From assembly GCF_014636495.1 (NCBI RefSeq), contig NZ_BMEM01000002.1:248001-312000 (forward strand): DNA of 64,000 bases. The letters are read 5' to 3'. This DNA is from Ornithinimicrobium tianjinense. GTDB lineage: Bacteria; Actinomycetota; Actinomycetes; Actinomycetales; Dermatophilaceae. Shown one piece after another: positions 1-64,000 of this stretch (position 1 is the first letter of the stretch; each line of letters begins with the position of its first letter). The notes under the pieces were generated by a model. The model made no database searches and had not been told where the DNA came from. It saw only the letters and a list, made by a program, of their open reading frames with translations. A program made the translations under genes and the position numbers.

Positions 1-656
1 TCAAGCTCGACATCGAGGCCGAGGTGGGCTTCGTCGTGGGCGGCTCGACCCCGGTCGGCAGCCGTGTGACCGTCGACGAGGCCGGCGACCACATCTTCGG
101 TGTCGCACTGTTCAACGACTGGTCGGCGCGGGACATCCAGGCCTGGGAGTACGTCCCGCTCGGCCCCTTCCTCGGCAAGTCGTTCGCGTCCACGCTCGCC
201 GGGTGGATCACCCCGATGGCGGCCCTGGAGGCGGCGAAGATCCCGCTGCCGCAGCAGGACCCCACCCCGCTCCCCTACCTGCTGGGCAAGGACCTCTACG
301 GCCTGGACCTGCGGCTGGAGGTCCTTCTCAACGGCGAGGTCGTCTCGCGACCGCCCTACCGGACGATGTACTGGTCCCCCACCCAGATGCTCGCCCACCT
401 GACGGTCAACGGGGCGAGCCTGTCCAGCGGCGACCTCTTCGCGTCCGGCACGACCTCCGGCGTGGCGGTGGACGAGCGCGGCAGCCTGCTCGAGCTCACC
501 TGGAACGGCACCGAGCCGCTCACCCTCGCGGACGGGTCCAGCAGGACCTTCCTCGAGGACGGCGACTCGGTGACCATCCGGGCGACCGCGCCGGGGCCGG
601 ACGGCAGCGTCCTGACCCTCGGCGAGGTCAGCGGGACGATCCGCCCCGCGGTGTGA
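1..656 (+). CDS. fahA: Fumarylacetoacetase, C-terminal part (5' end outside window)
   Basis: The frame is open from the window edge (first full codon at base 3) to TGA at 654-656, giving about 217 C-terminal residues. Fumarylacetoacetase hydrolyses fumarylacetoacetate to fumarate and acetoacetate, the last step of the tyrosine/homogentisate route. The FAH-fold signature FNDWSARDIQAWEYVPLGPF followed by LGKSFASTLAGW is close to the eukaryotic and actinobacterial enzymes. The C-terminal strands (SGDLFASGTTSG, then FLEDGDSVTIRA) are typical of the family. The gene ends 9 bp before the convergent RDD gene and lies near hpd, which acts three steps earlier in the same pathway. Homogentisate dioxygenase is not in the window and may lie just upstream. 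The assignment is secure; the true start is not visible. Confidence 0.93.
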   Translation, partial: KLDIEAEVGFVVGGSTPVGSRVTVDEAGDHIFGVALFNDWSARDIQAWEYVPLGPFLGKSFASTLAGWITPMAALEAAKIPLPQQDPTPLPYLLGKDLYGLDLRLEVLLNGEVVSRPPYRTMYWSPTQMLAHLTVNGASLSSGDLFASGTTSGVAVDERGSLLELTWNGTEPLTLADGSSRTFLEDGDSVTIRATAPGPDGSVLTLGEVSGTIRPAV

Positions 657-665
657 CCCGGCTCC

Positions 666-1460
666 TCAGCGCTTCTTGACCACGTTGGTCTTCGCGGCCT
701 TGTCGTGGAGAGCCTGGCGCTTGCCGTCCCACAGCGGCCACAGCACGTTGAGCAGGTAGACCGGGGCGAAGACGCCGCTGAGCTGGTAGACGAGGGAGCG
801 GATGAGCGCCGCGCCCCAGCCCGGCAGCCCCGGCTGGTCGCGCAGGCGCACCCGCAGCCCGGTCATCAGCTTGCCGAGCGTGCCGCCGACGAGGGCCACC
901 ATGACCACCTCGTAGACGAAGCCGACCACGGCGAGCACCAACGACCACTGGGCCACCCGTCCCATCAGCTCCGCCGGGGGCTGGGCTGCGGGGTCGGTGG
1001 CGCTGAGCGCCCAGTCCGTGTAGTCGGCCCACACGCCGGGAACCAGGGTGTTGGCGACCAGCCCCCCGACGATCGCGATGACGATGCTGTCGAGCAGTCG
1101 CGCCCCGACCCGGTGCCACCAGCCGGCCAGCGGCTGACCGTCCGGCGTGCGGGTGCGCTCGTCGGTCTGGGTGGCAAAGCCCCCCGGCATGGCCTGGTAG
1201 GGCTGCTGACCCGTCTGGCCGGCATAGGGGTTGTTCTGTCCGTACTGCCCGTACTGCTGCTGCCCGTAGGGCTGGCCCTGCTGCTGCTGGCCGGCGAACG
1301 GTCCCCCGGGCTGACCGTAGGCCTCCTGGGCCGGCGCCCCGGCGCGGTCGAGGTCGGGCTTCTGCTTGGGGCTGGTGTGGTTCGTCCACTGGACCCCGTC
1401 CCAGTAGCGAAGGTTCTCGGCGTTCTGCGGGTCGTCGTACCACCCTGCTTGCTGACTCAT
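666..1460 (-). CDS. RDD-family membrane protein with N-terminal DUF2510 domain
   Basis: About 264 residues. Residues 1-35 (AGWYDDPQN, then LRYWDGVQWTNHT) form a DUF2510 WW-like module common in actinobacterial membrane proteins. A Gln/Gly/Tyr/Pro-rich, probably disordered cytoplasmic linker of about 70 residues follows (runs of GQQQQGQPYGQQQYGQYGQ type). The C-terminal part is an RDD domain with three to four membrane segments, beginning LAGWWHRVGARLLDSIVIAI and containing GGTLGKLMTGLRV. The ATG at 1460 is preceded by GGGAGAG about 9 nt upstream, so I prefer it to the in-frame GTG at 1469. RDD proteins have been linked to ion exchange or transport, but no specific substrate can be inferred. 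It ends tail-to-tail with fahA. Confidence 0.88.
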   Translation of the reverse strand: MSQQAGWYDDPQNAENLRYWDGVQWTNHTSPKQKPDLDRAGAPAQEAYGQPGGPFAGQQQQGQPYGQQQYGQYGQNNPYAGQTGQQPYQAMPGGFATQTDERTRTPDGQPLAGWWHRVGARLLDSIVIAIVGGLVANTLVPGVWADYTDWALSATDPAAQPPAELMGRVAQWSLVLAVVGFVYEVVMVALVGGTLGKLMTGLRVRLRDQPGLPGWGAALIRSLVYQLSGVFAPVYLLNVLWPLWDGKRQALHDKAAKTNVVKKR

Positions 1461-1558
1461 GTGGCCCACTCTCCCACGTCACGAGCGTCCGTCCGACCAG
1501 GACACCGTGGGCTGTGGACAGAGCACGCGAGGCGGCCCGCCGCCCCGCAGAGAAGAGC

Positions 1559-1596
1559 GCGGACGGCATACCTCCCCATTGAGGTATGCCGTCCGC
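1559..1596 (-). terminator. Perfect 16-bp hairpin after hpd
   Basis: The arms 1559-1574 and 1581-1596 are perfectly complementary around a 6-nt CCCATT loop. It lies 31 bp beyond the hpd stop codon, so it probably terminates the hpd transcript. Each arm carries one copy of the recurrent CGGCATAC/GTATGCCG octamer described in the findings. There is no T-tract, as is usual in high-GC actinobacteria. Confidence 0.65.
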
Positions 1597-1626
1597 CGTC
1601 ACGGGACGCTGTGCACCGGCGCGGGC

Positions 1627-2910
<1,284 letters not shown>

Positions 2911-2957
2911 TCAGGGTGCACAGGATGCCCGGTTATATCGCCGAGATGCTGCACACT

Positions 2958-3443
2958 ATGTCCATGCCCGATGCCATCGACGACCTGGACGCCCGCCTGC
3001 TCCTCCTGCTCGAGGAGAACCCGTCCGTCGGCGTCCTGGGCGCCTCACGCACGCTCGGCGTGGCCCGCGGCACGGTCCAGAGCCGGCTCGACAAGATGGT
3101 CGCGCGCGGGGTGATCCGCAGCTTCGCGCCGCAACTGGACCCGGCGGGCCTGGGCTACCCGGTGATGGCGTTCGCGACCCTGGAGATCCGGCAGGGCACC
3201 GGTGGCGGGCCGGTGGTGGAGCACCTGGCGCGCATCCCGCAGGTCCTGGAGGCGCACACGATCACGGGGTCGGGCGACCTGCTGTGCCGGATCGTCGCGC
3301 ACGACAACGCTGACCTGCAGCGGGTCATCGACGCGGTCGTGGGTCACCCGCTGGTGGAGCGCTCCTCGACGGTGATCTGTCTGTCCACGCGCGTGGAGTA
3401 CCGGACGCTCCCGCTGGTCCGCAACGACGTCACCCCGCGCTGA
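2958..3443 (+). CDS. AsnC/Lrp-family transcriptional regulator (probable hpd regulator)
   Basis: About 161 residues from ATG 2958 (a second ATG at 2964 is possible; a GTG at 2907 would add 17 residues and looks too long). The N-terminal winged helix-turn-helix runs IDDLDARLLLLLEENPSVGV, then SRTLGVARGTVQSRLDKMVARGVI. The C-terminal RAM/ligand-binding domain contains LEAHTITGSGDLLCRIVAHD. It is divergent from hpd, and the next gene encodes an IclR regulator. As I recall, hppD of Streptomyces coelicolor is controlled by an AsnC/Lrp-type and an IclR-type regulator (HpdA, HpdR), so this gene is the likely HpdA counterpart (inference). Its 3' end overlaps the convergent iclR gene by 14 bp. Confidence 0.88.
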   Translation: MSMPDAIDDLDARLLLLLEENPSVGVLGASRTLGVARGTVQSRLDKMVARGVIRSFAPQLDPAGLGYPVMAFATLEIRQGTGGGPVVEHLARIPQVLEAHTITGSGDLLCRIVAHDNADLQRVIDAVVGHPLVERSSTVICLSTRVEYRTLPLVRNDVTPR

Positions 3444-4086
3444 CGGCGCGCGCCACGTCGGCGGCCGCGGCCACCACGGCCCGCGCGACAGAAGGGTCAT
3501 CGAGGGCCGAGGTGGACACCACGCCCACGGAGGCCTCGAGCCCCGGCACGTCGGGGACCGGCGCGGCCAGCCCGTGCGCTCCTTGCTGGATTTCGCCGCT
3601 GGTGACGACGGCGGCCGGTGCGCCCCGGCGCGCCTCGAGGATCGCGCGGCCGGCCGCGCCGCGGCTGAGCGGATGCCGGCTGCCCACGCGGTAGGCCACG
3701 TGGAAGTCGGTCCAGCTGGGCTCCACCACCACGAGGGCGAGCGCCTGGTCCCCCTCGGCGACGGTCAGGTGGGCCGTGGCTCCCAGCTCGTCCGCCAGGG
3801 CCCGGAGCACCGGCCTCGACGCCTCGACCAGCATCGGTCGGACGGCCAGCTGGAGCCGGGTGATCCCGAGCCCGAGCCGCACCCGACCGTCACCCGCGCG
3901 GGAGACGAAACCGCGCGCCTCGAGCGTGGCCACCAGCCGGTACACCACCGGCCGGGACAGCCCCAGCGCCGCCGCGAGCTCGCTCATCGTCGCGCCGCGG
4001 ACGCGCCCCGGCTCGCCGAGCACCAGGAGCACCTGCAGACCCCGGTCCAGGGTCTGCGAGGTCTCGGCGCGGCGCTGCGTGGTCAC
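3430..4086 (-). CDS. IclR-family transcriptional regulator
   Basis: A protein of 218 residues. The N-terminal winged helix (SQTLDRGLQVLLVLGEP, then SELAAALGLSRPVVYRLVAT and LEARGFVSR) is typical of IclR. The C-terminal effector domain contains GATAHLTVAEGDQALALVVV and HPLSRGAAGRAILEARRG. The effector domain is slightly short for the family (usual total 240-260). The 3' end overlaps the neighbouring asnC/lrp gene tail to tail. Its place beside hpd and a second regulator suggests control of tyrosine or aromatic catabolism, but the sequence does not show the effector. Confidence 0.88.
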   Translation of the reverse strand: MTTQRRAETSQTLDRGLQVLLVLGEPGRVRGATMSELAAALGLSRPVVYRLVATLEARGFVSRAGDGRVRLGLGITRLQLAVRPMLVEASRPVLRALADELGATAHLTVAEGDQALALVVVEPSWTDFHVAYRVGSRHPLSRGAAGRAILEARRGAPAAVVTSGEIQQGAHGLAAPVPDVPGLEASVGVVSTSALDDPSVARAVVAAAADVARAVSAG

Positions 4087-4263
4087 CGCGTCAGGGTAGC
4101 CACCGGCACCTGGCGGTCACCAGGGCACCGGTCTGCGCCACGGCAAAGTTCTTACGAAACCTTTACCTGTGGACAACCGAACGGCTGCTCGGTATGCGGC
4201 AGACTGGCCGGTGATGACCGCCCGCGCCAGAGCGCGGACTGCCACCGTCTGGAGGGGTATGAC

Positions 4264-4824
4264 GTGAACCGCCTGTCGATCGCCGCTGCCGTCGCGAGCC
4301 TGACCCTGCTCGCCGGCTGCGGCTCATCCACCGCGCCGGCCCAGCCGCCCGCCTCCGAGGACGCGCTGACCACCAGCGCTCCCCCGGCCGACGCGGCCGC
4401 CACCACGACCGAGGCCCAGCAGACCGAGGAGGCTGCGGACGACGGGCCACCCACGATGCCCGCCGAGGCCAAGGAGCAGACCGAGGCTGGCGCCGAAGCG
4501 TTTGTGGACCATTACATCGACTCGTTCAACTACGCCTTCGCGAGCGCCAATTCCGAAGCCATGCCCGTCGAGCTGAGCGACGCTCGCTGCCAGTCATGCG
4601 CTGGAATCTTGGGCCTAATCCCCGAAACGCCGAAACCCGGCTTCACCTACCTTGTCGTCGACGATCTGCGAGCGGTACAGAGCGGTGAATCTACGATCGT
4701 CAGCAGTGACCTCACGCAATCCGAGACCGCTGAGTCTGCCCAGCAACGAGGCACTGCTGTCTTCACACTGACGTGGCGCGACGGATGGTCCGTTGCGGAG
4801 ATTCAAGTCGAGCAGGCCTCGTGA
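4264..4824 (+). CDS. DUF6318-family lipoprotein
   Basis: A protein of 186 residues starting at GTG 4264, with GGAGGGG about 6 nt upstream. The N-terminus MNRLSIAAAVASLTLLAGC is a signal peptide with lipobox LAGC, so Cys19 should be lipidated and the protein anchored outside the membrane. A Thr/Ala/Pro/Glu-rich linker (about 24-65) is followed by a globular part with AEAFVDHYIDSFNYAFASAN and the DARCQSCAGI cysteine pair, as in DUF6318. No biochemical role is known to me. The 3' half is less GC-rich, with more A- and T-ending codons than its neighbours. The stop overlaps the start of the next gene (GTGA), implying translational coupling. Confidence 0.8.
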   Translation: MNRLSIAAAVASLTLLAGCGSSTAPAQPPASEDALTTSAPPADAAATTTEAQQTEEAADDGPPTMPAEAKEQTEAGAEAFVDHYIDSFNYAFASANSEAMPVELSDARCQSCAGILGLIPETPKPGFTYLVVDDLRAVQSGESTIVSSDLTQSETAESAQQRGTAVFTLTWRDGWSVAEIQVEQAS

Positions 4825-5699
4825 TCGATGTGGTTGTCGTCGCCATGGTCGGGGCCCCATGCGACGACCTTGGCGATGACGGCTTCTTTGGCTGTGTCGA
4901 AGACGAAGGTGGTACCAGGGTCGGCTACTCGCGCGAAGAGGTCTCGAACATGGCCAACTCGTACCCGCCAGGATCTTCTGCTGAGCGACCCGACTCCTGG
5001 TACGAGTACGTCGGGGTGATCGACTGCATACCTCCGAACTCACCGGACAATCCCCGCCTGGAGATCTGCGGGTTCGCGGTCAGCTACTGCGAGGAGTACG
5101 TCCCGGACTCCTCCGGGCCGCGCTCGATCATCTACCGCCGAACGGTCCGTGGGTCAGGGGTGGTCGGTGGATGGACCCCGCTCGGCCCGACCTGCTACAC
5201 CGACTCGGTGCCGGCGCGATCGGGCGAGCCCGCGACAGTCCTCACGGACGCGATGATCCTCGAGCAGTTTCACCGCACCGACTTCGCCCTCCCGCAGCTG
5301 CTCGTCCAGCCGCCCGACGCGCGCACTTTGGTCAACCTGCCCGTCTACTACGAGCTCTCCTGGCCCGAGGCCGGGTTCGCGCCCGAGGAGATCGACACGA
5401 CCACCATCGTCGGCCACCAGGTCCGCATCCGCCCGACCCTGGTCGGTGTCACCTACGTCACCGGCGACGGCACCACGATCGGCCCCACCACCAGCCTCGG
5501 CGGCGGCTACCCCGGCGGCGACATCACGCACACCTACACCACGGCAGCCCAGGTCAACCCGAGCATCAGCGTGGAATACGGAGGCATGGTCAGCGTCGAC
5601 GGCGATGCGTGGCGGACCATTCCCGGCACCGCCACCATCGACGGACCCGCTACCCCGCTGCAGGTCCTCACCTCCAAGAACCGCCTCTACGACAACTGA
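4821..5699 (+). CDS. Probable exported protein with PKD-like C-terminal region
   Basis: About 292 residues if translation starts at GTG 4821, which overlaps the previous stop as GTGA. An in-frame GTG at 4773 would add a short basic N-terminus (ARRMVRCGDSSR) before the hydrophobic stretch VIDVVVVAMVGA and would look more like a signal peptide, so the start is uncertain. The middle has several cysteines (VIDCIPP, EICGFAVSYCEEY, GPTCYTD). The last 130 residues resemble a PKD-type Ig fold (VTYVTGDGT, then GGDITHTYTTAAQV). I recognise no specific family function. Coupling to the DUF6318 lipoprotein suggests the two work together at the cell surface (inference). Confidence 0.65.
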   Translation: MIDVVVVAMVGAPCDDLGDDGFFGCVEDEGGTRVGYSREEVSNMANSYPPGSSAERPDSWYEYVGVIDCIPPNSPDNPRLEICGFAVSYCEEYVPDSSGPRSIIYRRTVRGSGVVGGWTPLGPTCYTDSVPARSGEPATVLTDAMILEQFHRTDFALPQLLVQPPDARTLVNLPVYYELSWPEAGFAPEEIDTTTIVGHQVRIRPTLVGVTYVTGDGTTIGPTTSLGGGYPGGDITHTYTTAAQVNPSISVEYGGMVSVDGDAWRTIPGTATIDGPATPLQVLTSKNRLYDN

Positions 5700-5712
5700 G
5701 CCGGCCCGTCAC

Positions 5713-5845
5713 CGTGCAGTCAGACCGGCACCTTCCGCACGCCGCCCCCGCCGGCCGCAGCACAGCAGGCCCGCACGACGAGCCCTAGGTAAAGTGCCGG
5801 TCTGACCGCACGCGCCGAGCGAGAGCGGACCCGGTCTGACTGCAC
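5713..5845. repeat. Inverted and direct repeats downstream of the lipoprotein operon
   Basis: GTGCAGTCAGACCGG at 5713-5727 is the exact reverse complement of CCGGTCTGACTGCAC at 5831-5845. An internal copy, GTGCCGGTCTGAC near 5793-5805, pairs with GTCAGACCGGCAC near 5718-5730. The element fills most of the gap between two convergent genes. It could be a bidirectional terminator or a small dispersed repeat. Confidence 0.6.
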
Positions 5846-5867
5846 CCCCCGGCGAGGGAAGACCGGG

Positions 5868-7619
5868 TCAGCGACGCCCCACGAACCACTGCCGGATCGT
5901 GTCGATGCGCGCCTGGACCTGCTCGGTCGTGGCGGTGGCGAGCTCGGGCCCGCCGCAGGTGCGTCGCAGCTCGGCGTGCACGATCGCGTGCGGCTGCCCC
6001 TTCTTCTGCGCATACGCCGACACCAGCTTGTTCAGCTCCTTGCGCTGCTCGGCGAGGGCCCGGTGCGCGGAGAGGGCCTCTGCCCGCTCCCGGCCGCCGC
6101 CACGCTTGACCTGCTTGCGCTGGCGGTCACGCAGCACCTCGGCCACCTGGTCCGGCTCGAGCAGGCCGGGCAGGCCGAGGTACTCCTCCTCGTCCTCCGA
6201 GCCCGGCAGCCCGCCGAGGCCGAACTGCTGCGCGTCGAAGAGCACGTGGTCGAACTCCGCCGCCGACTGCAGCGCCTCAAAACTTCCCTCCAGCTCACCC
6301 GAGGCGTTCTCCGTGGCATTGGCCCGGGCGACGAGACCGTCCTCCTCGGACCACAGTCCCTCCTCGTCCTCCGAGCGCTTCTTGTTGAGCGCGTGGTCGC
6401 GCTCGACCTCCATCGAGCCCGCGTGGCCCAGGAGCAGAGGGACGTTGGGCAGGAACACCGACGCCGTCTCCCCGCGCCGCCGCGCCCGCACGAACCGCCC
6501 CACCGCCTGGGCGAAGAACAGCGGCGTCGACGTCGAGGTGGCGTAGACGCCGACGCACAGACGCGGCACGTCGACGCCCTCGGACACCATGCGCACGGCG
6601 ACCATCCACCGGGAGCTGCCCGCGGCATACTCCTCGATCTTGGCGGACGCCCCGGCGTCGTCGGAGAGCACCACCGTGGGCGCCTCCCCGGTGATCCCGC
6701 GCAGCTGCCGGGCATAGGCGCGCGCCGCGGTCTTGTCGCTCGCGATGACCAGACCGCCGGCGTCCTCCACGTGGCGCCGCACCTCGGTGAGACGCTTGTC
6801 GGCCGCGCGCAGCACCGAGGGCACCCACTCCCCCGCGGGGTCGAGCGCGGTGCGCCAGGCCTGCTTCGTCAGGTCCTTGGTGATCGCGTCACCGAGCCGC
6901 GCCTCGAGCTCGTCGCCGACCTTCGTGCGCCAGCGCATGGTGCCGCCGTAGGACAGGAAGATGACGGGGCGCACGACGCCGTCGCGCAGGGCGTCGGCGT
7001 AGCCGTAGGTGAAGTCGGCCGCCGAGCGCAGCACGCCCTCGTGGTCCATCTCGTAGCGCACGAACGGGATCGCCGCCGTGTCCGAGCGGAACGGCGTCCC
7101 GGTGAGCGCCAGCCGTCGCGTCGCCGGCTCGAACGCCTCGCGGACCGCGTCGCCCCACGACAGCGCGTCGCCGCCGTGGTGCACCTCGTCCAGGATGACC
7201 AGCGACCGGGCCGCCTCGGTGCGGGCCCGGTGCAGCAGCGGCTTGCTCGCGACACCCGCGTAGGTCACCGCGATGCCGTCGAAGTCGCGCGCGTGCCGAC
7301 CCTGGGCGTTGGTGAAACCCGGGTCGATGCGGATGCCGACACGCGCTGCGGCCTCGGCCCACTGCACCTTGAGGTGCTCCGTCGGAGCCACGATCGTGAT
7401 GCGGCTGACCTCACCCCGGTCGAGCAGCTCGGTCGCGACCCGCAGCGCGAAGGTCGTCTTTCCGGCGCCCGGGGTGGCCACCGCGAGGAAGTCGCGCGGG
7501 CGCTCGGTCAGATAGCGCTCGAGGGCGGCGGCCTGCCACGCGCGCAGCTTGCCGGCGGTGCCCCAGGCGGCCCTTTCCGGGTAGGCGGGAGACAGGTGCG
7601 AGGCGGCAGAGGTCGACAT
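5868..7619 (-). CDS. Superfamily 2 DEAD/DEAH-box helicase
   Basis: A protein of 583 residues from ATG 7619 (MSTSAASHLSPAYPERAAWG). Motif I is VATPGAGKTTFALR, motif II is VILDEVHHGGDA, motif III is LALTGTPFR, and motif VI is FFAQAVGRFVRARRRGE. The order and spacing match the XPB/UvrB-like SF2 proteins that actinobacteria usually carry next to DUF3039. A C-terminal region of about 180 residues is charged and probably helical. A role in DNA repair or nucleic-acid remodelling is likely from the family but not shown. TAGACT lies 10 nt before the ATG, suggesting a short-leader transcript. Confidence 0.88.
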   Translation of the reverse strand: MSTSAASHLSPAYPERAAWGTAGKLRAWQAAALERYLTERPRDFLAVATPGAGKTTFALRVATELLDRGEVSRITIVAPTEHLKVQWAEAAARVGIRIDPGFTNAQGRHARDFDGIAVTYAGVASKPLLHRARTEAARSLVILDEVHHGGDALSWGDAVREAFEPATRRLALTGTPFRSDTAAIPFVRYEMDHEGVLRSAADFTYGYADALRDGVVRPVIFLSYGGTMRWRTKVGDELEARLGDAITKDLTKQAWRTALDPAGEWVPSVLRAADKRLTEVRRHVEDAGGLVIASDKTAARAYARQLRGITGEAPTVVLSDDAGASAKIEEYAAGSSRWMVAVRMVSEGVDVPRLCVGVYATSTSTPLFFAQAVGRFVRARRRGETASVFLPNVPLLLGHAGSMEVERDHALNKKRSEDEEGLWSEEDGLVARANATENASGELEGSFEALQSAAEFDHVLFDAQQFGLGGLPGSEDEEEYLGLPGLLEPDQVAEVLRDRQRKQVKRGGGRERAEALSAHRALAEQRKELNKLVSAYAQKKGQPHAIVHAELRRTCGGPELATATTEQVQARIDTIRQWFVGRR

Positions 7620-7656
7620 GGCGGGGTCCAGTCTAGGAAGGTCTCGGGCACGACTC

Positions 7657-7680
7657 ACCCGGCGCGCGGACGCGCCGGGT
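7657..7680 (-). terminator. 10-bp hairpin between DUF3039 and helicase genes
   Basis: ACCCGGCGCG and CGCGCCGGGT pair perfectly around a CGGA tetraloop. It lies just downstream of the DUF3039 stop and upstream of the helicase start on the same strand, so it probably terminates the DUF3039 mRNA. Confidence 0.65.
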
Positions 7681-7731
7681 GGTCCGGGTCAGTCGTGGTA
7701 TGGCGTGTCGGCCGCCGGGGCAGGGGCCCCG

Positions 7732-8067
7732 TCACTCACCGCCGGAGGACGAGCCGTCGCCGCCGTCCTGCGGGTCGCGCAGGCCCTCGTAGATCTCCTT
7801 GCACATGGGGCAGACCGGGAACTTGTCGGGGTCGCGGCCCGGCACCCACACCTTGCCGCACAACGCGATGACCGGGGCGCCGCTGAGCGCGCTCTCGAGG
7901 ATCTTCTCCTTGCGGACGTAGTGGGAGAAGCGCTCGTGGTCGCCCGGCTCGTCGAGGCTCGGCTCGACGCGGGTGTCCGTGCGCTCCAGCAGCGCGGTCT
8001 GGGTCTGCGGTCCGCTCGGGGCCTCGGGCGCGTCGAGCGGCTGGTCGGAGAGGTGGACGGACGACAT
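7732..8067 (-). CDS. DUF3039-domain protein
   Basis: A small protein of 111 residues. The conserved core HERFSHYVRKEKILESAL is followed by VIALCGKVWVPGRDPDKFPV and CPMCKEIYEGL. The Cys residue in ALCGK and the CPMC pair look like a metal-binding knuckle. The N- and C-termini are acidic and low complexity. This family is found almost only in actinobacteria and usually next to the helicase gene, as here. The function is unknown. TAGACT is 6 nt before the ATG, which predicts a leaderless mRNA. Confidence 0.9.
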   Translation of the reverse strand: MSSVHLSDQPLDAPEAPSGPQTQTALLERTDTRVEPSLDEPGDHERFSHYVRKEKILESALSGAPVIALCGKVWVPGRDPDKFPVCPMCKEIYEGLRDPQDGGDGSSSGGE

Positions 8068-8089
8068 GCCCCCAGTCTAGGCGCGTCGC

Positions 8090-8647
8090 TCAGTTGAGCT
8101 GGCTGTCCTCGGTGAAGGTGGTCACCAGCGACAGCGACGAGCGCTGCCGCAGGAGCACGTCCTTCCAGAGGTCACGCGTGTCGTCGTGGAAGGCGTCCCG
8201 GGGCTCGCGGCTCACGACATACCAGGCGCCGCGCGCCAGCTCGCTGTCCAGCTGCCCGGCGCCCCACCCGGCGTAGCCGACGTAGATCCGGAAGGCGGCC
8301 AGCTCCGGGACGACCAACGGTGCCGGCGCGTCGAGGTCGACCAGGCCCAGCCCGCCGAAGAGCAGCTGGGTCCCGAGCGGGGCGTCCTCCGGGCCGTGAC
8401 CCGGCACGCTGACCAGGCCCATCGCGGTGTCGGGCCCGACGGGACCGCCGCGGAAGAGCACGCCCGGCTCGCTCACGAACGGCTGCCACTCGGGCAGGAC
8501 CACGTCCACCGTGGCGTCGAGGGGCTGGTTGAGGACCAGCCCGTGGGCGCCCTCCTCGTCGTGGTGCAGCACGAGGACGACGCTGCGCTCGAAGACGTCG
8601 CCGGTCAGGGGCGTGGCGACGAGGAGCTTGCCTGTCGTCGTCTCCAT
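8090..8647 (-). CDS. YqgE/AlgH family protein
   Basis: A protein of 185 residues, the normal family length. Conserved blocks are GKLLVATPLTGDVFERSVVL, HHDEEGAHGLVLNQPL, LFRGGPVGPDTAM and YVGYAGWGAGQLDSELARGA. YqgE/AlgH proteins are widely conserved and of uncertain biochemical role; one member affects alginate regulation in Pseudomonas. In actinobacteria it is typically near DUF3039 and the SF2 helicase, as in this window. The assignment to the family is firm, the function is not. Confidence 0.93.
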   Translation of the reverse strand: METTTGKLLVATPLTGDVFERSVVLVLHHDEEGAHGLVLNQPLDATVDVVLPEWQPFVSEPGVLFRGGPVGPDTAMGLVSVPGHGPEDAPLGTQLLFGGLGLVDLDAPAPLVVPELAAFRIYVGYAGWGAGQLDSELARGAWYVVSREPRDAFHDDTRDLWKDVLLRQRSSLSLVTTFTEDSQLN

Positions 8648-8720
8648 CCGTGCCCTCCCTCCAGACCGTCTTCTCCATACTGCCTCAGGTCCTGCAGCGC
8701 TCCCACCCGACGCGGCACCG

Positions 8721-9614
8721 TCACCACTCCCAGCGGATGCCGCAGGTGCCCGGCCCGAAGTCGCGGAGCATCAGGTGGGCCAGCCCGCCCTGGAGCCTCA
8801 GCGGCCACCACTCCTCGACCCCGTCCACCACCGTGTAGGCGACGCACGAGCTGGGGACGTCGGCCGGGTGGAAGTGCACCTCGAGCACGAGCTCGCGCAG
8901 GCGCTGCGGGAGCCCGCGCTCCAGGTCCGTCCAGGGCTCGCCGTTGGCGACGACGTCCACCTCGTACTCCGTGAGGGCCGTGTCGCCCCGGTCGAGCGGC
9001 CGGGGCAGCACCAGCTCGGCCACCGCGAGGCCCAGGTCGGCCCGTTCGCGGTGGGCCCCGATCACGCAACCCTGGACAGGAGTGATGCGGGGCGGTGTGT
9101 CCGGCGCCGGGACGAGCATGTGCACCACCGGCCAGGAGCGGGCGTCCGGGGACTCCGCCCGGTGCACCTGCCGGACACGCTGGACGCGCGTCTGCCGGTC
9201 CTCGTGCAGGTGGTAGATGTCGTGCAGCGAGAGCCTGGTCAGTGCCGCCTCGTCGACGCCCAGCTCTCCCAGCAGCGACTTGACGACGTCACCGCTCGGC
9301 ATCAGGCTGCTGCGCTCGACCGTGGGTGGGCTGAGGCGACCGCGCGGGCGCGGGGGCGGGAGCAGACCTCGCAGCTCGCCGTCGTCCAGCTCGAGGATGT
9401 CCTCCAGCACGGCCAGGGCCCGGAGAGAGTCAGCACGCTCCGGCCGGCTGCGCCCCGACTGCCAGTAGCTCAGCGTCGCGACGCTCACCGAGGCCCCTCG
9501 CGCCTGCAGGCGCTCCCGCAGCCGCTCGAGCCCGAGGCCCCGGCGCTGCACGGCAGCGCGGAGGACGTGGGCGAACTCGCGTTCGCCCACGTCCTCGCGA
9601 GAGGCATGGCTCAT
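8721..9614 (-). CDS. XRE-type helix-turn-helix transcriptional regulator
   Basis: A protein of 297 residues. An N-terminal Cro/C1-like helix-turn-helix is visible at about 13-60 (LRERLQARGASVSVATLSYW followed by QSGRSRPERADS). The rest (about 80-297) has no domain I recognise. It contains SLHDIYHLHEDRQTRVQRVR and a C-terminal beta-rich region ending GTCGIRWEW, which may bind a ligand. TAAGAT lies 9 nt before the ATG, so the mRNA is probably leaderless. A perfect 16-bp hairpin sits inside the first codons (9561-9596, separate entry) and may be regulatory. It is transcribed in the same direction as the upstream yqgE. Confidence 0.75.
   Translation of the reverse strand: MSHASREDVGEREFAHVLRAAVQRRGLGLERLRERLQARGASVSVATLSYWQSGRSRPERADSLRALAVLEDILELDDGELRGLLPPPRPRGRLSPPTVERSSLMPSGDVVKSLLGELGVDEAALTRLSLHDIYHLHEDRQTRVQRVRQVHRAESPDARSWPVVHMLVPAPDTPPRITPVQGCVIGAHRERADLGLAVAELVLPRPLDRGDTALTEYEVDVVANGEPWTDLERGLPQRLRELVLEVHFHPADVPSSCVAYTVVDGVEEWWPLRLQGGLAHLMLRDFGPGTCGIRWEW
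9561..9596 (-). other. Perfect 16-bp inverted repeat inside 5' end of the XRE gene
   Basis: GAGGACGTGGGCGAAC (9561-9576) and GTTCGCCCACGTCCTC (9581-9596) pair perfectly around TCGC. It lies about 19-54 nt into the coding sequence, encoding residues DVGEREFAHVL. It could be an operator for autoregulation or an RNA structure limiting translation of a leaderless mRNA. Confidence 0.55.
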
Positions 9615-9645
9615 AGGCCGTGCATCTTAGGCCGCTGGTTCCTCG

Positions 9646-11556
9646 TCAGTTGAGCGACACGTCGTCGACGAGGAAGGAGGTCTGGTATGACGTGTCCTCC
9701 TGCGCGTCGAAGGTCAGCCGCACCTGCTGGCCGGCGTAGCCCGACAGGTCGAAGCTCTTCAGGACGTAGCCCGAGGTCTCGTTCACGTTGGAGTACGTGG
9801 CCAGGGTCCTCAGGAGCGACCCGCTGGTGGAGTGGAGCTGGACCCGCATGGTGTCGTAGGCGGTGGTGGTGGTCGTCTCGGCGGAGTCCACCCGCAGGTA
9901 GAAGCTCAGCGTCCCGCCCGAGGGCACGGTGACGGTCTGGGAGATGTCCTCCTGGGTGGTCGTGCCGTAGCCGAGGAGCCAGGCCTTGTAGGACCCGGTG
10001 CGCGCGGGGTAGCTCTCGGTGTTGATCGTCCATGTGTCGCCGCTCCACCCGGTCGCGCCGGACTCGAAGCCACCGTTGACGATGCCGCCGGGCGGGGGCG
10101 GCGGGGTGGTGCCGCCGAGTATGCCGTTGATCGTCGCCGTGGCGTCCACGATCCCGGCGCCGCAGCCGCCGCTGCAGCTGCCCGGCAGAGGTCGTGAGTA
10201 GTCCTTGAGAGCGGTCTCGACGGCCGACGGGGTCATCGACTTCTCACCCAGCATGAGCGCGACCAGACCGGCCACGTGCGGGGTGGCCATGCTCGTGCCC
10301 TGGTAGTAGGCGTAGCTGGACGAGGCGGGGTAGGTCGTGCCCGTGTTGAGGGTGGACAGGACGCCGTTGGCCTGGTTGACGTCTGTCTCGCCGCCGGGCG
10401 CGGAGATGTCGAGGACGGTGCCGTAGTTGGAGTAGTAGGCCCGGTTGCCCTGACGGTCCGTCGAGCCGACCGTGATCACGTTGGAGCAGTTGGCCGGCTG
10501 GACGTTGCCGGCGTTCTGGTTGTCGTTGCCGGCCGCCACGACGACGGGGACTCCGCGCTGGACAGCTCCGTTGATGGCCGACTGGTAGGTGGACGCGCAG
10601 TAGCCACCACCACCGAGGCTCATGTTGATGACGTCGGCCGGGGAGGCGTTGCTCGGCAGGCCGGACACGTAGCCGCCCGAGGCCCAGGTGATGCCGTCGG
10701 CGATGTCGGCGAGCGTGCCTCCGCAGCGACCGAGGACGCGGACCGGCGAGATCTTGGCCTTGGGGGCCACACCGGCCACGCCGGTGCCGTTGCTCGAGAC
10801 CGCGGCGACGGTGCCGGCGACATGGGTGCCGTGCCACGAGGAGTTGGAGGTGTACTGGGGGTAGCCGTTGCCGCACTCCCCCGCCGCCATCCAGTCGCCC
10901 TGGTCCGCCGGGTTGCTGTCCCGGCCGTTGCCGTCGCGGGCGGACCAGGAGTCGGAGATCATGTCGTAGCCGGAGACGACGTTGGCGTTGAGGTCGGGGT
11001 GGGAGGTGATGCCGGTGTCCAGGACCGCCACCACCGTGCCCAGGCCGTCAGCCCGGTCCCACGCGGACGGCAGCCGCAGGCTCCCTGTGTTCTCGAAGTA
11101 GTGCCACTGGTCGGAGTAGGCGGGGTCGTTGGGCGTGGCGGTGGGGTACATGCGCAGGTTTGGCTCGGCATACTCCACGTCCTGGCGGGAGGAGAGGGAG
11201 CGCAGCAGCCCCTCGAGCCGGGCGCCGGAGAGCGTCTCGTCGACGGAGACGAGCCGTGCTCCGGTGCCCAGGGTGCGCACCTCCCGCAGCTCGACGCCCT
11301 GGGCGACGGCGGCTGCGTCGAGCGCGGCGCTGCGCTTGGCGGCCGTGCTCGCTGAGCCGGGGGCGAAGGCGACGATGATCTCGTCGTAGCCCTGCGCGGA
11401 GGCCTGGGCGGCGGTCGGCGGGGTGGGCGCCGTCGTGAGGGCTGGCGGCGGCGCGACCGTCGGGGCCGCCGCCGCCGGAACGGCGGCCAGGGCGGCTGCC
11501 GGCAGGATCAGACCCGCTGCGGTGAGCAGCGCGGCCAGGGGGCGAGGATGCGTCAT
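9646..11556 (-). CDS. Secreted S8 (subtilisin-like) serine protease with C-terminal accessory domain
   Basis: A protein of 636 residues. A signal peptide at 1-31 ends in an Ala-rich stretch (LAAVPAAAAP). An inhibitor I9-like propeptide spans about 55-137 (YDEIIVAFAPG to VEYAEPNLRMYP). The catalytic domain, about 145-475, has the complete triad: Asp180 (VVAVLDTGI), His242 (WHGTHVAGTV) and Ser422 (GTSMATPHVAG), plus the oxyanion Asn of VAAGNDNQNAG. A Pro/Gly linker (TTPPPPPGG) leads to a C-terminal beta-sandwich of about 140 residues beginning IVNGGFESGATGW and ending in VDDVSLN. Such modules in secreted enzymes often bind substrate or cell wall. AGGA lies about 7 nt before the start. A palindromic site lies 68 bp upstream. 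Confidence 0.95.
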   Translation of the reverse strand: MTHPRPLAALLTAAGLILPAAALAAVPAAAAPTVAPPPALTTAPTPPTAAQASAQGYDEIIVAFAPGSASTAAKRSAALDAAAVAQGVELREVRTLGTGARLVSVDETLSGARLEGLLRSLSSRQDVEYAEPNLRMYPTATPNDPAYSDQWHYFENTGSLRLPSAWDRADGLGTVVAVLDTGITSHPDLNANVVSGYDMISDSWSARDGNGRDSNPADQGDWMAAGECGNGYPQYTSNSSWHGTHVAGTVAAVSSNGTGVAGVAPKAKISPVRVLGRCGGTLADIADGITWASGGYVSGLPSNASPADVINMSLGGGGYCASTYQSAINGAVQRGVPVVVAAGNDNQNAGNVQPANCSNVITVGSTDRQGNRAYYSNYGTVLDISAPGGETDVNQANGVLSTLNTGTTYPASSSYAYYQGTSMATPHVAGLVALMLGEKSMTPSAVETALKDYSRPLPGSCSGGCGAGIVDATATINGILGGTTPPPPPGGIVNGGFESGATGWSGDTWTINTESYPARTGSYKAWLLGYGTTTQEDISQTVTVPSGGTLSFYLRVDSAETTTTTAYDTMRVQLHSTSGSLLRTLATYSNVNETSGYVLKSFDLSGYAGQQVRLTFDAQEDTSYQTSFLVDDVSLN

Positions 11557-11623
11557 TGCTGGTCCTAGCGTGTGAAGGGGAAACCCGTGGGACGCGGGCT
11601 ACGCGGTGAGCGTGGTCGAGAGT

Positions 11624-11640
11624 GTTCACGCGACGTGAAC
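11624..11640. promoter_or_regulatory. Palindromic putative operator upstream of subtilase
   Basis: GTTCACG-CGA-CGTGAAC is a perfect 7-bp inverted repeat with a 3-bp centre, 68 bp upstream of the protease start. It has the size of a dimeric-repressor site. The regulator is not identified. Confidence 0.4.
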
Positions 11641-11666
11641 CCCCCGTCCACCCTTAACAGTTGACG

Positions 11667-11945
11667 CTACGGACGGTGCCCGTCCTCGCGGGGCCACCGA
11701 GCCACGACCACCCCCAGCACGACCCCAGCGAGGTCGGCGACCGTGTCCCACGGGTCGGCCTGGCGCAGCGGCGACACCCACCCCTGGAGCGGTTCGCTCA
11801 CGAGCGCGTGCACCACGAGCAGGGTGACGACCCATCGTGCCCCGAGGAGCCACGCCAGCGCCGAGGGCAGGGCGAAGAGCAGCAGGTGCGCCACCTTGTC
11901 CAGCCCCGGGACACCGCCCGGACCCGGGACCGAGGGCGCGTACAC
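11667..11945 (-). CDS. VanZ-like membrane protein
   Basis: A small protein of 92 residues with the VanZ-type pattern VPGLDKVAHLLLFALPSALA, then HALVSEPLQGWVSPLRQADP and WDTVADLAGVVLGVVVARW. Start GTG 11945 is preceded by AGGGG about 8 nt upstream. The same frame stays open upstream through a Leu-rich stretch (LLLGRLLLALLLALQGYA) that looks like the first membrane helix of longer VanZ-like proteins. No ATG, GTG or TTG is found there, so either the protein lost that helix or a non-standard start is used. It directly follows the malic enzyme gene on the same strand. Function of these short forms is unknown. Confidence 0.7.
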   Translation of the reverse strand: MYAPSVPGPGGVPGLDKVAHLLLFALPSALAWLLGARWVVTLLVVHALVSEPLQGWVSPLRQADPWDTVADLAGVVLGVVVARWPREDGHRP

Positions 11946-12010
11946 GGCATACCCCTGGAGCGCCAGCAGCAGCGCCAGGAGGAGACGGCCGAGCAGGAGC
12001 TGGCGGGGGC

Positions 12011-13429
12011 TCAGCCCTCCACCGCCTCCTTGCGGGCGCGGGCGGCCTGCTCCACCGCGCGCGCCACCGCCTTGGTGGCCTCGGCGTTGAAGACGCTGGG
12101 GATGATGTAGGTCGGGTTGAGCTCCTCCGGGGCGACGACGTCGGCGAGCGCCCGCGCCGCCGCGAGCAGCATGTCGTCGTCGATGTGGTCGCTCTGCGCG
12201 TCGAGCAGACCGCGGAAGACGCCCGGGAAGACGAGCACGTTGTTGATCTGGTTGGCGAAGTCGCTGCGTCCGGTCGCCACCACGGTCGCGTGCCTGCCCG
12301 CCTCGACCGGGTCCACCTCCGGGACCGGGTTGGCCATGGCGAAGACGACGGCGTCCTCGTTCATCTGCGCGATGTCGTCACCCGTGAGGATGTTGCCCGC
12401 GGAGACCCCGATGAAGACGTCGGCCCCGACGAGCGCGTCCTTGAGGGTGCCGCTCTCCATCGCGAGGTTGGTCTGGCTGGCGATCCAGGCGAGGTTGCCG
12501 TTGTCGCCGCGCACGACGTCCGCCCGGCGGGAGTGGATGATGCCGTCGACGTCGGCCACGACGAGGTCCCGGGCCCCGGCTCGCAGCAGCAGGCGGATGA
12601 TGGCCGACCCCGCCGCCCCGGCGCCGGACATCACGATCTTGACGTCTCCCAGGTCCTTGCCGACCACGCGCAGGGCGTTCCGGAGCGCCGCGAGCGCGAC
12701 GATCGCGGTCCCGTGCTGGTCGTCGTGGAAGACCGGGATGTCGAGCTCCTGGCGCAGCCGGGCCTCGATGTAGAAGCAGCGCGGGGCCGAGATGTCCTCC
12801 AGGTTGATGCCGGCGAAGCCGGGCGAGAGCGCCTTGACGATCCGGACGATCTCGTCGGCGTCGTGCGCGTCGAGGCAGATCGGGAAGGCGTCGATGTCGG
12901 CGAACCGCTTGAAGAGCGCGGCCTTGCCCTCCATGACGGGCATGGCGGCGAGCGGGCCGATGTTGCCCAGGCCCAGGACGGCCGTGCCGTCCGTGACCAC
13001 CGCGACCGTGTTGCGCTTGATGGTCAGGCTGCGCGCGTCCTCGGGGTTCTCGGCGATGGCCTGGCAGATCTTGGCCACGCCCGGGGTGTAGACCAGGGAG
13101 AGGTCGTCGCGGTTGCGGATCGGCATCTTGGAGCGCACCTCGAGCTTGCCGCCCAGGTGGGCCAGGAAGGTCCGGTCGCTCACGCGGCCGATCTCGACGC
13201 CGTCCACGCCCGCGACGGCCTCCACGACCTGGGCTGCGTGCCCGGTGCCATGGGTGGCGATCGTCAGGTCGGCCTGCAGCCGCTCGGTGCCCGACTCGCT
13301 GATGTCGACGGCCGTCACCATCCCGCCCACGTCCGAGACGGCGGTCGTGATCTCGCTCACCGCGGTCACGCGCGCGGGCAGCTCCAGACGGACGGTGATG
13401 GAGTTGGAGACGGAGGGAACGGCGCTCAT
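12011..13429 (-). CDS. NAD(P)-dependent malic enzyme with N-terminal ACT domain
   Basis: A protein of 472 residues. Residues 8-80 form an ACT domain (SITVRLELPARVTAVSEITT), a likely amino-acid or effector-binding module. The catalytic part contains SLVYTPGVAKICQAIAENPE, ICLDAHDADEIVRIVKAL, NLEDISAPRCFYIEARLRQE, VFHDDQHGTAIVALAALRNA and the nucleotide motif IVMSGAGAAGSAI. Malic enzyme decarboxylates malate to pyruvate and supplies NADH or NADPH. The acidic metal ligands (ED in NLEDIS, D in FHDDQHG) are present. It is divergent from thioredoxin with a 60-bp gap. Cofactor preference cannot be told from the sequence. Confidence 0.93.
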   Translation of the reverse strand: MSAVPSVSNSITVRLELPARVTAVSEITTAVSDVGGMVTAVDISESGTERLQADLTIATHGTGHAAQVVEAVAGVDGVEIGRVSDRTFLAHLGGKLEVRSKMPIRNRDDLSLVYTPGVAKICQAIAENPEDARSLTIKRNTVAVVTDGTAVLGLGNIGPLAAMPVMEGKAALFKRFADIDAFPICLDAHDADEIVRIVKALSPGFAGINLEDISAPRCFYIEARLRQELDIPVFHDDQHGTAIVALAALRNALRVVGKDLGDVKIVMSGAGAAGSAIIRLLLRAGARDLVVADVDGIIHSRRADVVRGDNGNLAWIASQTNLAMESGTLKDALVGADVFIGVSAGNILTGDDIAQMNEDAVVFAMANPVPEVDPVEAGRHATVVATGRSDFANQINNVLVFPGVFRGLLDAQSDHIDDDMLLAAARALADVVAPEELNPTYIIPSVFNAEATKAVARAVEQAARARKEAVEG

Positions 13430-13489
13430 GGCGAGTCATTCTCCTGCATGGTCGGAATGACCCGCGCACCCCGCTGCGTTGACGCCCCC

Positions 13490-13852
13490 ATGAGCACCGT
13501 GAACCTGACCACCGACACCTTCGAGTCGGCCGTGACCGACAACGACATCGTCCTCGTCGACTGGTGGGCCGACTGGTGCGGTCCGTGCAAGATGTTCGCC
13601 CCGATCTACGACCAGGCCGCCGACGCGCACCCGGACGTCGTCTTCGGCAAGGTCGACACCGAGGACCAGCAGGCCCTGGCCGCCGGCGCCGGCATCACCT
13701 CGATCCCCACGATCATGGCCTTCAAGGAGGGGGTCCTCGTCTTCCGGCAGTCCGGCGCGCTCCCGGCCCGCGACCTCGACTCGGTCATCACGCAGGTCAA
13801 GGCCCTGGACATGGACGAGGTCCGCGCCAAGATGGCGGCCTCGCAGGCCTGA
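13490..13852 (+). CDS. trxA: Thioredoxin
   Basis: A protein of 120 residues with the thioredoxin fold. The active site is WADWCGPCKM (Cys30, Cys33), and the cis-proline loop is ITSIPTIMAFKEG. It reduces protein disulphides using thioredoxin reductase. The N-terminus STVNLTTDTFESAV and the C-terminal helix AKMAASQA extend slightly past the usual 105-110 residues. The ATG at 13490 is the only sensible start; an upstream open frame is antisense to the malic enzyme and is rejected. A strong hairpin terminator follows. A decayed redoxin gene lies immediately downstream. Confidence 0.95.
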   Translation: MSTVNLTTDTFESAVTDNDIVLVDWWADWCGPCKMFAPIYDQAADAHPDVVFGKVDTEDQQALAAGAGITSIPTIMAFKEGVLVFRQSGALPARDLDSVITQVKALDMDEVRAKMAASQA

Positions 13853-13880
13853 CCGCCGCCCCCGTTCACCGCGAGCGCCC

Positions 13881-13911
13881 GGACCCCGTCACCGCCCAGG
13901 TGGCGGGGTCC
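13881..13911 (+). terminator. 13-bp hairpin terminator after trxA
   Basis: GGACCCCGTCACC pairs with GGTGGCGGGGTCC around GCCCA, with one G-T wobble. It starts 29 bp after the trxA stop. Confidence 0.7.
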
Positions 13912-13981
13912 TGTCGTTGCCCGGAGACGCTGCCGCACGGCCTGTCGTGGTCGTCGGCCTGATCTCGCTGGCGCTGTCGCC

Positions 13982-14209
13982 CAGATCCAACCGGACCTGG
14001 ACCGCTTCGGCGTCACCACGCCATACCTCCTCGACGACGGGACCGTCTCCCAGGCCTATGGCGCCCTGGGGACCGGCATGCACGAGGGGCTGCCCGGCCA
14101 CGGGTTCGTGCTCGTCGACGAGCAGGGGGCGCAGCTGTGGCACGGGGAGTACCCCTCGATGTAGCTGGCTCCCGAGGACCTGCTGCGGGAGGTCTCCTCG
14201 CGCCTCTGA
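13982..14209 (+). pseudogene. Remnant of a redoxin/peroxiredoxin-like gene
   Basis: Translation of this frame gives the C-terminal half of an AhpC/TSA-redoxin protein: QIQPDLDRFGVTTPYLLDDG, AYGALGTGMHEGLPGHGFVL, and VDEQGAQLWHGEYPSM. An in-frame TAG at 14162-14164 then interrupts it, where homologues usually have an aromatic residue, followed by LAPEDLLREVSSRL and TGA at 14207. No N-terminal half, start codon or redox-active cysteine is visible upstream, where the trxA terminator now lies. The gene is therefore truncated and also carries a nonsense mutation. The closest functional relation is peroxide or thiol redox metabolism, like trxA. Confidence 0.75.
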
Positions 14210-14378
14210 CCGCACGCTGCTGGTCAGGAGTAGCTGACGGAAAGGGCCCGCGCACTCGCGCCGCCCCTCACCAGCCGCTCTCGAAGCCGACTGAGAAGTT
14301 CTCGTCGTGGGCGACGTTACCGTCGGAGCGACACATGCCTGACACAGACATCCAGGCCCCGCGCTGCTGGTGGTCGCG

Positions 14379-15077
14379 ATGACCACCGGGGTGGAGCCTG
14401 CCACGAGCCAGACGAGCGAACGCCAGTGGCTGCTGGACGTCGCGGTCCTCGACGACTGCCCGCTGGTGCTCCACGGGGTGAGCGCCACCCTCGCTCCCTA
14501 CGTGCGGCGAGTCCGCCCTGTCGTCAGCACCACGCACTCGTCCGACGGAGACGCTGACGTGACGCTGTGGGACCCCGTGCCCGGCGGGGAGTCCCGCAGC
14601 GCGGCGCTGCCGCAGCTGCTGGGCCAGCACCGGCACGGTCGGCTCGTCCTGCACTCCTTCCACGCCCCGGACCGGCTGGTCGCCGAGCTGCTGGCCGAAG
14701 GCTGTTCGGGCTACGTCGACAAGCGGGCCGCCAGCGCGGAGCTGGTGAGCACGGTCCTCCGGGTGGGGGCGATGGGCCCCGTGGCGGGACGACCGCGCCG
14801 GGCCGGCGAGGTGCCGCGCCGGGACCGCGTCGCAGACGATCACGAGCTGTCACCACGGGAGTGCCAGATGCTGGTGCTCATCGCCGACGGTCTGACGAAC
14901 CAGTGCATCGCCCTGCAGACGAACCTGTCCGCCAACACCGTCAAGACCTACATCCGCATGGCCTACCGCAAGATCGGCGTGACCAGGCGTCCGGACGCGG
15001 TCCGGTGGGGTTTCGAGAACGGCCTGGGTATGCCGACGCCTCACCCGGCCGGTCGCGAGAACCCGCTCCCGGTCTGA
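14379..15077 (+). CDS. LuxR-type response regulator (receiver plus HTH)
   Basis: A protein of 232 residues from ATG 14379; a GTG at 14370 is an alternative. The N-terminal part (about 20-130) looks like a receiver domain: LLDVAVLDDCPLVLHGVSA, the candidate phospho-Asp in VTLWDPVP, and the lysine in GYVDKRAA. A LuxR/NarL helix-turn-helix is at about 155-215 (LSPRECQMLVLIADGLTNQC followed by LSANTVKTYIRMAYRKIGVT). No sensor kinase is adjacent, so it is an orphan regulator here. Two short antisense open frames with possible ribosome sites flank it. The target genes are unknown. Confidence 0.85.
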   Translation: MTTGVEPATSQTSERQWLLDVAVLDDCPLVLHGVSATLAPYVRRVRPVVSTTHSSDGDADVTLWDPVPGGESRSAALPQLLGQHRHGRLVLHSFHAPDRLVAELLAEGCSGYVDKRAASAELVSTVLRVGAMGPVAGRPRRAGEVPRRDRVADDHELSPRECQMLVLIADGLTNQCIALQTNLSANTVKTYIRMAYRKIGVTRRPDAVRWGFENGLGMPTPHPAGRENPLPV

Positions 15078-15085
15078 CCCCGGGG

Positions 15086-15160
15086 TCACGGCGCACCCCT
15101 GGATGGAGCGTTCTCCCCCCTCGGTGAGTCCGGAGGTGCCGCGAACGAGTAGTCCCACAT
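15086..15160 (-). CDS. Candidate small peptide, 24 residues
   Basis: An open frame of 24 codons begins MWDYSFAAPPDSPRG and ends SRGAP. GGTGGAG lies about 5 nt before the ATG, a strong Shine-Dalgarno match for this genome. It is convergent with the luxR gene, with 8 bp between the stop codons. No family is recognised. It could be a small secreted or regulatory peptide, or chance; only the ribosome site and the isolated position support it. Confidence 0.3.
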   Translation of the reverse strand: MWDYSFAAPPDSPRGENAPSRGAP

Positions 15161-15450
15161 CGACACTCCACCGGCGGCGATGTCGGACGAGCGTAGCCGT
15201 GCTCCACGCGGCAACGAGAGTGCTTCCGTCCTGACGACACGCCCGACGAGGACCGACCAGAGCGCGCATGTGCAGTCTCTGGCCGCCGCCACCCGGGCAT
15301 GTCGCCGGGACAGATGTCCGACGACTCTGGGCGGAGTCGCCATGTCACGCACCTCGGCCCGGCAGGCCAGTCCGCCGAGACCGGCAGACCCCGCGTGGGG
15401 ACGCGGGACATTCCGGCTGCGGGAAGGACCTGCACAGCGTGAGGCACGAG
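15161..15450. other. Intergenic stretch without recognisable gene
   Basis: About 290 bp between the candidate small peptide and the tmRNA 3' end. Open frames here have no convincing ribosome sites or similarity. It may carry the promoter of the small open frame and the 3' processing or termination region of the tmRNA. Confidence 0.4.
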
Positions 15451-15816
15451 GGTGGAGGTGGCGGGAATCGAACCCGCGTCCGTCGCCGGGAAATCAGGGC
15501 TTCTCCGGGTGCAGCGCGCTATGGAGTTTCTCGGCCCCAGGGCTCGCGCGCGCACGTTCCCTGACAGGCCCAGCCACGTAGCAGTCCCGCACCGGCCCGT
15601 GGCCAACCGGTGCAGCAAGTCCTCTAGCTGATGCCAGACACTGAGTCGAGGACGACCTCAGGCTGACAGACTTCGGGCTCGCTCAGGCGGCGAGGGCGAA
15701 GTCGCTGCGCTTGGAGTTGGCAGCTATTGGTTTCGCAAGGAGCGTTGACGAGATGACCTTGCCTCCTCGACCCGCTTCCCCTGAAGTGCCGTACAACGTC
15801 GAAACCGATCACCCCC
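15451..15816 (-). ncRNA. ssrA: tmRNA (ssrA)
   Basis: The tmRNA runs right to left, from GGGGGTGATC at 15816 to the acceptor 3' strand CACCTCC plus ACC at 15451. GGGGGTG pairs with CACCTCC, with one G-T wobble. The T-arm GGGTTCGATTCCCG is complete. The reading frame complementary to about 15684-15722 encodes the tag ANSKRSDFALAA followed by TGA. The final A of CCA is not encoded. tmRNA with SmpB rescues stalled ribosomes and tags the nascent chain for proteolysis. smpB lies 0.6 kb away on the opposite strand. Confidence 0.96.
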
Positions 15817-15854
15817 ATGGGGTGCCTCACGCTGTGCAGTTGTCAAGAGTGGTG

Positions 15855-15884
15855 ATTCTAGTGCGTCAACGCGGGAGGGGCCAA
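15855..15884 (-). promoter_or_regulatory. Probable ssrA promoter
   Basis: On the minus strand TTGGCC (15884-15879), an 18-nt spacer and TAGAAT (15860-15855) resemble a housekeeping sigma promoter. Transcription would start about 30 nt before the mature tmRNA 5' end, consistent with RNase P processing of a leader. Confidence 0.5.
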
Positions 15885-15911
15885 CCAGATTCCCGCGTCG
15901 ACGCCCGCGGG

Positions 15912-16331
15912 TCAGCCTCGCCCGTAGACCATCTGGACGAAGTGGGCGACCTTGTCGTCGGACACGTTGCGCGCCAGGTCGGACTCGCTGATCATGCCCA
16001 CCAGCCGGCCGTCCTCGAGCACCGGCAGCCGCTTGATCTGCTGGTCCCCCATCGTGTCGATGATACGGTCGACGTCCTCGTCCGGGGTGATGGTGGAGAC
16101 GATCCCCTGGGCCAGCGACCCCACCGTCGTCGAGGCAGGGTCAGCCCCCTCGGCCAGGCCACGCACGACGAGGTCGCGGTCGGTGACGATGCCGCGCAGC
16201 GACCCGTCCGCAGCCAGCACCGGCAGGGCCCCGACACCCTGGTCGCGCATGAGCGTGGCCGCCTCGGCCAGCGACTGGTCCTCGGTCACGGTGTGCATCG
16301 CAGCGGTCATGATCTCTCGTGCGGTAGTCAT
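15912..16331 (-). CDS. Two-CBS-domain protein
   Basis: A protein of 139 residues starting at ATG 16331 (MTTAREIMTAAMHTVTEDQS). Two CBS motifs are seen: AEAATLMRDQGVGALPVLAA with GIVTDRDLVVRGLAEG, and IIDTMGDQQIKRLPVLEDGR with GMISESDLARNVSDDKV. CBS pairs bind adenine nucleotides and act as energy or stress sensors. No catalytic domain is attached, so it probably regulates a partner, unknown here. An upstream GTG frame would add 29 unlike residues and is not preferred. It lies between ssrA and smpB. Confidence 0.9.
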   Translation of the reverse strand: MTTAREIMTAAMHTVTEDQSLAEAATLMRDQGVGALPVLAADGSLRGIVTDRDLVVRGLAEGADPASTTVGSLAQGIVSTITPDEDVDRIIDTMGDQQIKRLPVLEDGRLVGMISESDLARNVSDDKVAHFVQMVYGRG

Positions 16332-16434
16332 GCACTCCACCCTGCCCGGGGTCGCCGGGTCCGGCAACCGGAGGCGCGGGACGCCCGAAACCTGGGCGAC
16401 GGCATACCCGCCCCTCACCTAGACTGGGTCGGCC

Positions 16435-16911
16435 ATGCCCAAGGAAACCGGTCGCAAGCTCATCGCCAGCAACAAGAAGGCCCGACACGAGTACCTCATC
16501 GAGGACACCGTCGAGGCCGGGCTCGTGCTGACCGGGACCGAGGTGAAGTCGCTGCGGCAGGGGCGTGCGTCGCTCGTCGACGGCTACGCGACCGCCTACA
16601 ACGGCGAGCTCTACCTCGAGGGCGTCCACATCCCGGAGTACAGCCAGGGGACGTGGACCAACCACAGCGCGCGCCGTCGGCGCAAGCTGCTGCTGCACCG
16701 TGAGCAGATCGACAAGCTCGTCACCAAGGCCGAGCAGGCCGGGCACACGATCATCCCGCTGTCCCTCTACTTCAAGGACGGGCGCGCCAAGGTCGAGATC
16801 GCGCTGGCCAAGGGCAAGAAGCTGCACGACAAGCGGCAGACGCTGCGCGAGCGGCAGGACCGCCGCGAGGCCGAGCGCGCGATGTCGGCGCACCTCAAGC
16901 GCCACGGCTGA
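16435..16911 (+). CDS. smpB: SsrA-binding protein SmpB
   Basis: A protein of 158 residues with the SmpB signatures [60 protein letters not shown] and the basic C-terminal tail [20 protein letters not shown]. SmpB binds tmRNA and places its tRNA-like part in stalled ribosomes. TAGACT lies 9 nt before the ATG. Unusually, smpB is transcribed against the adjacent M23 peptidase-ftsX-ftsE operon, whereas in most actinobacteria prfB, ftsE, ftsX and smpB point the same way. Confidence 0.97.
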
Positions 16912-16943
16912 CGCCGCGCGCCTCCCGCGCCAGCGGGGAGCGG

Positions 16944-18587
16944 TCAGAGCCAGCCGCGCGGGTTGACCGGCGTGCCGTTCTCGCGGGTCTCGAAGTGCAG
17001 GTGGCACCCCGTCGAGGACCCGGTCGTCCCTTCGTAGCCGATGACCTGACCCCGCGAGACCGACTGGCCCCCGGACACCGCGAAGCTCTGGAGGTGCAGG
17101 TATGCCGTGGTCAGGTTGACCCCGCGCTGCACGCCGTGGTCGAGCACCACGTAGTTGCCGCGGCTATCGTCGTAGAGAGTGCCGTAGACGACGCCGTCCG
17201 CAGCCGCGTAGATCGGCGTGCCGCAGGGGGCGCCGAAGTCCAGGCCTGAGTGGAGCAGCCAGATGCCCAGCACCGGGTGGAGGCGCATCCCGAACTCGCT
17301 GGTCGTGGGAGCGTTGACCGGGTAGGAGAGGTAACCGCTGGAGGAGTTCTGCGCGGCCTGGCGCTGACGCTCCGCCTCGCGGGCGGCCGCCTGCCGGGCA
17401 GCCTCGCGCTGAGCGGCCTCGCGGGCCGCGGCGTCGCGGGAGGCCTGGGCGGCCCGGTCGGCCTCCGCCTGCGCGGCAGCGGCACGACGCTGCGCCTCGG
17501 CCGCCGCGGCAGCGTCCTGGCGTCGCTGGGCGTCGGCAGCCAGTTGGCGCTGCCGCTCGGCCTCACGCTGCGCGGCACGCTGCCGGGCCGCCTCCTCGGC
17601 GGCCTTGCGCTGCGCCGCCTCCTCCGCAGCCTTGCGGCGCGCCGCCTCCTCCGCCTTGCGACGGGCCTCCTCCTTGGCGATACGGGCCAGCTCGGCCTTC
17701 TCCTCGGCCTTGATCCCGTGCTTGGAACGGGCCAGGGCACGCAGCTCGTCGTTGAGGTCCTCGGTGCGCTTCTGCTCGGCGGCCAGCTCCTTGGCGACCT
17801 TGGCCTTCTCCTTCTCCAGCTCGGCCTTGTCCGCCGCCTGCTCCGCCTCGAGCGCCTCGAGGGAGGTCTTGGCCTCCTCGGCGGCCGCCCTGGCCTGCTC
17901 CATGGCGACCACGTTGGCCTCGGCCTGGGCGAGCAGGTAGGCGATGTCCTGCCGCACGCCGGTCAGCCGGTCCTGCTCCGCGACGGCCTGCGCCTCCTGG
18001 GTGGCGAGGGCGCGGATCTGCTGGTCCTGGACGCGCAGCACCGTGCGGGCCATGGCCATCCGGTCGACGGCGTCGGCCTCGCCGGAGAGCAGCTCGAGCG
18101 TGGTCGCCAGCGATCCGAGACCACCCTGCTTGTAGCTGTCCCTGGCGATCGCGCCGATCGTCTCCCGGCTCTGCTCCTGCTCGGCCTCGTTGTCAGCCAG
18201 CGCCTCCTCGATGCTGGCCTCGTCGGCGCGCGCCACGGCCAGCTCGGACTCGATGCGCCGCGCCTCAGCCTCGGCGTCCGCCAGGTCCGCCTCAGCCTCG
18301 GAGAGCACGATCCGGGCCTCCGCGACCTTGGCGGTCGTCTCGCTCAGGCGGGCCTCGGCAGCCTTGAGCTCCTTGCTGGTGTGCTCGAGCTCCTCGTCGA
18401 GCTCTGCGGCGTTCTCCTTGGAGGTCGCCCGGTCCTTGCCGACCCGCTCCTGCTGCTCCTCGACGTCGCGGAGGCGGTCCCGTATGCCGTCCAGGTCGTC
18501 GGCGAGCGCTGGGCCACCGACGAGCACGCCCGCGAGGGCGAGGGCGACGACGGCGCGGACGGTGCGCGTGCGGGGACGGTCGGTCAT
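16944..18587 (-). CDS. FtsEX-associated coiled-coil M23 (LytM) endopeptidase
   Basis: A protein of 547 residues from ATG 18587, with GAGGAG about 8 nt upstream; an ATG at 18602 overlaps the ftsX stop and is an alternative. The signal peptide is about 1-28 (VRAVVALALAGVLVGGPALA). A long coiled coil (about 30-290) is followed by a very Ala/Arg/Glu/Gln-rich region (about 290-405). The C-terminal M23 domain, about 412-547, has intact zinc and catalytic residues: RLHPVLGIWLLHSGLDFGAP and GCHLHFE. It should cut peptidoglycan cross-links at the septum. The layout mirrors E. coli EnvC, but with an active rather than degenerate LytM domain. It directly follows ftsX. Confidence 0.92.
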   Translation of the reverse strand: MTDRPRTRTVRAVVALALAGVLVGGPALADDLDGIRDRLRDVEEQQERVGKDRATSKENAAELDEELEHTSKELKAAEARLSETTAKVAEARIVLSEAEADLADAEAEARRIESELAVARADEASIEEALADNEAEQEQSRETIGAIARDSYKQGGLGSLATTLELLSGEADAVDRMAMARTVLRVQDQQIRALATQEAQAVAEQDRLTGVRQDIAYLLAQAEANVVAMEQARAAAEEAKTSLEALEAEQAADKAELEKEKAKVAKELAAEQKRTEDLNDELRALARSKHGIKAEEKAELARIAKEEARRKAEEAARRKAAEEAAQRKAAEEAARQRAAQREAERQRQLAADAQRRQDAAAAAEAQRRAAAAQAEADRAAQASRDAAAREAAQREAARQAAAREAERQRQAAQNSSSGYLSYPVNAPTTSEFGMRLHPVLGIWLLHSGLDFGAPCGTPIYAAADGVVYGTLYDDSRGNYVVLDHGVQRGVNLTTAYLHLQSFAVSGGQSVSRGQVIGYEGTTGSSTGCHLHFETRENGTPVNPRGWL

Positions 18588-18598
18588 GACGGTTCTCC

Positions 18599-19522
18599 TC
18601 ATACCCTGACGTGACGGCGCAGTGCCGCCCAGGCGGTGAGTACGGCCAGCAGAAGAGCTCCGCCGACCAGGAAGGGGGTGATCAGCCACAGGTCGCGCTC
18701 ACCGACCAGGCTGATGAGGCCGCTCTGGCCGGCCAGCAGCTCGGACAGGAAGCCGGTGATGCCGAAGCGGACGGTGGCCCAGAGCAGACCGAGCGCCAGC
18801 GCCGCCCCGACGAGGGTCGCGACCACGGTCTCCAGGACGAACGGCAGGTAGATCGAGAAGGCCGACGCGCCGACCATCCGCTTGATGGCTGTCTCGCGCC
18901 GGCGCGACCACGCGGTCAGCCGGATCGCCGTCGAGATCAGCAGCACCGCGCAGCCGACCATGGCCACGGCGAGCGCCAGGGCGCCGATGCTCAGCACGCC
19001 CAGGAAGGTGAACAGCTTGTCCACCACCTCCCGCTGGTCCTCGACGCTCTCCACGCCGGGTGCCTGCTCGAAGGCCTGCCGGATCACCTCGTACTTGCTG
19101 GGGTCGGAGAGGTTGACGCGGAAGGACTCCGGGATGGCTTCCTGCGGGATGGTGTCCAGCACGGGCGAGTTGCGGAACTGCTCGCGGAACCGGTCGTAGG
19201 CGTCCTGGTTGGACTCGTAGTAGACCTGGGTGACGAGCGGCTCGAGACCTTCCAGGTCCGCCGCGATCTGCTCCCGCTGCTCCGGCGTCACGGCACCGGC
19301 TGCGCACGAGGCGACGTCCGTGCTGTCCGGGGTGCAGAGGAAGATCGAGACCTGGACCTTGTCGTACCAGTAGCCCTTGGCGGTGTCGACCTGTTGCTGC
19401 GCGAGCAGCCCGATGCCGAGGAAGAACAGGGAGACCATGGTCACGAGGACCACCGAGACGACCATGGAGACGTTGCGGCGCAGCCCGTTGGCGACCTCGC
19501 CGAGGAGGAAGCCGGGCCTCAC
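18599..19522 (-). CDS. ftsX: Cell-division protein FtsX (permease-like subunit)
   Basis: A protein of 307 residues with four membrane segments: one near 20-42, then a large extracellular domain (about 45-170, with cysteines at SIFLCTP and VASCAAG), and three C-terminal helices. The sequence AIRLTAWSRRRETAIKRMVG is the conserved FtsX cytoplasmic motif. FtsEX uses ATP-driven movement to activate a peptidoglycan hydrolase outside the cell, here most likely the adjacent M23 protein. It starts at GTG 19522, overlapping the ftsE stop as GTGA. Its own stop overlaps an ATG of the peptidase gene. Confidence 0.96.
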   Translation of the reverse strand: MRPGFLLGEVANGLRRNVSMVVSVVLVTMVSLFFLGIGLLAQQQVDTAKGYWYDKVQVSIFLCTPDSTDVASCAAGAVTPEQREQIAADLEGLEPLVTQVYYESNQDAYDRFREQFRNSPVLDTIPQEAIPESFRVNLSDPSKYEVIRQAFEQAPGVESVEDQREVVDKLFTFLGVLSIGALALAVAMVGCAVLLISTAIRLTAWSRRRETAIKRMVGASAFSIYLPFVLETVVATLVGAALALGLLWATVRFGITGFLSELLAGQSGLISLVGERDLWLITPFLVGGALLLAVLTAWAALRRHVRV

Positions 19523-20211
19523 CGGGTCACCTCCCGGTAACCGCCCTCGGCCTGGTCGCGGACGACCCGACCCTCGTGCAGCTGCACGACGCGCTTGCGG
19601 AACTGGTCGACGATCGAGGTGTCGTGGGTGGCCATCACGACGGTGGTGCCTGCGCGGTTGATGCGCTCGAGGATCGCCACGATCTCGGCCGAGGTGTCGG
19701 GGTCGAGGTTGCCGGTGGGCTCGTCGGCCAGCAGGATCGGCGGTTTGTTGACCATCGCCCGGGCGATCGCGACCCGCTGCTGCTCACCGCCCGAGAGCTC
19801 GTGCGGCAGGCGCTTGGCCCGCTCCTGCAGGCCGACCAGGGCGAGGGTCTCCGGCACCCGCTGCCGGATCTCGTGGCCGGGGGCACCGAGCACCTGCAGG
19901 ACGTAGGCGACGTTCTGGTAGACGGTCTTGCCCGAGAGCAGCCGGAAGTCCTGGAAGACCGTCCCGATCTGGCGACGGAGCACATGGACACGCCGGTGCG
20001 GCAGCTGACCCAGGTCGTGCCCTGCCACCAGCACCCGGCCGCGGGTCGGCTCGTGCTCGAGGATGACGAGGCGCAGGAGCGAGCTCTTGCCGGAGCCGGT
20101 CTGACCGACGACGAAGCAGAACTCCCCGCGGGTGACGTCGAGGTCGACGTCCTGCAGCGCCCAGGGATCACCCTTGGCGTAGCGCAGACTGACGTTCTCG
20201 AGCGTGATCAT
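19519..20211 (-). CDS. ftsE: Cell-division ATP-binding protein FtsE
   Basis: A protein of 230 residues starting MITLENVSLRYAKGDPWALQ at ATG 20211. Walker A is VVGQTGSGKSSLLRLV, the ABC signature is LSGGEQQRVAIARAM, Walker B is ILLADEPTGNLD, and the H-loop is VVMATHD. FtsE pairs with FtsX in the divisome. The minus-strand region upstream carries TTACCGT about 48 nt from the start as a possible -10 element, and GGAG about 16 nt from the ATG. In many actinobacteria prfB is directly upstream of ftsE, but here a nuclease and an aldehyde dehydrogenase gene lie between. Confidence 0.97.
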   Translation of the reverse strand: MITLENVSLRYAKGDPWALQDVDLDVTRGEFCFVVGQTGSGKSSLLRLVILEHEPTRGRVLVAGHDLGQLPHRRVHVLRRQIGTVFQDFRLLSGKTVYQNVAYVLQVLGAPGHEIRQRVPETLALVGLQERAKRLPHELSGGEQQRVAIARAMVNKPPILLADEPTGNLDPDTSAEIVAILERINRAGTTVVMATHDTSIVDQFRKRVVQLHEGRVVRDQAEGGYREVTR

Positions 20212-20337
20212 GGGACGCAGGTGATCTCCGTGACTGGGGTGACGGCCGGGACCCACGGTAACGGATGTGATATCTGAGACCAAGCATTCTCCGCTGGGCG
20301 GCGGCGCCGCCAGCTCCTGAGGGCGGCGTGGCGACGT

Positions 20338-20362
20338 CCGTCGCGTGAACAGTTCGCGACGG
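20338..20362. promoter_or_regulatory. Inverted repeat between ftsE and the nuclease gene
   Basis: CCGTCGCG and CGCGACGG form an 8-bp perfect inverted repeat with a 9-bp centre (TGAACAGTT). It lies in the divergent promoter region, 102 bp from the nuclease start and 127 bp from ftsE. TAGCGT at 20399-20404 is a likely -10 for the nuclease gene. Confidence 0.35.
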
Positions 20363-20463
20363 GCGGTCGCGTCAGGCCCCATGAAGGCTACCGACGGGTT
20401 AGCGTGACCTCGTCCCCGCTCACCGGAGCAGCCGTGACCTGCGCCTCCCTCTCTGGAGAAGAC

Positions 20464-22872
20464 ATGACCCTCACCTCCCGCGCACGACGCGGGCTCGCGG
20501 CCACGGCGGCCGCCAGTCTCTCGCTCGCCGGCCTCGTGTCGCTGGCGCCGTTGGCCGGAGCGGCCGGCCCCGGCCTGGTGGTCGACGAGGTCTACGGCGG
20601 CGGCGGCAACTCCGGCGCCACCTACACCCACGACTTCGTCGAGCTCCACAACACCACGACGTCCGCCGTCTCGGTCGACGGCTTCACGGTGAAGTACTAC
20701 TCAGCGTCCGGCAACCTGGGCAACACGTGCACGCTCTCCGGCTCCGTCGCGGCCGGCTCTCGCTACCTCGTGCAGCAGGCGAAGGGCTCCGGCGGCACGA
20801 CGGCCCTTCCCACTCCCGACGCGACCTGCTCGGCCACCATGTCGGGCACGAGCGGCTCGGTCGTGCTGTCCGACGCCACCGGCGCGGTCCTGGACACGGT
20901 GGGCTACGGCACCGCGTCGCTGCGGGAGGGCACCGCTGCCCCCGCCCTGACCAACACGACGTCGGCCAGCCGCACGGACGGCGTGGACACCGACGACAAC
21001 TCCGCCGACTTCACGGTGGGGACCCCGATGCCGCAGAACTCCGGCGGCGCGACGCCGCCGGACGACCCGGGTCCGGTCGAGGCGACCATCGCGCAGATCC
21101 AGGGCACCGGCGCAGCCTCACCCCTGGTGGGCCAGGAGGTCATCACCAGCGGCGTCGTCACCGCGACCTATCCCACCGGCGGGTTCAACGGCGTATACCT
21201 CCAGACCCCGGGGACCGGCGGCGCCGCCAAGGCGGCCGGCGAGGCCTCGGACGGCGTCTTCGTCTACAGCGGCTGGATGGCGCGCAACCTGCAGGTCGGG
21301 GACTGCGTGAGCGTGGAGGCCACCGTCGAGGAGTACCGCGGCCTCACCGAGCTCACCGACGCCTTCGCGACCGAGATCACCGGCTGCGAGCCGGTGGAGG
21401 CCACTCAGCTGGCTGGGGTGCCGGCGGCCGACGCCGACAAGGAGCCCTACGAGGGGATGCTTGTGCTCCCCCAGGGCACCTACACCATCACCAACAACTA
21501 CCAGCTCAACCAGTACGGCCAGCTCGGCCTGGTCGCCGGCGAGGAGCCGCTCTACCAGGCCACGGAGGTCGTGGAGCCGGGACCGGCGGCGCTCGCCTAC
21601 GAGGCCGACAACCAGCGCCGTCTCATCACCCTCGACGACGGCTCGAGCTGGGACTACATGAGGAACACCGACGCGAAGGAGTCCCCGCTCCCCTACCTGT
21701 CGGCCACCGAGCCGATGCGCACGGCCTCGCAGGTGACGTTCGAGCAGCCCGTCATCCTCGACTACCGGTTCCAGTGGAACTACCAGCCCACCGGTCAGGT
21801 TGTCGGCGCCACCGACGAGCACGACCCGCTGGTCACCGAGAACGACCGTGAGGTCGACGTGCCGGAGGCGGGAGGCAACATCCAGATGGCCGCCTTCAAC
21901 GTCCTCAACTACTTCACCGACCTCGGGATGGACGAGGAGGGTTGCGACTACTACGCCGACATGTATGGCGATCCTGTCGCCACCAACTACTGCGAGGTCC
22001 GGGGCGCCTGGGACGAGGACAGCTTCGTGGACCAGAAGGCCAAGATCCTGGCCGCCATTGGCGGCCTGGACGCCGAGGTCGTCGCCCTCATGGAGATCGA
22101 GAACTCCGCCGGCATCAGCTACGTCGACCACCACCGCGACTGGACCCTGGCCGAGCTGGTGAGCAGCCTGAACGCGGCCGAGGGAAGCACGCGCTGGGCG
22201 TATGCCGAGTCGCCGGTCGTCGTGCCCGAAAACGAGGACGTCATCCGCACCGCCTTCATCTACGACCGGACCGCCGTGCAGGCGCTCGGGGCCTCGGTCA
22301 TCCAGCTCGACGACGCCTTCGCCAACGCCCGCTACCCGCTGGCGCAGCAGTTCAAGGCGCTCAACACCGGCAGGCCGTTCACGGCCGTGGCCAACCACTT
22401 CAAGTCCAAGGGCTCGGGCGAGGACGACGGGACCGGCCAGGGCCTGGCCAACCCCTCGCGCGAGGCGCAGGCGGCCGCGCTGACCTCCTGGGTCGAGGAG
22501 ATGTTCGGCGACGAGGCCACCTTCCTCCTGGGCGACTTCAACGCCTACAGCAAGGAGACGCCGGTGCAGATCATCGAGGACGCGGGCTACACCAACGTGG
22601 TCAAGCAGTACGAGCCGACCTCGGCGAGCTACCAGTTCAGCGGGCGCCTCGGGTCGCTCGACCACGTCTTCGCCAACGCCGAGGCCATGCGCCTGGTCAC
22701 GGGTGCGGGCATCTGGGACATCAACGGTGACGAGTCCATCGCGTTCCAGTACAGCCGTCGCCTCTACAACGTCGTGGACTTTTACGCCCCCGACCAGTTC
22801 GCCAGCTCCGACCATGACCCGGCTGTCGTCGGTCTGGACACCGGGAGCCGGGGCAGGGGCGGTCGCGGCTGA
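20464..22872 (+). CDS. ExeM/NucH-family extracellular endonuclease
   Basis: A protein of 802 residues from ATG 20464, with GGAGAAG about 5 nt upstream. A signal peptide (about 1-33) ends LAPLAGAAGP. A lamin-tail domain follows (about 35-165, VVDEVYGGGGNSGATYTHDF and VELHNTT). An OB-like NucH region contains IAQIQGTGAASPLVGQEV and SGVVTA. The C-terminal endonuclease/exonuclease/phosphatase domain (about 475-795) has MAAFNVLNYFTD, the catalytic Glu in VVALMEIENS, LLGDFNAYSKE, and SSDHDPAVVGL. It is a secreted DNase or phosphodiesterase, perhaps for scavenging phosphate or extracellular DNA. It has been inserted between ftsE and prfB relative to the usual actinobacterial order. Confidence 0.93.
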   Translation: MTLTSRARRGLAATAAASLSLAGLVSLAPLAGAAGPGLVVDEVYGGGGNSGATYTHDFVELHNTTTSAVSVDGFTVKYYSASGNLGNTCTLSGSVAAGSRYLVQQAKGSGGTTALPTPDATCSATMSGTSGSVVLSDATGAVLDTVGYGTASLREGTAAPALTNTTSASRTDGVDTDDNSADFTVGTPMPQNSGGATPPDDPGPVEATIAQIQGTGAASPLVGQEVITSGVVTATYPTGGFNGVYLQTPGTGGAAKAAGEASDGVFVYSGWMARNLQVGDCVSVEATVEEYRGLTELTDAFATEITGCEPVEATQLAGVPAADADKEPYEGMLVLPQGTYTITNNYQLNQYGQLGLVAGEEPLYQATEVVEPGPAALAYEADNQRRLITLDDGSSWDYMRNTDAKESPLPYLSATEPMRTASQVTFEQPVILDYRFQWNYQPTGQVVGATDEHDPLVTENDREVDVPEAGGNIQMAAFNVLNYFTDLGMDEEGCDYYADMYGDPVATNYCEVRGAWDEDSFVDQKAKILAAIGGLDAEVVALMEIENSAGISYVDHHRDWTLAELVSSLNAAEGSTRWAYAESPVVVPENEDVIRTAFIYDRTAVQALGASVIQLDDAFANARYPLAQQFKALNTGRPFTAVANHFKSKGSGEDDGTGQGLANPSREAQAAALTSWVEEMFGDEATFLLGDFNAYSKETPVQIIEDAGYTNVVKQYEPTSASYQFSGRLGSLDHVFANAEAMRLVTGAGIWDINGDESIAFQYSRRLYNVVDFYAPDQFASSDHDPAVVGLDTGSRGRGGRG

Positions 22873-22891
22873 GCCCGGTCCGCCGCATGGC

Positions 22892-22919
22892 GGGCGGCGT
22901 CCCTCCGGGGGCGCCGCCC
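22892..22919 (+). terminator. 8-bp GC hairpin after the nuclease gene
   Basis: GGGCGGCG and CGCCGCCC pair around a 12-nt loop, 19 bp after the nuclease stop. It may also serve the convergent aldehyde dehydrogenase gene. Confidence 0.6.
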
Positions 22920-22945
22920 GTCGGCGTGCTGGTGGGTCCGCAGGC

Positions 22946-24433
22946 TCAGGGGCGGCCGCGCAGCAGGCGCGTCACGAGGCCGACGCCGGTCAGGACCGAC
23001 GCAGGGACCTCGCGGGCCTGTCGGCCCCGTCGCAGCGGGGCCATGAGCGCGCGCACCGCAGACCGCTTCCACGCGGGGTAGGGCGGGTAGACCGCGGCGA
23101 GGGTGTCGGGGGCGAGCGGCTTGTTCAGCACCGACCGGTGGTGGGAGAGCTCCTCGATCGAGGCACGGCCCAGGTAGCGGCCCATGCCCGACTCCCCCAC
23201 CCCGCCGAAGGGCAGACCCGGCACCGCGAGATGGATGAGCGGGGCCCCGTGGGCCAGCCCGCCGGAGATCGTGCGCGTCTCGAATAACTCGCGCGTCGCG
23301 CGGTCCTCGGAGAAGACGTAGAGAGCCAGCGGCCGCTCGCGGCCGTTGATGATGCCGACCGCCTCGGCGGCGTCAGACACCCCGATCACCGGCAGGACCG
23401 GACCAAAGATCTCGTCCGACATCAGCGGGGCGTCGAGCGGGACGTCGACGACCACGGTGGGAGCGAGGTAGTGCCGGTCGTCGACGTCGTGGTCGCCGCC
23501 CAGGACGACGTGGCCGCCGGAGCTCTCGACCAGCTCCACGAGCCGGCGGTGGTGGTCGGCGTTGACGATGCGGCCGAGGTCGTCGCTGCGGCTCGGGTCG
23601 GCGCCGAAGAAGTCCTCCACCGCGCCGGCGAGCGCCTCGAGGAGCGCGTCCCGGGCGTCGCGGGTCACCAGCACGTAGTCCGGCGCGACGCAGGTCTGAC
23701 CGGCGTTGGTGAACTTGCCCCACACGATCCGTCGCGCGGCCAGGTCCGGGTCCACCGTGCCGTCGACGAAGGTGGGCGACTTGCCGCCGAGCTCCAGGGT
23801 GACCGGCGTGAGGTGCTCCGCCGCGGCCCGCATCACGATCCGACCCACTCTCGGCGAGCCGGTGAAGAAGATGTGGTCGAAACGCTCCTGCAGCAGGGCC
23901 GTCGTCTCCGGCACCCCGCCGACGACCACCTCGACGGTGTCGGCTCCCAGATAGCGCGGCAGCAGCTCCGCCAGGAGCGCCGCCACGCGGGGCGTCAGGT
24001 CGCTGGGCTTGACGACCGCGGTGTTGCCTGCGGCCAGGACGCCCGCGAGCGGCGTCAGCAGCAGCTGCACGGGGTAGTTCCACGGCCCGATGACCAGCAC
24101 GACGCCCTTGGGCTGCAGCTGGACGTGCGCGCTGCCCGGCAGGTGCGTCACCGGCAGGCCGACCCGGCGCGGCGCGGTCCAGCGCGCGAGGTTGGCGAGG
24201 AGCAGGTCGATCTCCTGCACGACGAAGGACAGCTCGGTGAGCCGGACCTCCAGGTGGGGCTTGCCGACGTCCTCCCGGACAGCCTCGGTGAGCGCCTCCT
24301 CGTGCTCGAGGACCATCGCGCGCAGCGCGGACAGCCGGGAGCGCCGCCAGTCGAGATCGCGGGTGATCCCGGAGGTGACCAGGTCGCGCAGCGCCGCGAG
24401 GCGCGCCTGGTCCACGGGGGCGAGCTGCGTCAT
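22946..24433 (-). CDS. Aldehyde dehydrogenase (class 3-like)
   Basis: A protein of 495 residues. The NAD-binding region has GVVLVIGPWNYPVQLLLTPL and AGNTAVVKPSDLTP. The catalytic Glu214 is in VTLELGGKSP, and the nucleophile Cys248 is in NAGQTCVAPDYVL. The C-terminal part has PFGGVGESGMGRYLGRAS. The short spacing and RKLDWRR-like N-terminus fit class 3/fatty-aldehyde dehydrogenases, which oxidise medium- to long-chain or aromatic aldehydes. A basic C-terminal tail (TRLLRGRP) may touch the membrane. It precedes no obvious partner gene; the substrate is not predictable. Confidence 0.92.
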   Translation of the reverse strand: MTQLAPVDQARLAALRDLVTSGITRDLDWRRSRLSALRAMVLEHEEALTEAVREDVGKPHLEVRLTELSFVVQEIDLLLANLARWTAPRRVGLPVTHLPGSAHVQLQPKGVVLVIGPWNYPVQLLLTPLAGVLAAGNTAVVKPSDLTPRVAALLAELLPRYLGADTVEVVVGGVPETTALLQERFDHIFFTGSPRVGRIVMRAAAEHLTPVTLELGGKSPTFVDGTVDPDLAARRIVWGKFTNAGQTCVAPDYVLVTRDARDALLEALAGAVEDFFGADPSRSDDLGRIVNADHHRRLVELVESSGGHVVLGGDHDVDDRHYLAPTVVVDVPLDAPLMSDEIFGPVLPVIGVSDAAEAVGIINGRERPLALYVFSEDRATRELFETRTISGGLAHGAPLIHLAVPGLPFGGVGESGMGRYLGRASIEELSHHRSVLNKPLAPDTLAAVYPPYPAWKRSAVRALMAPLRRGRQAREVPASVLTGVGLVTRLLRGRP

Positions 24434-24455
24434 ACCGCTCCTTGCCGCGGCCGAC

Positions 24456-25568
24456 TCAGTCGGTCGCCTTCTCCTGCGCGCGCTTCCAGCGGATGCCGGC
24501 CTCGATGAACGCGTCGATGTCGCCGTCGAGGACAGCGGCGGTGGAGCCGACCTCGTGCCCGGTGCGCAGGTCCTTGACCATCTGGTAGGGGTGCAGCACG
24601 TAGGAGCGCATCTGGTCTCCCCAGCTGGCCTTGACGTCGCCGGCCATCTCCTTGCGGGCGGCGTCCTCCTCCTGCTTCTTGAGGAGGAGCAGACGCGACT
24701 GCAGGACGCGCAGCGCCGCGGCGCGGTTCTGGATCTGGCTCTTCTCGTTCTGCATCGAGACCACGAGACCGGTGGGGATGTGCGTCATGCGCACGGCTGA
24801 GTCCGTGGTGTTGACGGACTGGCCGCCGGGGCCGCTGGAGCGGAAGACGTCGATCTTCAGCTCCGACTCCGGGATCTCGATGGTGTCGGTGGTCTCGATG
24901 AGCGGGATCACCTCGACCGCGGCGAAGCTGGTCTGGCGGCGACCCTGGTTGTCGAACGGGCTGATCCGGACGAGGCGGTGGGTGCCTGCCTCGACGGACA
25001 GCGTGCCGTAGGCGTAGGGCACCTTGACCTCGAAGGTCGCCGACTTCAGGCCCGCCTCCTCCGCGTATGACGTGTCCAGCACCGCGGTCGGGTAGCCGTT
25101 GCGCTCGGCCCAGCGGAGGTACATCCGCATGAGCATCTCGGCGAAGTCGGCCGCGTCCACGCCACCGGCCCCGGAGCGGATCGTCACGACCGCCTCGCGC
25201 TCGTCGTACTCACCGTTGAGGAGGGTGCGGACCTCGAGCTGCTCGACGTCGCGCTGGAGCCCGGCGAGCTCCTTCTCGGCCTCGGCCAGGGTCTCGGCGT
25301 CGCTCTCCTCGGTGCCCAGCTCGACCAGGGCCTCCAGGTCGTCGATGCGGGAGTCCATGCCGGTGACCCGGTCGTGCTCGGCCTTGGCGCGCGAGAGCGC
25401 CGAGGTGACCTGCTGCGCCTTCTCGACGTCGTCCCAGAGGTCAGGAGCGGAGGCCTGCGTCTCGAGGTCGGTGATCTGCGCCTGCAGGCTCGTCAGGTCG
25501 GTGACCTCGCGCACGGACGACATCGTCGTGCGGAGCGCCTTGATCTCGTTCTCGAAGTCGACTGCCAC
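24456..25568 (-). CDS. prfB: Peptide chain release factor 2
   Basis: About 370 residues from GTG 25568 ([16 protein letters not shown]). The catalytic GGQ motif is in [20 protein letters not shown], and the N-terminal domain 1 and [10 protein letters not shown] region are as expected. RF2 terminates translation at UGA and UAA. The frame is continuous: there is no internal UGA or slippery CUU, so the programmed +1 frameshift known from many bacteria is absent. No good Shine-Dalgarno precedes the GTG; a TTG at 25577 is a weaker alternative. It is separated from ftsE by two unrelated genes. Confidence 0.96.
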
Positions 25569-25649
25569 GAGGATCAAGACTACGCGACCGGCCGGGTCGG
25601 GCCCGCCGCGAGAGGCGACGGGCACGGCATACCGACGACGCAGCAGAGG

Positions 25650-26894
25650 TCAGATCCCGCGCAGCCACGCGCCAAGCTTGGTCCTGAGGTCATCGGGGAC
25701 CACGGCGAGCCGGTCCGTCAGGACCATGACGATCGACGCCGCCACCGCATCGGCGTGGGTGCGGACGGCGGCCCGGGCCGCTGACGAGTCGAGGACCCCC
25801 TTCTCCACGAGCTCGTGGACGACCTCGACGGCGTGGGGCTGAAGGGCCTCGTGGGCGGAGACGGCGAGGGCGGCCGCGTCGGTGAGGCGGCGGGCCTCGG
25901 CCGGATCTGCGCCGAGGAGCCTCGCCAGGTCCGGCTCACGGCCCCGGAAGCGGTCGACGTCCGTGGTCGTCGTGAACCCCAGCCCGGACAGTCGCTCGCG
26001 GTGGGGTCGGAAGATGGGCAGGTCGACGACGCTGTCCCGAGCGGCGTCCAGGAAGGCCGTCCGATACGCGCCCTGGGCCCGCAGCCGTGCGAGCTGGGGG
26101 TCCTTGGCACGCCAGTCGGCGTACTCCGGGTGGCGGTCGGCGCCTCTCAGCAGGCGGACCGCCTCGTGCGTGTCCATCTCTTCCCTCGACGCGACGTAGC
26201 ACGCTGACGAGTAGGCAGCGGCTGGTGTCGACTCGTCCAGCACCCTGGGACCGCTGCCCAGGTAGGCGTCCGAGACCCAGGCGACCTTGGCGTCCATCTG
26301 GTCGATGAAGGCGGTCACCTCGTCGTTGGCGGCCTGAGGCTGCGCTCGAGCTTTCCCGACCGCCTTGCCGAAGGTCGTGACGGCGACGCCGAGGCCAAGA
26401 TCCTGGCCGGGGCAGGTGCCGAACGTCCGGTTGATGATGGACGTCACCAGCAGGTAGTGCGCCCGCAGCGCCAGCGGCGTGGCGCCGAGTCCTCGGTCTT
26501 CGAGACGGCCGATGAAGGTGCGCAACCAGTCGCCGAAGCTGCGCAGCTCCTCGTCGGTGGTGGCCTTGCGGTGCAGCAGCCGCTCGAGCGCGAGCTGGGC
26601 AGGAAGGTTGTCGGGCTGATGGTGGAGCGCCAGCGTCAGCAGCGCCTTCGCCTCACCCTCCTGCGTCCGGTCCTTGTGGTCGATGGTCGCCGTGCAGTGC
26701 AGTCCCAGACTCGTCCAGCTTGTGACGCCATACAGACCCCGGAGGTCGTGGTGGCGCGCCAGCTGCACCAGGACGGCGGCTGCGACGAACCTGTACGGAT
26801 CCAGCCGCGCTCGCGCAGCCTCGGAGCCCAGCCCCTCCGACAGCTCCGCCGGGCGGACCACGGCCGACCCCGCTGCTCTACCGTTCCTGGTCAT
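25650..26894 (-). CDS. Uncharacterised helical-repeat protein, second gene of a two-gene module
   Basis: About 414 residues from ATG 26894, which shares one base with the upstream stop codon (TGATG). The N-terminal half is helix-rich and TPR-like (EGEAKALLTLALHHQPDNLP, AQLALERLLHRKATTDEELR). The C-terminal part has LSGLGFTTTTDVDRFRGREP and LARLLGADPAEARRLTDAAA, resembling helix-hairpin-helix or DUF4332-like repeats. No signal peptide or membrane segment is visible, so it is probably cytoplasmic. I do not recognise a characterised family. Tight coupling to the membrane protein upstream suggests that the two form a complex. Confidence 0.65.
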   Translation of the reverse strand: MTRNGRAAGSAVVRPAELSEGLGSEAARARLDPYRFVAAAVLVQLARHHDLRGLYGVTSWTSLGLHCTATIDHKDRTQEGEAKALLTLALHHQPDNLPAQLALERLLHRKATTDEELRSFGDWLRTFIGRLEDRGLGATPLALRAHYLLVTSIINRTFGTCPGQDLGLGVAVTTFGKAVGKARAQPQAANDEVTAFIDQMDAKVAWVSDAYLGSGPRVLDESTPAAAYSSACYVASREEMDTHEAVRLLRGADRHPEYADWRAKDPQLARLRAQGAYRTAFLDAARDSVVDLPIFRPHRERLSGLGFTTTTDVDRFRGREPDLARLLGADPAEARRLTDAAALAVSAHEALQPHAVEVVHELVEKGVLDSSAARAAVRTHADAVAASIVMVLTDRLAVVPDDLRTKLGAWLRGI

Positions 26895-28210
26895 CACCAC
26901 GTTGACCGGTCCTGGTCGTCCTGGTCCACCACGACCAGCCACGGGATCGGGCCGACCAGCAGCTTCCAGGCCGCCCAGAGGGCCTTGAGCACCTTGCCGG
27001 TGGGGTCGGTGGTGATCACGCTGTCCGTCAGCGCCGTCACGTCGGCGCCGCGTGGGACCTCCAGTCCACGCGGTCCGTCACCGCCCATCTCCTCCAGCAG
27101 CGCGACCAGGTGCGTCAGCTCGGACTCCCGCACACCGCCCTCCGCGTCCCGGACGGAGATCGAGAGCCTCAGGCGGGTGGCCATCTCCAACGCCACCAGC
27201 GCTGCGGCGCACACCGCTGCGGCGACACCGACGAGCAGCAACGCCGGCCGACCGATGCGGACGTCCAGGACGGCCAGCGCCACCACGCCGCCGAGCAGAG
27301 CGACCACCGTGATGAGGAAGGCCGTCTGCGACGCAAACGTCCCCTGCACGGTCAACGCGGTGATCACGAGGACGGCGGCCGTGGACACCCCGAGCGCCAC
27401 GACGAGCCACTGGGGCCCGCCCGCCAGCCCGATCACCAGGCACGCCGAGGCGGCGAGGACGCTCGCGACACCCCAGGTGACCAAGCGCCGTGACCGCAGA
27501 TGATCGATCCTGGGCCAGCGCGGCACGAGCGGCACGAGGAGCCGCGCAGCCACCAGGATCGCGAGGGCCACGATCGCGGCCGGCAGCAGGAGGGTTGCGA
27601 GGGGAGTCAGGACGTTCTTCGTGGCGGATGCCCACCCCTTGGCGAGCGTGGGCAGCAGCTGTTCCGGTTGCGGTGTCGCGAGGACGTGCGTGCGGTCACA
27701 GGCCTCGGCGCGCTGCTGCGCCTCCTGCGCGGTGAGCACCTCGCCGGGAGTGAGCCCGGGGCAGTCGCGTTGCTCGGTGGCAGGGGCGGTGGTGACCTCA
27801 GCCGCGTCAGATGGATCTCCCCCACCGAGCCGTGCCGCGAGCGCGGCGTAGGAGGCGCCGCGCTGGAGGTGCACAAGCGCCTTCTCCCGCTCCGGCTCGC
27901 ACGTGTCCGCGGGTCGGTATGCCTCCACGCCCAGGGCCGCGGTGCTGGCCGCTGCGTCCGTGCCCCGGTGGCGGTCGATCAGCGTCAGTGCTGCGGAGGG
28001 TTGCCCCTCCGCGATGAGTCTTTCCGCCTCTGCACAGACGCTCGGGTCCGCAGTGGCGAGCGACGGGGACGGTTCATGACCCTGTCCCACGGCGGGCCAG
28101 GCACCCAGAAGCACGAGGAGAGAGGCGCAGAGCAGGAGCCGGGGCAGTCGCCGGAGACGTGCGCGCAGGCCCGAGCCCCTGCGGCGCACCCGGTCTGGTC
28201 CGGGGGCCAT
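26894..28210 (-). CDS. Uncharacterised multi-pass membrane protein with extracytoplasmic cysteine-rich helical domain
   Basis: A protein of 438 residues. A basic N-terminus and hydrophobic stretch (LPRLLLCASLLVLLGAWPAV, about 22-42) act as signal or anchor. An external helical domain (about 45-185) has four cysteines (SVCAEAERLIAEG, ADTCEPEREKAL, RDCPGLTPGEV, EACDRTHVL) that could form two disulphides. About five membrane helices span 195-345. A cytoplasmic tail of about 90 residues ends VVVDQDDQDRSTW, with KALWAAWKLLVGPIPWLVVV before it. This could be a sensor that passes a signal inside, but that is inference. It is the first gene of the pair; the stop overlaps the next start. Confidence 0.65.
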   Translation of the reverse strand: MAPGPDRVRRRGSGLRARLRRLPRLLLCASLLVLLGAWPAVGQGHEPSPSLATADPSVCAEAERLIAEGQPSAALTLIDRHRGTDAAASTAALGVEAYRPADTCEPEREKALVHLQRGASYAALAARLGGGDPSDAAEVTTAPATEQRDCPGLTPGEVLTAQEAQQRAEACDRTHVLATPQPEQLLPTLAKGWASATKNVLTPLATLLLPAAIVALAILVAARLLVPLVPRWPRIDHLRSRRLVTWGVASVLAASACLVIGLAGGPQWLVVALGVSTAAVLVITALTVQGTFASQTAFLITVVALLGGVVALAVLDVRIGRPALLLVGVAAAVCAAALVALEMATRLRLSISVRDAEGGVRESELTHLVALLEEMGGDGPRGLEVPRGADVTALTDSVITTDPTGKVLKALWAAWKLLVGPIPWLVVVDQDDQDRSTW

Positions 28211-28255
28211 AGCCGAGGCTACCGCCAGTTGCCATGTCCACGCCGGGAGTCAGCG

Positions 28256-28277
28256 CGGCCCGCGCCGCCGCGGGGCC
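28256..28277 (-). terminator. Possible GC hairpin after the nitronate monooxygenase gene
   Basis: GGCCCGCG and CGCGGGGCC can pair with one bulge around CCGC, a few bases beyond the stop codon. No T-tract is present. Confidence 0.35.
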
Positions 28278-28281
28278 AGGC

Positions 28282-29781
28282 TCAGACGGCGGCGAGCCGC
28301 ACGGAGGGCAGGTGCTCCTGGAGGTACTGCAGCGCCTGGACGGCGCGCCAGCCCTGGGTGTGCCGCTTGATCAGCTCGTAGGCCCCGGCCAGGTCCTGAC
28401 CGAGGGTGACGAGCAGGTCCTCGACATACCCGTCCTTGCGGTGCTGGCCCAGGCCGATGTTGGCCATCAGCCCGTTGCACAGGCACTTGCGGCCGCGGGT
28501 GTCCTCCTCGGCGCCGCCCTTCTTGACGTACATGTGGACCGGCTCGGACGCGCAGCGGTAGCCGACCTCGCCGTCCGGGCGCTGGTAGGGCTGGCGCAGG
28601 TAGGACAGGTCGCAGAGGCGCGGGCGAGCTTCATACACCGGGAGCTCGCTGGCGGTGCCCTCGAGCTGAGCGACCTTGAACGGGAAGCCCGTCGGGCTCG
28701 CCCTGGGGTCGTTGCGCACGGTGAGCGCCCCCGCGCGCAGGCGGTCCAGCAGCTGGCCGCGCGCACCGGCGGTGAGCCCGGAGTCGAGGGAGAGCGCGAA
28801 GAGCGTCCCGACCTGGACACCCACCGCGCCGGCGGCGACGGCCTCGGCGACCTGCTCGGGCGTGCCGTAGGCACCGGCCATCCAGAAGGGCAGGCCGATC
28901 GCGGCCATCTTGGTCAGGTCGGCCTCGTCACGGGCGCCGTAGACCGGGTCGCCGTGCTCGTCGAGCTGCATCTTGCCCCGCGGCGGCGCGCTGTGGCCGC
29001 CGGCCGGAGGCCGCTCGACGACGAAGCCGTCGGGGCGGATCTCCGGGTCGCGGTGCAGGTAGGACGCCAGCTGGTCGACCGAGACGATCGCCAGGAAGTC
29101 GGGCCGCTCGAGCGCCGGCAGGTCGTCACCGAGCAGGTCCTGCGGGTCGACGGTGATGGTGCGGTGCAGCGTGCCGCCCAGCACGTCCGCCGTGATCGCG
29201 CCCTTCTCACCCTTGGCGAGGGAGCGCAGCAGCTGCGGGATCTCGCGCGGGATGCCCGCGCCCATCAGCACGTAGTCGACGCCGGCCAGCATCGCGCCGA
29301 GGATCGCGGTCGGGGTCGCCATCTGCACCTTCTCGAGGCAGTTGATGCCCACCACCGCGTGCGGGCCGAGGCCCTCCTTGGCGAGCCACACCTCGGCGAA
29401 GTTGCCCAGCACGCCGAGCTCCTGCCCGGCGCGCGCCGTCTGCAGGGTGAGCTTGGGGATGGGCTTGTATGGCGCGTCCGGCGCCTTGCCGCCCTCCACG
29501 TAGTAGCTCGCCAGCACCCGCTCCACCATCGGGCGGCTCGGGAAGGCGTCCAGCGCCCGTCGGTAGTGGCCGCCCGGGTCGCCGTCCTGGAGCGTGCGCG
29601 CCAGCACCGCGTCCATCGCGGTGCCGGAGACCACTCCGAGGTGGCCGGCCCTGGCCACCTCGCGGGCCAGCCTCCAGCCGGAGACGGCCACGCCCATGCC
29701 GCCCTGGATCACCACCGGACGACGGCGGGAGGGGCGCGCGGGCGCGAGCTCGTGGACGGTCTCGGCGGGGACAGCTGCCAT
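28282..29781 (-). CDS. Nitronate monooxygenase-family flavoprotein
   Basis: A protein of 499 residues, longer than typical nitronate monooxygenases (about 320-370). The FMN/TIM-barrel features include VVIQGGMGVAVSGWRLAREV, HLGVVSGTAMDAVLARTLQD, INCLEKVQMATPTAILGAML, GVDYVLMGAGIPREIP and VGVQVGTLFALSLDSGL. A C-terminal extension has cysteines (RKCLCNGLMANIGL, EVGYRCASE). Members of this long form resemble PfaD-type enoyl reductases as well as nitronate oxidases, so the exact reaction is uncertain. The upstream region carries two strong palindromes (29806-29854), suggesting tight repression by a regulator not encoded here. Confidence 0.83.
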   Translation of the reverse strand: MAAVPAETVHELAPARPSRRRPVVIQGGMGVAVSGWRLAREVARAGHLGVVSGTAMDAVLARTLQDGDPGGHYRRALDAFPSRPMVERVLASYYVEGGKAPDAPYKPIPKLTLQTARAGQELGVLGNFAEVWLAKEGLGPHAVVGINCLEKVQMATPTAILGAMLAGVDYVLMGAGIPREIPQLLRSLAKGEKGAITADVLGGTLHRTITVDPQDLLGDDLPALERPDFLAIVSVDQLASYLHRDPEIRPDGFVVERPPAGGHSAPPRGKMQLDEHGDPVYGARDEADLTKMAAIGLPFWMAGAYGTPEQVAEAVAAGAVGVQVGTLFALSLDSGLTAGARGQLLDRLRAGALTVRNDPRASPTGFPFKVAQLEGTASELPVYEARPRLCDLSYLRQPYQRPDGEVGYRCASEPVHMYVKKGGAEEDTRGRKCLCNGLMANIGLGQHRKDGYVEDLLVTLGQDLAGAYELIKRHTQGWRAVQALQYLQEHLPSVRLAAV

Positions 29782-29805
29782 GCGGGAGAAACCTTCGGTC
29801 GGGGT

Positions 29806-29854
29806 GAAACCTACGGTGACGTAGGTTTCGCTGACGTAGGTTACGGTACCGTAA
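29806..29854. promoter_or_regulatory. Double palindromic operator, TetR-like
   Basis: GAAACCTACG-GTGA-CGTAGGTTTC (29806-29829) is a perfect 10-bp inverted repeat. TTACGGTACCGTAA (29841-29854) is a perfect 14-bp palindrome. TGACGTAGGTT also occurs twice as a direct repeat (29818-29828 and 29833-29843). The block lies 25 bp upstream of the nitronate monooxygenase start and on the other side of the phosphatase gene's promoter region. YTACGGTACCGTAR-type palindromes are typical of TetR-family operators. Confidence 0.65.
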
Positions 29855-29937
29855 GTAGGGCGTGTTGTCGCATCGCTTCACCCTCCCCCGGCGTACACTT
29901 GCTGTTAACCAGATGTTCACCTACCGGGAGGTGCGTG

Positions 29938-30615
29938 ATGCGGGCAGGGACACCGATGTACGAGGCGGCGCTCCGGAGAGTCCTCGACAGCCTGGCGGAT
30001 CGTTTCGGGGACGGTTTCTCGCGGAGGGAGATCGCGGCGCTCGTGGAGCGCAAGCGGGCCGAGCTGGAGTCGACGGGTCAGCACCCCGAGTTCGTCCCGG
30101 CGCTGGTCGACCACTGGGTCCGTGACCAGCTCCTCGCGGCTGCGCGCGCGCAGGGCCGCCCCCTCTCCCCCCGCCCCAAGCTGCTCTTCGTCTGCGAGCA
30201 CGGGGAGGGCCGCTCGCAGGTCGCCGCAGCGATCGCGGAGCACCTCTCCGACGGTCACGTGCTGGCCCGCTCCGGCGGGCTGAGGCCCACCGGACGGCTC
30301 AACCCGCACGCGACGGAGGTGCTCGCGGAGCGCGGGGTCGTGCTGCACAACCCGCTCCCCGCCGACGTCCACGAGGACGCCCTGGACGCCGCCGACGTGA
30401 TCGTGCTCATCGGGTGCGAGCCCGACCAGACGCACCTCACCGGGCGCCGCACGGTGCGCTGGGACGTGGACGACCCCTACGCAGTCGACCTGCCCACGGC
30501 CCGCCGGATCGCGGACGAGCTCGAGGCCCGGGTCCGGGCGCTGCTCGCCGAGCTCGGCGTGCCGGCCCGCGACCAGCCGGGTCAGAGGGTCGCGTCGGCC
30601 ACGGCCACCGGCTGA
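29938..30615 (+). CDS. ArsC-like low-molecular-weight protein tyrosine phosphatase with N-terminal helical domain
   Basis: A protein of 225 residues from ATG 29938, with GGGAGGTG about 5 nt upstream. Residues 1-75 form a helical module (YEAALRRVLDSLADRFGDGF, RREIAALVERKRAELE) seen before the catalytic domain in some actinobacterial arsenate reductase-like proteins. The phosphatase loop is Cys86-x5-Arg92 in LLFVCEHGEGRSQVAAAIAE, and the acid loop is WDVDDPYAVD. It may reduce arsenate through mycothiol or dephosphorylate proteins. No arsenical efflux gene is nearby, so an arsenic role is not supported by context. The 3' end overlaps the convergent vanY-like gene by 34 bp. Confidence 0.8.
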   Translation: MRAGTPMYEAALRRVLDSLADRFGDGFSRREIAALVERKRAELESTGQHPEFVPALVDHWVRDQLLAAARAQGRPLSPRPKLLFVCEHGEGRSQVAAAIAEHLSDGHVLARSGGLRPTGRLNPHATEVLAERGVVLHNPLPADVHEDALDAADVIVLIGCEPDQTHLTGRRTVRWDVDDPYAVDLPTARRIADELEARVRALLAELGVPARDQPGQRVASATATG

Positions 30616-32258
30616 TAGGTGTCCCAGTAGCGCCGGTCGCGGACGTGCATCATCCACGCCGCGCGCGGACCGACGTAGCGCAGGTGCCACGGCTCGTAGG
30701 AGTAGCCCGTCACCCGGGTGCCGCCCTCGGGGTAGCGCACGATGAAGCCGTAGCGATGGGCGTTGCTGACCACCCACCGGCCCTCGGGGGTGTCGTCGAA
30801 GCAGTCCCACCCGTCGCAGGAGCGTGACCCGAGGTCGACCGCCAGGCCGAGCTGGTGCTCGCTGTGCCCCGGTCTGGCGGAGATCAGGTCGGCCTCCTCC
30901 CGCCCCACCAGGTCGACCCAGTAGTCATAGGTCTCCTGCTGCTCCTCGTAGCTGCGGAAGGCGCTGCGCACGTAGAGGCCCGACTTCCCCGCCGCCGCGG
31001 CCCCGTCGAAGAGCGCCTCGAGCATGGTGTCGACCTCAGGCCGCAGCTCGTGTCGGGTCGTCCGCCATGGGGTGAGGTCGGACGGCACGTAGTGCAGCGG
31101 GTCGACCGCGCGCGTCTTGGTGACGAGGTCGTGCAGGCGTCCCGGGCCGGCGCTCTCCCACGGGCTGAAGACGGCCATCCGCGCACCGGTCGCCAGCTGC
31201 TCGGTGCAGACCGCAGCCGTGCCGCCGAGCGCGGTGACGCGCGCCGGGGGCGCGCTGCTGATGCGCCGCCAGGTCGCCTCCGGCAGGACCCGGCACTCCG
31301 GCGGCACGAGCAGCACCGGACCGCGGCTGAGGCTGCCGCCGGCCACGGCGTCGGCCATCGTCACCCCGTTGGCCAGGTAGGTGCGGTCGCTCCCGTCAGG
31401 GAAGGCCCGTGCCGCGATGAGGGCCGCGGTCTCGTAGCGGTTGGCGCCGGCGACGCGCTCCGTGGTCCGGCCGGCGGCAGCCGCGGCGAGCGCCTGGTCG
31501 GTCACGGCCGACGCACCGCCCAGGGCGACCACCCTGTCCGGGCCGAGCGCCTCGACCGCCGCCACGGTGGCGTCCGCAGGGACGGCCGAGCCACGCCATA
31601 CCAGCAGGACCGGCCCGTCGGTGAGCGTCCCGCCGGCGACCGCGTCAGCGGACTCGCGGTGCTCGGCGAGGTAGACGGTGCGGGCGCCCTCGGGGAAGGC
31701 ACGCCGGGCGATGAGCGCGGCGGTGGCGAACCGGTCCGCTCCCCCGAGCCGTTCGGCCGTCCGCCCCTCCGCCGCGACCCGCAGCGTCTCGTCGCAGACC
31801 GCGAGGGAACCGCCGAGGGCGACGACGCGGTCCGGGTCGAGCCGGCCCAGCTCGGTGGCCACCGCCTCGGGCAGCGACCCGCACCGCGAGGTGACGAGCA
31901 GGACCGGGCCGTCGGCGAGCGACCCGGCGGCGATCGCGTCGGCGAAGAGGTCTCCCCGCGCGAGGTATGCCGTGCGCGCTCCCCACGGGAAGCTGGCTCG
32001 CGAGATCGCCGCGGCCGTCTCGTAGCGGTTGGCACCGGCGAGACGGGAGGAGGGCACCGCCACCATCGGCGTCGCCGTCGCGGTCGCCGTCGCGGCCGCC
32101 CCGAGATCTGCCTCGGGCTGGACCGCTGCCGAGCCTGCCTCGTTCGGGGCCGGCATGTCGGCGCTCGCCGGACCTGGCACCACGAGCGTGAGCCCCAGCA
32201 GCCCGGTCACGAACGTCAGGACGGCACGCGCACGGACACGCTTCTGGATCCCCGCCAT
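30582..32258 (-). CDS. Cell-wall D,D-carboxypeptidase (VanY family) with three CWB2 repeats
   Basis: A protein of 558 residues with a signal peptide (about 1-34, ending PGPASADMP). Three cell-wall-binding type 2 repeats span about 70-345, each with an ANRYETAA-like opening (RLAGANRYETAAAISRASF, RLGGADRFATAALIARRAFP, RVAGANRYETAALIAARAFP) and an RVVALGG-like end. The C-terminal M15B domain (about 365-550) has SARPGHSEHQLGLAVDLGS and YEPWHLRYVG, giving the zinc and catalytic residues. It should trim the terminal D-Ala of peptidoglycan stem peptides while attached to the wall. GACACT lies 8 nt before the ATG as a possible leaderless promoter. Confidence 0.92.
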   Translation of the reverse strand: MAGIQKRVRARAVLTFVTGLLGLTLVVPGPASADMPAPNEAGSAAVQPEADLGAAATATATATPMVAVPSSRLAGANRYETAAAISRASFPWGARTAYLARGDLFADAIAAGSLADGPVLLVTSRCGSLPEAVATELGRLDPDRVVALGGSLAVCDETLRVAAEGRTAERLGGADRFATAALIARRAFPEGARTVYLAEHRESADAVAGGTLTDGPVLLVWRGSAVPADATVAAVEALGPDRVVALGGASAVTDQALAAAAAGRTTERVAGANRYETAALIAARAFPDGSDRTYLANGVTMADAVAGGSLSRGPVLLVPPECRVLPEATWRRISSAPPARVTALGGTAAVCTEQLATGARMAVFSPWESAGPGRLHDLVTKTRAVDPLHYVPSDLTPWRTTRHELRPEVDTMLEALFDGAAAAGKSGLYVRSAFRSYEEQQETYDYWVDLVGREEADLISARPGHSEHQLGLAVDLGSRSCDGWDCFDDTPEGRWVVSNAHRYGFIVRYPEGGTRVTGYSYEPWHLRYVGPRAAWMMHVRDRRYWDTYQPVAVADATL

Positions 32259-32304
32259 AGGTCGAGAGTGTCACGGCAGGGCCCGATGTTGCACGTCCGG
32301 GCGG

Positions 32305-32964
32305 TCAGTCCGTGACGCGGACCCTGACCCCGCCGTCCACGACCTCGAAGACCACGGCGGACAGGTCCGCCACCACGAGGTCGGCCAGGTCCCGCAGCGC
32401 CTGCTCCGTGCTGGTCGTGGTCACGGCCAGGGTCGCCGCCCCCGCGGCCCGGCCCGAGCGCAGCCCGGCCGGGGCGTCCTCGACGACGAGGCAGCGTGCC
32501 GGGTCCACGCCCAGCCGCTCTGCCGCGATGAGGTAGGGCTGCGGGTCGGGCTTGCCGCGCGTGATGTCGTCGGCAGTGACGTACGCCTCCGGCGCCACCA
32601 GCCCGGCGGCCGCCAGCCGCAGGTCGGCCAGCTCGCGGCTCGCGGAGGTGACGACCGCGGCCCGACCGGGGAGAGCCGTCAGCGCCGCCGCCGCCCCTGG
32701 CAGCGGCAGCACCCCCTCCAGGTCCTCGAGCTCGCGCCGGTCGATGTCGGCCGTCGCGAGGTCGACGTCGATGTGGTCGTCCACCACGGCCGCGACGATC
32801 CCTCGGCTGGGCACGCCGTGGAAGCCGACCAGGCGCTCGAGGGGCACGCCGTGGTGGGCCGCCCAGGCCTGCCAGGCCCGCTCCACCGCGGCCGTCGAGT
32901 CGGTCAGGGTGCCGTCGTTGTCGAAGAGGACGGCCTCGAAGACCTCCCGGGTGATGTCACGCAC
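32305..32964 (-). CDS. HAD-superfamily sugar-phosphatase-like hydrolase
   Basis: A protein of 219 residues. HAD motif I is VLFDNDGTLTDS (nucleophile and acid/base Asp), motif II is AAVVTSASREL, motif III is the Lys in ITRGKPDPQPYLIAAERLG, and motif IV is CLVVEDAPAGLRSG. The cap is of the alpha-helical beta-phosphoglucomutase/YfbT type, so the likely substrates are small sugar phosphates. Start GTG 32964 follows GAGGAT by 6 nt, suggesting a leaderless mRNA. It is followed on the other side by a tandem repeat that separates it from the tad locus. Confidence 0.88.
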   Translation of the reverse strand: MRDITREVFEAVLFDNDGTLTDSTAAVERAWQAWAAHHGVPLERLVGFHGVPSRGIVAAVVDDHIDVDLATADIDRRELEDLEGVLPLPGAAAALTALPGRAAVVTSASRELADLRLAAAGLVAPEAYVTADDITRGKPDPQPYLIAAERLGVDPARCLVVEDAPAGLRSGRAAGAATLAVTTTSTEQALRDLADLVVADLSAVVFEVVDGGVRVRVTD

Positions 32965-32988
32965 CGGGCCATCCTCTCAGCGGCCGGT

Positions 32989-33058
32989 TGTCCGCTCTCG
33001 ACCGGACAGGCGTTACGGCCGCCTGTCCGCTCTCGACCGGACAGGCGTTACGGCCGCC
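32989..33058. repeat. Two perfect 35-bp tandem repeats with internal palindrome
   Basis: The 35-bp unit TGTCCGCTCTCGACCGGACA... occupies 32989-33023 and again 33024-33058 with no mismatch. Each unit contains CCTGTCCG-CTCTCGAC-CGGACAGG or nearly so, an 8-bp hairpin. The core resembles the repeats at 48899-48975. It lies at the end of the tad operon, just after the last stop codon, and may serve as terminator. Confidence 0.85.
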
Positions 33059-33063
33059 ACCTG

Positions 33064-33528
33064 TCAGGGCACGAGGTCGCTGCGAGCGGTCGAGGTGACG
33101 GTGATCCGCACGCCCGAGCCGAACTGGTCCAGCAGCGTGCCCAGCACCGGCACGCGCGCCACCCCCGTCACCCCCACCACCGCCGTGCGTCCGTCCGGCG
33201 TGCCCGTCCCCGGCGCGACGGACCACCCGCTGAGGCGCGTCGGCATGGTGCGCGTGGCCAGGTGCTCCGAGGCAGCGGTCACCACCGTCTCGTCCGACAG
33301 CGGGACCCCCGAGCCCAGACCCTCGGCGTACACGAGCTCGCGGGCCAGCGCGTCGCTGGCGTCGAGGGCTGCGGCGTCGGCCGCGTCGAGGAGGTGGATC
33401 CGGGCCAGCTGCACCGAGGTCATCCCCACCACGGCGAGCACCACGCTCAGGGTGAGGGTGACCATCCCGAGCAGCAGGATGCTGATCTGTCCGCTCTCGC
33501 GCTCGCCCGGACCCTCTCCCGCGCTCAC
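33064..33528 (-). CDS. Rv3654c-like TadE/TadG-type protein
   Basis: A protein of 154 residues from GTG 33528, overlapping the previous stop as GTGA. The N-terminus GQISILLLGMVTLTLSVVLA is a TadG-like membrane anchor with a prepilin-like cytoplasmic leader (SAGEGPGERES). The rest is extracytoplasmic (LARIHLLDAADAAALDASDA). It matches the small proteins found at the end of actinobacterial tad loci, as in the Rv3654c region of M. tuberculosis. It is probably a minor pilin-like or scaffold protein. It is the last gene of a seven-gene operon. Confidence 0.8.
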   Translation of the reverse strand: MSAGEGPGERESGQISILLLGMVTLTLSVVLAVVGMTSVQLARIHLLDAADAAALDASDALARELVYAEGLGSGVPLSDETVVTAASEHLATRTMPTRLSGWSVAPGTGTPDGRTAVVGVTGVARVPVLGTLLDQFGSGVRITVTSTARSDLVP

Positions 33529-33992
33529 CCGGTCTCCCGGAACTCGTCGACCGGCTCGGTATGCCGTGCCGTCAGCGTGATCTGCGCCGGCACCGCGCCC
33601 CGGACGAAGTCGGGGACGAGGGGCAGGACCACGACGACCGCGGCGTCCGCTACGACGGTGCTCCCGGGCACCAGGCACTCCTCTCCCCCGCACGCCAGCG
33701 TGACCGTGCCCTCACCGTCGTCGAAGCCGTGCGACTGGAGCACCAGTCCAGCGGCGGCGCGGGCACGCTCGGCCGCCTGCTCAGGAGCCTCGGCCGTGAC
33801 CGCCGCCCGGCCCGCCTCACGCGCGGCGGCGGACGCGGCATACGCCCCGGCCTGGAGGCGGCCCAGCGTGCCGACGAGGTAGAAGAGCGGGACGACCAGC
33901 AGCACGACCAGGAAGGCCGCCTCGACCGTCATCGACCCCCGATCGGGTCCTTCCGGCCGCCTGTCGACTCGTGAGCGAGACGCGCTGCTCAC
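33525..33992 (-). CDS. TadE-family pseudopilin-like protein
   Basis: A protein of 155 residues. After a basic N-terminus (SRSRVDRRPEGPDRG) comes SMTVEAAFLVVLLVVPLFYL, the TadE pattern with the conserved Glu that follows a prepilin-like cleavage region. An external domain has one cysteine pair (VTLACGGEECLV) and ends near ITLTARHTEPVDEF. It should be a minor pilin of the Flp/tad system. The start GTG overlaps the upstream stop by GTGA, as does its stop with the next gene. Confidence 0.82.
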   Translation of the reverse strand: MSSASRSRVDRRPEGPDRGSMTVEAAFLVVLLVVPLFYLVGTLGRLQAGAYAASAAAREAGRAAVTAEAPEQAAERARAAAGLVLQSHGFDDGEGTVTLACGGEECLVPGSTVVADAAVVVVLPLVPDFVRGAVPAQITLTARHTEPVDEFRETG

Positions 33993-34420
33993 TGCCCCTC
34001 CGCGTAGGCCTGGCCGGTCACCGTCAACGCACCTCCCGGCCCGAAGGGGCCGAACACCGGCAGGGTGAGCATCGCGGTCACCCTCACGACCTCCATGCCG
34101 GCGACCGTGACCCGCTCCGCGGTCACCGCCGCCTGTCGGTCCTCGGACACGCTCGTCCCGAGCAGCTCCCGGGCCCGCCGCGCGCCGTCCTCCGGAGCGA
34201 GGTCGGCTCTCGCCCCGTGCCGGGCTCCCTCGATGACGTGGGCGGTTGCGGTGTTGCGCACATGCAGGGCGAACGAGAGCTGGAGGGCGGCGAGGACGAG
34301 GACGCTGACCAGGCCGGCGAGCATCGCGAACTCGGAGACCGCCGCGCCCCTCTCCCAGGAGTGGGACAGCGGTGCCCGGCCGCGTCGCCGGCCCTGGAGC
34401 GTCCTGAAACTGCCTGTCAC
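33989..34420 (-). CDS. TadE/TadG-family protein
   Basis: A protein of 143 residues from GTG 34420. GAAVSEFAMLAGLVSVLVLA is the single membrane segment, again with an N-terminal basic leader and Glu at the fifth position after the presumed cleavage site. The external part contains LSFALHVRNTATAHVIEGAR and ends in PVFGPFGPGGALTVTGQAYA. It is a second minor pilin-like protein in the same operon. GTGA overlaps occur at both ends. Confidence 0.82.
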   Translation of the reverse strand: MTGSFRTLQGRRRGRAPLSHSWERGAAVSEFAMLAGLVSVLVLAALQLSFALHVRNTATAHVIEGARHGARADLAPEDGARRARELLGTSVSEDRQAAVTAERVTVAGMEVVRVTAMLTLPVFGPFGPGGALTVTGQAYAEGQ

Positions 34421-34626
34421 CCGCCGACTTCGGCGATCGCGTCGGCGAACATCCCCGTGAGCAGAGGCTCGGCCACCAGCCAGAGCGCCGCCACCAGACC
34501 GGCCGTCATGATCGTGATGAGCACCCAGCCGGGCACGTCCCCGCGCTCGGGCTCGGCCGCCCAGGTGCGAAGGCGATGGAGGAAAGGGAGAGCAGGGCGG
34601 TGAGGACGCAGTCGACGGATGTTCAT
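34417..34626 (-). CDS. DUF4244 protein, probable Flp-type pilin
   Basis: A protein of 69 residues with a long basic N-terminal region and then VPGWVLITIMTAGLVAALWL before VAEPLLTGMFADAIAEVGG. The short length, one hydrophobic helix and tad context fit a Flp/type IVb pilin-like subunit. The usual G/XXXXEY cleavage motif is not clear; GDVPG may replace it. It is placed between tadC and the TadE genes, and the next gene overlaps its stop by GTGA. If it is the major pilin, it would need a prepilin peptidase, which is not in the window. Confidence 0.8.
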   Translation of the reverse strand: MNIRRLRPHRPALPFLHRLRTWAAEPERGDVPGWVLITIMTAGLVAALWLVAEPLLTGMFADAIAEVGG

Positions 34627-34679
34627 CGTTCTTTCTCCTTGGGTGGGTGGGTTTCTTCGAGGTGATGGCTAAGAGACCG

Positions 34680-35612
34680 TCAGAGGGCGACCTGAAGGAG
34701 GGTGGCGCCGGGGAACACGGCGAACAGGACGGTGACCGGCAGCACGAGGAAGACGACGGGGACCATCATCGAGATCTCGCGCTTGCCGCCCTCCTCGATG
34801 AGGGCCTGGCGAGCGGCCTCCCGGGCGTCGGCCGCCTGGGCGCGCAGGACATCGCCGAGCGGGGTGCCGCGCTGGATGGCGACCACGATCCCGTCGACGA
34901 AGCGGACGATCGGGCTGAGCCCGGTCCGTCTGCTCAGCTCCTGGAGAGCCTCGGGCAGGCTCGCTCCGGTGCGCGCCTGGGCCAGACACAGCTCGAGCTC
35001 GGCCGCGAGCTCTCCTCGCGACAGTCGTGTCACCCTCTCCAGGGCCTGGACGGTCCCCTCGCCCGCGGTCACCGAGAGGGCGAGAAGCTCTGCGATGGAA
35101 GGGAACTCAGCCATGATGCGACGCTCGCGCCGCTCGGCGGACCGGCTCAGCAACCAATCCCGGAGAACGACCCCGCCGACGAAGGCGCAGCCGATCAGCA
35201 CCGCCAGGGCGAGGAGGCTGGCACCTCTGGCCCACCACAGCACCGACCCCAGTGCGGCCACCAGCACGGCTGAGATGCTGCCCCACAGGACCTGCTCCAC
35301 GCGGAACCCCTCGACGTCGGCCGACAGGCCGGCGCGCTGAAGCCGGGCACGCACCGACTCGGCGCCTCCGAGGACTCGATCGAGCCCGGCACCCAGCCTG
35401 CGCATCGTGGGCTGGAGGACATCCGCGAGATGCCACGGCTGCGGGTCGTCGAGCCGCAGGAGCCTCGTCCGCTGCGGGCCCCGGTCCAGGTAGGGCTCGA
35501 TCCGGGCGCCGAGGTCGATGCGCCTGGTCATGGGCAGACCGGCGTAGGTCAGGATCAGACCCACGGCCAGCATCAGCCCGCACAGGGCGCCCCACCACTG
35601 CGCCGCTGTCAT
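34680..35612 (-). CDS. TadC-like type II/IV secretion inner-membrane protein (T2SF)
   Basis: A protein of 310 residues with membrane segments near 5-22, 113-125, 130-150 and 285-305. The T2SF core has RRIMAEFPSIAELLALSVTA, EGTVQALERVTRLSRGELAA and SLPEALQELSRRTGLSPIVR. It acts with TadB as the platform protein of the pilus machine. The ATG at 35612 overlaps the tadB stop as ATGA. There is a 53-bp gap to the DUF4244 gene. Confidence 0.9.
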   Translation of the reverse strand: MTAAQWWGALCGLMLAVGLILTYAGLPMTRRIDLGARIEPYLDRGPQRTRLLRLDDPQPWHLADVLQPTMRRLGAGLDRVLGGAESVRARLQRAGLSADVEGFRVEQVLWGSISAVLVAALGSVLWWARGASLLALAVLIGCAFVGGVVLRDWLLSRSAERRERRIMAEFPSIAELLALSVTAGEGTVQALERVTRLSRGELAAELELCLAQARTGASLPEALQELSRRTGLSPIVRFVDGIVVAIQRGTPLGDVLRAQAADAREAARQALIEEGGKREISMMVPVVFLVLPVTVLFAVFPGATLLQVAL

Positions 35613-36475
35613 CTCAGCACCCGCTGCTCCTCGGGCAGGCGCCCGATCGCGATCATGAGCCGGTAGGCCACGACGGTCACGCCGCCCCCGACCAGGAGCA
35701 CGGCGGCACCCGTCGGGGAGCTGTAGGCGTCCAACGTGGTTCCGCGGGTGGCGAGCAGGAGCAGGACGGCCCAGGGTGCCGCCATGGCCAGGCGTGCGGC
35801 GTTCACAGTCCAGCTCTGCCGGGCTTCCAGCTCGGCACGGGCACGGGCATCCTCACGCAGAAAGGCTGACAGGGTGCGCAGCACCCTCCCCAGATCGGTC
35901 CCGCCGACATCACGGGCGATGCGCAGGGCCTCGATGAGACGGTCGGCGACCGGGTCCGACAGGCGGTCCTTGAGCCGGTCCAGAGCCTCCGAGAACCGGC
36001 CGGAGGCGCGGTAGTCATCGCCGAAGTCGATGAACTGCGGCCGCAGCTCGACCGGGCCCCGCTCCCCCAGCTGCACGAGAGCCTCGGGCAGCGCGAGTCC
36101 CGCACGGACCGCCGAGAGGACGTGGTCGACGACGTCGGGCCAGACGTCGCGCAGCCGCGAGCGCCGACTGCGGGCCCGGGCTCCGACCACCGCGAACGAC
36201 CCCCAGCCCGCCATCACGGCGAAGCAGAGGCTGACCGGCAGCACCCGGGTCACGGCATACGCGAGGACGAGGACCACGAGCGACAGGAGCATCACCAGCC
36301 CGACGAACGTCCACGGGCCGGTGCCGTGGAGGCCTGCCAGGGCCAAGTCGTCCGCGAGCTGCTGGACACGGCGATGACGACGCCTGGTCACCACGACCGT
36401 CTCGCGGGGCCAGAACGACCACCAGACCGACGCGAGCCCGAGCCCCAGGACCAGCCCCCACAGCGCACCCTCCAT
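35609..36475 (-). CDS. TadB-like type II/IV secretion inner-membrane protein (T2SF)
   Basis: A protein of 288 residues from ATG 36475 (MEGALWGLVLGLGLASVWWS). The T2SF domain contains RDVWPDVVDHVLSAVRAGLA, LPEALVQLGERGP, and IARDVGGTDLGRVLRTLSAF. Membrane segments are near 3-20, 60-95, 225-245 and 255-275. The ATG shares one base with the cpaF stop (TGATG). A longer upstream open frame is antisense-like and overlaps cpaF, so it is rejected. Confidence 0.9.
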   Translation of the reverse strand: MEGALWGLVLGLGLASVWWSFWPRETVVVTRRRHRRVQQLADDLALAGLHGTGPWTFVGLVMLLSLVVLVLAYAVTRVLPVSLCFAVMAGWGSFAVVGARARSRRSRLRDVWPDVVDHVLSAVRAGLALPEALVQLGERGPVELRPQFIDFGDDYRASGRFSEALDRLKDRLSDPVADRLIEALRIARDVGGTDLGRVLRTLSAFLREDARARAELEARQSWTVNAARLAMAAPWAVLLLLATRGTTLDAYSSPTGAAVLLVGGGVTVVAYRLMIAIGRLPEEQRVLR

Positions 36476-37698
36476 CACGCGCTCGCCAACAGTGCCCGGA
36501 GATCGTGGCCGGCGCGCTCGAAGCGCTCGGCGTGCGGAGGGAAGCCGTCCGCACGCTCCAGGCGTCCGCCTCGCCTGACGAACAGGTCGGCGACCTCGAC
36601 CACCTCCCCCTCCACGCGGCCGGGCAGCGCGACGATCTCGCGGACCCTTCGGTGCCCGTCGGCCTCGAGGGCGAGATGGACGACGAGGTCGACGGAGGAC
36701 GCGACCGTGGGCACGACGAAGCTGGCGGAGACGTTGGAACCCGCCAGCAGGGGCAGGGTGCACATCTTGGTGACCGCCTCGCGAGCGCTGTTGGCGTGCA
36801 GGGTACACATGCCGGGCAGCCCGCTGTTCAGCGCGATGAGCAGGTCCAGACTCTCGGCCTGACGGACCTCGCCGACGATGAGCCGGCCGGGACGCATCCG
36901 CAAGGCTTCCTTGACGAGGCGCCGTAACGGGACCTCTCCGGTGCCCTCGAGGCTGGGCTGACGACACTGCATGGCGGCGACGTCCCGCACGTTGATCTTC
37001 AGCTCGAAGACCTCCTCGCAGGTGACCACCCGCTCGTGCGCGGGGATCGCGGCGGCCAGGCAGTTGAGCATCGTGGTCTTGCCGGCCTGGGTGCCGCCGG
37101 CCACGAGGATGTTCAGGCCACTGACCACGGCAGCCTCGAGGAAGGTCGCCGCCTGCTGGGTGAGGCTGCCCAGCCTGACCAGGTCGTCCAGGTGGTCTGC
37201 GGCCACCACGAACTTGCGGATGTTGACCGCCCAGTGTCGTCGCGTGATGTCAGGGATCACCACGTGCAGGCGGCTTCCGTCGGGCAGCGAAGCATCGACG
37301 AACGGACTGCTGAGGTCCACCCTGCGTCCGCTCGAGCGGAGCATCCGCTCGACGAGGTCTCTCACCTGTGTCTCTGTCAGCAGGGTGGGCGTCAGCTCCG
37401 GGCGGCCGTGCCGGGCGACGAACACCTTGCTGGGCTCGTTGATCCAGATCTCCTCGACGGTCGGGTCGTCGAGGTAGGCCTGGAGCGGACCGAAACCCGC
37501 GACCGACTCCATCAGCACCCGCTGCGTCTCCGCGCGGTCGACGGTCCCCAGCCCGTGGACGAGCGCCCGGTCCTCGTGGTCGTCGAGCACCTCCCCGATG
37601 AGCGCCCGGACGGCAACGTCGTCACGCGTCGGGTCGAGGCGTCGCTCTCGGATCAGCTCGCGCACGTCCTCCTCGAGCAGCTGCAGCGCGCTCGGCAT
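36475..37698 (-). CDS. CpaF/TadA secretion ATPase
   Basis: A protein of 407 residues from ATG 37698, with GGGAGGG about 8 nt upstream. Features are FGPLQAYLDDPTVEEIWINE, Walker A ILVAGGTQAGKTTMLN, the Asp box TCEEVFELKINVRDVA, and the Walker B and His boxes RMRPGRLIVGEVRQAESLDL and GMCTLHANSAREAV. It powers assembly of the tad pilus. The gene is the first of the operon, facing a set of 11-bp direct repeats in its promoter region. No TadZ/CpaE gene is adjacent. Confidence 0.93.
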   Translation of the reverse strand: MPSALQLLEEDVRELIRERRLDPTRDDVAVRALIGEVLDDHEDRALVHGLGTVDRAETQRVLMESVAGFGPLQAYLDDPTVEEIWINEPSKVFVARHGRPELTPTLLTETQVRDLVERMLRSSGRRVDLSSPFVDASLPDGSRLHVVIPDITRRHWAVNIRKFVVAADHLDDLVRLGSLTQQAATFLEAAVVSGLNILVAGGTQAGKTTMLNCLAAAIPAHERVVTCEEVFELKINVRDVAAMQCRQPSLEGTGEVPLRRLVKEALRMRPGRLIVGEVRQAESLDLLIALNSGLPGMCTLHANSAREAVTKMCTLPLLAGSNVSASFVVPTVASSVDLVVHLALEADGHRRVREIVALPGRVEGEVVEVADLFVRRGGRLERADGFPPHAERFERAGHDLRALLASA

Positions 37699-37789
37699 AC
37701 CGGTGTCCCTCCCGCCAGACCCTCCCACAGGCGGTCCTCCGCCCTCGGCGACCCATGTCACCAGCCCGGCACCAGCACTGTAAAGGGTC

Positions 37790-37822
37790 TTGACCAAACG
37801 CTGACCAAACGCTGACCAAACC
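37790..37822. promoter_or_regulatory. Three 11-bp tandem repeats between cpaF and the FHA-FtsK gene
   Basis: (C/T)TGACCAAACG occurs three times with 11-bp period, from 37790 to about 37822. One helical turn between copies suggests cooperative binding by a regulator. It lies between two divergent genes. TTTACAGT on the minus strand, about 80 nt upstream of cpaF, may be the -10 element of the tad operon. Two TGTGGACA motifs (37823, 37841) follow. Confidence 0.6.
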
Positions 37823-37888
37823 TGTGGACAACGAAGGCCCTGTGGACAGTCTGGTCGGCCCGGGACGGGCGTCACCCACGATGCAGGG

Positions 37889-40800
37889 GTGCGGATCATG
37901 GTGACCTCAGGCGGGCCCGAGCGCCCCAGGACCTGGCTCGTCGACGCCCCGGAAGGTGCCAGCGGCGAGGAGCTGCGAGAGCGCCTCGGCGCGACGGGGT
38001 CGGGCCCTGTCGACCCTCCCCGGCACGGGTATGCCGTGACCGCTCGGTCCGCCGTTCGGCGCGCGTCCAGCAGCCGGATCCTGGTGGTGGCCGGGCCCGA
38101 TGCCGGTCTGTTCCTCCCGCTCGAACCGGGACGCTGGGCGAGCGTAGGTCGGGACCCGTTGTGCGACCTGACCATCGACGACCCTCGCCTGTCCCGGCGG
38201 CACCTGCGGGTGCGGCACGGCCGGGCCGGCTTCGAGGTCGAGGACCTCGGGTCCACCAACGGCGTGCGGACTCAGGGAGGGTCAGCGGCCGAGGTCGCGG
38301 ATGCTGCGGCAGGCCCGGTCTGGCCTGCGGGCAGCGTGCTGCTGGCCGGGGGTTCGGCACTGTCGCTCGAGGTGGACGACCATGCCCCCATGCCGGGGAC
38401 GGTGTGCGGAGGCCGGCTGCTGGTGAAGCCCTGGCCTCGTGCCCGGCCTGGTCTGGCCGACGCAGAGCTGCGGACACCGGCTGAGCCCTCGCGACGCTCC
38501 GTGCGACCGCCCAGCGTCTGGACCTGGGGACTCCCGCTCCTGGCCTCGCTGGTCGCCGCCGCGGTGCTGCGGATGCCGCTCGTCCTCGTGCTGGGTCTGC
38601 TAGGACCTGCGATGGTCCTCGGGCAGCACCTGGGCGACAGGAAGTCCGCGGCCAGGGAGCACGCGGAGGAGCTCGACACGTGGCGCAACGCCGTCGACGA
38701 CATCCGTGTGCGCGCCGCCAGCTGTGTCGATCACGAGCGTGCCGTCCGATGGCAGCTGACGCCCGGGGTCGCCGGTGCGGTGCGGGCGCTGTGCCCGGCC
38801 CCGAGCACCGTGCTCTGGGGGCGTCGTGGCGAGGACCCCCTCGTGGTCCTGGGGGTGGGTGCGGGCCCGACCGGCGTGGTGGTCGACGGTCGTCCGCTCG
38901 AGAGTGACGGCCTGCCTGTGGTCCTGGCGCTGGACGGTCCCGTCGCGGTCGTGGGCGCGCCGCACCTGCGTGACGCGGCCGCGCGCTCCTGGCTCCTTCA
39001 GCTGGTCACCGGTCATCCGCCGGACGAGCTCGCGGTGGTGGTGTCCCCTGATGAACTCTCCGACCAGGCCTCGTGGGACCTGCTCGCCTGGATCCCGCAC
39101 ACCCGTCCGCGCGTTGCGGACGGCCTGCCTCTACAGCTGCGGTGGGGCGAGGACCTGGTGCTGGTGGACGACGTGCGCGACGCACCCCAGGGCGTCACCC
39201 GGGTCGTGCTGCACGCGCACGACCTGGCCACCCTGGAGAGGCCCGGCCGCCCGTCGGCACGCTTCATACCCACGCTGCTCGGGCTTGCTCCCGCCCGGGC
39301 CCTCGCGCGGCGGATGGCTGGCCTGACGACCGGGACGTCCGGCTCCGGCGGTGCGTCGGAGCCGCCGCGCCTCGGCGACCTCCTGCCCTGGCCGGTCAGC
39401 CCCGAACAGGCCCGGCGTGGGTGGGCGGACGGTCCCTCGATGGGAGTCGCGCTGGGTCTGGACGCCGAGGGCGCCCCCGTGGTCGTCGACCTGACGAAGC
39501 AGGGTCCGCACGCCCTCGTCGCCGGCACCACCGGATCCGGCAAGTCCGAGCTGCTGCGCTCGCTGGTGGTCGGCCTGGCCCTGCTCAACCCACCGTCTGC
39601 GCTGTCGGTGCTGCTCGTGGACTACAAGGGCGGGTCCTCGCTCGCCGGGTGCGCCGGTCTACCCCACGCGGTCGGGCTGGTCACGGACCTGGACCCTCAC
39701 CTGGGTGAACGGGTCCTCCTCTCGCTCCGCGCAGAGCTCACGCGGCGGGAACGGCGGCTGGCGGAGGCCGGGGTGCGGGACGTGCGTGACTACCGCGGCG
39801 GCGACCTTCCCCGGCTCGTCGTGGTGGTCGACGAGTTCCGGGTGCTCGCCGAGGAGCTCCCGGACTTCATGGCCGGGATGGTCCGGCTCGCCGCGGTCGG
39901 GCGCAGCCTCGGCCTCCACCTCGTGCTCGCCACCCAGCGACCCGCCGGGGTGGTGGGGGCCGACCTGCGCGCCAACGTCAACCTGCGGATCGCCCTGCGC
40001 GTCCGTGACGTGGCCGACAGCCTGGACGTCCTGGAGTGCCCCGACGCGGCCCGGCTGCCGGAGGGTGAGCCCGGGCGCGCCCTGCTGCGCACCGGGTCGA
40101 CGACCCCGCAGCCCCTGCACGTGGCACCGGTCGGGCGGCCGCGGCGCCGGGTGTCGAACGAGTGGTCGGTCCGCGAGGTGACCGACGCCTGGCACGGCTG
40201 GGCGGAACTGCATACCGAGGCCACTGAGGAGGACACCGCCGCGGACCTGGAGGACCTGGTGGAGGTCCTGGTCGCGGCGGCCGGCGACGTGCGCCCGCCG
40301 CCGGTCTGGCTCGCGCCCCTCCCGGACGTCGTGGGCGACGCCGAGCTGGAGGGGGTGGAGCCGCTCGAGGGTATGCCGCCCCACGCCAGGCCGTGGGCGC
40401 TCGTCGACCTGCCCGGACAGCAGCGCCGGGCAGCGCTCGGGTGGGCGTTGCGGGGGCATGTCGGCGTGGTCGGTTCCGCGCGGACCGGCCGGACGACCGC
40501 GCTGGTGGCGCTCGCCCGTTCGGCTCCCGGCGCCTGGCTCTACGTCCTGGACGTGGGGCGCGGGCTGGAGGGCACCGGGCTGGGCGAGGACCCCCGCGTG
40601 CGGGCCTGGGTCGGGCCTGAGGACCGCGCGCACGGGCTCCGGGTGCTGGAGGTGCTGCTGGCCCTGGCCGAGGAGCGAGTGCGCTCTGGCGCTCACCTGC
40701 CACCGGTCGTCGTGCTCGTCGACGGGTGGGACAGGTGGGTGGAGGCGTATGCCGAGCTCGAGGCGGGTCGTGGCGTCGACCTCCTCCTCAGACTGCTCCG

Positions 40801-41659
40801 CGAAGGGCCGGCCGCCGGTGTGTTCGTCGCCGTCAGCGGCGACCGTGCCCTGCTGGGGGGCAAGATCGCACCGCACCTTCCCGAGGTGTGGGCGTTGCGC
40901 CTGCACGATCCCGGCGACCTGGCGATGGCGGGCCTGAGGGCCTCCCAGCTGCCCAGGCACCAGCCGCCCGGGCGGATGGTCCGCACCAGCGACGGGACGG
41001 TAGCGCAGGTCCTGCTGAGCGACGGTCGGCCTGAGGAGGCGAACGGGACCCCTGCGCCCACGAGCGGGCCGGCCGGGCAGCCGCCTGGAGCACCGGGCCA
41101 GTGCGCTCCGCCACCGCGCGTGGTCAGGCTGCCGCTGCGGGCCCACGGCCAGAGCTGGGCGGTCGGCGGCGACGAGGCCTCGCCGGTGCCCGAGCCCATC
41201 GGCGCGTTCCTGGTCGTCGGCCCGCCCAGGTCAGGGGTGAGCAGCACGCTGCTACGGCTCGCCGGTGCGCCCGGGCCCACCACCGTGCACGTCGCGCCGG
41301 GGAGCTGGGAGGACGGAGAGCTGGCCCGGCACCTCCAACAACCGGGCACGACGACCGTCATGGTCGACGAGGCTCACCTGCTCGTCGGCACCCCGACGGA
41401 GGACCTCGTCCTCGACTGGGCGACGCGCACCTCGGGCCGGCTGCTCGTGGGCGCGGACGCGGACGCGTGCGCGGGTCTCTACCGCGGGCTGGTGCCCCAC
41501 GTGGCCCGGGCACGGCGGGGGCTGCTCCTCCAGCCGCAGAACGCCCAGCACGGGGCGGTGCTGGGCGTCCGGGCGCCGCTGGGCCACCCGGCCGTGCCGG
41601 GCCGGGGCGTGCTCGTCGACCGAGGGAGGTGCACGCGGGTTCAGGTGCTGCTGGGGTGA
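37889..41659 (+). CDS. FHA-domain FtsK/SpoIIIE (EccC/EssC-like) ATPase
   Basis: About 1256 residues from GTG 37889; an ATG at 37898 with AGGGG about 9 nt upstream is an alternative. An FHA domain is at about 85-130 (ASVGRDPLCDLTIDDPRLSR followed by VEDLGSTNGV). Two membrane helices follow near 208-240. Three ATPase modules are present. Module 1 has a normal Walker A (VAGTTGSGKSELLRSL, about residue 545) and VVVVDEF. Module 2 has GSARTGRTT (Lys to Arg, about 862). Module 3 has GPPRSGVSS (Lys to Val, about 1110) with TVMVDEAHLLVG. This pattern is typical of type VII secretion ATPases, yet no WXG100 or other T7SS gene is nearby. It is divergent from the tad operon. The 3' end overlaps the next convergent gene by 19 bp. 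Confidence 0.88.
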   Translation: MRIMVTSGGPERPRTWLVDAPEGASGEELRERLGATGSGPVDPPRHGYAVTARSAVRRASSSRILVVAGPDAGLFLPLEPGRWASVGRDPLCDLTIDDPRLSRRHLRVRHGRAGFEVEDLGSTNGVRTQGGSAAEVADAAAGPVWPAGSVLLAGGSALSLEVDDHAPMPGTVCGGRLLVKPWPRARPGLADAELRTPAEPSRRSVRPPSVWTWGLPLLASLVAAAVLRMPLVLVLGLLGPAMVLGQHLGDRKSAAREHAEELDTWRNAVDDIRVRAASCVDHERAVRWQLTPGVAGAVRALCPAPSTVLWGRRGEDPLVVLGVGAGPTGVVVDGRPLESDGLPVVLALDGPVAVVGAPHLRDAAARSWLLQLVTGHPPDELAVVVSPDELSDQASWDLLAWIPHTRPRVADGLPLQLRWGEDLVLVDDVRDAPQGVTRVVLHAHDLATLERPGRPSARFIPTLLGLAPARALARRMAGLTTGTSGSGGASEPPRLGDLLPWPVSPEQARRGWADGPSMGVALGLDAEGAPVVVDLTKQGPHALVAGTTGSGKSELLRSLVVGLALLNPPSALSVLLVDYKGGSSLAGCAGLPHAVGLVTDLDPHLGERVLLSLRAELTRRERRLAEAGVRDVRDYRGGDLPRLVVVVDEFRVLAEELPDFMAGMVRLAAVGRSLGLHLVLATQRPAGVVGADLRANVNLRIALRVRDVADSLDVLECPDAARLPEGEPGRALLRTGSTTPQPLHVAPVGRPRRRVSNEWSVREVTDAWHGWAELHTEATEEDTAADLEDLVEVLVAAAGDVRPPPVWLAPLPDVVGDAELEGVEPLEGMPPHARPWALVDLPGQQRRAALGWALRGHVGVVGSARTGRTTALVALARSAPGAWLYVLDVGRGLEGTGLGEDPRVRAWVGPEDRAHGLRVLEVLLALAEERVRSGAHLPPVVVLVDGWDRWVEAYAELEAGRGVDLLLRLLREGPAAGVFVAVSGDRALLGGKIAPHLPEVWALRLHDPGDLAMAGLRASQLPRHQPPGRMVRTSDGTVAQVLLSDGRPEEANGTPAPTSGPAGQPPGAPGQCAPPPRVVRLPLRAHGQSWAVGGDEASPVPEPIGAFLVVGPPRSGVSSTLLRLAGAPGPTTVHVAPGSWEDGELARHLQQPGTTTVMVDEAHLLVGTPTEDLVLDWATRTSGRLLVGADADACAGLYRGLVPHVARARRGLLLQPQNAQHGAVLGVRAPLGHPAVPGRGVLVDRGRCTRVQVLLG

Positions 41660-42051
41660 CCCTCCAGCCGGCCCATGAGGAACACGCAGGCCACGGTCGC
41701 GGCACTGCCGACGAGCAGGATCGTCGCCAGCCACCAGGGCGCGAACTGGAACATCGCGATCCCGAGCGCGACGAGCAGGAAGTTGAAGGCGATGACCGGC
41801 GCCTGGGCGCGGGGGTGGCGGTGCCACAGCCCCTTCGCGGAGTAGGCCAGGCCGATCACGAAGACCGCCATGGTCGCCACCGACATGATGACCACCATCG
41901 GGTCGGTGCCCTTGCCGGTGGCCAGCTCGTAGAGGTAGAACACCGCGATGCCGACCAGCGCCACGGCCTCGAGCACGACGAGAGCGACGGCCACGCGCCC
42001 GGCCAGCAGCTCGCGCGGCGTCGGGTCGGTGGTGGCGTTGCGGGGGCTCAT
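41641..42051 (-). CDS. Four-helix membrane protein of unknown function
   Basis: A protein of 136 residues from ATG 42051, which overlaps the upstream acetyltransferase stop as ATGA. Four hydrophobic segments are visible, for example RVAVALVVLEAVALVGIAVF, VVIMSVATMAVFVIGLAYSA, VIAFNFLLVALGIAMFQFA and LATILLVGSAATVACVFLMG. Arg/His loops lie between (KGLWHRHPRAQ). Similar proteins are common and uncharacterised in actinobacteria. It is the last gene of a three-gene cluster with two GNAT genes. Confidence 0.7.
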   Translation of the reverse strand: MSPRNATTDPTPRELLAGRVAVALVVLEAVALVGIAVFYLYELATGKGTDPMVVIMSVATMAVFVIGLAYSAKGLWHRHPRAQAPVIAFNFLLVALGIAMFQFAPWWLATILLVGSAATVACVFLMGRLEGHPSST

Positions 42052-42665
42052 GCCGACGCTCCCGCCAGGCGGGTGCCGAGCCGCCGCTGCAGCTCCCCGC
42101 GCACGGCCGGCCACTCGGCCGCCACGACCGAGTAGACGCAGGTGTCGCGGACGGAGCCGTCGGGCATGACCATGTGCTGGCGCAGGATCCCGTCGAGCTT
42201 GGCGCCCAGCCTCTCGATGGCGGCCCGGGACTGCCGGTTGAGCCAGTGCGTGCGCAGCTCCACGGCGTGGCAGCCCAGCGTCTCGAAGGCGTGAGCGAGC
42301 ATGAGCAGCTTGGCCTCCGCGTTGACGCCGGTGCCCTGCGCGGAGCGCGCCAGCCATGTCGAGCCGATCTCGAGACGGCGGTTCGGCTCGTCGAGGTTCA
42401 TCAACGTGGTCATCCCGACCGGCTCGCCCGTCGCGCTGCGGCGCACCGTGAAGGGCACCATCCGCCCCTCCCGCAGCAGCCCGAGCCGACGCTCGATCTC
42501 CGCCGCCATGGCCTCGGGGCGGGGCACCGAGGTGTACGTCAGCCCCCAGAGGTCGCCGTCCCCGGCGGCCGCGACCAGACCGTCGTGGTCCTGCGGCGAG
42601 AGGGGTGTCAGCGTGACGAGGTCGCCGGTCAGCGTCACCGGCTCGGCGTAGGGCATGACGGTCAT
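42048..42665 (-). CDS. GNAT-family N-acetyltransferase (RimJ/RimL-like)
   Basis: A protein of 205 residues. It has TLTPLSPQDHDGLVAAAGDG, the strand MTTLMNLDEPNRRLEIGSTW and the acetyl-CoA binding region RSAQGTGVNAEAKLLMLAHA, followed by LRTHWLNRQSRAAIERLGAK. The pattern resembles ribosomal-protein acetyltransferases that modify N-termini. The substrate is not known. The ATG at 42665 overlaps the stop of the preceding gene as ATGA; an ATG at 42656 is possible. Confidence 0.85.
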   Translation of the reverse strand: MTVMPYAEPVTLTGDLVTLTPLSPQDHDGLVAAAGDGDLWGLTYTSVPRPEAMAAEIERRLGLLREGRMVPFTVRRSATGEPVGMTTLMNLDEPNRRLEIGSTWLARSAQGTGVNAEAKLLMLAHAFETLGCHAVELRTHWLNRQSRAAIERLGAKLDGILRQHMVMPDGSVRDTCVYSVVAAEWPAVRGELQRRLGTRLAGASA

Positions 42666-43444
42666 CCTAGGTCGGCCACGGCCGGCGACGGCGCGAGCGA
42701 GCGCGTGTGCAGGTGCCGCGCGACGGCATACCCGAGGCGCTCGTAGAGACGCACGGCGACGGCGTTGGCGGTGTAGACGCCGAGCGTGGCGACGCCGTGC
42801 CGCGCCACCGCGCGACGGGTGAGCTCGGCGGTGAGCCCCGCGCCCACCCCGCGGCCGCGCAGGTCGGGGCGCACCACGATCCCGGCCAGGTGCGGAGCGC
42901 CCGTCGCGAGCGTGTGGAGCGCACCGACGGCGGCGAGCCCGCCGCGGTCACGGACACCCAGCCACAGGCTGGCCAGACCGCGCCCGGGGTGGCCCTCGAA
43001 GTCCGGGTTGTGGCTGCGGCCGAAGTCACCGATCTGCTGCGTGTCCTCCGCGTCGTCCAGCTCGACGAGCCCCTCCGGCGCGGCCGGCAGCCCCTCCGCG
43101 CGCGTCGTCACCATGAAGGTCCAGCGGCCGGAGCCCGTGATCCGGTGGCCCGTCGGGGTGGCCAGCGGGCGGTGCGGCGCGGTCGAGAACCACTCGACCC
43201 CTACCGACCGCACCTCCGCAAGCTCCAGGAGGGCGGCGAGCGCTCCGTCCTCCGCTCCGGCAGCGGCGCCCGGGCCCACCTCGGCCAGGCCGCCCCAGTG
43301 ACCCGACGGACGCCACGGGTCGACATAGGCCCAGCCCTGGTCCGAAGCCACCGCCAGCACCTCGGGCCCGGTCGTCCAGCGCACCATCGGGTCGTGCCCG
43401 CTGCGGGCGAGCAGCTCGTCCCGGCCGATCGCCATCCACGTCAC
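42662..43444 (-). CDS. GNAT-family N-acetyltransferase
   Basis: A protein of 260 residues from GTG 43444, or 257 from ATG 43435. The C-terminal half is a GNAT fold with the acetyl-CoA loop VVRPDLRGRGVGAGLTAELT and YTANAVAVRLYERLGYAVAR. The N-terminal half (about 1-120) is an extra domain with GPEVLAVASDQGWAYVDPWR, perhaps a second degenerate GNAT fold. No substrate can be inferred. It is the first gene of an overlapping three-gene cluster. Confidence 0.83.
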   Translation of the reverse strand: MTWMAIGRDELLARSGHDPMVRWTTGPEVLAVASDQGWAYVDPWRPSGHWGGLAEVGPGAAAGAEDGALAALLELAEVRSVGVEWFSTAPHRPLATPTGHRITGSGRWTFMVTTRAEGLPAAPEGLVELDDAEDTQQIGDFGRSHNPDFEGHPGRGLASLWLGVRDRGGLAAVGALHTLATGAPHLAGIVVRPDLRGRGVGAGLTAELTRRAVARHGVATLGVYTANAVAVRLYERLGYAVARHLHTRSLAPSPAVADLG

Positions 43445-43491
43445 GCCGGGCAGGATCGCACATGTCAGCCCGGCCGCTTAGTCTGTGCCCC

Positions 43492-44055
43492 GTGCGCGAC
43501 TTCGCCGCCGGTGCCGTGAAGCGCCTGGCCCTCGAGACCCTCGGGTGGACGGTGCTGACCCTCGGTGTGCTCGCGCTCTTCCTCCCCGGTCCCGGTCTGC
43601 TGCTGACCTTCGCGGGGCTGGCGATCCTCTCGACGCAGTACGCCTGGGCCAAGAACCTCACCGAGCCCGTGAAGCTCAAGGCGCTGCGCGGCGCCGCCGA
43701 GGGCGTCGAGACCCGCCTCCGCGTCGCCCTGTCCGCCCTCGTCGCGCTGACGATGAGCGCGATCGGGGTGGTCTGGGTCCTGGCGCCCCCGGCCCCCGAC
43801 TGGTGGCCGCTCGACGAGCGGTGGTGGCTCTTCGGCGGGACCCCGGTCGGCTGGACCGTCCTCGGGTCCAGCCTCATCGCCCACGTGCTCCTGGTCTACT
43901 CGGTCCGCCGGTTCCACCACCGCCCGGCGGCCCTCGCGGAGCTGGGCCGGATGGAGGCCGAGCACCGCCGCAAGGTCGAGGCGCGCAAGGCCGATCACCA
44001 CCAGCACCACCGGCACGACGACCACGAGCACGACCACGCGGCCGGCGACGCCTAG
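43492..44055 (+). CDS. PGPGW-motif membrane protein (TIGR02611-like) with His/Asp-rich tail
   Basis: A protein of 187 residues from GTG 43492 (MRDFAAGAVKRLALETLGWT). The core GVLALFLPGPGLLLTFAGLA followed by ILSTQYAWAK is the PGPGW-type two-helix motif. Further hydrophobic segments lie near 85-105 and 122-140. The C-terminal 20 residues are rich in His, Asp and Glu (DHHQHHRHDDHEHDHA) and may bind metal ions. TAGTCT is 7 nt before the GTG, so the mRNA is probably leaderless and the ATG at 43462 is unlikely. It ends convergent with the kinase-like gene, overlapping 4 bp. Confidence 0.8.
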   Translation: MRDFAAGAVKRLALETLGWTVLTLGVLALFLPGPGLLLTFAGLAILSTQYAWAKNLTEPVKLKALRGAAEGVETRLRVALSALVALTMSAIGVVWVLAPPAPDWWPLDERWWLFGGTPVGWTVLGSSLIAHVLLVYSVRRFHHRPAALAELGRMEAEHRRKVEARKADHHQHHRHDDHEHDHAAGDA

Positions 44056-44615
44056 AGCGACGGCACCTCCAGCTCACCGAGCAGGCGCTCCAGCTCGCGC
44101 GGGTGCGACAGCCTCAGGACCGGTATGCCGTCCGGCCGGCTCTCCCACTCCCGCATCCTCGCGCGCTTGCGGGGGAAGCTGCGGACGTGCCACAGCAGGA
44201 TCGAGTCCCGGGACAGGATCTGCCGGGCGGTCTCGACGTTGCCGTTGCACATCTGCGTCCGCATCGCCCATCGGCCGAGGGTGCGACGCACCAGCCGCCC
44301 CAGGCTGAGCCACCGGGGGTAGTCCAGGCCGACGACGACCTCCGCCCGCGCCAGGACCAGGTCGGACCACTTCCCGTAGGCGCTGTCCAGGACCCAGGTG
44401 TCCTGCGCGACGATGCCGGCGGCGATGGCCCGCTGGTCCTCGGTCGGCCGCTCGACCCAGCCCGGGAGCCAGCCGACCTCCTCGTCCACGAGGTGGACGG
44501 GCAGCCCGAGCAGCTCCCCCAGCCGCACGGCGGCCGTCGACTTGCCCGAGCCGGTCACCCCATAGAGGAGAACGCGCGACGCGGACCTCAGGTCGTCGAC
44601 GGTGCCTCGGCTCAC
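44052..44615 (-). CDS. P-loop nucleotide kinase-like protein (adenylate kinase-related)
   Basis: A protein of 187 residues. Walker A is VLLYGVTGSGKSTAAVRLGE. The DE...W..R pattern (VDEEVGWLPGWVERP) and WVLDSAYGKWSDLVLARAEV with LDYPRWLSLGRLVRR resemble the family annotated as topology-modulation or FlaR-like kinases. The substrate is uncertain. TACGAT is 6 nt before GTG 44615, a leaderless pattern. It is convergent with the PGPGW gene. Confidence 0.82.
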   Translation of the reverse strand: MSRGTVDDLRSASRVLLYGVTGSGKSTAAVRLGELLGLPVHLVDEEVGWLPGWVERPTEDQRAIAAGIVAQDTWVLDSAYGKWSDLVLARAEVVVGLDYPRWLSLGRLVRRTLGRWAMRTQMCNGNVETARQILSRDSILLWHVRSFPRKRARMREWESRPDGIPVLRLSHPRELERLLGELEVPSL

Positions 44616-44643
44616 CGGTGGATCGTAGCCGGGTTCGCGCGCC

Positions 44644-45969
44644 TCAGCGCTCCACGCGGTAGGCCGTGAACACCGGCGCCAGGCGCGCCGCCAGCAGCAC
44701 GCCCAGCACCACGAGCACCCCGCCGACGAGGGTCGCCAGGCCCGGGCCGAGCACCGCTCCCGCGCCGCCGTGCAGCACGTCCGCGACCCGGGGGCCGCCC
44801 ACGACGACCACGAAGAAGACGCCCTGGAGCCGGCCGCGGACCTCGTCCGAGGCCGCCTCCTGGAGCATCGTGGTCCGGAACGCCGCCGAGGCCATGTCGG
44901 CAGCCCCGGCCACCGCGAGGAAGAGCACGGCCAGGACCAGCAGCGTCCACAGCAGCGACGAACCCTCGGGCCCGGCCGGCCCGAGCGTCACCGACCCGCC
45001 CGCCCGGCCGGCCGCCATCACGGCCGCGCCGGCCCCGACGATCCCCAGCCCCCACACCACGATGGCCAGCACGACCGCCCGGCCCTGCCGCTCCACGCCG
45101 CTGACCCACCCGGAGAAGACGCCGCCCAGCGCCCCGCCGAGCGGGATGGCCGCCATCAGCAGCGCGAACGCGATCCCACCGGCGAGCGGCCCCCCGAAGG
45201 ACTCGTGCGCGATCTCCGGGAAGAGCGCGCGCGGCATACCGAAGATCATCGCGATGAGGTCGACGACGAAGCTCATGAGCAGGACGGTGTGCCAGCGCAG
45301 GTAGCGCAGCCCGTCCAGCACCGAGCCCAGCCCGACCCTGCGCACGGGCGCGCCCGTCGGCGGCATGGGCGGCAGCCGCAGCACGGCCCAGAGCGTCGCG
45401 AGCAGGAAGACCGTGTCCACGGCATACAGCACCGGGAAGCCCAGGACCGGGATGAGGGCACCGCCGACGAGCGGCCCACCGATCGCGCCGAACTGCATCA
45501 CCGTCATGTTGAGCGCGTTGCCGGCGGGCAGCTGCTCGGCGGGGATCAGCCGCGGCAGCAGGGCCGCGCGCGCGGGCTGGTTGACGGCGAAGCAGGCCTG
45601 CTGGAGCGCGAAGATCCCCAGCAGCACCCAGACGTCCTCCACGCCTGCAGCCGCCTGCCACCACAGCAGCCCGCTCGTGGCGATGAGTCCGGTGGTCGTC
45701 AGGAGCAGCAGCGTGCGCTTGTCGTGGTGGTCTGCGAGCGCGCCGCCGTAGAGGCCGAAGACGACGAGCGGCACGAGCGCGAACAGGCCGGCCAGACCGA
45801 CCATCGCCGAGCTCTGCGTGATCGCGTAGATCTGCGCGGGGATGGCGACCACGGTCAGCTGGGCGCCGATCACGGTGATGATGTTGGCGACCCACAGGCG
45901 CCGGAAGTGCTCGTTGTGCAGCGGCCTGGTGTCGGCGAAGACGGCGCGCAGCCGGTCGCGGACGCCCAC
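44644..45969 (-). CDS. Major facilitator superfamily transporter (exporter-like)
   Basis: A protein of 441 residues with 12 probable membrane segments. The A-like motif is YGGALADHHDKRTLLLLTTT, and ALQQACFAVNQPARAALLPR with LIPAEQLPAGNALNMTV is typical of the MFS group near enterobactin exporter EntS. It could export a siderophore, drug or other small molecule. GTG 45969 directly follows the miaB stop with no gap, so the genes are co-transcribed. Long open frames on both strands here are shadows. Confidence 0.9.
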   Translation of the reverse strand: MGVRDRLRAVFADTRPLHNEHFRRLWVANIITVIGAQLTVVAIPAQIYAITQSSAMVGLAGLFALVPLVVFGLYGGALADHHDKRTLLLLTTTGLIATSGLLWWQAAAGVEDVWVLLGIFALQQACFAVNQPARAALLPRLIPAEQLPAGNALNMTVMQFGAIGGPLVGGALIPVLGFPVLYAVDTVFLLATLWAVLRLPPMPPTGAPVRRVGLGSVLDGLRYLRWHTVLLMSFVVDLIAMIFGMPRALFPEIAHESFGGPLAGGIAFALLMAAIPLGGALGGVFSGWVSGVERQGRAVVLAIVVWGLGIVGAGAAVMAAGRAGGSVTLGPAGPEGSSLLWTLLVLAVLFLAVAGAADMASAAFRTTMLQEAASDEVRGRLQGVFFVVVVGGPRVADVLHGGAGAVLGPGLATLVGGVLVVLGVLLAARLAPVFTAYRVER

Positions 45970-47505
45970 TCAGTCGAGGACGGAGCAGGCGGGCGCGCTC
46001 ACCTCGCGCGCGGGCGGCGCGCCGATGCTGGGTATGCCGAGGCTCACCGCCGGCTTGCGCGTCGCCCCCGAGCCCGGCTCGGACCCCTCCTGGAGCGCCG
46101 CCCAGGCGTCGCCGCCGCGGGTGCGGCGCACGGCATACACCCCGCCCTGCACGCCGGAGTCGGCGAGGAGGTGGTGGGGCGCGCCGTAGGTGACGGCCAC
46201 GGTGACGGTGTCGCCGGGGCGCGGACGCTCGGCGCCGGCGGGGACGGCGAAGTGGACGAGGCGGTTGTCGCGCGCGCGGCCGGACAGACGCTCGGTCTCG
46301 GCGTCCTTGCGGCCCTCGCCGGGAGCGACGAGCACCTCGACCTCGCGGCCCTCCTGCTCGCGGTTGCCCGCCCAGGAGATCTCCTCCTGCAGCTCGATGA
46401 GACGGTCGAAGCGCTCCTGCACGACCTCCTTGGGCACCTGGTCCTCCATCGTCGCGGCGGGGGTGCCGGGGCGGATGGAGTACTGGAAGGTGAAAGCGCT
46501 GGAGAAGCGGGAGGCGCGCACGACGTCGAGGGTGTCCTGGAAGTCCTCCTCGGTCTCCCCCGGGAAGCCGACGATGAGGTCGGTGGTGATCGCTGCGTCG
46601 GGGATCTGCTCGCGGACGCGGTCGAGGATCCCGAGGAACCTGTCCGAGCGGTAGGACCTGCGCATCGCCTTGAGAACGCGGTCCGAGCCCGACTGCAGCG
46701 GCATGTGCAGGCTCGGCATGACGTTGGGCGTCTCCGCCATCGCGGTGATGACATCGTCCGTGAACGCGGCCGGGTGCGGGCTGGTGAAGCGCACCCGCTC
46801 CAGCCCCTCGACCTGGCCGCAGGCGCGCAGCAGCTTGCCGAACGCGAGCCGGTCGCCGAACTCCACGCCGTAGGTGTTGACGTTCTGGCCGAGCAGGGTG
46901 ATCTCGACGACGCCCTGCGCGACGAGCGCCTCGATCTCCGCGAGGATCTCCCCCGGGCGGCGGTCCTTCTCCTTGCCGCGCAGCGCGGGCACGATGCAGA
47001 ACGTGCAGGTGTTGTTGCAACCGACCGAGATGGACACCCAGGCGGAGTATGCCGAGTCGCGCCGGGTGGGCAGGGTGCTGGGGAAGGTCTCGAGCGACTC
47101 GAGGATCTCGACCTCGGCGGCCTTGTTGTGGCGGGCGCGGTCGAGGAGCGCGGGCAGCGACCCGACGTTGTGGGTGCCGAAGACGACGTCGACCCAGGGG
47201 GCCCTCTCGACGATGGTGGCGCGGTCCTTCTGCGCCAGGCAGCCGCCGACCGCGATCTGCAGGTCGGGGTTGGCCAGCTTGGCCGGCCGCAGCTGCCCGA
47301 GGTTGCCGTAGAGCTTGTTGGCGGCGTTCTCGCGGACGGCGCAGGTGTTGAAGACGACGACGTCGGCCACCTCGGGACGCTCGGTCGCGGGCAGGCTGGC
47401 GAGATCGACGTAGCCGGCGGTCTCGAGGAGGCCGGCCAGTCGCTCGGAGTCGTGCACGTTCATCTGGCACCCGTGGGTGCGGACGTCATAGGTCTTGGTG
47501 CTCAT
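45970..47505 (-). CDS. miaB: tRNA-2-methylthio-N6-dimethylallyladenosine synthase MiaB
   Basis: A protein of 511 residues from ATG 47505. The N-terminal MTTase domain has Cys13 (THGCQMN), Cys55 (NTCAVREN) and Cys89 (GGCLAQ) for one Fe-S cluster. The radical-SAM cluster is Cys163-x3-Cys167-x2-Cys170 ([14 protein letters not shown]). A C-terminal TRAM domain (about 385-450) follows. It methylthiolates i6A37 of tRNAs. A tail of about 60 residues ([20 protein letters not shown]) extends past TRAM. miaA, often nearby in actinobacteria, is not in the window. TAGACG lies a few bases before the ATG. Confidence 0.96.
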
Positions 47506-47513
47506 CGCACCGT

Positions 47514-48242
47514 CTAGGGTACGTCGTCCACGAGGGGCGGGACGGCCACGACCAGCAGCAGCGCCGCGGGGACCAGCAGCACGACGAACCCGAGGGCAAG
47601 GTAGCCGAGGGCGCCCAGCACGCCACCGAGGAAGAACAGGCCGACGAGCATGGCCAGCATGGTGAGCTTGGCGAGGTCGCCGCGCACGGGGTCGGTGTCG
47701 ACCATCCGGTCGCGGTAGGCCGACTTGCCCAGCTCGATCCCGATGTCGGTGATCATCCCGGTCACGTGGGTGGTGCGGATAGTGGCGTCTGAGACCTTGG
47801 TGATGAGGGCGTTCTGCAGGCCCATGACGAAGCAGAGGACCGCGACCAGTGGCCACTCGCGGTGGCGCCAGGTGAACTGGTCCGCGATGCCGCCCAGCAA
47901 CAGCACCAGCAGCGCCTCCGTCAGCAGGACGATCGCGAACCGGTCGCTGCGGTGCCGACGCCGCGCCCAGTTGAACTGGATGGCGCACGTCATGGCGCCG
48001 AGGATGAAGAACACGATCGACACCACGCCCAGGCCGACGAGGCGCCAGCCGGCCAGCACGAGATGGTCGGCGACGCTGGCGGTGATGCCGGTCATGTGCG
48101 AGGTGTAGAAGCCGACCGCGACGAACCCCACGGAGTTGAGCACGCCGGCCACCCACGCGAGCAGGTAGGCGAGGTGGCGGTTGGTGCGCTCGTCCCGCTC
48201 GGGACCCGCGAGCTTGAGGACCGGCCAGTCGGGAAGGCTCAT
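47514..48242 (-). CDS. DUF1275 (YoaK-like) membrane protein
   Basis: A protein of 242 residues from ATG 48242 ([20 protein letters not shown]). The conserved pattern [60 protein letters not shown] and [16 protein letters not shown] defines the family. About six membrane helices are visible. The role is unknown. It is 8 bp upstream of miaB on the same strand. A long N-terminal extension open frame has poor codon character and is rejected. Confidence 0.9.
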
Positions 48243-48324
48243 GAGGAGTAGCCCATCACGTCCGGCGTAGGCTGTCAGACACAGGCGATGACGTCCCTGA
48301 CGGCACACCAGCGAAGGAGCAGGT

Positions 48325-48878
48325 ATGAGCGACCAGGCCGACCGCGAGCAGATGGGCGACGACCTCGGAGTGTGGAGCGTCGACGCCGAGGACCAGCTGC
48401 AGCCCGAAGACACCCTCGACGGTGACGGGGACGTGCTCGACCGCGGCATCGTGGCCGCTGACCGGCCGTTGGGCTCGCTCGCCTACGGGGTCACCGCCGA
48501 GGAGCAGTCGCGCGAGGAGACGATCGACCAGCGCATCCGCCAGGAGGTGCCGGACCCCTACTCCGCCTACGGCGCCCCCGACAACGAGTCCGGCCTCGAC
48601 GAGGACGACGGCATGGTGGGCGGGGACGACCCCGACGCGATCCGCGCCGAGCTCGACCACTACGGCGGCGACGGCGTGCGGGTGGGGCGCATCATCGCCC
48701 CGACCGCGGCCTGGGCCCGGACCGCGAGGCGCGGATGATCGCGCACGAGGGGCGCGCCACGAGCTGGGACTCACCCGAGGAGTCCGCGATGCACTACGTC
48801 GACCTCGACGACGACGCCGAGCTCACCGAGGAGGAGTGGCTGCCCACCGACGAGCCGGTCCACGACGAGGACGAGTAG
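48325..48878 (+). pseudogene. Frameshifted DUF5709-domain gene
   Basis: The frame from ATG 48325 (GAAGGAG about 8 nt upstream) encodes LQPEDTLDGDGDVLDRGIVA, ADRPLGSLAYGVTAEEQS and ETIDQRIRQEVPDPYSAYGA, as in DUF5709, but stops at 48738 after an unusual basic end (AWARTARRG). The -1 frame from about 48700 continues GPDREARMIAHEGRATSW, then SPEESAMHYVDLDDDAELTE to TAG at 48876, the acidic C-terminus expected of the family. One base inserted (or two lost) near 48695-48705 explains this. It could be a real mutation, a sequencing error or, less likely, programmed frameshifting. TAGGCT at 48268-48273 may be its promoter -10. Confidence 0.75.
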
Positions 48879-48898
48879 CGGTCGTCAGGTTTGGAGAA

Positions 48899-48975
48899 GG
48901 CCGGACCGGACAGGCAGTACTGCCTGTCCGGTCCGGCCATCTCGCCTGTCCGGTCCGGCCGTACCGCCTGTCCGG
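48899..48975. repeat. 40-bp perfect palindrome with further half-site copies
   Basis: 48899-48938 is a perfect palindrome with arms GGCCGGACCGGACAGGCAGT and its complement. CGCCTGTCCGGTCCGGCC then recurs at 48943-48960, and a shorter copy (CGCCTGTCCGGTCAG) runs into the recX stop codon. It lies between convergent genes and may terminate both. The CCTGTCCG core is shared with 32989-33058. Confidence 0.9.
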
Positions 48976-49581
48976 TCAGTCGCGCCGGTGCTCCGGCAGG
49001 CCGTCGAGCGCCTCGCGGATGACCTGGTAGGACACTCCCGAGCCGTAACCCTTGCGGGCCAGGAACCCGGCCAGCCGGCGGGTCTGGACCTCGCGGTCGA
49101 GCCCCCGCATGGTCCGCAGCCGGCGGGCGACGAGCGCCCTGGCCTGCTCCTTCTCGTGCTCGGGGTCGATCTCCTCGAGGGAGGCGTCCACGATGCCGTC
49201 GGGCACGCCCTTGGCCCGCAGCTCGTGGCGTAGCGCCTCGACGGCCAGACCCTTCGTCTCCTGCTTGGACCGGATGTACATCTCGGCGTAGGCCTCGTCG
49301 TCCACGAGACCGATCTCGGCCATCCGGTCCAGCACGCGCAGTGCGACCTCACGCTCGCAGCCTCGCTCGCGCAGCTTGTCCTCCAACTGGCGACGGGTCC
49401 GCGGCCCCATCGCCAGCTGGCGCAGCACGATCTTGCGAGCCACCGCGTGGGGGTCCGGCGCAGCCTCGGTCCGACCCGGACCGTCGGGGCCGGGCGCAGG
49501 ACGGAGTCCGGAACCGCTCGCAGCCGCCTCAGCGGCCGCGAGCGCCTCGCGGGCGGCGGACAGCCGGTCTGCGGCCGGCAT
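48976..49581 (-). CDS. recX: Regulatory protein RecX
   Basis: A protein of 201 residues. The three-helix RecX repeats show as ARKIVLRQLAMGPRTRRQLE, DRMAEIGLVDDEAYAEMYIR, and GLAVEALRHELRAKGVPDGI with FLARKGYGSGVSYQVIREAL. RecX modulates RecA filaments. The N-terminal 45 residues are Ala/Gly/Pro-rich. The ATG at 49581 shares one base with the recA stop codon (TGATG), giving tight coupling. The stop codon lies inside the last copy of the downstream repeats. Confidence 0.94.
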   Translation of the reverse strand: MPAADRLSAAREALAAAEAAASGSGLRPAPGPDGPGRTEAAPDPHAVARKIVLRQLAMGPRTRRQLEDKLRERGCEREVALRVLDRMAEIGLVDDEAYAEMYIRSKQETKGLAVEALRHELRAKGVPDGIVDASLEEIDPEHEKEQARALVARRLRTMRGLDREVQTRRLAGFLARKGYGSGVSYQVIREALDGLPEHRRD

Positions 49582-50681
49582 CAGAAGTCGACCGGGACCT
49601 CACCGGTGACCGGGTCCACCCCGGCCGGCAGGTCGTCCACTCCCTCGGGACGCACGCCGATCCCGAGCTTGGCCTTGATCTTGCGGTCGATCTCGTCCGC
49701 GAGGTCGGGGTTGTCCTTGAGGAACTGCCGGGCGTTCTCCTTGCCCTGCCCCATCTGGTCGCCCTCGTAGGTGTACCAGGCGCCGGACTTGCGCACGAAG
49801 CCGTGCTCCACGCCCATGTCGATCAGGCCGCCCTCCCGCGAGATGCCCTGGCCGTAGAGGATGTCGAACTCGGCCTGCTTGAACGGCGGGGAGACCTTGT
49901 TCTTGACGATCTTGGCGCGCGTGCGGTTGCCGACCGCATCGGTGCCGTCCTTGAGCGTCTCGATCCGACGGACGTCGATGCGGACCGAGGCGTAGAACTT
50001 CAGCGCCTTGCCACCGGTCGTGGTCTCGGGCGAGCCGAACATCACGCCGATCTTCTCGCGCAGCTGGTTGATGAAGATCGCGGTGGTGCCGGTGGTGTTG
50101 AGGGCACCGGTGATCTTGCGCAGCGCCTGCGACATCAGCCGTGCCTGGAGACCGACGTGGCTGTCGCCCATCTCGCCCTCGATCTCGGCCCGGGGCACGA
50201 GCGCCGCCACCGAGTCGATGACGATGATGTCGAGAGCGCCGGAGCGGATCAGCATGTCCGCGATCTCCAGCGCCTGCTCACCGGTGTCGGGCTGGCTCAC
50301 CAGGAGGGCGTCGGTGTCGACACCGAGCTTCTTGGCGTACTCCGGGTCGAGCGCGTGCTCGGCGTCGATGAACGCCGCGATGCCGCCGGCCTTCTGGGCG
50401 TTGGCCACCGCGTGCAGCGCGACCGTCGTCTTACCGCTGGACTCCGGACCGTAGATCTCCACCACGCGGCCGCGGGGCAGGCCGCCGACACCGAGCGCCA
50501 CGTCGAGCGCGATGGACCCGGTGGGGATGATCTGGATCGGCGGGCGGTCCTCGTCGCCGAGGCGCATGACCGATCCCTTGCCGTGCTGCTTCTCGATCTG
50601 GGCCATCACCGTCTCGAGCGCGCGCAGCTTGTCGCTGCCCGCCCCCCGCTCGGTGCTCTTGGGTGCCGTCTTCGTGGCCAT
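49581..50681 (-). CDS. recA: Recombinase RecA
   Basis: A protein of 366 residues from ATG 50681 ([20 protein letters not shown]), with GGAG about 8 nt upstream. Walker A is [20 protein letters not shown], Walker B region is [20 protein letters not shown], and the DNA-binding loops are [20 protein letters not shown] and [20 protein letters not shown]. It drives homologous recombination and LexA self-cleavage. There is no intein. Upstream are a PafBC/RecA-NDp-type promoter (50779-50801) and a LexA-like box (50869-50884), the two-promoter arrangement known from mycobacteria. Confidence 0.98.
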
Positions 50682-50778
50682 GTCCTGCTCCTTCGTCCTC
50701 GTGGTGAGCGCGCCTGCCTGCGACCGACCTCCGGCCGACGACCCTCCCTCCGGAGGCGCCTCGTCCGTGTCCTGCCAG

Positions 50779-50801
50779 ACGCTAGGCGCCACCACCGACA
50801 G
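50779..50801 (-). promoter_or_regulatory. PafBC (RecA-NDp) type promoter of recA
   Basis: On the minus strand CTGTCGGTG, then 8 nt, then TAGCGT matches the consensus TTGTCRGTG-N8-TANNNT of the LexA-independent DNA-damage promoters. Transcription would start about 90 nt before the recA ATG. Confidence 0.75.
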
Positions 50802-50868
50802 ACCCGCGCGTCCACGCCATACCTGTGGACGACGCGCCCGCCGAGCGGCACCGTGTGGACAACACTAA

Positions 50869-50884
50869 TCGAATATCTGTACGA
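50869..50884. promoter_or_regulatory. LexA-like SOS box upstream of recA
   Basis: TCGAATATCTGTACGA resembles the actinobacterial SOS box TCGAAC-N4-GTTCGA with two mismatches. It lies about 190 bp upstream of the recA start. A TGTGGACAA (DnaA-box-like) motif at 50854-50862 is adjacent. Confidence 0.6.
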
Positions 50885-51047
50885 AACAGCACCTCTCGAC
50901 GGCGTGTCGCCCACACCCGTCCGCCGCCCCCCGTTCCCTGACGTCAAGCGCACGCCCGCGGCCCCCTACACTTGATCACCATCCCACGGGACCCCGACGC
51001 CGCCGTCTCCCCTGGAACTCGTCATACCCCTGACCAGGAAGCCTCCC

Positions 51048-53428
<2,381 letters not shown>

Positions 53429-53474
53429 CCGCTCTGCGGATGACAGGCAGCGGTCCGCGGGGCAGGGTGGTGCC

Positions 53475-53894
53475 ATGACCGAGAACCCCAGCACCACGCC
53501 TCTGACCGATGACGACCGCGACGTGATCCGCAGGTCCGCCTTCGGCGCCATGGCCCTCGTCTCGAGGTCCGACCCCGGCTTCTTCGCGATGTTCAAGGAG
53601 TCGATGGCCGGCTCCAAGGCGCTGCAGGAGGCTCCCGCCGAGGTTCAGCAGCTCCTGCGCGAGGGCGGCTTCCCCACACCTCCGACCGGCAGCCCGCAGG
53701 AGGTGGAGACGACCGTCCTCGGCGAGCTCGGCCAGGCCATGACGGTCCTGCGCGCCAAGGCTCCTGAGCAGGCGGCCGGCTACCGCGACGTCATCCTGGC
53801 AGCGGTGGACCGCGTCGCCAGCGCCTCCGACGGGGTGGCGCCCGAGGAGACGGCGATGATCAGCAAGATCCGCGACGCGCTCGAGACCTCCTGA
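53475..53894 (+). CDS. Conserved hypothetical protein
   Basis: A protein of 139 residues, predicted soluble and helical. Recognisable segments are DVIRRSAFGAMALVSRSDPG, FFAMFKESMAGSKALQEAPA and AGYRDVILAAVDRVASASDG. The pattern resembles small actinobacterial proteins of unknown role. It is 46 bp downstream of asd and on the same strand, and may share its mRNA. No catalytic motif is evident. Confidence 0.65.
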   Translation: MTENPSTTPLTDDDRDVIRRSAFGAMALVSRSDPGFFAMFKESMAGSKALQEAPAEVQQLLREGGFPTPPTGSPQEVETTVLGELGQAMTVLRAKAPEQAAGYRDVILAAVDRVASASDGVAPEETAMISKIRDALETS

Positions 53895-53936
53895 CACCAC
53901 GGGGGCCATCGTCCCGTGCCATCGTCCCGCGATGAT

Positions 53937-53978
53937 CGTCACGCGGTTCTCGGGACCGTTCCCGAGAACCGCGTGACG
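53937..53978. terminator. 19-bp perfect hairpin between convergent genes
   Basis: CGTCACGCGGTTCTCGGGA pairs with TCCCGAGAACCGCGTGACG around CCGT. It is 43 bp after the hypothetical gene and 98 bp before the DUF3046 stop. It is probably a bidirectional terminator, longer and more perfect than usual. Confidence 0.75.
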
Positions 53979-54075
53979 GCAAGCACGGGACGCAGGGCTC
54001 ACGGGGACCCGACACGGCGACCGGCCTTCCACGGGTGACGGCCTGAGCGCCCTGCCTGCCGGCCCGAGCCTGATG

Positions 54076-54297
54076 TCAGTCGCGCCGTGGGGGCTCGGGG
54101 AGGAAGTGGTGCTCCGGCGGCACGTGGAGGTCGCGCACGACGGCCTCCCACACCCGGCGCGCCTGCTCCCCGTCCGCGAGCGCCTGGTCCACCGTGCGTC
54201 CGCCCAGCGACGCCAGCACCTGCTGCTCGGCGACGACCGCGGCATACCCCCGTCCGAACTCCTGCTCCAGCAGGACCCACAACTCGCTCAGCCGCAT
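54076..54297 (-). CDS. DUF3046 protein
   Basis: A protein of 73 residues with the family pattern MRLSELWVLLEQEFGRGYAA, VVAEQQVLASLGGRTVDQAL, ADGEQARRVWEAV and a short acidic-basic end. In M. tuberculosis and many other actinobacteria this small gene lies immediately next to recA-recX. Here it is 3.4 kb away, with the lysC-asd operon in between. TAGGCT is 6 nt before the ATG, so the mRNA should be leaderless. Its function is unknown. Confidence 0.9.
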   Translation of the reverse strand: MRLSELWVLLEQEFGRGYAAVVAEQQVLASLGGRTVDQALADGEQARRVWEAVVRDLHVPPEHHFLPEPPRRD

Positions 54298-54306
54298 CGG
54301 GCCAGC

Positions 54307-55230
54307 CTACGCACCGCCGACGAGCGCCACGACCACGAGCATGGCGGGCATCGCGAGCAGGGTCGTGGCGAAGACGCAGTCGCGGGCCACCGTCTCGGCA
54401 CGCCGGTAGGCCACCGCGAGGACGAAGACGTTCTGCGCGGTCGGCAGCGAGGACATGACGGCCGCGGCCAGCACCTCCTGCTCCGAGAGACCGAGGCCGA
54501 CAGCGGTGGACCAGGCGACGAGCGGCATCAGCCCCAGCTTGAGCAGCACCATGAGCCCCAGCTCGGCGAGCGTGCCCTTGCCCCTCGGCGGCGGCGAGAG
54601 GCGCAGCGAGATCCCGAAGGCCAGCAGCATGCCCGGGATCGCCAGACCACCGACGAGCTCCGCCGGGTCCCGCACGAGAGGCGGGACGGTGACCCCGCTG
54701 AGCGCGACGGCCAGGCCCAGCAGGCTGCCGATCGTCAGCGGGTTGGTGAACGGCGATCGCAGCAGCCGTCCCAGCGAGACCCTGCCCTCACCGCTGGCGT
54801 CCAGCGCCGCCAGCCAGGTCGGCTGCAGGAACAGCAGCTGGACCAGCAGGATCGGCGCGGCCCACTGCGCGTCGCCGAGCACGTAGGCGGCGATCGGCAC
54901 GCCCAGGTTGTTGGAGTTGACGTAGGTGACGCCCATGCCGCCCATCAACGTGTGGGTCAGCGGTCGTCGCAGCACCACGCGCGCCAGGAGCAGGTATGCC
55001 GCGGCCGTCACCAGGATCCCGGCGAGGGTCGCGAGCAGGAAGCCGGAGAAGAGGACGTGGACGTCGGCGTCGGCGACGACGAGGAACAGCAGGGCCGGCG
55101 AGCCCACCCAGAAGGTGAGCCGGGCGAGCACCCGCTGCTCCGTGGCGCCGAAGAGCCGCGTGTGCGCGAGCACCCAGCCGACCGCGACGACCGCCGCGAT
55201 CAGCCAGAACCCTTGGAGGACCGCGACCAC
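54307..55230 (-). CDS. Auxin efflux carrier (AEC) family transporter
   Basis: A protein of 307 residues with about ten membrane helices. It has the AEC motifs LARLTFWVGSPALLFLVVAD, MGVTYVNSNNLGVPIAAYVL and VMSSLPTAQNVFVLAVAYRR. Bacterial members transport malate, malonate or other small acids, but nothing here tells which. GATAAT lies 8 nt before GTG 55230, a leaderless pattern. It is 9 bp upstream of DUF3046 on the same strand. Confidence 0.9.
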   Translation of the reverse strand: MVAVLQGFWLIAAVVAVGWVLAHTRLFGATEQRVLARLTFWVGSPALLFLVVADADVHVLFSGFLLATLAGILVTAAAYLLLARVVLRRPLTHTLMGGMGVTYVNSNNLGVPIAAYVLGDAQWAAPILLVQLLFLQPTWLAALDASGEGRVSLGRLLRSPFTNPLTIGSLLGLAVALSGVTVPPLVRDPAELVGGLAIPGMLLAFGISLRLSPPPRGKGTLAELGLMVLLKLGLMPLVAWSTAVGLGLSEQEVLAAAVMSSLPTAQNVFVLAVAYRRAETVARDCVFATTLLAMPAMLVVVALVGGA

Positions 55231-55306
55231 GGTGCGTCATTATCCGCCGTCGTTCTCGCGTCGGCAGTGTCGGGACTGACGGCGTCGCGCTGCTAGCCTT
55301 TCGGGA

Positions 55307-57160
55307 ATGACCGATTCGCCGAAGCGTCCCGATCCCCACGAGGACCACGACGCCGACTACGTCACCGGCGACGGCGGCGTCACCCGCGACATGCTGGACC
55401 TGCGACCGGTGGTCCCACGCACGGTGGCCAACCTCTACGAGTCGCGTCCCAAGCTCAACCCCAACCAGGCGATCAGCGCCTTCGTCGAGCGTGTCCACCT
55501 GCAGGAGCGGCACGGCCACCTGCGCGTGGTCGACGACCTCATCGGCCTGCAGCGCCGGGTCGGTGACACCATCGAGCACTACAAGGACAAGCTGCTCAAC
55601 GCCGAGGCCAAGAGCGGTGCCACCGAGTCGGCGAAGTTCGGGATCGGCAACTTCAACGGCGAGCGCGCGGTCGTGTATGTCGTGGACTGGGCCTTCTTCG
55701 CCGGCTCGCTGGGCGAGGTGGCGGGCGAGAAGTTCGTGCAGGCGGCCCGGCTGGCCGAGCGCGAGAAGCTGCCGCTGGTGAGCATGGGCGCCTCCTCCGG
55801 CGTGCGCCAGCACGAGAACGTCCTCGGACTGGTCCAGATGCAGCGGATGGCCGCTGCGGCCAACAAGTTCCAGCACACGACCAACCGTCCCTACATCTCG
55901 GTCCTCGCAGGCCAGGTCTGGGGCGGCATGTCCGCGAGCGCCGTCCCGGTCGCCGACCTCGTCGTCGCGCTCGAGGGCACCGACTACGGCTTCGCGGGTG
56001 CCCGCGTCATCGAGACCTTCGAGGGCAAGGCCGTGCCCAAGGGCATGCAGAGCGCCGAGGCCAACTACCTCGACCGCAACGTCGACGTGCTCGTCAAGGA
56101 CGTCGACGAGCTCATCGAGTGGCTCGGCCGCATCTTCAAGGCCGGCCGCAGCACCACCCGGCTCAAGCCGCGTCCCGAGGGCGCCCCGCGACCGGGCGAC
56201 GTGGTGGCCGGCGGCCGGCCGGTCACGAGCGGCCCGGAGGGCTTCAGCGCCGCGCTGTGGGAGCGGCAGGTGCCCGAGCAGACCGTGCAGATCCCGCGCG
56301 ACCGGCGCGACCGCAACGGCGAGATGGCGACTCGCGAGGCGCTCATGGCGCGCTACAACGAGATCGCCGCGAGCGCCAGCCGTCTGGACACCGAGTTCTT
56401 CCTCCAGACGGTGTTCGACACGGCCGTGCCGTTCTACAACCACGTCCGGTTCGAGGACGAGAAGAAGTACCCCAACATCATCGCCGGCCTCGGCACGATC
56501 GGTGACCAGACCTTCATGGTGATCGGTGACCAGCCCTGCTACACGATCTCCTCCGGCTACGTCGGCAAGCGCCCGGCCAACCCCGGCCCCGAGGACTTCG
56601 AGTACGGCGTGCGCATGATGCAGGCCGCGCAGCGCTGGGGCCTGCCGATCGTCTTCTTCACCGACACCCTGGGTGCGCTGCCGACGATGGCCGCCGAGCG
56701 TCGCGGCCAGTCCCGCGCGATCGCCCAGAGCATCAAGACCTCCGCGTCTCACCCGTTCCCGACCGTGTCGGTCATCAGCGGCGCGATGGGCAGCGGCGGC
56801 GGCCTGGCGACGACCCCCTTCGGACGCCACACCGTCATGCTGGACAGTGCGCTCGGCTTCGTCTCCGAGCCCCGGTCGACCGCGACGATCCTGTATGCCG
56901 AGGCCAACCCCTCGGTGGACCAGGTGGCGATGACGCTGGAGACGATGCGCGCCTCCGCCGAGGACCTGCGCAGCCAGGGGCTGGTCGACACGATCGTCCA
57001 CGACGCCGACGACCCCTACGACACCTCGCGCGAGCTGCGCGCCGCGATCGTCGACGGCTACAACCGGCAGGTGGGTCTCACCCCGCGCCGCCTGCGCCAG
57101 AAGTCCGACGAGCGCCTCCGGCCGAAGACCCTCGGCAGGATCGCCCACGACTCCGAGTAG
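55307..57160 (+). CDS. Acyl-CoA carboxylase carboxyltransferase, beta-alpha fused form
   Basis: A protein of 617 residues with two crotonase-fold carboxyltransferase halves. The N-terminal AccD-like half has FNGERAVVYVVDWAFFAGSL and LPLVSMGASSGVRQHENVLG. The C-terminal AccA-like half has IAGLGTIGDQTFMVIGDQPC, IVFFTDTLGALPTMAAERRG, and VISGAMGSGGGLATTPFGRH. There is no zinc-ribbon before the N-terminal half, unlike E. coli AccD. It should transfer CO2 from carboxybiotin to acetyl-CoA or another acyl-CoA; the biotin carboxylase/carrier partner is not in the window. TAGCCT is 7 nt before the ATG, so the mRNA is probably leaderless. A long hairpin starts right after the stop codon. Confidence 0.9.
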   Translation: MTDSPKRPDPHEDHDADYVTGDGGVTRDMLDLRPVVPRTVANLYESRPKLNPNQAISAFVERVHLQERHGHLRVVDDLIGLQRRVGDTIEHYKDKLLNAEAKSGATESAKFGIGNFNGERAVVYVVDWAFFAGSLGEVAGEKFVQAARLAEREKLPLVSMGASSGVRQHENVLGLVQMQRMAAAANKFQHTTNRPYISVLAGQVWGGMSASAVPVADLVVALEGTDYGFAGARVIETFEGKAVPKGMQSAEANYLDRNVDVLVKDVDELIEWLGRIFKAGRSTTRLKPRPEGAPRPGDVVAGGRPVTSGPEGFSAALWERQVPEQTVQIPRDRRDRNGEMATREALMARYNEIAASASRLDTEFFLQTVFDTAVPFYNHVRFEDEKKYPNIIAGLGTIGDQTFMVIGDQPCYTISSGYVGKRPANPGPEDFEYGVRMMQAAQRWGLPIVFFTDTLGALPTMAAERRGQSRAIAQSIKTSASHPFPTVSVISGAMGSGGGLATTPFGRHTVMLDSALGFVSEPRSTATILYAEANPSVDQVAMTLETMRASAEDLRSQGLVDTIVHDADDPYDTSRELRAAIVDGYNRQVGLTPRRLRQKSDERLRPKTLGRIAHDSE

Positions 57161-57234
57161 ATGCTTGTGCAGCGCTGTTGTGACACCACGAACGCCCAGG
57201 CGTTCCTTGTGACGCAACAGCGCTGCACAAGCAT
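57161..57234. terminator. 74-nt double hairpin between convergent genes
   Basis: ATGCTTGTGCAGCGCTGTTG (57161-57180) pairs perfectly with its complement at 57215-57234. Inside, GAACGCC (57190-57196) pairs with GGCGTTC (57199-57205). It begins at the first base after the carboxyltransferase stop codon and probably ends transcription from both sides. Confidence 0.8.
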
Positions 57235-57340
57235 GGTTGTCTGACCGGCTGCGGTTGTCTGACTGGCTGCGGTTGTATGACCTGATGCGGTTGTCCGACC
57301 TGGTGCGGTTGTCTGACCTGATGCGGTTGTCTGACCGGCC
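57235..57340. repeat. 18-bp tandem repeats, about six copies
   Basis: The unit GGTTGTCTGACCTGATGC occurs five times in full (57235, 57253, 57271, 57289, 57307) and once shortened (57325), with 0-4 changes between copies. It lies between the hairpin and the stop codon of the ABC transporter gene. It is not in a convincing reading frame. Confidence 0.9.
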
Positions 57341-57367
57341 CGGCTGAGCCTTCTCGGCCCAGCCTTC

Positions 57368-59320
57368 TCAGCTGGTCCAGGCCCGCCAGAGCGCGGCATA
57401 CTCGCCGTCGGCGGCCATCAGCTCCTCGTGCGAGCCGAGCTCCACGATCCGGCCCTCCTGCACGACCGCGATGCGGTCCGCGTCGTGCGCGGTGTGCAGC
57501 CGGTGCGCGATCGCCACGACCGTCCGGTTGGTGAGCAGGGCGTTCATCGACCCCTCGAGGTGCCGGGCGGTGCGTGGGTCGATGAGCGAGGTCGCCTCGT
57601 CCAGGACGAGCGTGTGCGGGTCGGCCAGGATCAGCCGGGCCAGCGCGACCTGCTGCGCCTGCGCGGGCGTGAGCGCCTGGTGTCCCGAGCCAAGGACCGT
57701 GTCCAGTCCTTGCGGGAGCGCACGCACCCAGCCGGCGGCGTCCACGGTCTCGAGGGCACGCCATACCTGCTCGTCGGTGGAGCCGTCCCGGGCGAGGACC
57801 ACGTTGTCGCGGACCGAGCCCCGGAAGACGTGGTGCTCCTGGGTGACCAGGGCGACCTCGGTGCGCAGCACGTCGAGCGGCAGCTCGACGAGCTCGACGC
57901 CACCGACAGACGCGGAACCCGACCGCGGCCCGTGGATGCCGGAGAGCAGACGGCCCAGGGTGGACTTGCCCGACCCTGACGGCCCGACGATCGCCAGCCG
58001 CTCCCCCGGCCGCAGCGCGACGTCGACGCCGTGCAGCACGTCGACGCCCTCGCGGTAGGCGTAGTGCAGGTCGCGCCCGACCAGCTCGCTGCCGACCGGG
58101 AGCGCCTCGCCGGCCTCGCGGTCCGGCGGCACCTCGGCGATGCCGAGCAGGCGCGTGGTCGACGCGATGCCGACCTGGAGCCGGTCGATGGTGCCGACGA
58201 GCCGGTCGAAGGGGCCGTAGAAGGTCTCGATGTAGAGCATCGCCGCGGTGATCTGGCCCAGCGTCACGGCACCACGCGAGTAGAGCAGGGCGCCCACGAC
58301 GAGCGTGATCACGCGCGGCATCGAGAAGGCCATGTCCATGATCGCGAAGAGCTGGTTGCGCAGGACGAGGCCGTAACGCTCGGCCTGCGCGCTCACCTCG
58401 ATGTCGTCCACCGAGGCCTGCCGGCGCTCGGCCTGCAGACCGAAGGCCTCCACGGTGCGCGCGCCCTCGACCGTCTCGGTGAGCGTGGTGTTGATGAGGG
58501 AGTAGGTCGCGCCCTCGAGCAGGTAGGCCGCCGGCGCCTGCTGGAGGTAGCGGTGCACCTGCCACAGCGACAGCGACGCGGTGATGAGCGTCGGCACGGC
58601 GAGCGCCCAGGAGTTGACCACCATGGCGACGACCGTCAGCAGCACGGTGACCACGCCGATGATGAACTCCGGCAGCGCCCAGCGCACCGCACCGCTCATC
58701 GAGCCGACGTCACGGGTCACGCGCGTGACGAGGTCGCCGGTGCTGGCCGACTCGACCTTGCCCAGCGGCAGCCGCAGGACGGCCCGGATGACGTGCTCGC
58801 GGGCCTCGGCGAGGACGTCCTGCCCGAGCACGGCGGCGAGCCACTTGGCCAGGAAGGTCAGCACGGCCTGAGCCACGAGGACGCCCACGACGACGAGCGC
58901 GAAGTCCGACACCACGCCGGCCGCCGGACTCCCACCGGCCTCGACGACCTGGTCGACGAGGCGCCCGAGGAGCATCGGCACGGCCAAGCCGGCGGCCGCC
59001 GCCAGCGCGTTGGCGAGCGTGACGAGCACGACGAAGACCCAGCGGCGTCCGAGCAGCTCGCGCAGGTAGGCCACCACCGTGCCCGAGGAGGCCACCGGCA
59101 GCCCGCGCACGGGGGTGCGGCTGGCGACCAGGTTGTCCTGGGCGCGCTCGCGCCGCAGCCGGTGCCGCTCCCACAGGAGGCGGTAGCGCTCCCCCGTGCT
59201 CACCGTGCCGGGTGCCGGTGCGCGCAGCGCGTCGGGGACAGCCGGCGGGCGATCGGTGGCGTCGCGCCAGGTGCGGGTCGACTCTGCGGCACGCGCGGCG
59301 TCGAGGTCGGGGACGGTCAT
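57368..59320 (-). CDS. ABC exporter half-transporter with intact Walker motifs but altered signature
   Basis: A protein of 650 residues: N-terminal cytosolic region, type IV exporter membrane domain (about 90-385) and ATPase domain (about 412-645). Walker A is GPSGSGKS (446-453), the Q-loop is VTQEHHVF, Walker B is LVLDEAT (Asp574, Glu575) and the H-loop is IAHRLHT (His606). The usual LSGGQ signature is replaced by LTPAQ (about 550-554). It overlaps the upstream ABC gene by 4 bp (ATGA), so the two form a heterodimer. Its intact Walker site would work with the LSGGQ of the partner. The substrate is unknown. Confidence 0.93.
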   Translation of the reverse strand: MTVPDLDAARAAESTRTWRDATDRPPAVPDALRAPAPGTVSTGERYRLLWERHRLRRERAQDNLVASRTPVRGLPVASSGTVVAYLRELLGRRWVFVVLVTLANALAAAAGLAVPMLLGRLVDQVVEAGGSPAAGVVSDFALVVVGVLVAQAVLTFLAKWLAAVLGQDVLAEAREHVIRAVLRLPLGKVESASTGDLVTRVTRDVGSMSGAVRWALPEFIIGVVTVLLTVVAMVVNSWALAVPTLITASLSLWQVHRYLQQAPAAYLLEGATYSLINTTLTETVEGARTVEAFGLQAERRQASVDDIEVSAQAERYGLVLRNQLFAIMDMAFSMPRVITLVVGALLYSRGAVTLGQITAAMLYIETFYGPFDRLVGTIDRLQVGIASTTRLLGIAEVPPDREAGEALPVGSELVGRDLHYAYREGVDVLHGVDVALRPGERLAIVGPSGSGKSTLGRLLSGIHGPRSGSASVGGVELVELPLDVLRTEVALVTQEHHVFRGSVRDNVVLARDGSTDEQVWRALETVDAAGWVRALPQGLDTVLGSGHQALTPAQAQQVALARLILADPHTLVLDEATSLIDPRTARHLEGSMNALLTNRTVVAIAHRLHTAHDADRIAVVQEGRIVELGSHEELMAADGEYAALWRAWTS

Positions 59321-61341
59321 GACTGGGTCACCTCCTCCGGGTGGTGGTCCGAGACGTGGTCAGGAAGGTGCTCGGGTATGGCGTGGTGCTGGGCAGGCTC
59401 GTCCGGCACCTCCCAGGGCTCGTGGGCGTCGAGAACGGCCTCGGGCTCGGCCGCGTCGCCGCGCAGCACCGTCCGCCGGTAGCCGTCGTGCGTGGCCACG
59501 AGCTCGTGGTGGCTGCCGACGGCCACGACCCGGCCGCCCTCGAGCAGCGCCACCTCGTCGGCGTGGTGGAGCAGGAGCGGGGAGGCCGTCATGACGACGG
59601 TGGTCCGACCCCGGCGGTGCTCCGGGAGCCGCTCGGCGATCCGCGCCTCCGTGTGCGCGTCGACGGCCGAGGTGGGCTCGACGAGGACGAGCACCGGGGC
59701 GTCGGCCGCGAGCGCGCGGGTGAGCACGAGCCGCTGTCGCTGACCTCCGGACAGCCCACGGCCGCGCTCGTCGAGCACGCCCTGCCAGCCACCGGGCATG
59801 AGGTCGAAGACGTCCTCGGCGGCCGCGGCATACAGCGCCGCCTCGGCCTGCGGCAGGGTCAGCCTCCCGTGCGGGTCGACGGCGTCCTGGAGCGTCCCGG
59901 CGAAGACGTGCGCACCCGTGTCGCTGACCAGGACCGTCTCGCGGACCTGCTCGATCGGCAGCGCTGCCAGGTCCACCCCGCCCAGCCGCACGCCCCAGGG
60001 CCGCTCGGCGCGCTCGGCGTCGCGGCGGGCCAGCTCGGCGCGTGCGCGCAGCTTCTCGCGATGCGCGCGCTTGGCCGCGCGACCGGTCACCTCGTCGTCC
60101 TCGTCGGCGGGCATGGAGTCCTCACCGGGCAGGTAGCGACCCAGGCGGTCCGCCAGCGCGGCCCAGTCGTCCGGGACCGCGCTGACGACCATGGTCAGCA
60201 GCCCCGGCCGCACGGTGAGGCCCGAGACCTCGTCGACCAGCTCGGCGCGGTGGTCGACGGCCTGGCGCTCGCGCACCGGCCAGGGGTCGGGGGTGCCCAG
60301 CACGCCGATGGTCTTGCGCGCCGACACGAACGAGCGGGTGATCTGCTGCGCCGCCTCGAAGACCACGCGGATCGGCTGCACGAGGAACAGCGCGTAGCCC
60401 AGGAAGGTCACGAGCTGACCGATCTGCAGCTCGCCCCGGCCGACCGCCCGCACGCCGAGGACCATGAGGGTCACGAGGAAGAGGCCGGACAGCAGCACCC
60501 CGACCGACTCCACGAACGCGGCCCAGCCGCCCGCCTGCACCCCCGCCCGACGCACGCGCTGGCTCTGCCCGGCGTAGTTGTCGCCGAAGATCCGCTCGCC
60601 GCCGATGCCGCGCAGGATGCGCAGGCCGGCGACGATGTCGGTCGCCATCGAGGTCAGCTCGGAGTCGCGCGAGCGCTCGCGGGTCTGCGCGGCGGACAGC
60701 GGCCGCAGGAGCACCGAGGACACGACGACGAGCAGCGGCGCGACGAGCAGCACGACCAGCCCGAGCGGGACGGAGATCTGGAGCACGATGACGGCCACCA
60801 CGACGTAGGCGATGACGTTGCCGACCAGGCGCGAGACGATCTCGACGAAGTGGCCGAACTGCTCGCCGTCGCTGCCGTTGACCGACAGCACCTCACCGGT
60901 CGGCGCGCGGCGGGTCAGCACGTGCCCGAGACGGGTCGTCTTGTTGGTCACCAGGCCGGTCTGGCCGTAGGAGGCGACGAGCCACGAGCGCACGACGACC
61001 GTGTGGTAGAAGACCCCGCTGCTGGCGCCGACGAGCGTGATGAGCAGCAGCACCAGGCACCACATGAGGGTGCGGCCCGTGTCCCCCGCGACGATGCCTT
61101 CGTCGATGGCGCGACCGAAGACCCACGGGGTCATCGCCGTCGGCAGCATCCAGAGCAGGCTGCAGAGGCAGGCGGCGACCATGAGGTCGCCCTGCTGCCG
61201 CATGAGCCACCAGAGGAAGCGTCCGGGGCCGCGGGTGTCGGGCACGTGGGACGAGCCTGGGGTCCAGGCCGTCACGGTGGGAGGAAAGTCGCGCATCAGG
61301 TGTCCCAGCGTAGGTCTGCCCTCCGACACACCTCCACCCAT
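59317..61341 (-). CDS. ABC exporter half-transporter with degenerate ATPase domain
   Basis: A protein of 674 residues with a type IV exporter membrane domain (about 45-340). In the ATPase domain Walker A is absent: the position reads VVSAVPDDWAAL (385-396). The Q-loop Gln is Ser (VLVSDTGAHVF), the Walker B Asp is Val554 (LVLVEPTS; Glu555 is kept) and the H-loop His is Ser587 (VVMTASPLL). An acidic-basic insert (about 405-448) replaces part of the core. Only the signature GLSGGQRQRLVL (530-534) is intact. It should bind ATP only through its signature, with Walker A coming from the partner. A His/Glu/Pro-rich tail (EHLPDHVSDHHPEE) ends it. Confidence 0.92.
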   Translation of the reverse strand: MGGGVSEGRPTLGHLMRDFPPTVTAWTPGSSHVPDTRGPGRFLWWLMRQQGDLMVAACLCSLLWMLPTAMTPWVFGRAIDEGIVAGDTGRTLMWCLVLLLITLVGASSGVFYHTVVVRSWLVASYGQTGLVTNKTTRLGHVLTRRAPTGEVLSVNGSDGEQFGHFVEIVSRLVGNVIAYVVVAVIVLQISVPLGLVVLLVAPLLVVVSSVLLRPLSAAQTRERSRDSELTSMATDIVAGLRILRGIGGERIFGDNYAGQSQRVRRAGVQAGGWAAFVESVGVLLSGLFLVTLMVLGVRAVGRGELQIGQLVTFLGYALFLVQPIRVVFEAAQQITRSFVSARKTIGVLGTPDPWPVRERQAVDHRAELVDEVSGLTVRPGLLTMVVSAVPDDWAALADRLGRYLPGEDSMPADEDDEVTGRAAKRAHREKLRARAELARRDAERAERPWGVRLGGVDLAALPIEQVRETVLVSDTGAHVFAGTLQDAVDPHGRLTLPQAEAALYAAAAEDVFDLMPGGWQGVLDERGRGLSGGQRQRLVLTRALAADAPVLVLVEPTSAVDAHTEARIAERLPEHRRGRTTVVMTASPLLLHHADEVALLEGGRVVAVGSHHELVATHDGYRRTVLRGDAAEPEAVLDAHEPWEVPDEPAQHHAIPEHLPDHVSDHHPEEVTQS

Positions 61342-61854
61342 TTAGCGGAGCGACCCCCTGGCCTCACGCAGGTCCAGCACCAGCCGCGGCGTCGCCCACC
61401 TGCGCACCCCTGACCACCACCGACCGACCGGCCAGGCGAGCCGTGCGACGTAGTAGTTCACGTGCTCGACGACGCCGAACAGCCACACGCCGCCGAGGAG
61501 GACGCTGAGCACCGCACTGCCCGGGCGAGCCAGGACCAGCCCCACCAGACCGGCCGCCAGGAGCAGCGGGTTGGCGAGCTGGAAGGCCCGGTATGCCGTC
61601 GCCGCGCCGGCGGGCATGGTCCGGCCCACGAGGCCGACCCAGGACCGCGCCAGCAACCAGTAGACCCCGGCCTGCACGAGCACGAGCACCAGCGGCCCGA
61701 GCGCCGACCAGAGCGCGACCGCGCCCGCGGTGCCGGGCAGGCGCGGGGCGAGCTGCGCCATACCGACAGCGGTGAAGACGGAAGCGGCGACCAGCTCGCC
61801 GATCCCGAGGCTCAGGTACCTGCGTCTCAGCCGCGCCCGCCGCTCCCCCTCCAC
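61342..61854 (-). CDS. Small membrane protein upstream of ABC exporter
   Basis: A protein of 170 residues with about four membrane segments (LGIGELVAASVFTAVGMAQL, LGPLVLVLVQAGVYWLLARS, NPLLLAAGLVGLVLARPGSA, and VLLGGVWLFGVVEHVNYYVA). Its stop directly abuts the start of the ABC gene, so it is the first gene of a three-gene operon. It may be an accessory part of the exporter (inference). TAGCGT lies 8 nt before GTG 61854. Confidence 0.7.
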   Translation of the reverse strand: MEGERRARLRRRYLSLGIGELVAASVFTAVGMAQLAPRLPGTAGAVALWSALGPLVLVLVQAGVYWLLARSWVGLVGRTMPAGAATAYRAFQLANPLLLAAGLVGLVLARPGSAVLSVLLGGVWLFGVVEHVNYYVARLAWPVGRWWSGVRRWATPRLVLDLREARGSLR

Positions 61855-61924
61855 GCGCAGTCACGCTACCCGGCGCGTGAGAGGATTGGCGGGAGACCCG
61901 ACCGCTCCCAGCACTGGAGGACAC

Positions 61925-62125
61925 GTGAGCACTCGGCAGGACCTGGCCTGGTGGCAGAAGCTGCTCGTCGCGCTGAAGCTCTGGCGCCCGACCTACATCA
62001 CCGAGCACCACCGGATGCGGGACATGGAGCGTCCGCCGGTCCCCGAGGTCACCGGCGCCTACGGCAACCGGGTCGACCTGAGCAAGCGCCGCAGGCTGGT
62101 GCCGCAGTCGGGCGACCAGCGCTGA
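61925..62125 (+). CDS. Small hypothetical protein
   Basis: A 66-residue frame starting GTG 61925 with GGAGG about 5 nt upstream. It begins MSTRQDLAWWQKLLVALKLW and continues RPTYITEHHRMRDMERPP, ending in a basic tail (LSKRRRLVPQSGDQR). A short amphipathic N-terminal helix may touch the membrane. No family is recognised. It lies 52 bp before lhr. Confidence 0.55.
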   Translation: MSTRQDLAWWQKLLVALKLWRPTYITEHHRMRDMERPPVPEVTGAYGNRVDLSKRRRLVPQSGDQR

Positions 62126-62149
62126 CGTCCGGCTACCGGCGCCGACGTC

Positions 62150-62171
62150 TGTCGGTGGCCGGTGGCACAGT
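62150..62171 (+). promoter_or_regulatory. Near-match to PafBC (RecA-NDp) promoter of lhr
   Basis: TGTCGGTG (62150-62157), 8 nt, then CACAGT (62166-62171) fits the consensus TGTCRGTG-N8-TANNNT except for the first base of the -10. The start GTG is 6 nt further on, so transcription would begin at or near the start codon. Confidence 0.55.
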
Positions 62172-62177
62172 GGTCGC

Positions 62178-64000
62178 GTGACCACGCAGCCGCACCAGGC
62201 GGTCCTCGACCGCTTCTCTCCCGCCACGCGGGCGTGGTTCGACGCCTCCTTCCCCGGCCCCACTGCGGCCCAGGCCGGAGCGTGGGAGGCCATCAGCCGG
62301 GGCGACCACACCCTCGTCGTGGCTCCCACCGGATCGGGCAAGACCCTCTCGGCGTTCCTGTGGGCGATCGACCGCATCGTCGCCACCCACGCGGAGCCGC
62401 CGCAGCCGGCCGTCCGTGAGGACGGCAGCGAGCGCGGCCGCTGCCGCGTCCTCTACGTCTCCCCGCTCAAGGCCCTGGCCGTCGACGTCGAGCGCAACCT
62501 CCGCTCCCCGCTCGTCGGCATCGGCCACGCCGCGACTCGCCTCGGTATGCCGTCGCCGCGCGTCTCGGTCGCGGTCCGCTCCGGCGACACCCCGGCAGCA
62601 GACCGCCGGGCGTTCGCCCGGGACGGCGCCGAGATCCTCATCACGACGCCCGAGTCGCTCTTCCTGCTCCTCACCTCCCAGGCCCGCTCGGCGCTGACCG
62701 GCGTCGAGTCGGTGATCGTCGACGAGGTCCACGCGGTCGCCGGCACCAAGCGCGGCGCCCACCTCGCCCTCACCCTCGACCGGCTCGACGCGCTCCTCGA
62801 GCGGCCGGCCCAGCGGATCGGCCTGTCGGCGACCGTGCGTCCGGTCGAGGAGGTCGCGCGCTACCTCGCCGGCGGGCGGCCCGTGAGCATCGTCCAGCCG
62901 GAGTCGACCAAGCGCTGGGACCTGCGCGTGGTCGTGCCGGTCCCCGACATGTCCGACCCCGGCGCGACCGAGCTGCCCGGGCCTGCCGCGGGCGGTGCCC
63001 CGACCGCACCCGCACAGCGGGCCACCGCGCAGGAGCGGGCGGCCCAGCCCGATGACTGGATGAGCGGCCCGGGCCCGGTGCTCCCCGACCTCGACGGCGA
63101 CGGGGACGGCGACGTCTGGGCGCCCGCCCCCGACCCCGAGGAACGCGCCTCGATCTGGCCGCACGTCGAGCGGCGCGTCGCCGACCTGATCACCGAGCAC
63201 ACCTCCACCCTCGTCTTCACCAACTCACGCCGGGTCGCCGAGCGCTTCACCGCACGGCTCAACGAGGACTGGGACGAGCGCCTCGAGGCGACCGGAGCCG
63301 ACTCGGACCGGGACGGGGACGAGGCCGGGTCCGGGGCGCCACGCCATACCGGAACGTCCCGCGCCCCCGCCCAGGTGATGGCGCAGTCCGGGGCCAGCCA
63401 GGGCGCCCCGCCGGCGCTCGCGCGCGCCCACCACGGGTCGGTGAGCAAGGAGCAGCGGGCGGTCATCGAGGACGCCCTCAAGACCGGGCAGCTGCCTGCC
63501 GTGGTCGCCACGAGCAGCCTCGAGCTCGGCATCGACATGGGAGCCGTCGACCTCGTCGTCCAGGTCGCCAGCCCGCCGAGCGTCGCCTCCGGGCTGCAGC
63601 GCGTCGGTCGTGCCGGCCACCAGGTGGGCGCGGTCAGCGCGGGCGTGTTCTTCCCGACCCACCGCGCCGACCTGGTCCAGACCGCGGTCGTCGTCGACCG
63701 CATGCGCGCCGGGATGATCGAGCAGCTGCACGTGCTCACCAACCCCCTCGACGTCCTCGCCCAGCAGGTCGTGGCCATGGTCGCGATGGAGGACTGGGCG
63801 GTCCCCGACCTCTTCGACCTGGTGCGGCGCAGCGCGAGCTTCGCCGCGCTCCCCCGGCCGCTGTTCGACGCGGTGCTCGACATGCTGGCGGGCCGCTACC
63901 CGGGCGAGGACTTCGCCGACCTGCGCCCACGGATCGAGTGGGACCGCGTGACCGACACCTTGACCGCCCGGCGCGGCGCCCAGCTGCTCGCCGTCACCTC
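62178..64000 (+). CDS. lhr: Large ATP-dependent helicase Lhr (3' end outside window)
   Basis: The frame is open from GTG 62178 to the window edge, about 607 residues. Motif I is VVAPTGSGKTLSAFLWAIDR, Ia YVSPLKALAVDVERNL, II VIVDEVHAVAGTKRG and III GLSATVRP. Motif IV region is TLVFTNSRRVAERF, V VVATSSLELGIDMGAVDLVV and VI GLQRVGRAGHQVG. These are the Lhr-core signatures. A disordered acidic insert (about 255-345, GDGDGDVWAPAPD) lies between the two RecA folds. Lhr is a 3'-5' DNA helicase of DNA repair. The upstream motif suggests DNA-damage induction. Confidence 0.95.
   Translation, partial: MTTQPHQAVLDRFSPATRAWFDASFPGPTAAQAGAWEAISRGDHTLVVAPTGSGKTLSAFLWAIDRIVATHAEPPQPAVREDGSERGRCRVLYVSPLKALAVDVERNLRSPLVGIGHAATRLGMPSPRVSVAVRSGDTPAADRRAFARDGAEILITTPESLFLLLTSQARSALTGVESVIVDEVHAVAGTKRGAHLALTLDRLDALLERPAQRIGLSATVRPVEEVARYLAGGRPVSIVQPESTKRWDLRVVVPVPDMSDPGATELPGPAAGGAPTAPAQRATAQERAAQPDDWMSGPGPVLPDLDGDGDGDVWAPAPDPEERASIWPHVERRVADLITEHTSTLVFTNSRRVAERFTARLNEDWDERLEATGADSDRDGDEAGSGAPRHTGTSRAPAQVMAQSGASQGAPPALARAHHGSVSKEQRAVIEDALKTGQLPAVVATSSLELGIDMGAVDLVVQVASPPSVASGLQRVGRAGHQVGAVSAGVFFPTHRADLVQTAVVVDRMRAGMIEQLHVLTNPLDVLAQQVVAMVAMEDWAVPDLFDLVRRSASFAALPRPLFDAVLDMLAGRYPGEDFADLRPRIEWDRVTDTLTARRGAQLLAVT

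Follow-up and report, generated by a model that had tools for sequence, protein, structure and literature searches.

The locus and its hairpin

Within the 64,000-nucleotide stretch of DNA analysed here (the window), a gene for an HTH (XRE-like) regulator follows one for an S8 (subtilisin-type) serine protease on the minus strand, with 31 nt between the end of the protease gene (9646) and the regulator's ATG (9614). Residues 13-80 of the regulator match the Pfam family HTH_31, below the family cut-off. The start codons in this analysis were set by a rough codon-based gene caller, which called the regulator's start at a GTG (9590).

Table 1. Features discussed in the text. Positions are those of the window, except for tmk.
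Feature	Position	Strand	Remarks
HTH (XRE-like) regulator gene	8721..9614	-	297 aa; ATG at 9614
S8 (subtilisin-type) serine protease gene	9646..11556	-	636 aa; Pfam PF00082; upstream of the HTH gene
Candidate -10 box, TAAGAT	9624..9629	-	Ends 9 nt before the ATG at 9614
Perfect hairpin, 16 bp, 4-nt loop	9561..9596	-	In the transcript: 5' arm 9596-9581, loop 9580-9577, 3' arm 9576-9561
Rare Glu codon GAA (codon 11)	9582..9584	-	Needed for a perfect stem; accounts for 2.5% of Glu codons in the genome sample
Second short hairpin, 7 bp, 3-nt loop	9543..9559	-	One nt past the first hairpin
tmk hairpin	C1:151881-151925 (= L140:11881-11925)		First codons of tmk

A preliminary description of this DNA had reported a perfect 16-bp hairpin 19-54 nt into the regulator gene, and the sequence bears this out. 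On the coding strand (9596-9561) the hairpin reads GAGGACGTGGGCGAAC-GCGA-GTTCGCCCACGTCCTC, covers codons 7-18 and encodes the peptide EDVGEREFAHVL. Alignment within the HTH family begins with the residues of its 3' arm (F14 onward); its 5' arm encodes a mostly unaligned tail. The minimum free energy computed for the first 74 nt of RNA is -48.3 kcal/mol (z -6.11), with 0 of 200 shuffles equally low. The tail after the 16-bp stem is CGCGCTGC, which lacks a U-tract, so the U-rich tail of a canonical intrinsic terminator is absent directly after the stem. A terminator scan of 9000-12000 returned a single site, in another place and on the opposite strand, and the covariance models of Rfam 15 gave 0 matches up to E = 1 within 9000-10200.

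The regulator gene had also been credited with a likely leaderless promoter. A candidate -10 box does lie upstream, but its spacing falls outside the peak of this genome: among 1406 called genes, 211 TANNNT sites end at a distance of 6-8 nt from the start, and 4 at a distance of 9. The signature is very sharp: every other spacing between 0 and 29 nt has only 0-5 TANNNT sites. With its spacing of 9 just beyond that peak, the regulator gene falls outside a definition of leaderless genes by a -10 box at 6-8 nt, and its mRNA more probably has a leader of 1-3 nt than no leader. From the sequence, the promoter is predicted to be near-leaderless at best.

The regulator has only distant relatives within reach of our searches. 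Among 186 genomes of the family, its best full-length homologue has 43% identity and its best partial match 52% across 89 residues; plasmid records gave five matches at 28-37% identity, and peptide-pattern scans of the sets genome_contigs and viral_contigs found no close relative. The protease has matches in 21 of 31 genomes of the genus, the best at 53% over residues 236-635. An orthologue search with nine neighbour and sister proteins in 400-kb samples of two relatives gave one weak ABC permease match only. Matches to the regulator were listed at 110 places, and the subset of loci scanned for a stem held 36 distinct homologues that cover the N-terminus. In 0 of these 36 does a perfect stem exceed 7 bp (loops of 3-12 nt, -60 to +75), in a comparison too distant to decide the matter and with the start estimated by counting back from where the alignment begins.

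Neighbouring genes for an HTH-family regulator and an S8 protease recur elsewhere. The order HTH then protease, on one strand, is found in 6 of 20 relative loci (L119, L121, L123, L124, L126 and L127) and also in a paralogue in the same genome (contig C3, 339253-341897). The pair described here (8721-11556) has the reverse order, protease before HTH, and its S8 protease is less similar. A functional partnership between such regulators and proteases is possible.

Long stems in this genome

How surprising is a stem of this length? Under within-gene synonymous codon shuffling of 691 called genes (708 kb, 60 replicates, loops of 3-20 nt), perfect stems of at least 16 bp arise at a mean of 0.15 per 708 kb, with a maximum of 1 in any of the 60 replicates. 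This scales to about 0.012 per 64-kb window and about 0.6 per 3.3-Mb genome. The stem length, which the preliminary description had called unlikely by chance, is therefore only moderately surprising on its own and no proof of function. Given the encoded peptide and the codon usage of the genome, the probability that 16 of 16 positions pair is about 0.0007 (12.4 pairs expected).

Contigs C2 and C3 of the same genome (797 kb) were searched for perfect stems with a loop of 3-20 nt. Those of at least 16 bp occupy 16 places, 15 of them intergenic, and the hairpin in the regulator gene is the sole in-gene one. Long intergenic stems in this genome lie mostly behind genes: 34 of the 37 of at least 13 bp sit 6-64 nt past a stop codon, against a control of 1500 random intergenic positions with 33% within 150 nt of a stop. 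A sample of 1.6 Mb contains 64 intergenic hairpins at most 70 nt from a stop, half of them (32) in convergent and half (32) in tandem gaps, and 56 of the 64 have a U-less tail (fewer than 4 T in 8 nt), as has the hairpin studied here. The latter begins 49 nt past the stop codon of the protease gene and resembles the stop-proximal intergenic class in length, loop and tail; it differs in lying wholly inside the next gene.

Two perfect hairpins on contig C1 (20 bp at 720883-720927 and 16 bp at 535985-536020) lie behind a stop and overlap the point where the following gene was called to begin, a call that may be wrong in either case. Two others, C3:260837-260892 and C3:65226-65261, have a common arm, GCAAGGATTCGTTGGTC, as if they were a repeated element, and the 25-bp hairpin of this pair does not adjoin a stop codon.

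We then counted hairpins at the starts of close tandem genes, in a zone made up of same-strand pairs with a gap of at most 120 nt, the stem lying wholly in the downstream gene and starting at most 140 nt past the upstream stop. This definition was picked post hoc, after examples had been seen, and then fixed for a held-out 400 kb; the counts rest on the gene starts of this analysis, some of which are possibly wrong. In the first 1.2 Mb (584 pairs) the zone holds 6 stems of at least 13 bp against 0.39 by synonymous shuffle, and 0 of 300 replicates are as high. In the held-out 400 kb (205 pairs) there is 1 such stem against 0.067 (20 of 300 shuffles as high), which at the stated threshold of at least 13 bp agrees weakly with the excess and is not significant alone. 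At 12 bp or more the held-out count is 2 against 0.15 (1 of 300 shuffles as high), and a further 15-bp in-gene stem there starts 147 nt past the stop, just beyond the zone. For all 1.6 Mb, 7 stems of at least 13 bp stand against 0.67 in 24 shuffles (the 300-shuffle runs sum to 0.46), an excess of about tenfold. Judging by their protein sequences, we take the other zone members to be tmk, tsaD and genes for amylosucrase-like, TadE-like, sortase-like and ABC permease proteins.

The same 1.6 Mb show little of this elsewhere in genes. Gene bodies hold 6 stems of at least 13 bp (4.17 by shuffle) and, without excess, 11 of at least 12 bp (11.25 by shuffle). Gene ends show a small excess at 12 bp or more (4 versus 1.67, equal to the highest of 24 shuffles), with 1 versus 0.71 at 13 bp or more and 1 versus 0.12 at 14 bp or more. 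The test in relatives does not extend the pattern at tandem starts beyond this genome: 400-kb samples of two relatives in the same genus (186 and 189 tandem pairs) hold 0 zone hairpins, where shuffling predicts 0.12 and 0.18 and the rate of this genome would give about 2 in each.

These counts bear on the simplest rival reading, in which GC-rich codon usage gave a long stem without function. Coincidence is in keeping with the expected number of such stems per genome, with a scan that selects extremes, and with the empty counts in the 36 distant homologues and the two relative samples, yet it leaves unexplained a position behind a same-strand stop that is rare (0.03 stems of at least 16 bp are expected in the zone over 1.2 Mb, with one or more in 9 of 300 shuffles), the tandem-start excess and the use of so rare a codon within the stem. 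We consider it unlikely, though by no means negligible.

A sister hairpin in tmk

The tmk hairpin, which likewise occupies first codons, could be followed across relatives. It starts 10-12 nt into the gene, and in the genome studied here a -10 box, TAGGCT, lies 6 nt before the start. The comparison took the best 80 of 275 loci from genome_contigs, of which 71 were scanned and 9 lacked the anchoring motif; perfect stems of at least 8 bp occur in 13 of the 71 and of at least 10 bp in 5, and that of at least 10 bp in locus L249 sits elsewhere. A near clade of nine sequences was chosen (our own, L213-L219 and L224), with L220-L223 and all further ones excluded; among the excluded loci that were folded, the stem is not formed in L221, L223, L225, L226, L229, L231, L232, L248 and L249.

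In the nine sequences 85.6% of cells are paired, against at most 53.0% when the structure is slid, figures that are favoured by deriving the structure from one of the nine and that include mismatches in some members. Five of the 15 pairs have changed on both sides, a number reached by 5 of 500 shuffles, and further pair types are not above shuffles (268 of 500). The tmk hairpin is thus kept across the near clade of Serinicoccus and Ornithinimicrobium with compensatory changes. In this clade the upstream gene differs and the distance to the upstream stop ranges over about 60-130 nt (from open frames) while the stem persists, so the hairpin may serve tmk itself. The comparison suggests that selection can maintain long first-codon stems in these bacteria, and is no proof for the regulator gene.

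Could the hairpin in the regulator gene likewise be an element of its own mRNA, attenuating or tuning translation of a near-leaderless message, with the protease irrelevant? The tmk hairpin, behind a well-spaced -10 box and kept despite differing upstream genes, would argue for this. The distribution of such hairpins over gene starts does not: in 1.6 Mb there are 0 at 426 divergent and 188 far-tandem starts, where about 3.8 and 1.7 would be found at the tandem rate (zone lengths differ slightly), and the -10 box of the regulator gene has a spacing of 9. We find this reading doubtful. The interpretation that the preliminary description had offered is supported in part: a role at the level of mRNA is plausible, of a kind that looks terminator-like rather than switch-like.

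A terminator inside the next gene?

Two further origins can be weighed against the same data. Template switching during replication may have copied one arm into the other, which would account for a stem made perfect by the rare GAA when the common GAG would still have allowed a G-U pair in RNA, and for a 3' arm in aligned family residues facing a 5' arm in unaligned sequence; such a process should, however, act throughout genes, and gene bodies show no excess of stems of at least 12 bp, so that we hold it to be improbable. Least probable is a DNA operator to which the HTH protein itself binds, the other role once suggested for this dyad: it lies near the start of a gene for a DNA-binding protein, but inside the gene and not overlapping the promoter, its 24-nt palindrome core occurs a single time in the genome at up to 3 mismatches, a shorter core has 3 matches in the window against 1.25 expected by chance, and an HTH half-site needs far less than 16-bp arms. 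With the core unique in the genome, nothing points to a regulon or a dispersed repeat either.

Here, we propose that the hairpin is a U-less terminator of the S8 protease transcript, set inside the following gene, an explanation to which we give slightly better than even chances. What the data show is the stem, where it lies, the genome-wide set of hairpins behind stop codons and the excess at close tandem starts in this genome; the sister hairpin in tmk, kept with compensatory changes, adds to the case. It has the features of a U-less intrinsic terminator, namely a long, GC-rich and perfect stem, a small loop, a stop codon nearby upstream and no U-tract, and would belong to the long, GC-rich, mostly U-less terminator-like class that this genome carries behind stop codons. 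A gap of only 31 nt between the two genes would place the protease's hairpin within the first codons of the regulator gene. As RNA polymerase leaves the protease gene, the RNA between the protease stop and the regulator start would be free of ribosomes, and because no ribosome covers it there, the stem could fold and the read-through transcript end or pause; help from a factor is probable, because no U-tract follows. Transcripts of the regulator from its separate, near-leaderless promoter may be attenuated too, or may be let past when a ribosome loads at once. By the logic of a terminator within a gene start, one would guess that the regulator's own transcripts are attenuated unless leaderless loading is faster. 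Seen in its context, the hairpin goes beyond chance, and it is probably an element of a known type that occupies an uncommon position.

Several observations weigh against this terminator reading. The samples from relatives hold no zone hairpins, the held-out count at 13 bp or more is not significant alone, and gene ends show a small excess as well; the persistence of the tmk stem behind varying upstream genes fits an element of the downstream gene equally. Moreover, an in-vitro study cited in PMC5335608 saw no termination by mycobacterial RNA polymerase without a U-tract.

PMC5335608 also describes U-less hairpins as fairly common in GC-rich mycobacteria, reports that one reduced reporter output in vivo in M. 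smegmatis, and presents TtsaD, downstream of tsaD in the alr-groEL1 operon of Mycobacterium tuberculosis, as an I-shaped (U-less) intrinsic terminator. Like TtsaD, the hairpin studied here is GC-rich and U-less and lies shortly behind a gene with further genes downstream; unlike it, the stem is entirely inside the coding sequence of the next gene, and its termination is only predicted. In Escherichia coli, an engineered tR2 terminator with a U-tract, placed on a plasmid 30 bp past a start codon, remained largely efficient; in the authors' explanation, a ribosome cannot yet have caught up with the polymerase at so early a point (PMC4824070). Our case shares with that construct a terminator-like hairpin within the first 100 bp of an open reading frame, and differs in being natural, U-less and actinobacterial. 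RNA sequencing in E. coli has also mapped transcript 3' ends inside ORFs and premature 3' ends in 5' regions, by mechanisms that include Rho and processing (PMC7815308); the end proposed here would likewise fall inside a coding region, as a prediction from sequence. Our literature search, over titles and abstract openings of the best-ranked papers and with most subscription papers outside its scope, found no report of a terminator hairpin that lies within the opening codons of a downstream gene.

In light of the terminator reading, might there be a whole class of translation-gated terminators? Perfect first-codon hairpins in close tandem genes would stop unwanted read-through from upstream, while the (near-)leaderless transcripts of the downstream gene would pass because a ribosome loads at once on their 5' end. 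Selection would then act on one set of bases in two roles, coding for protein and terminating transcription, with tmk and the HTH regulator as examples. This generalisation is speculative and, in our estimate, rather unlikely to hold. If the terminator reading is right, terminator finders and annotation limited to intergenic DNA would overlook terminators that the following gene encodes in its first codons. Such hairpins would offer a clean natural example of a single DNA segment carrying two codes, and would make it possible to test how GC-rich bacteria insulate leaderless genes from their neighbours.
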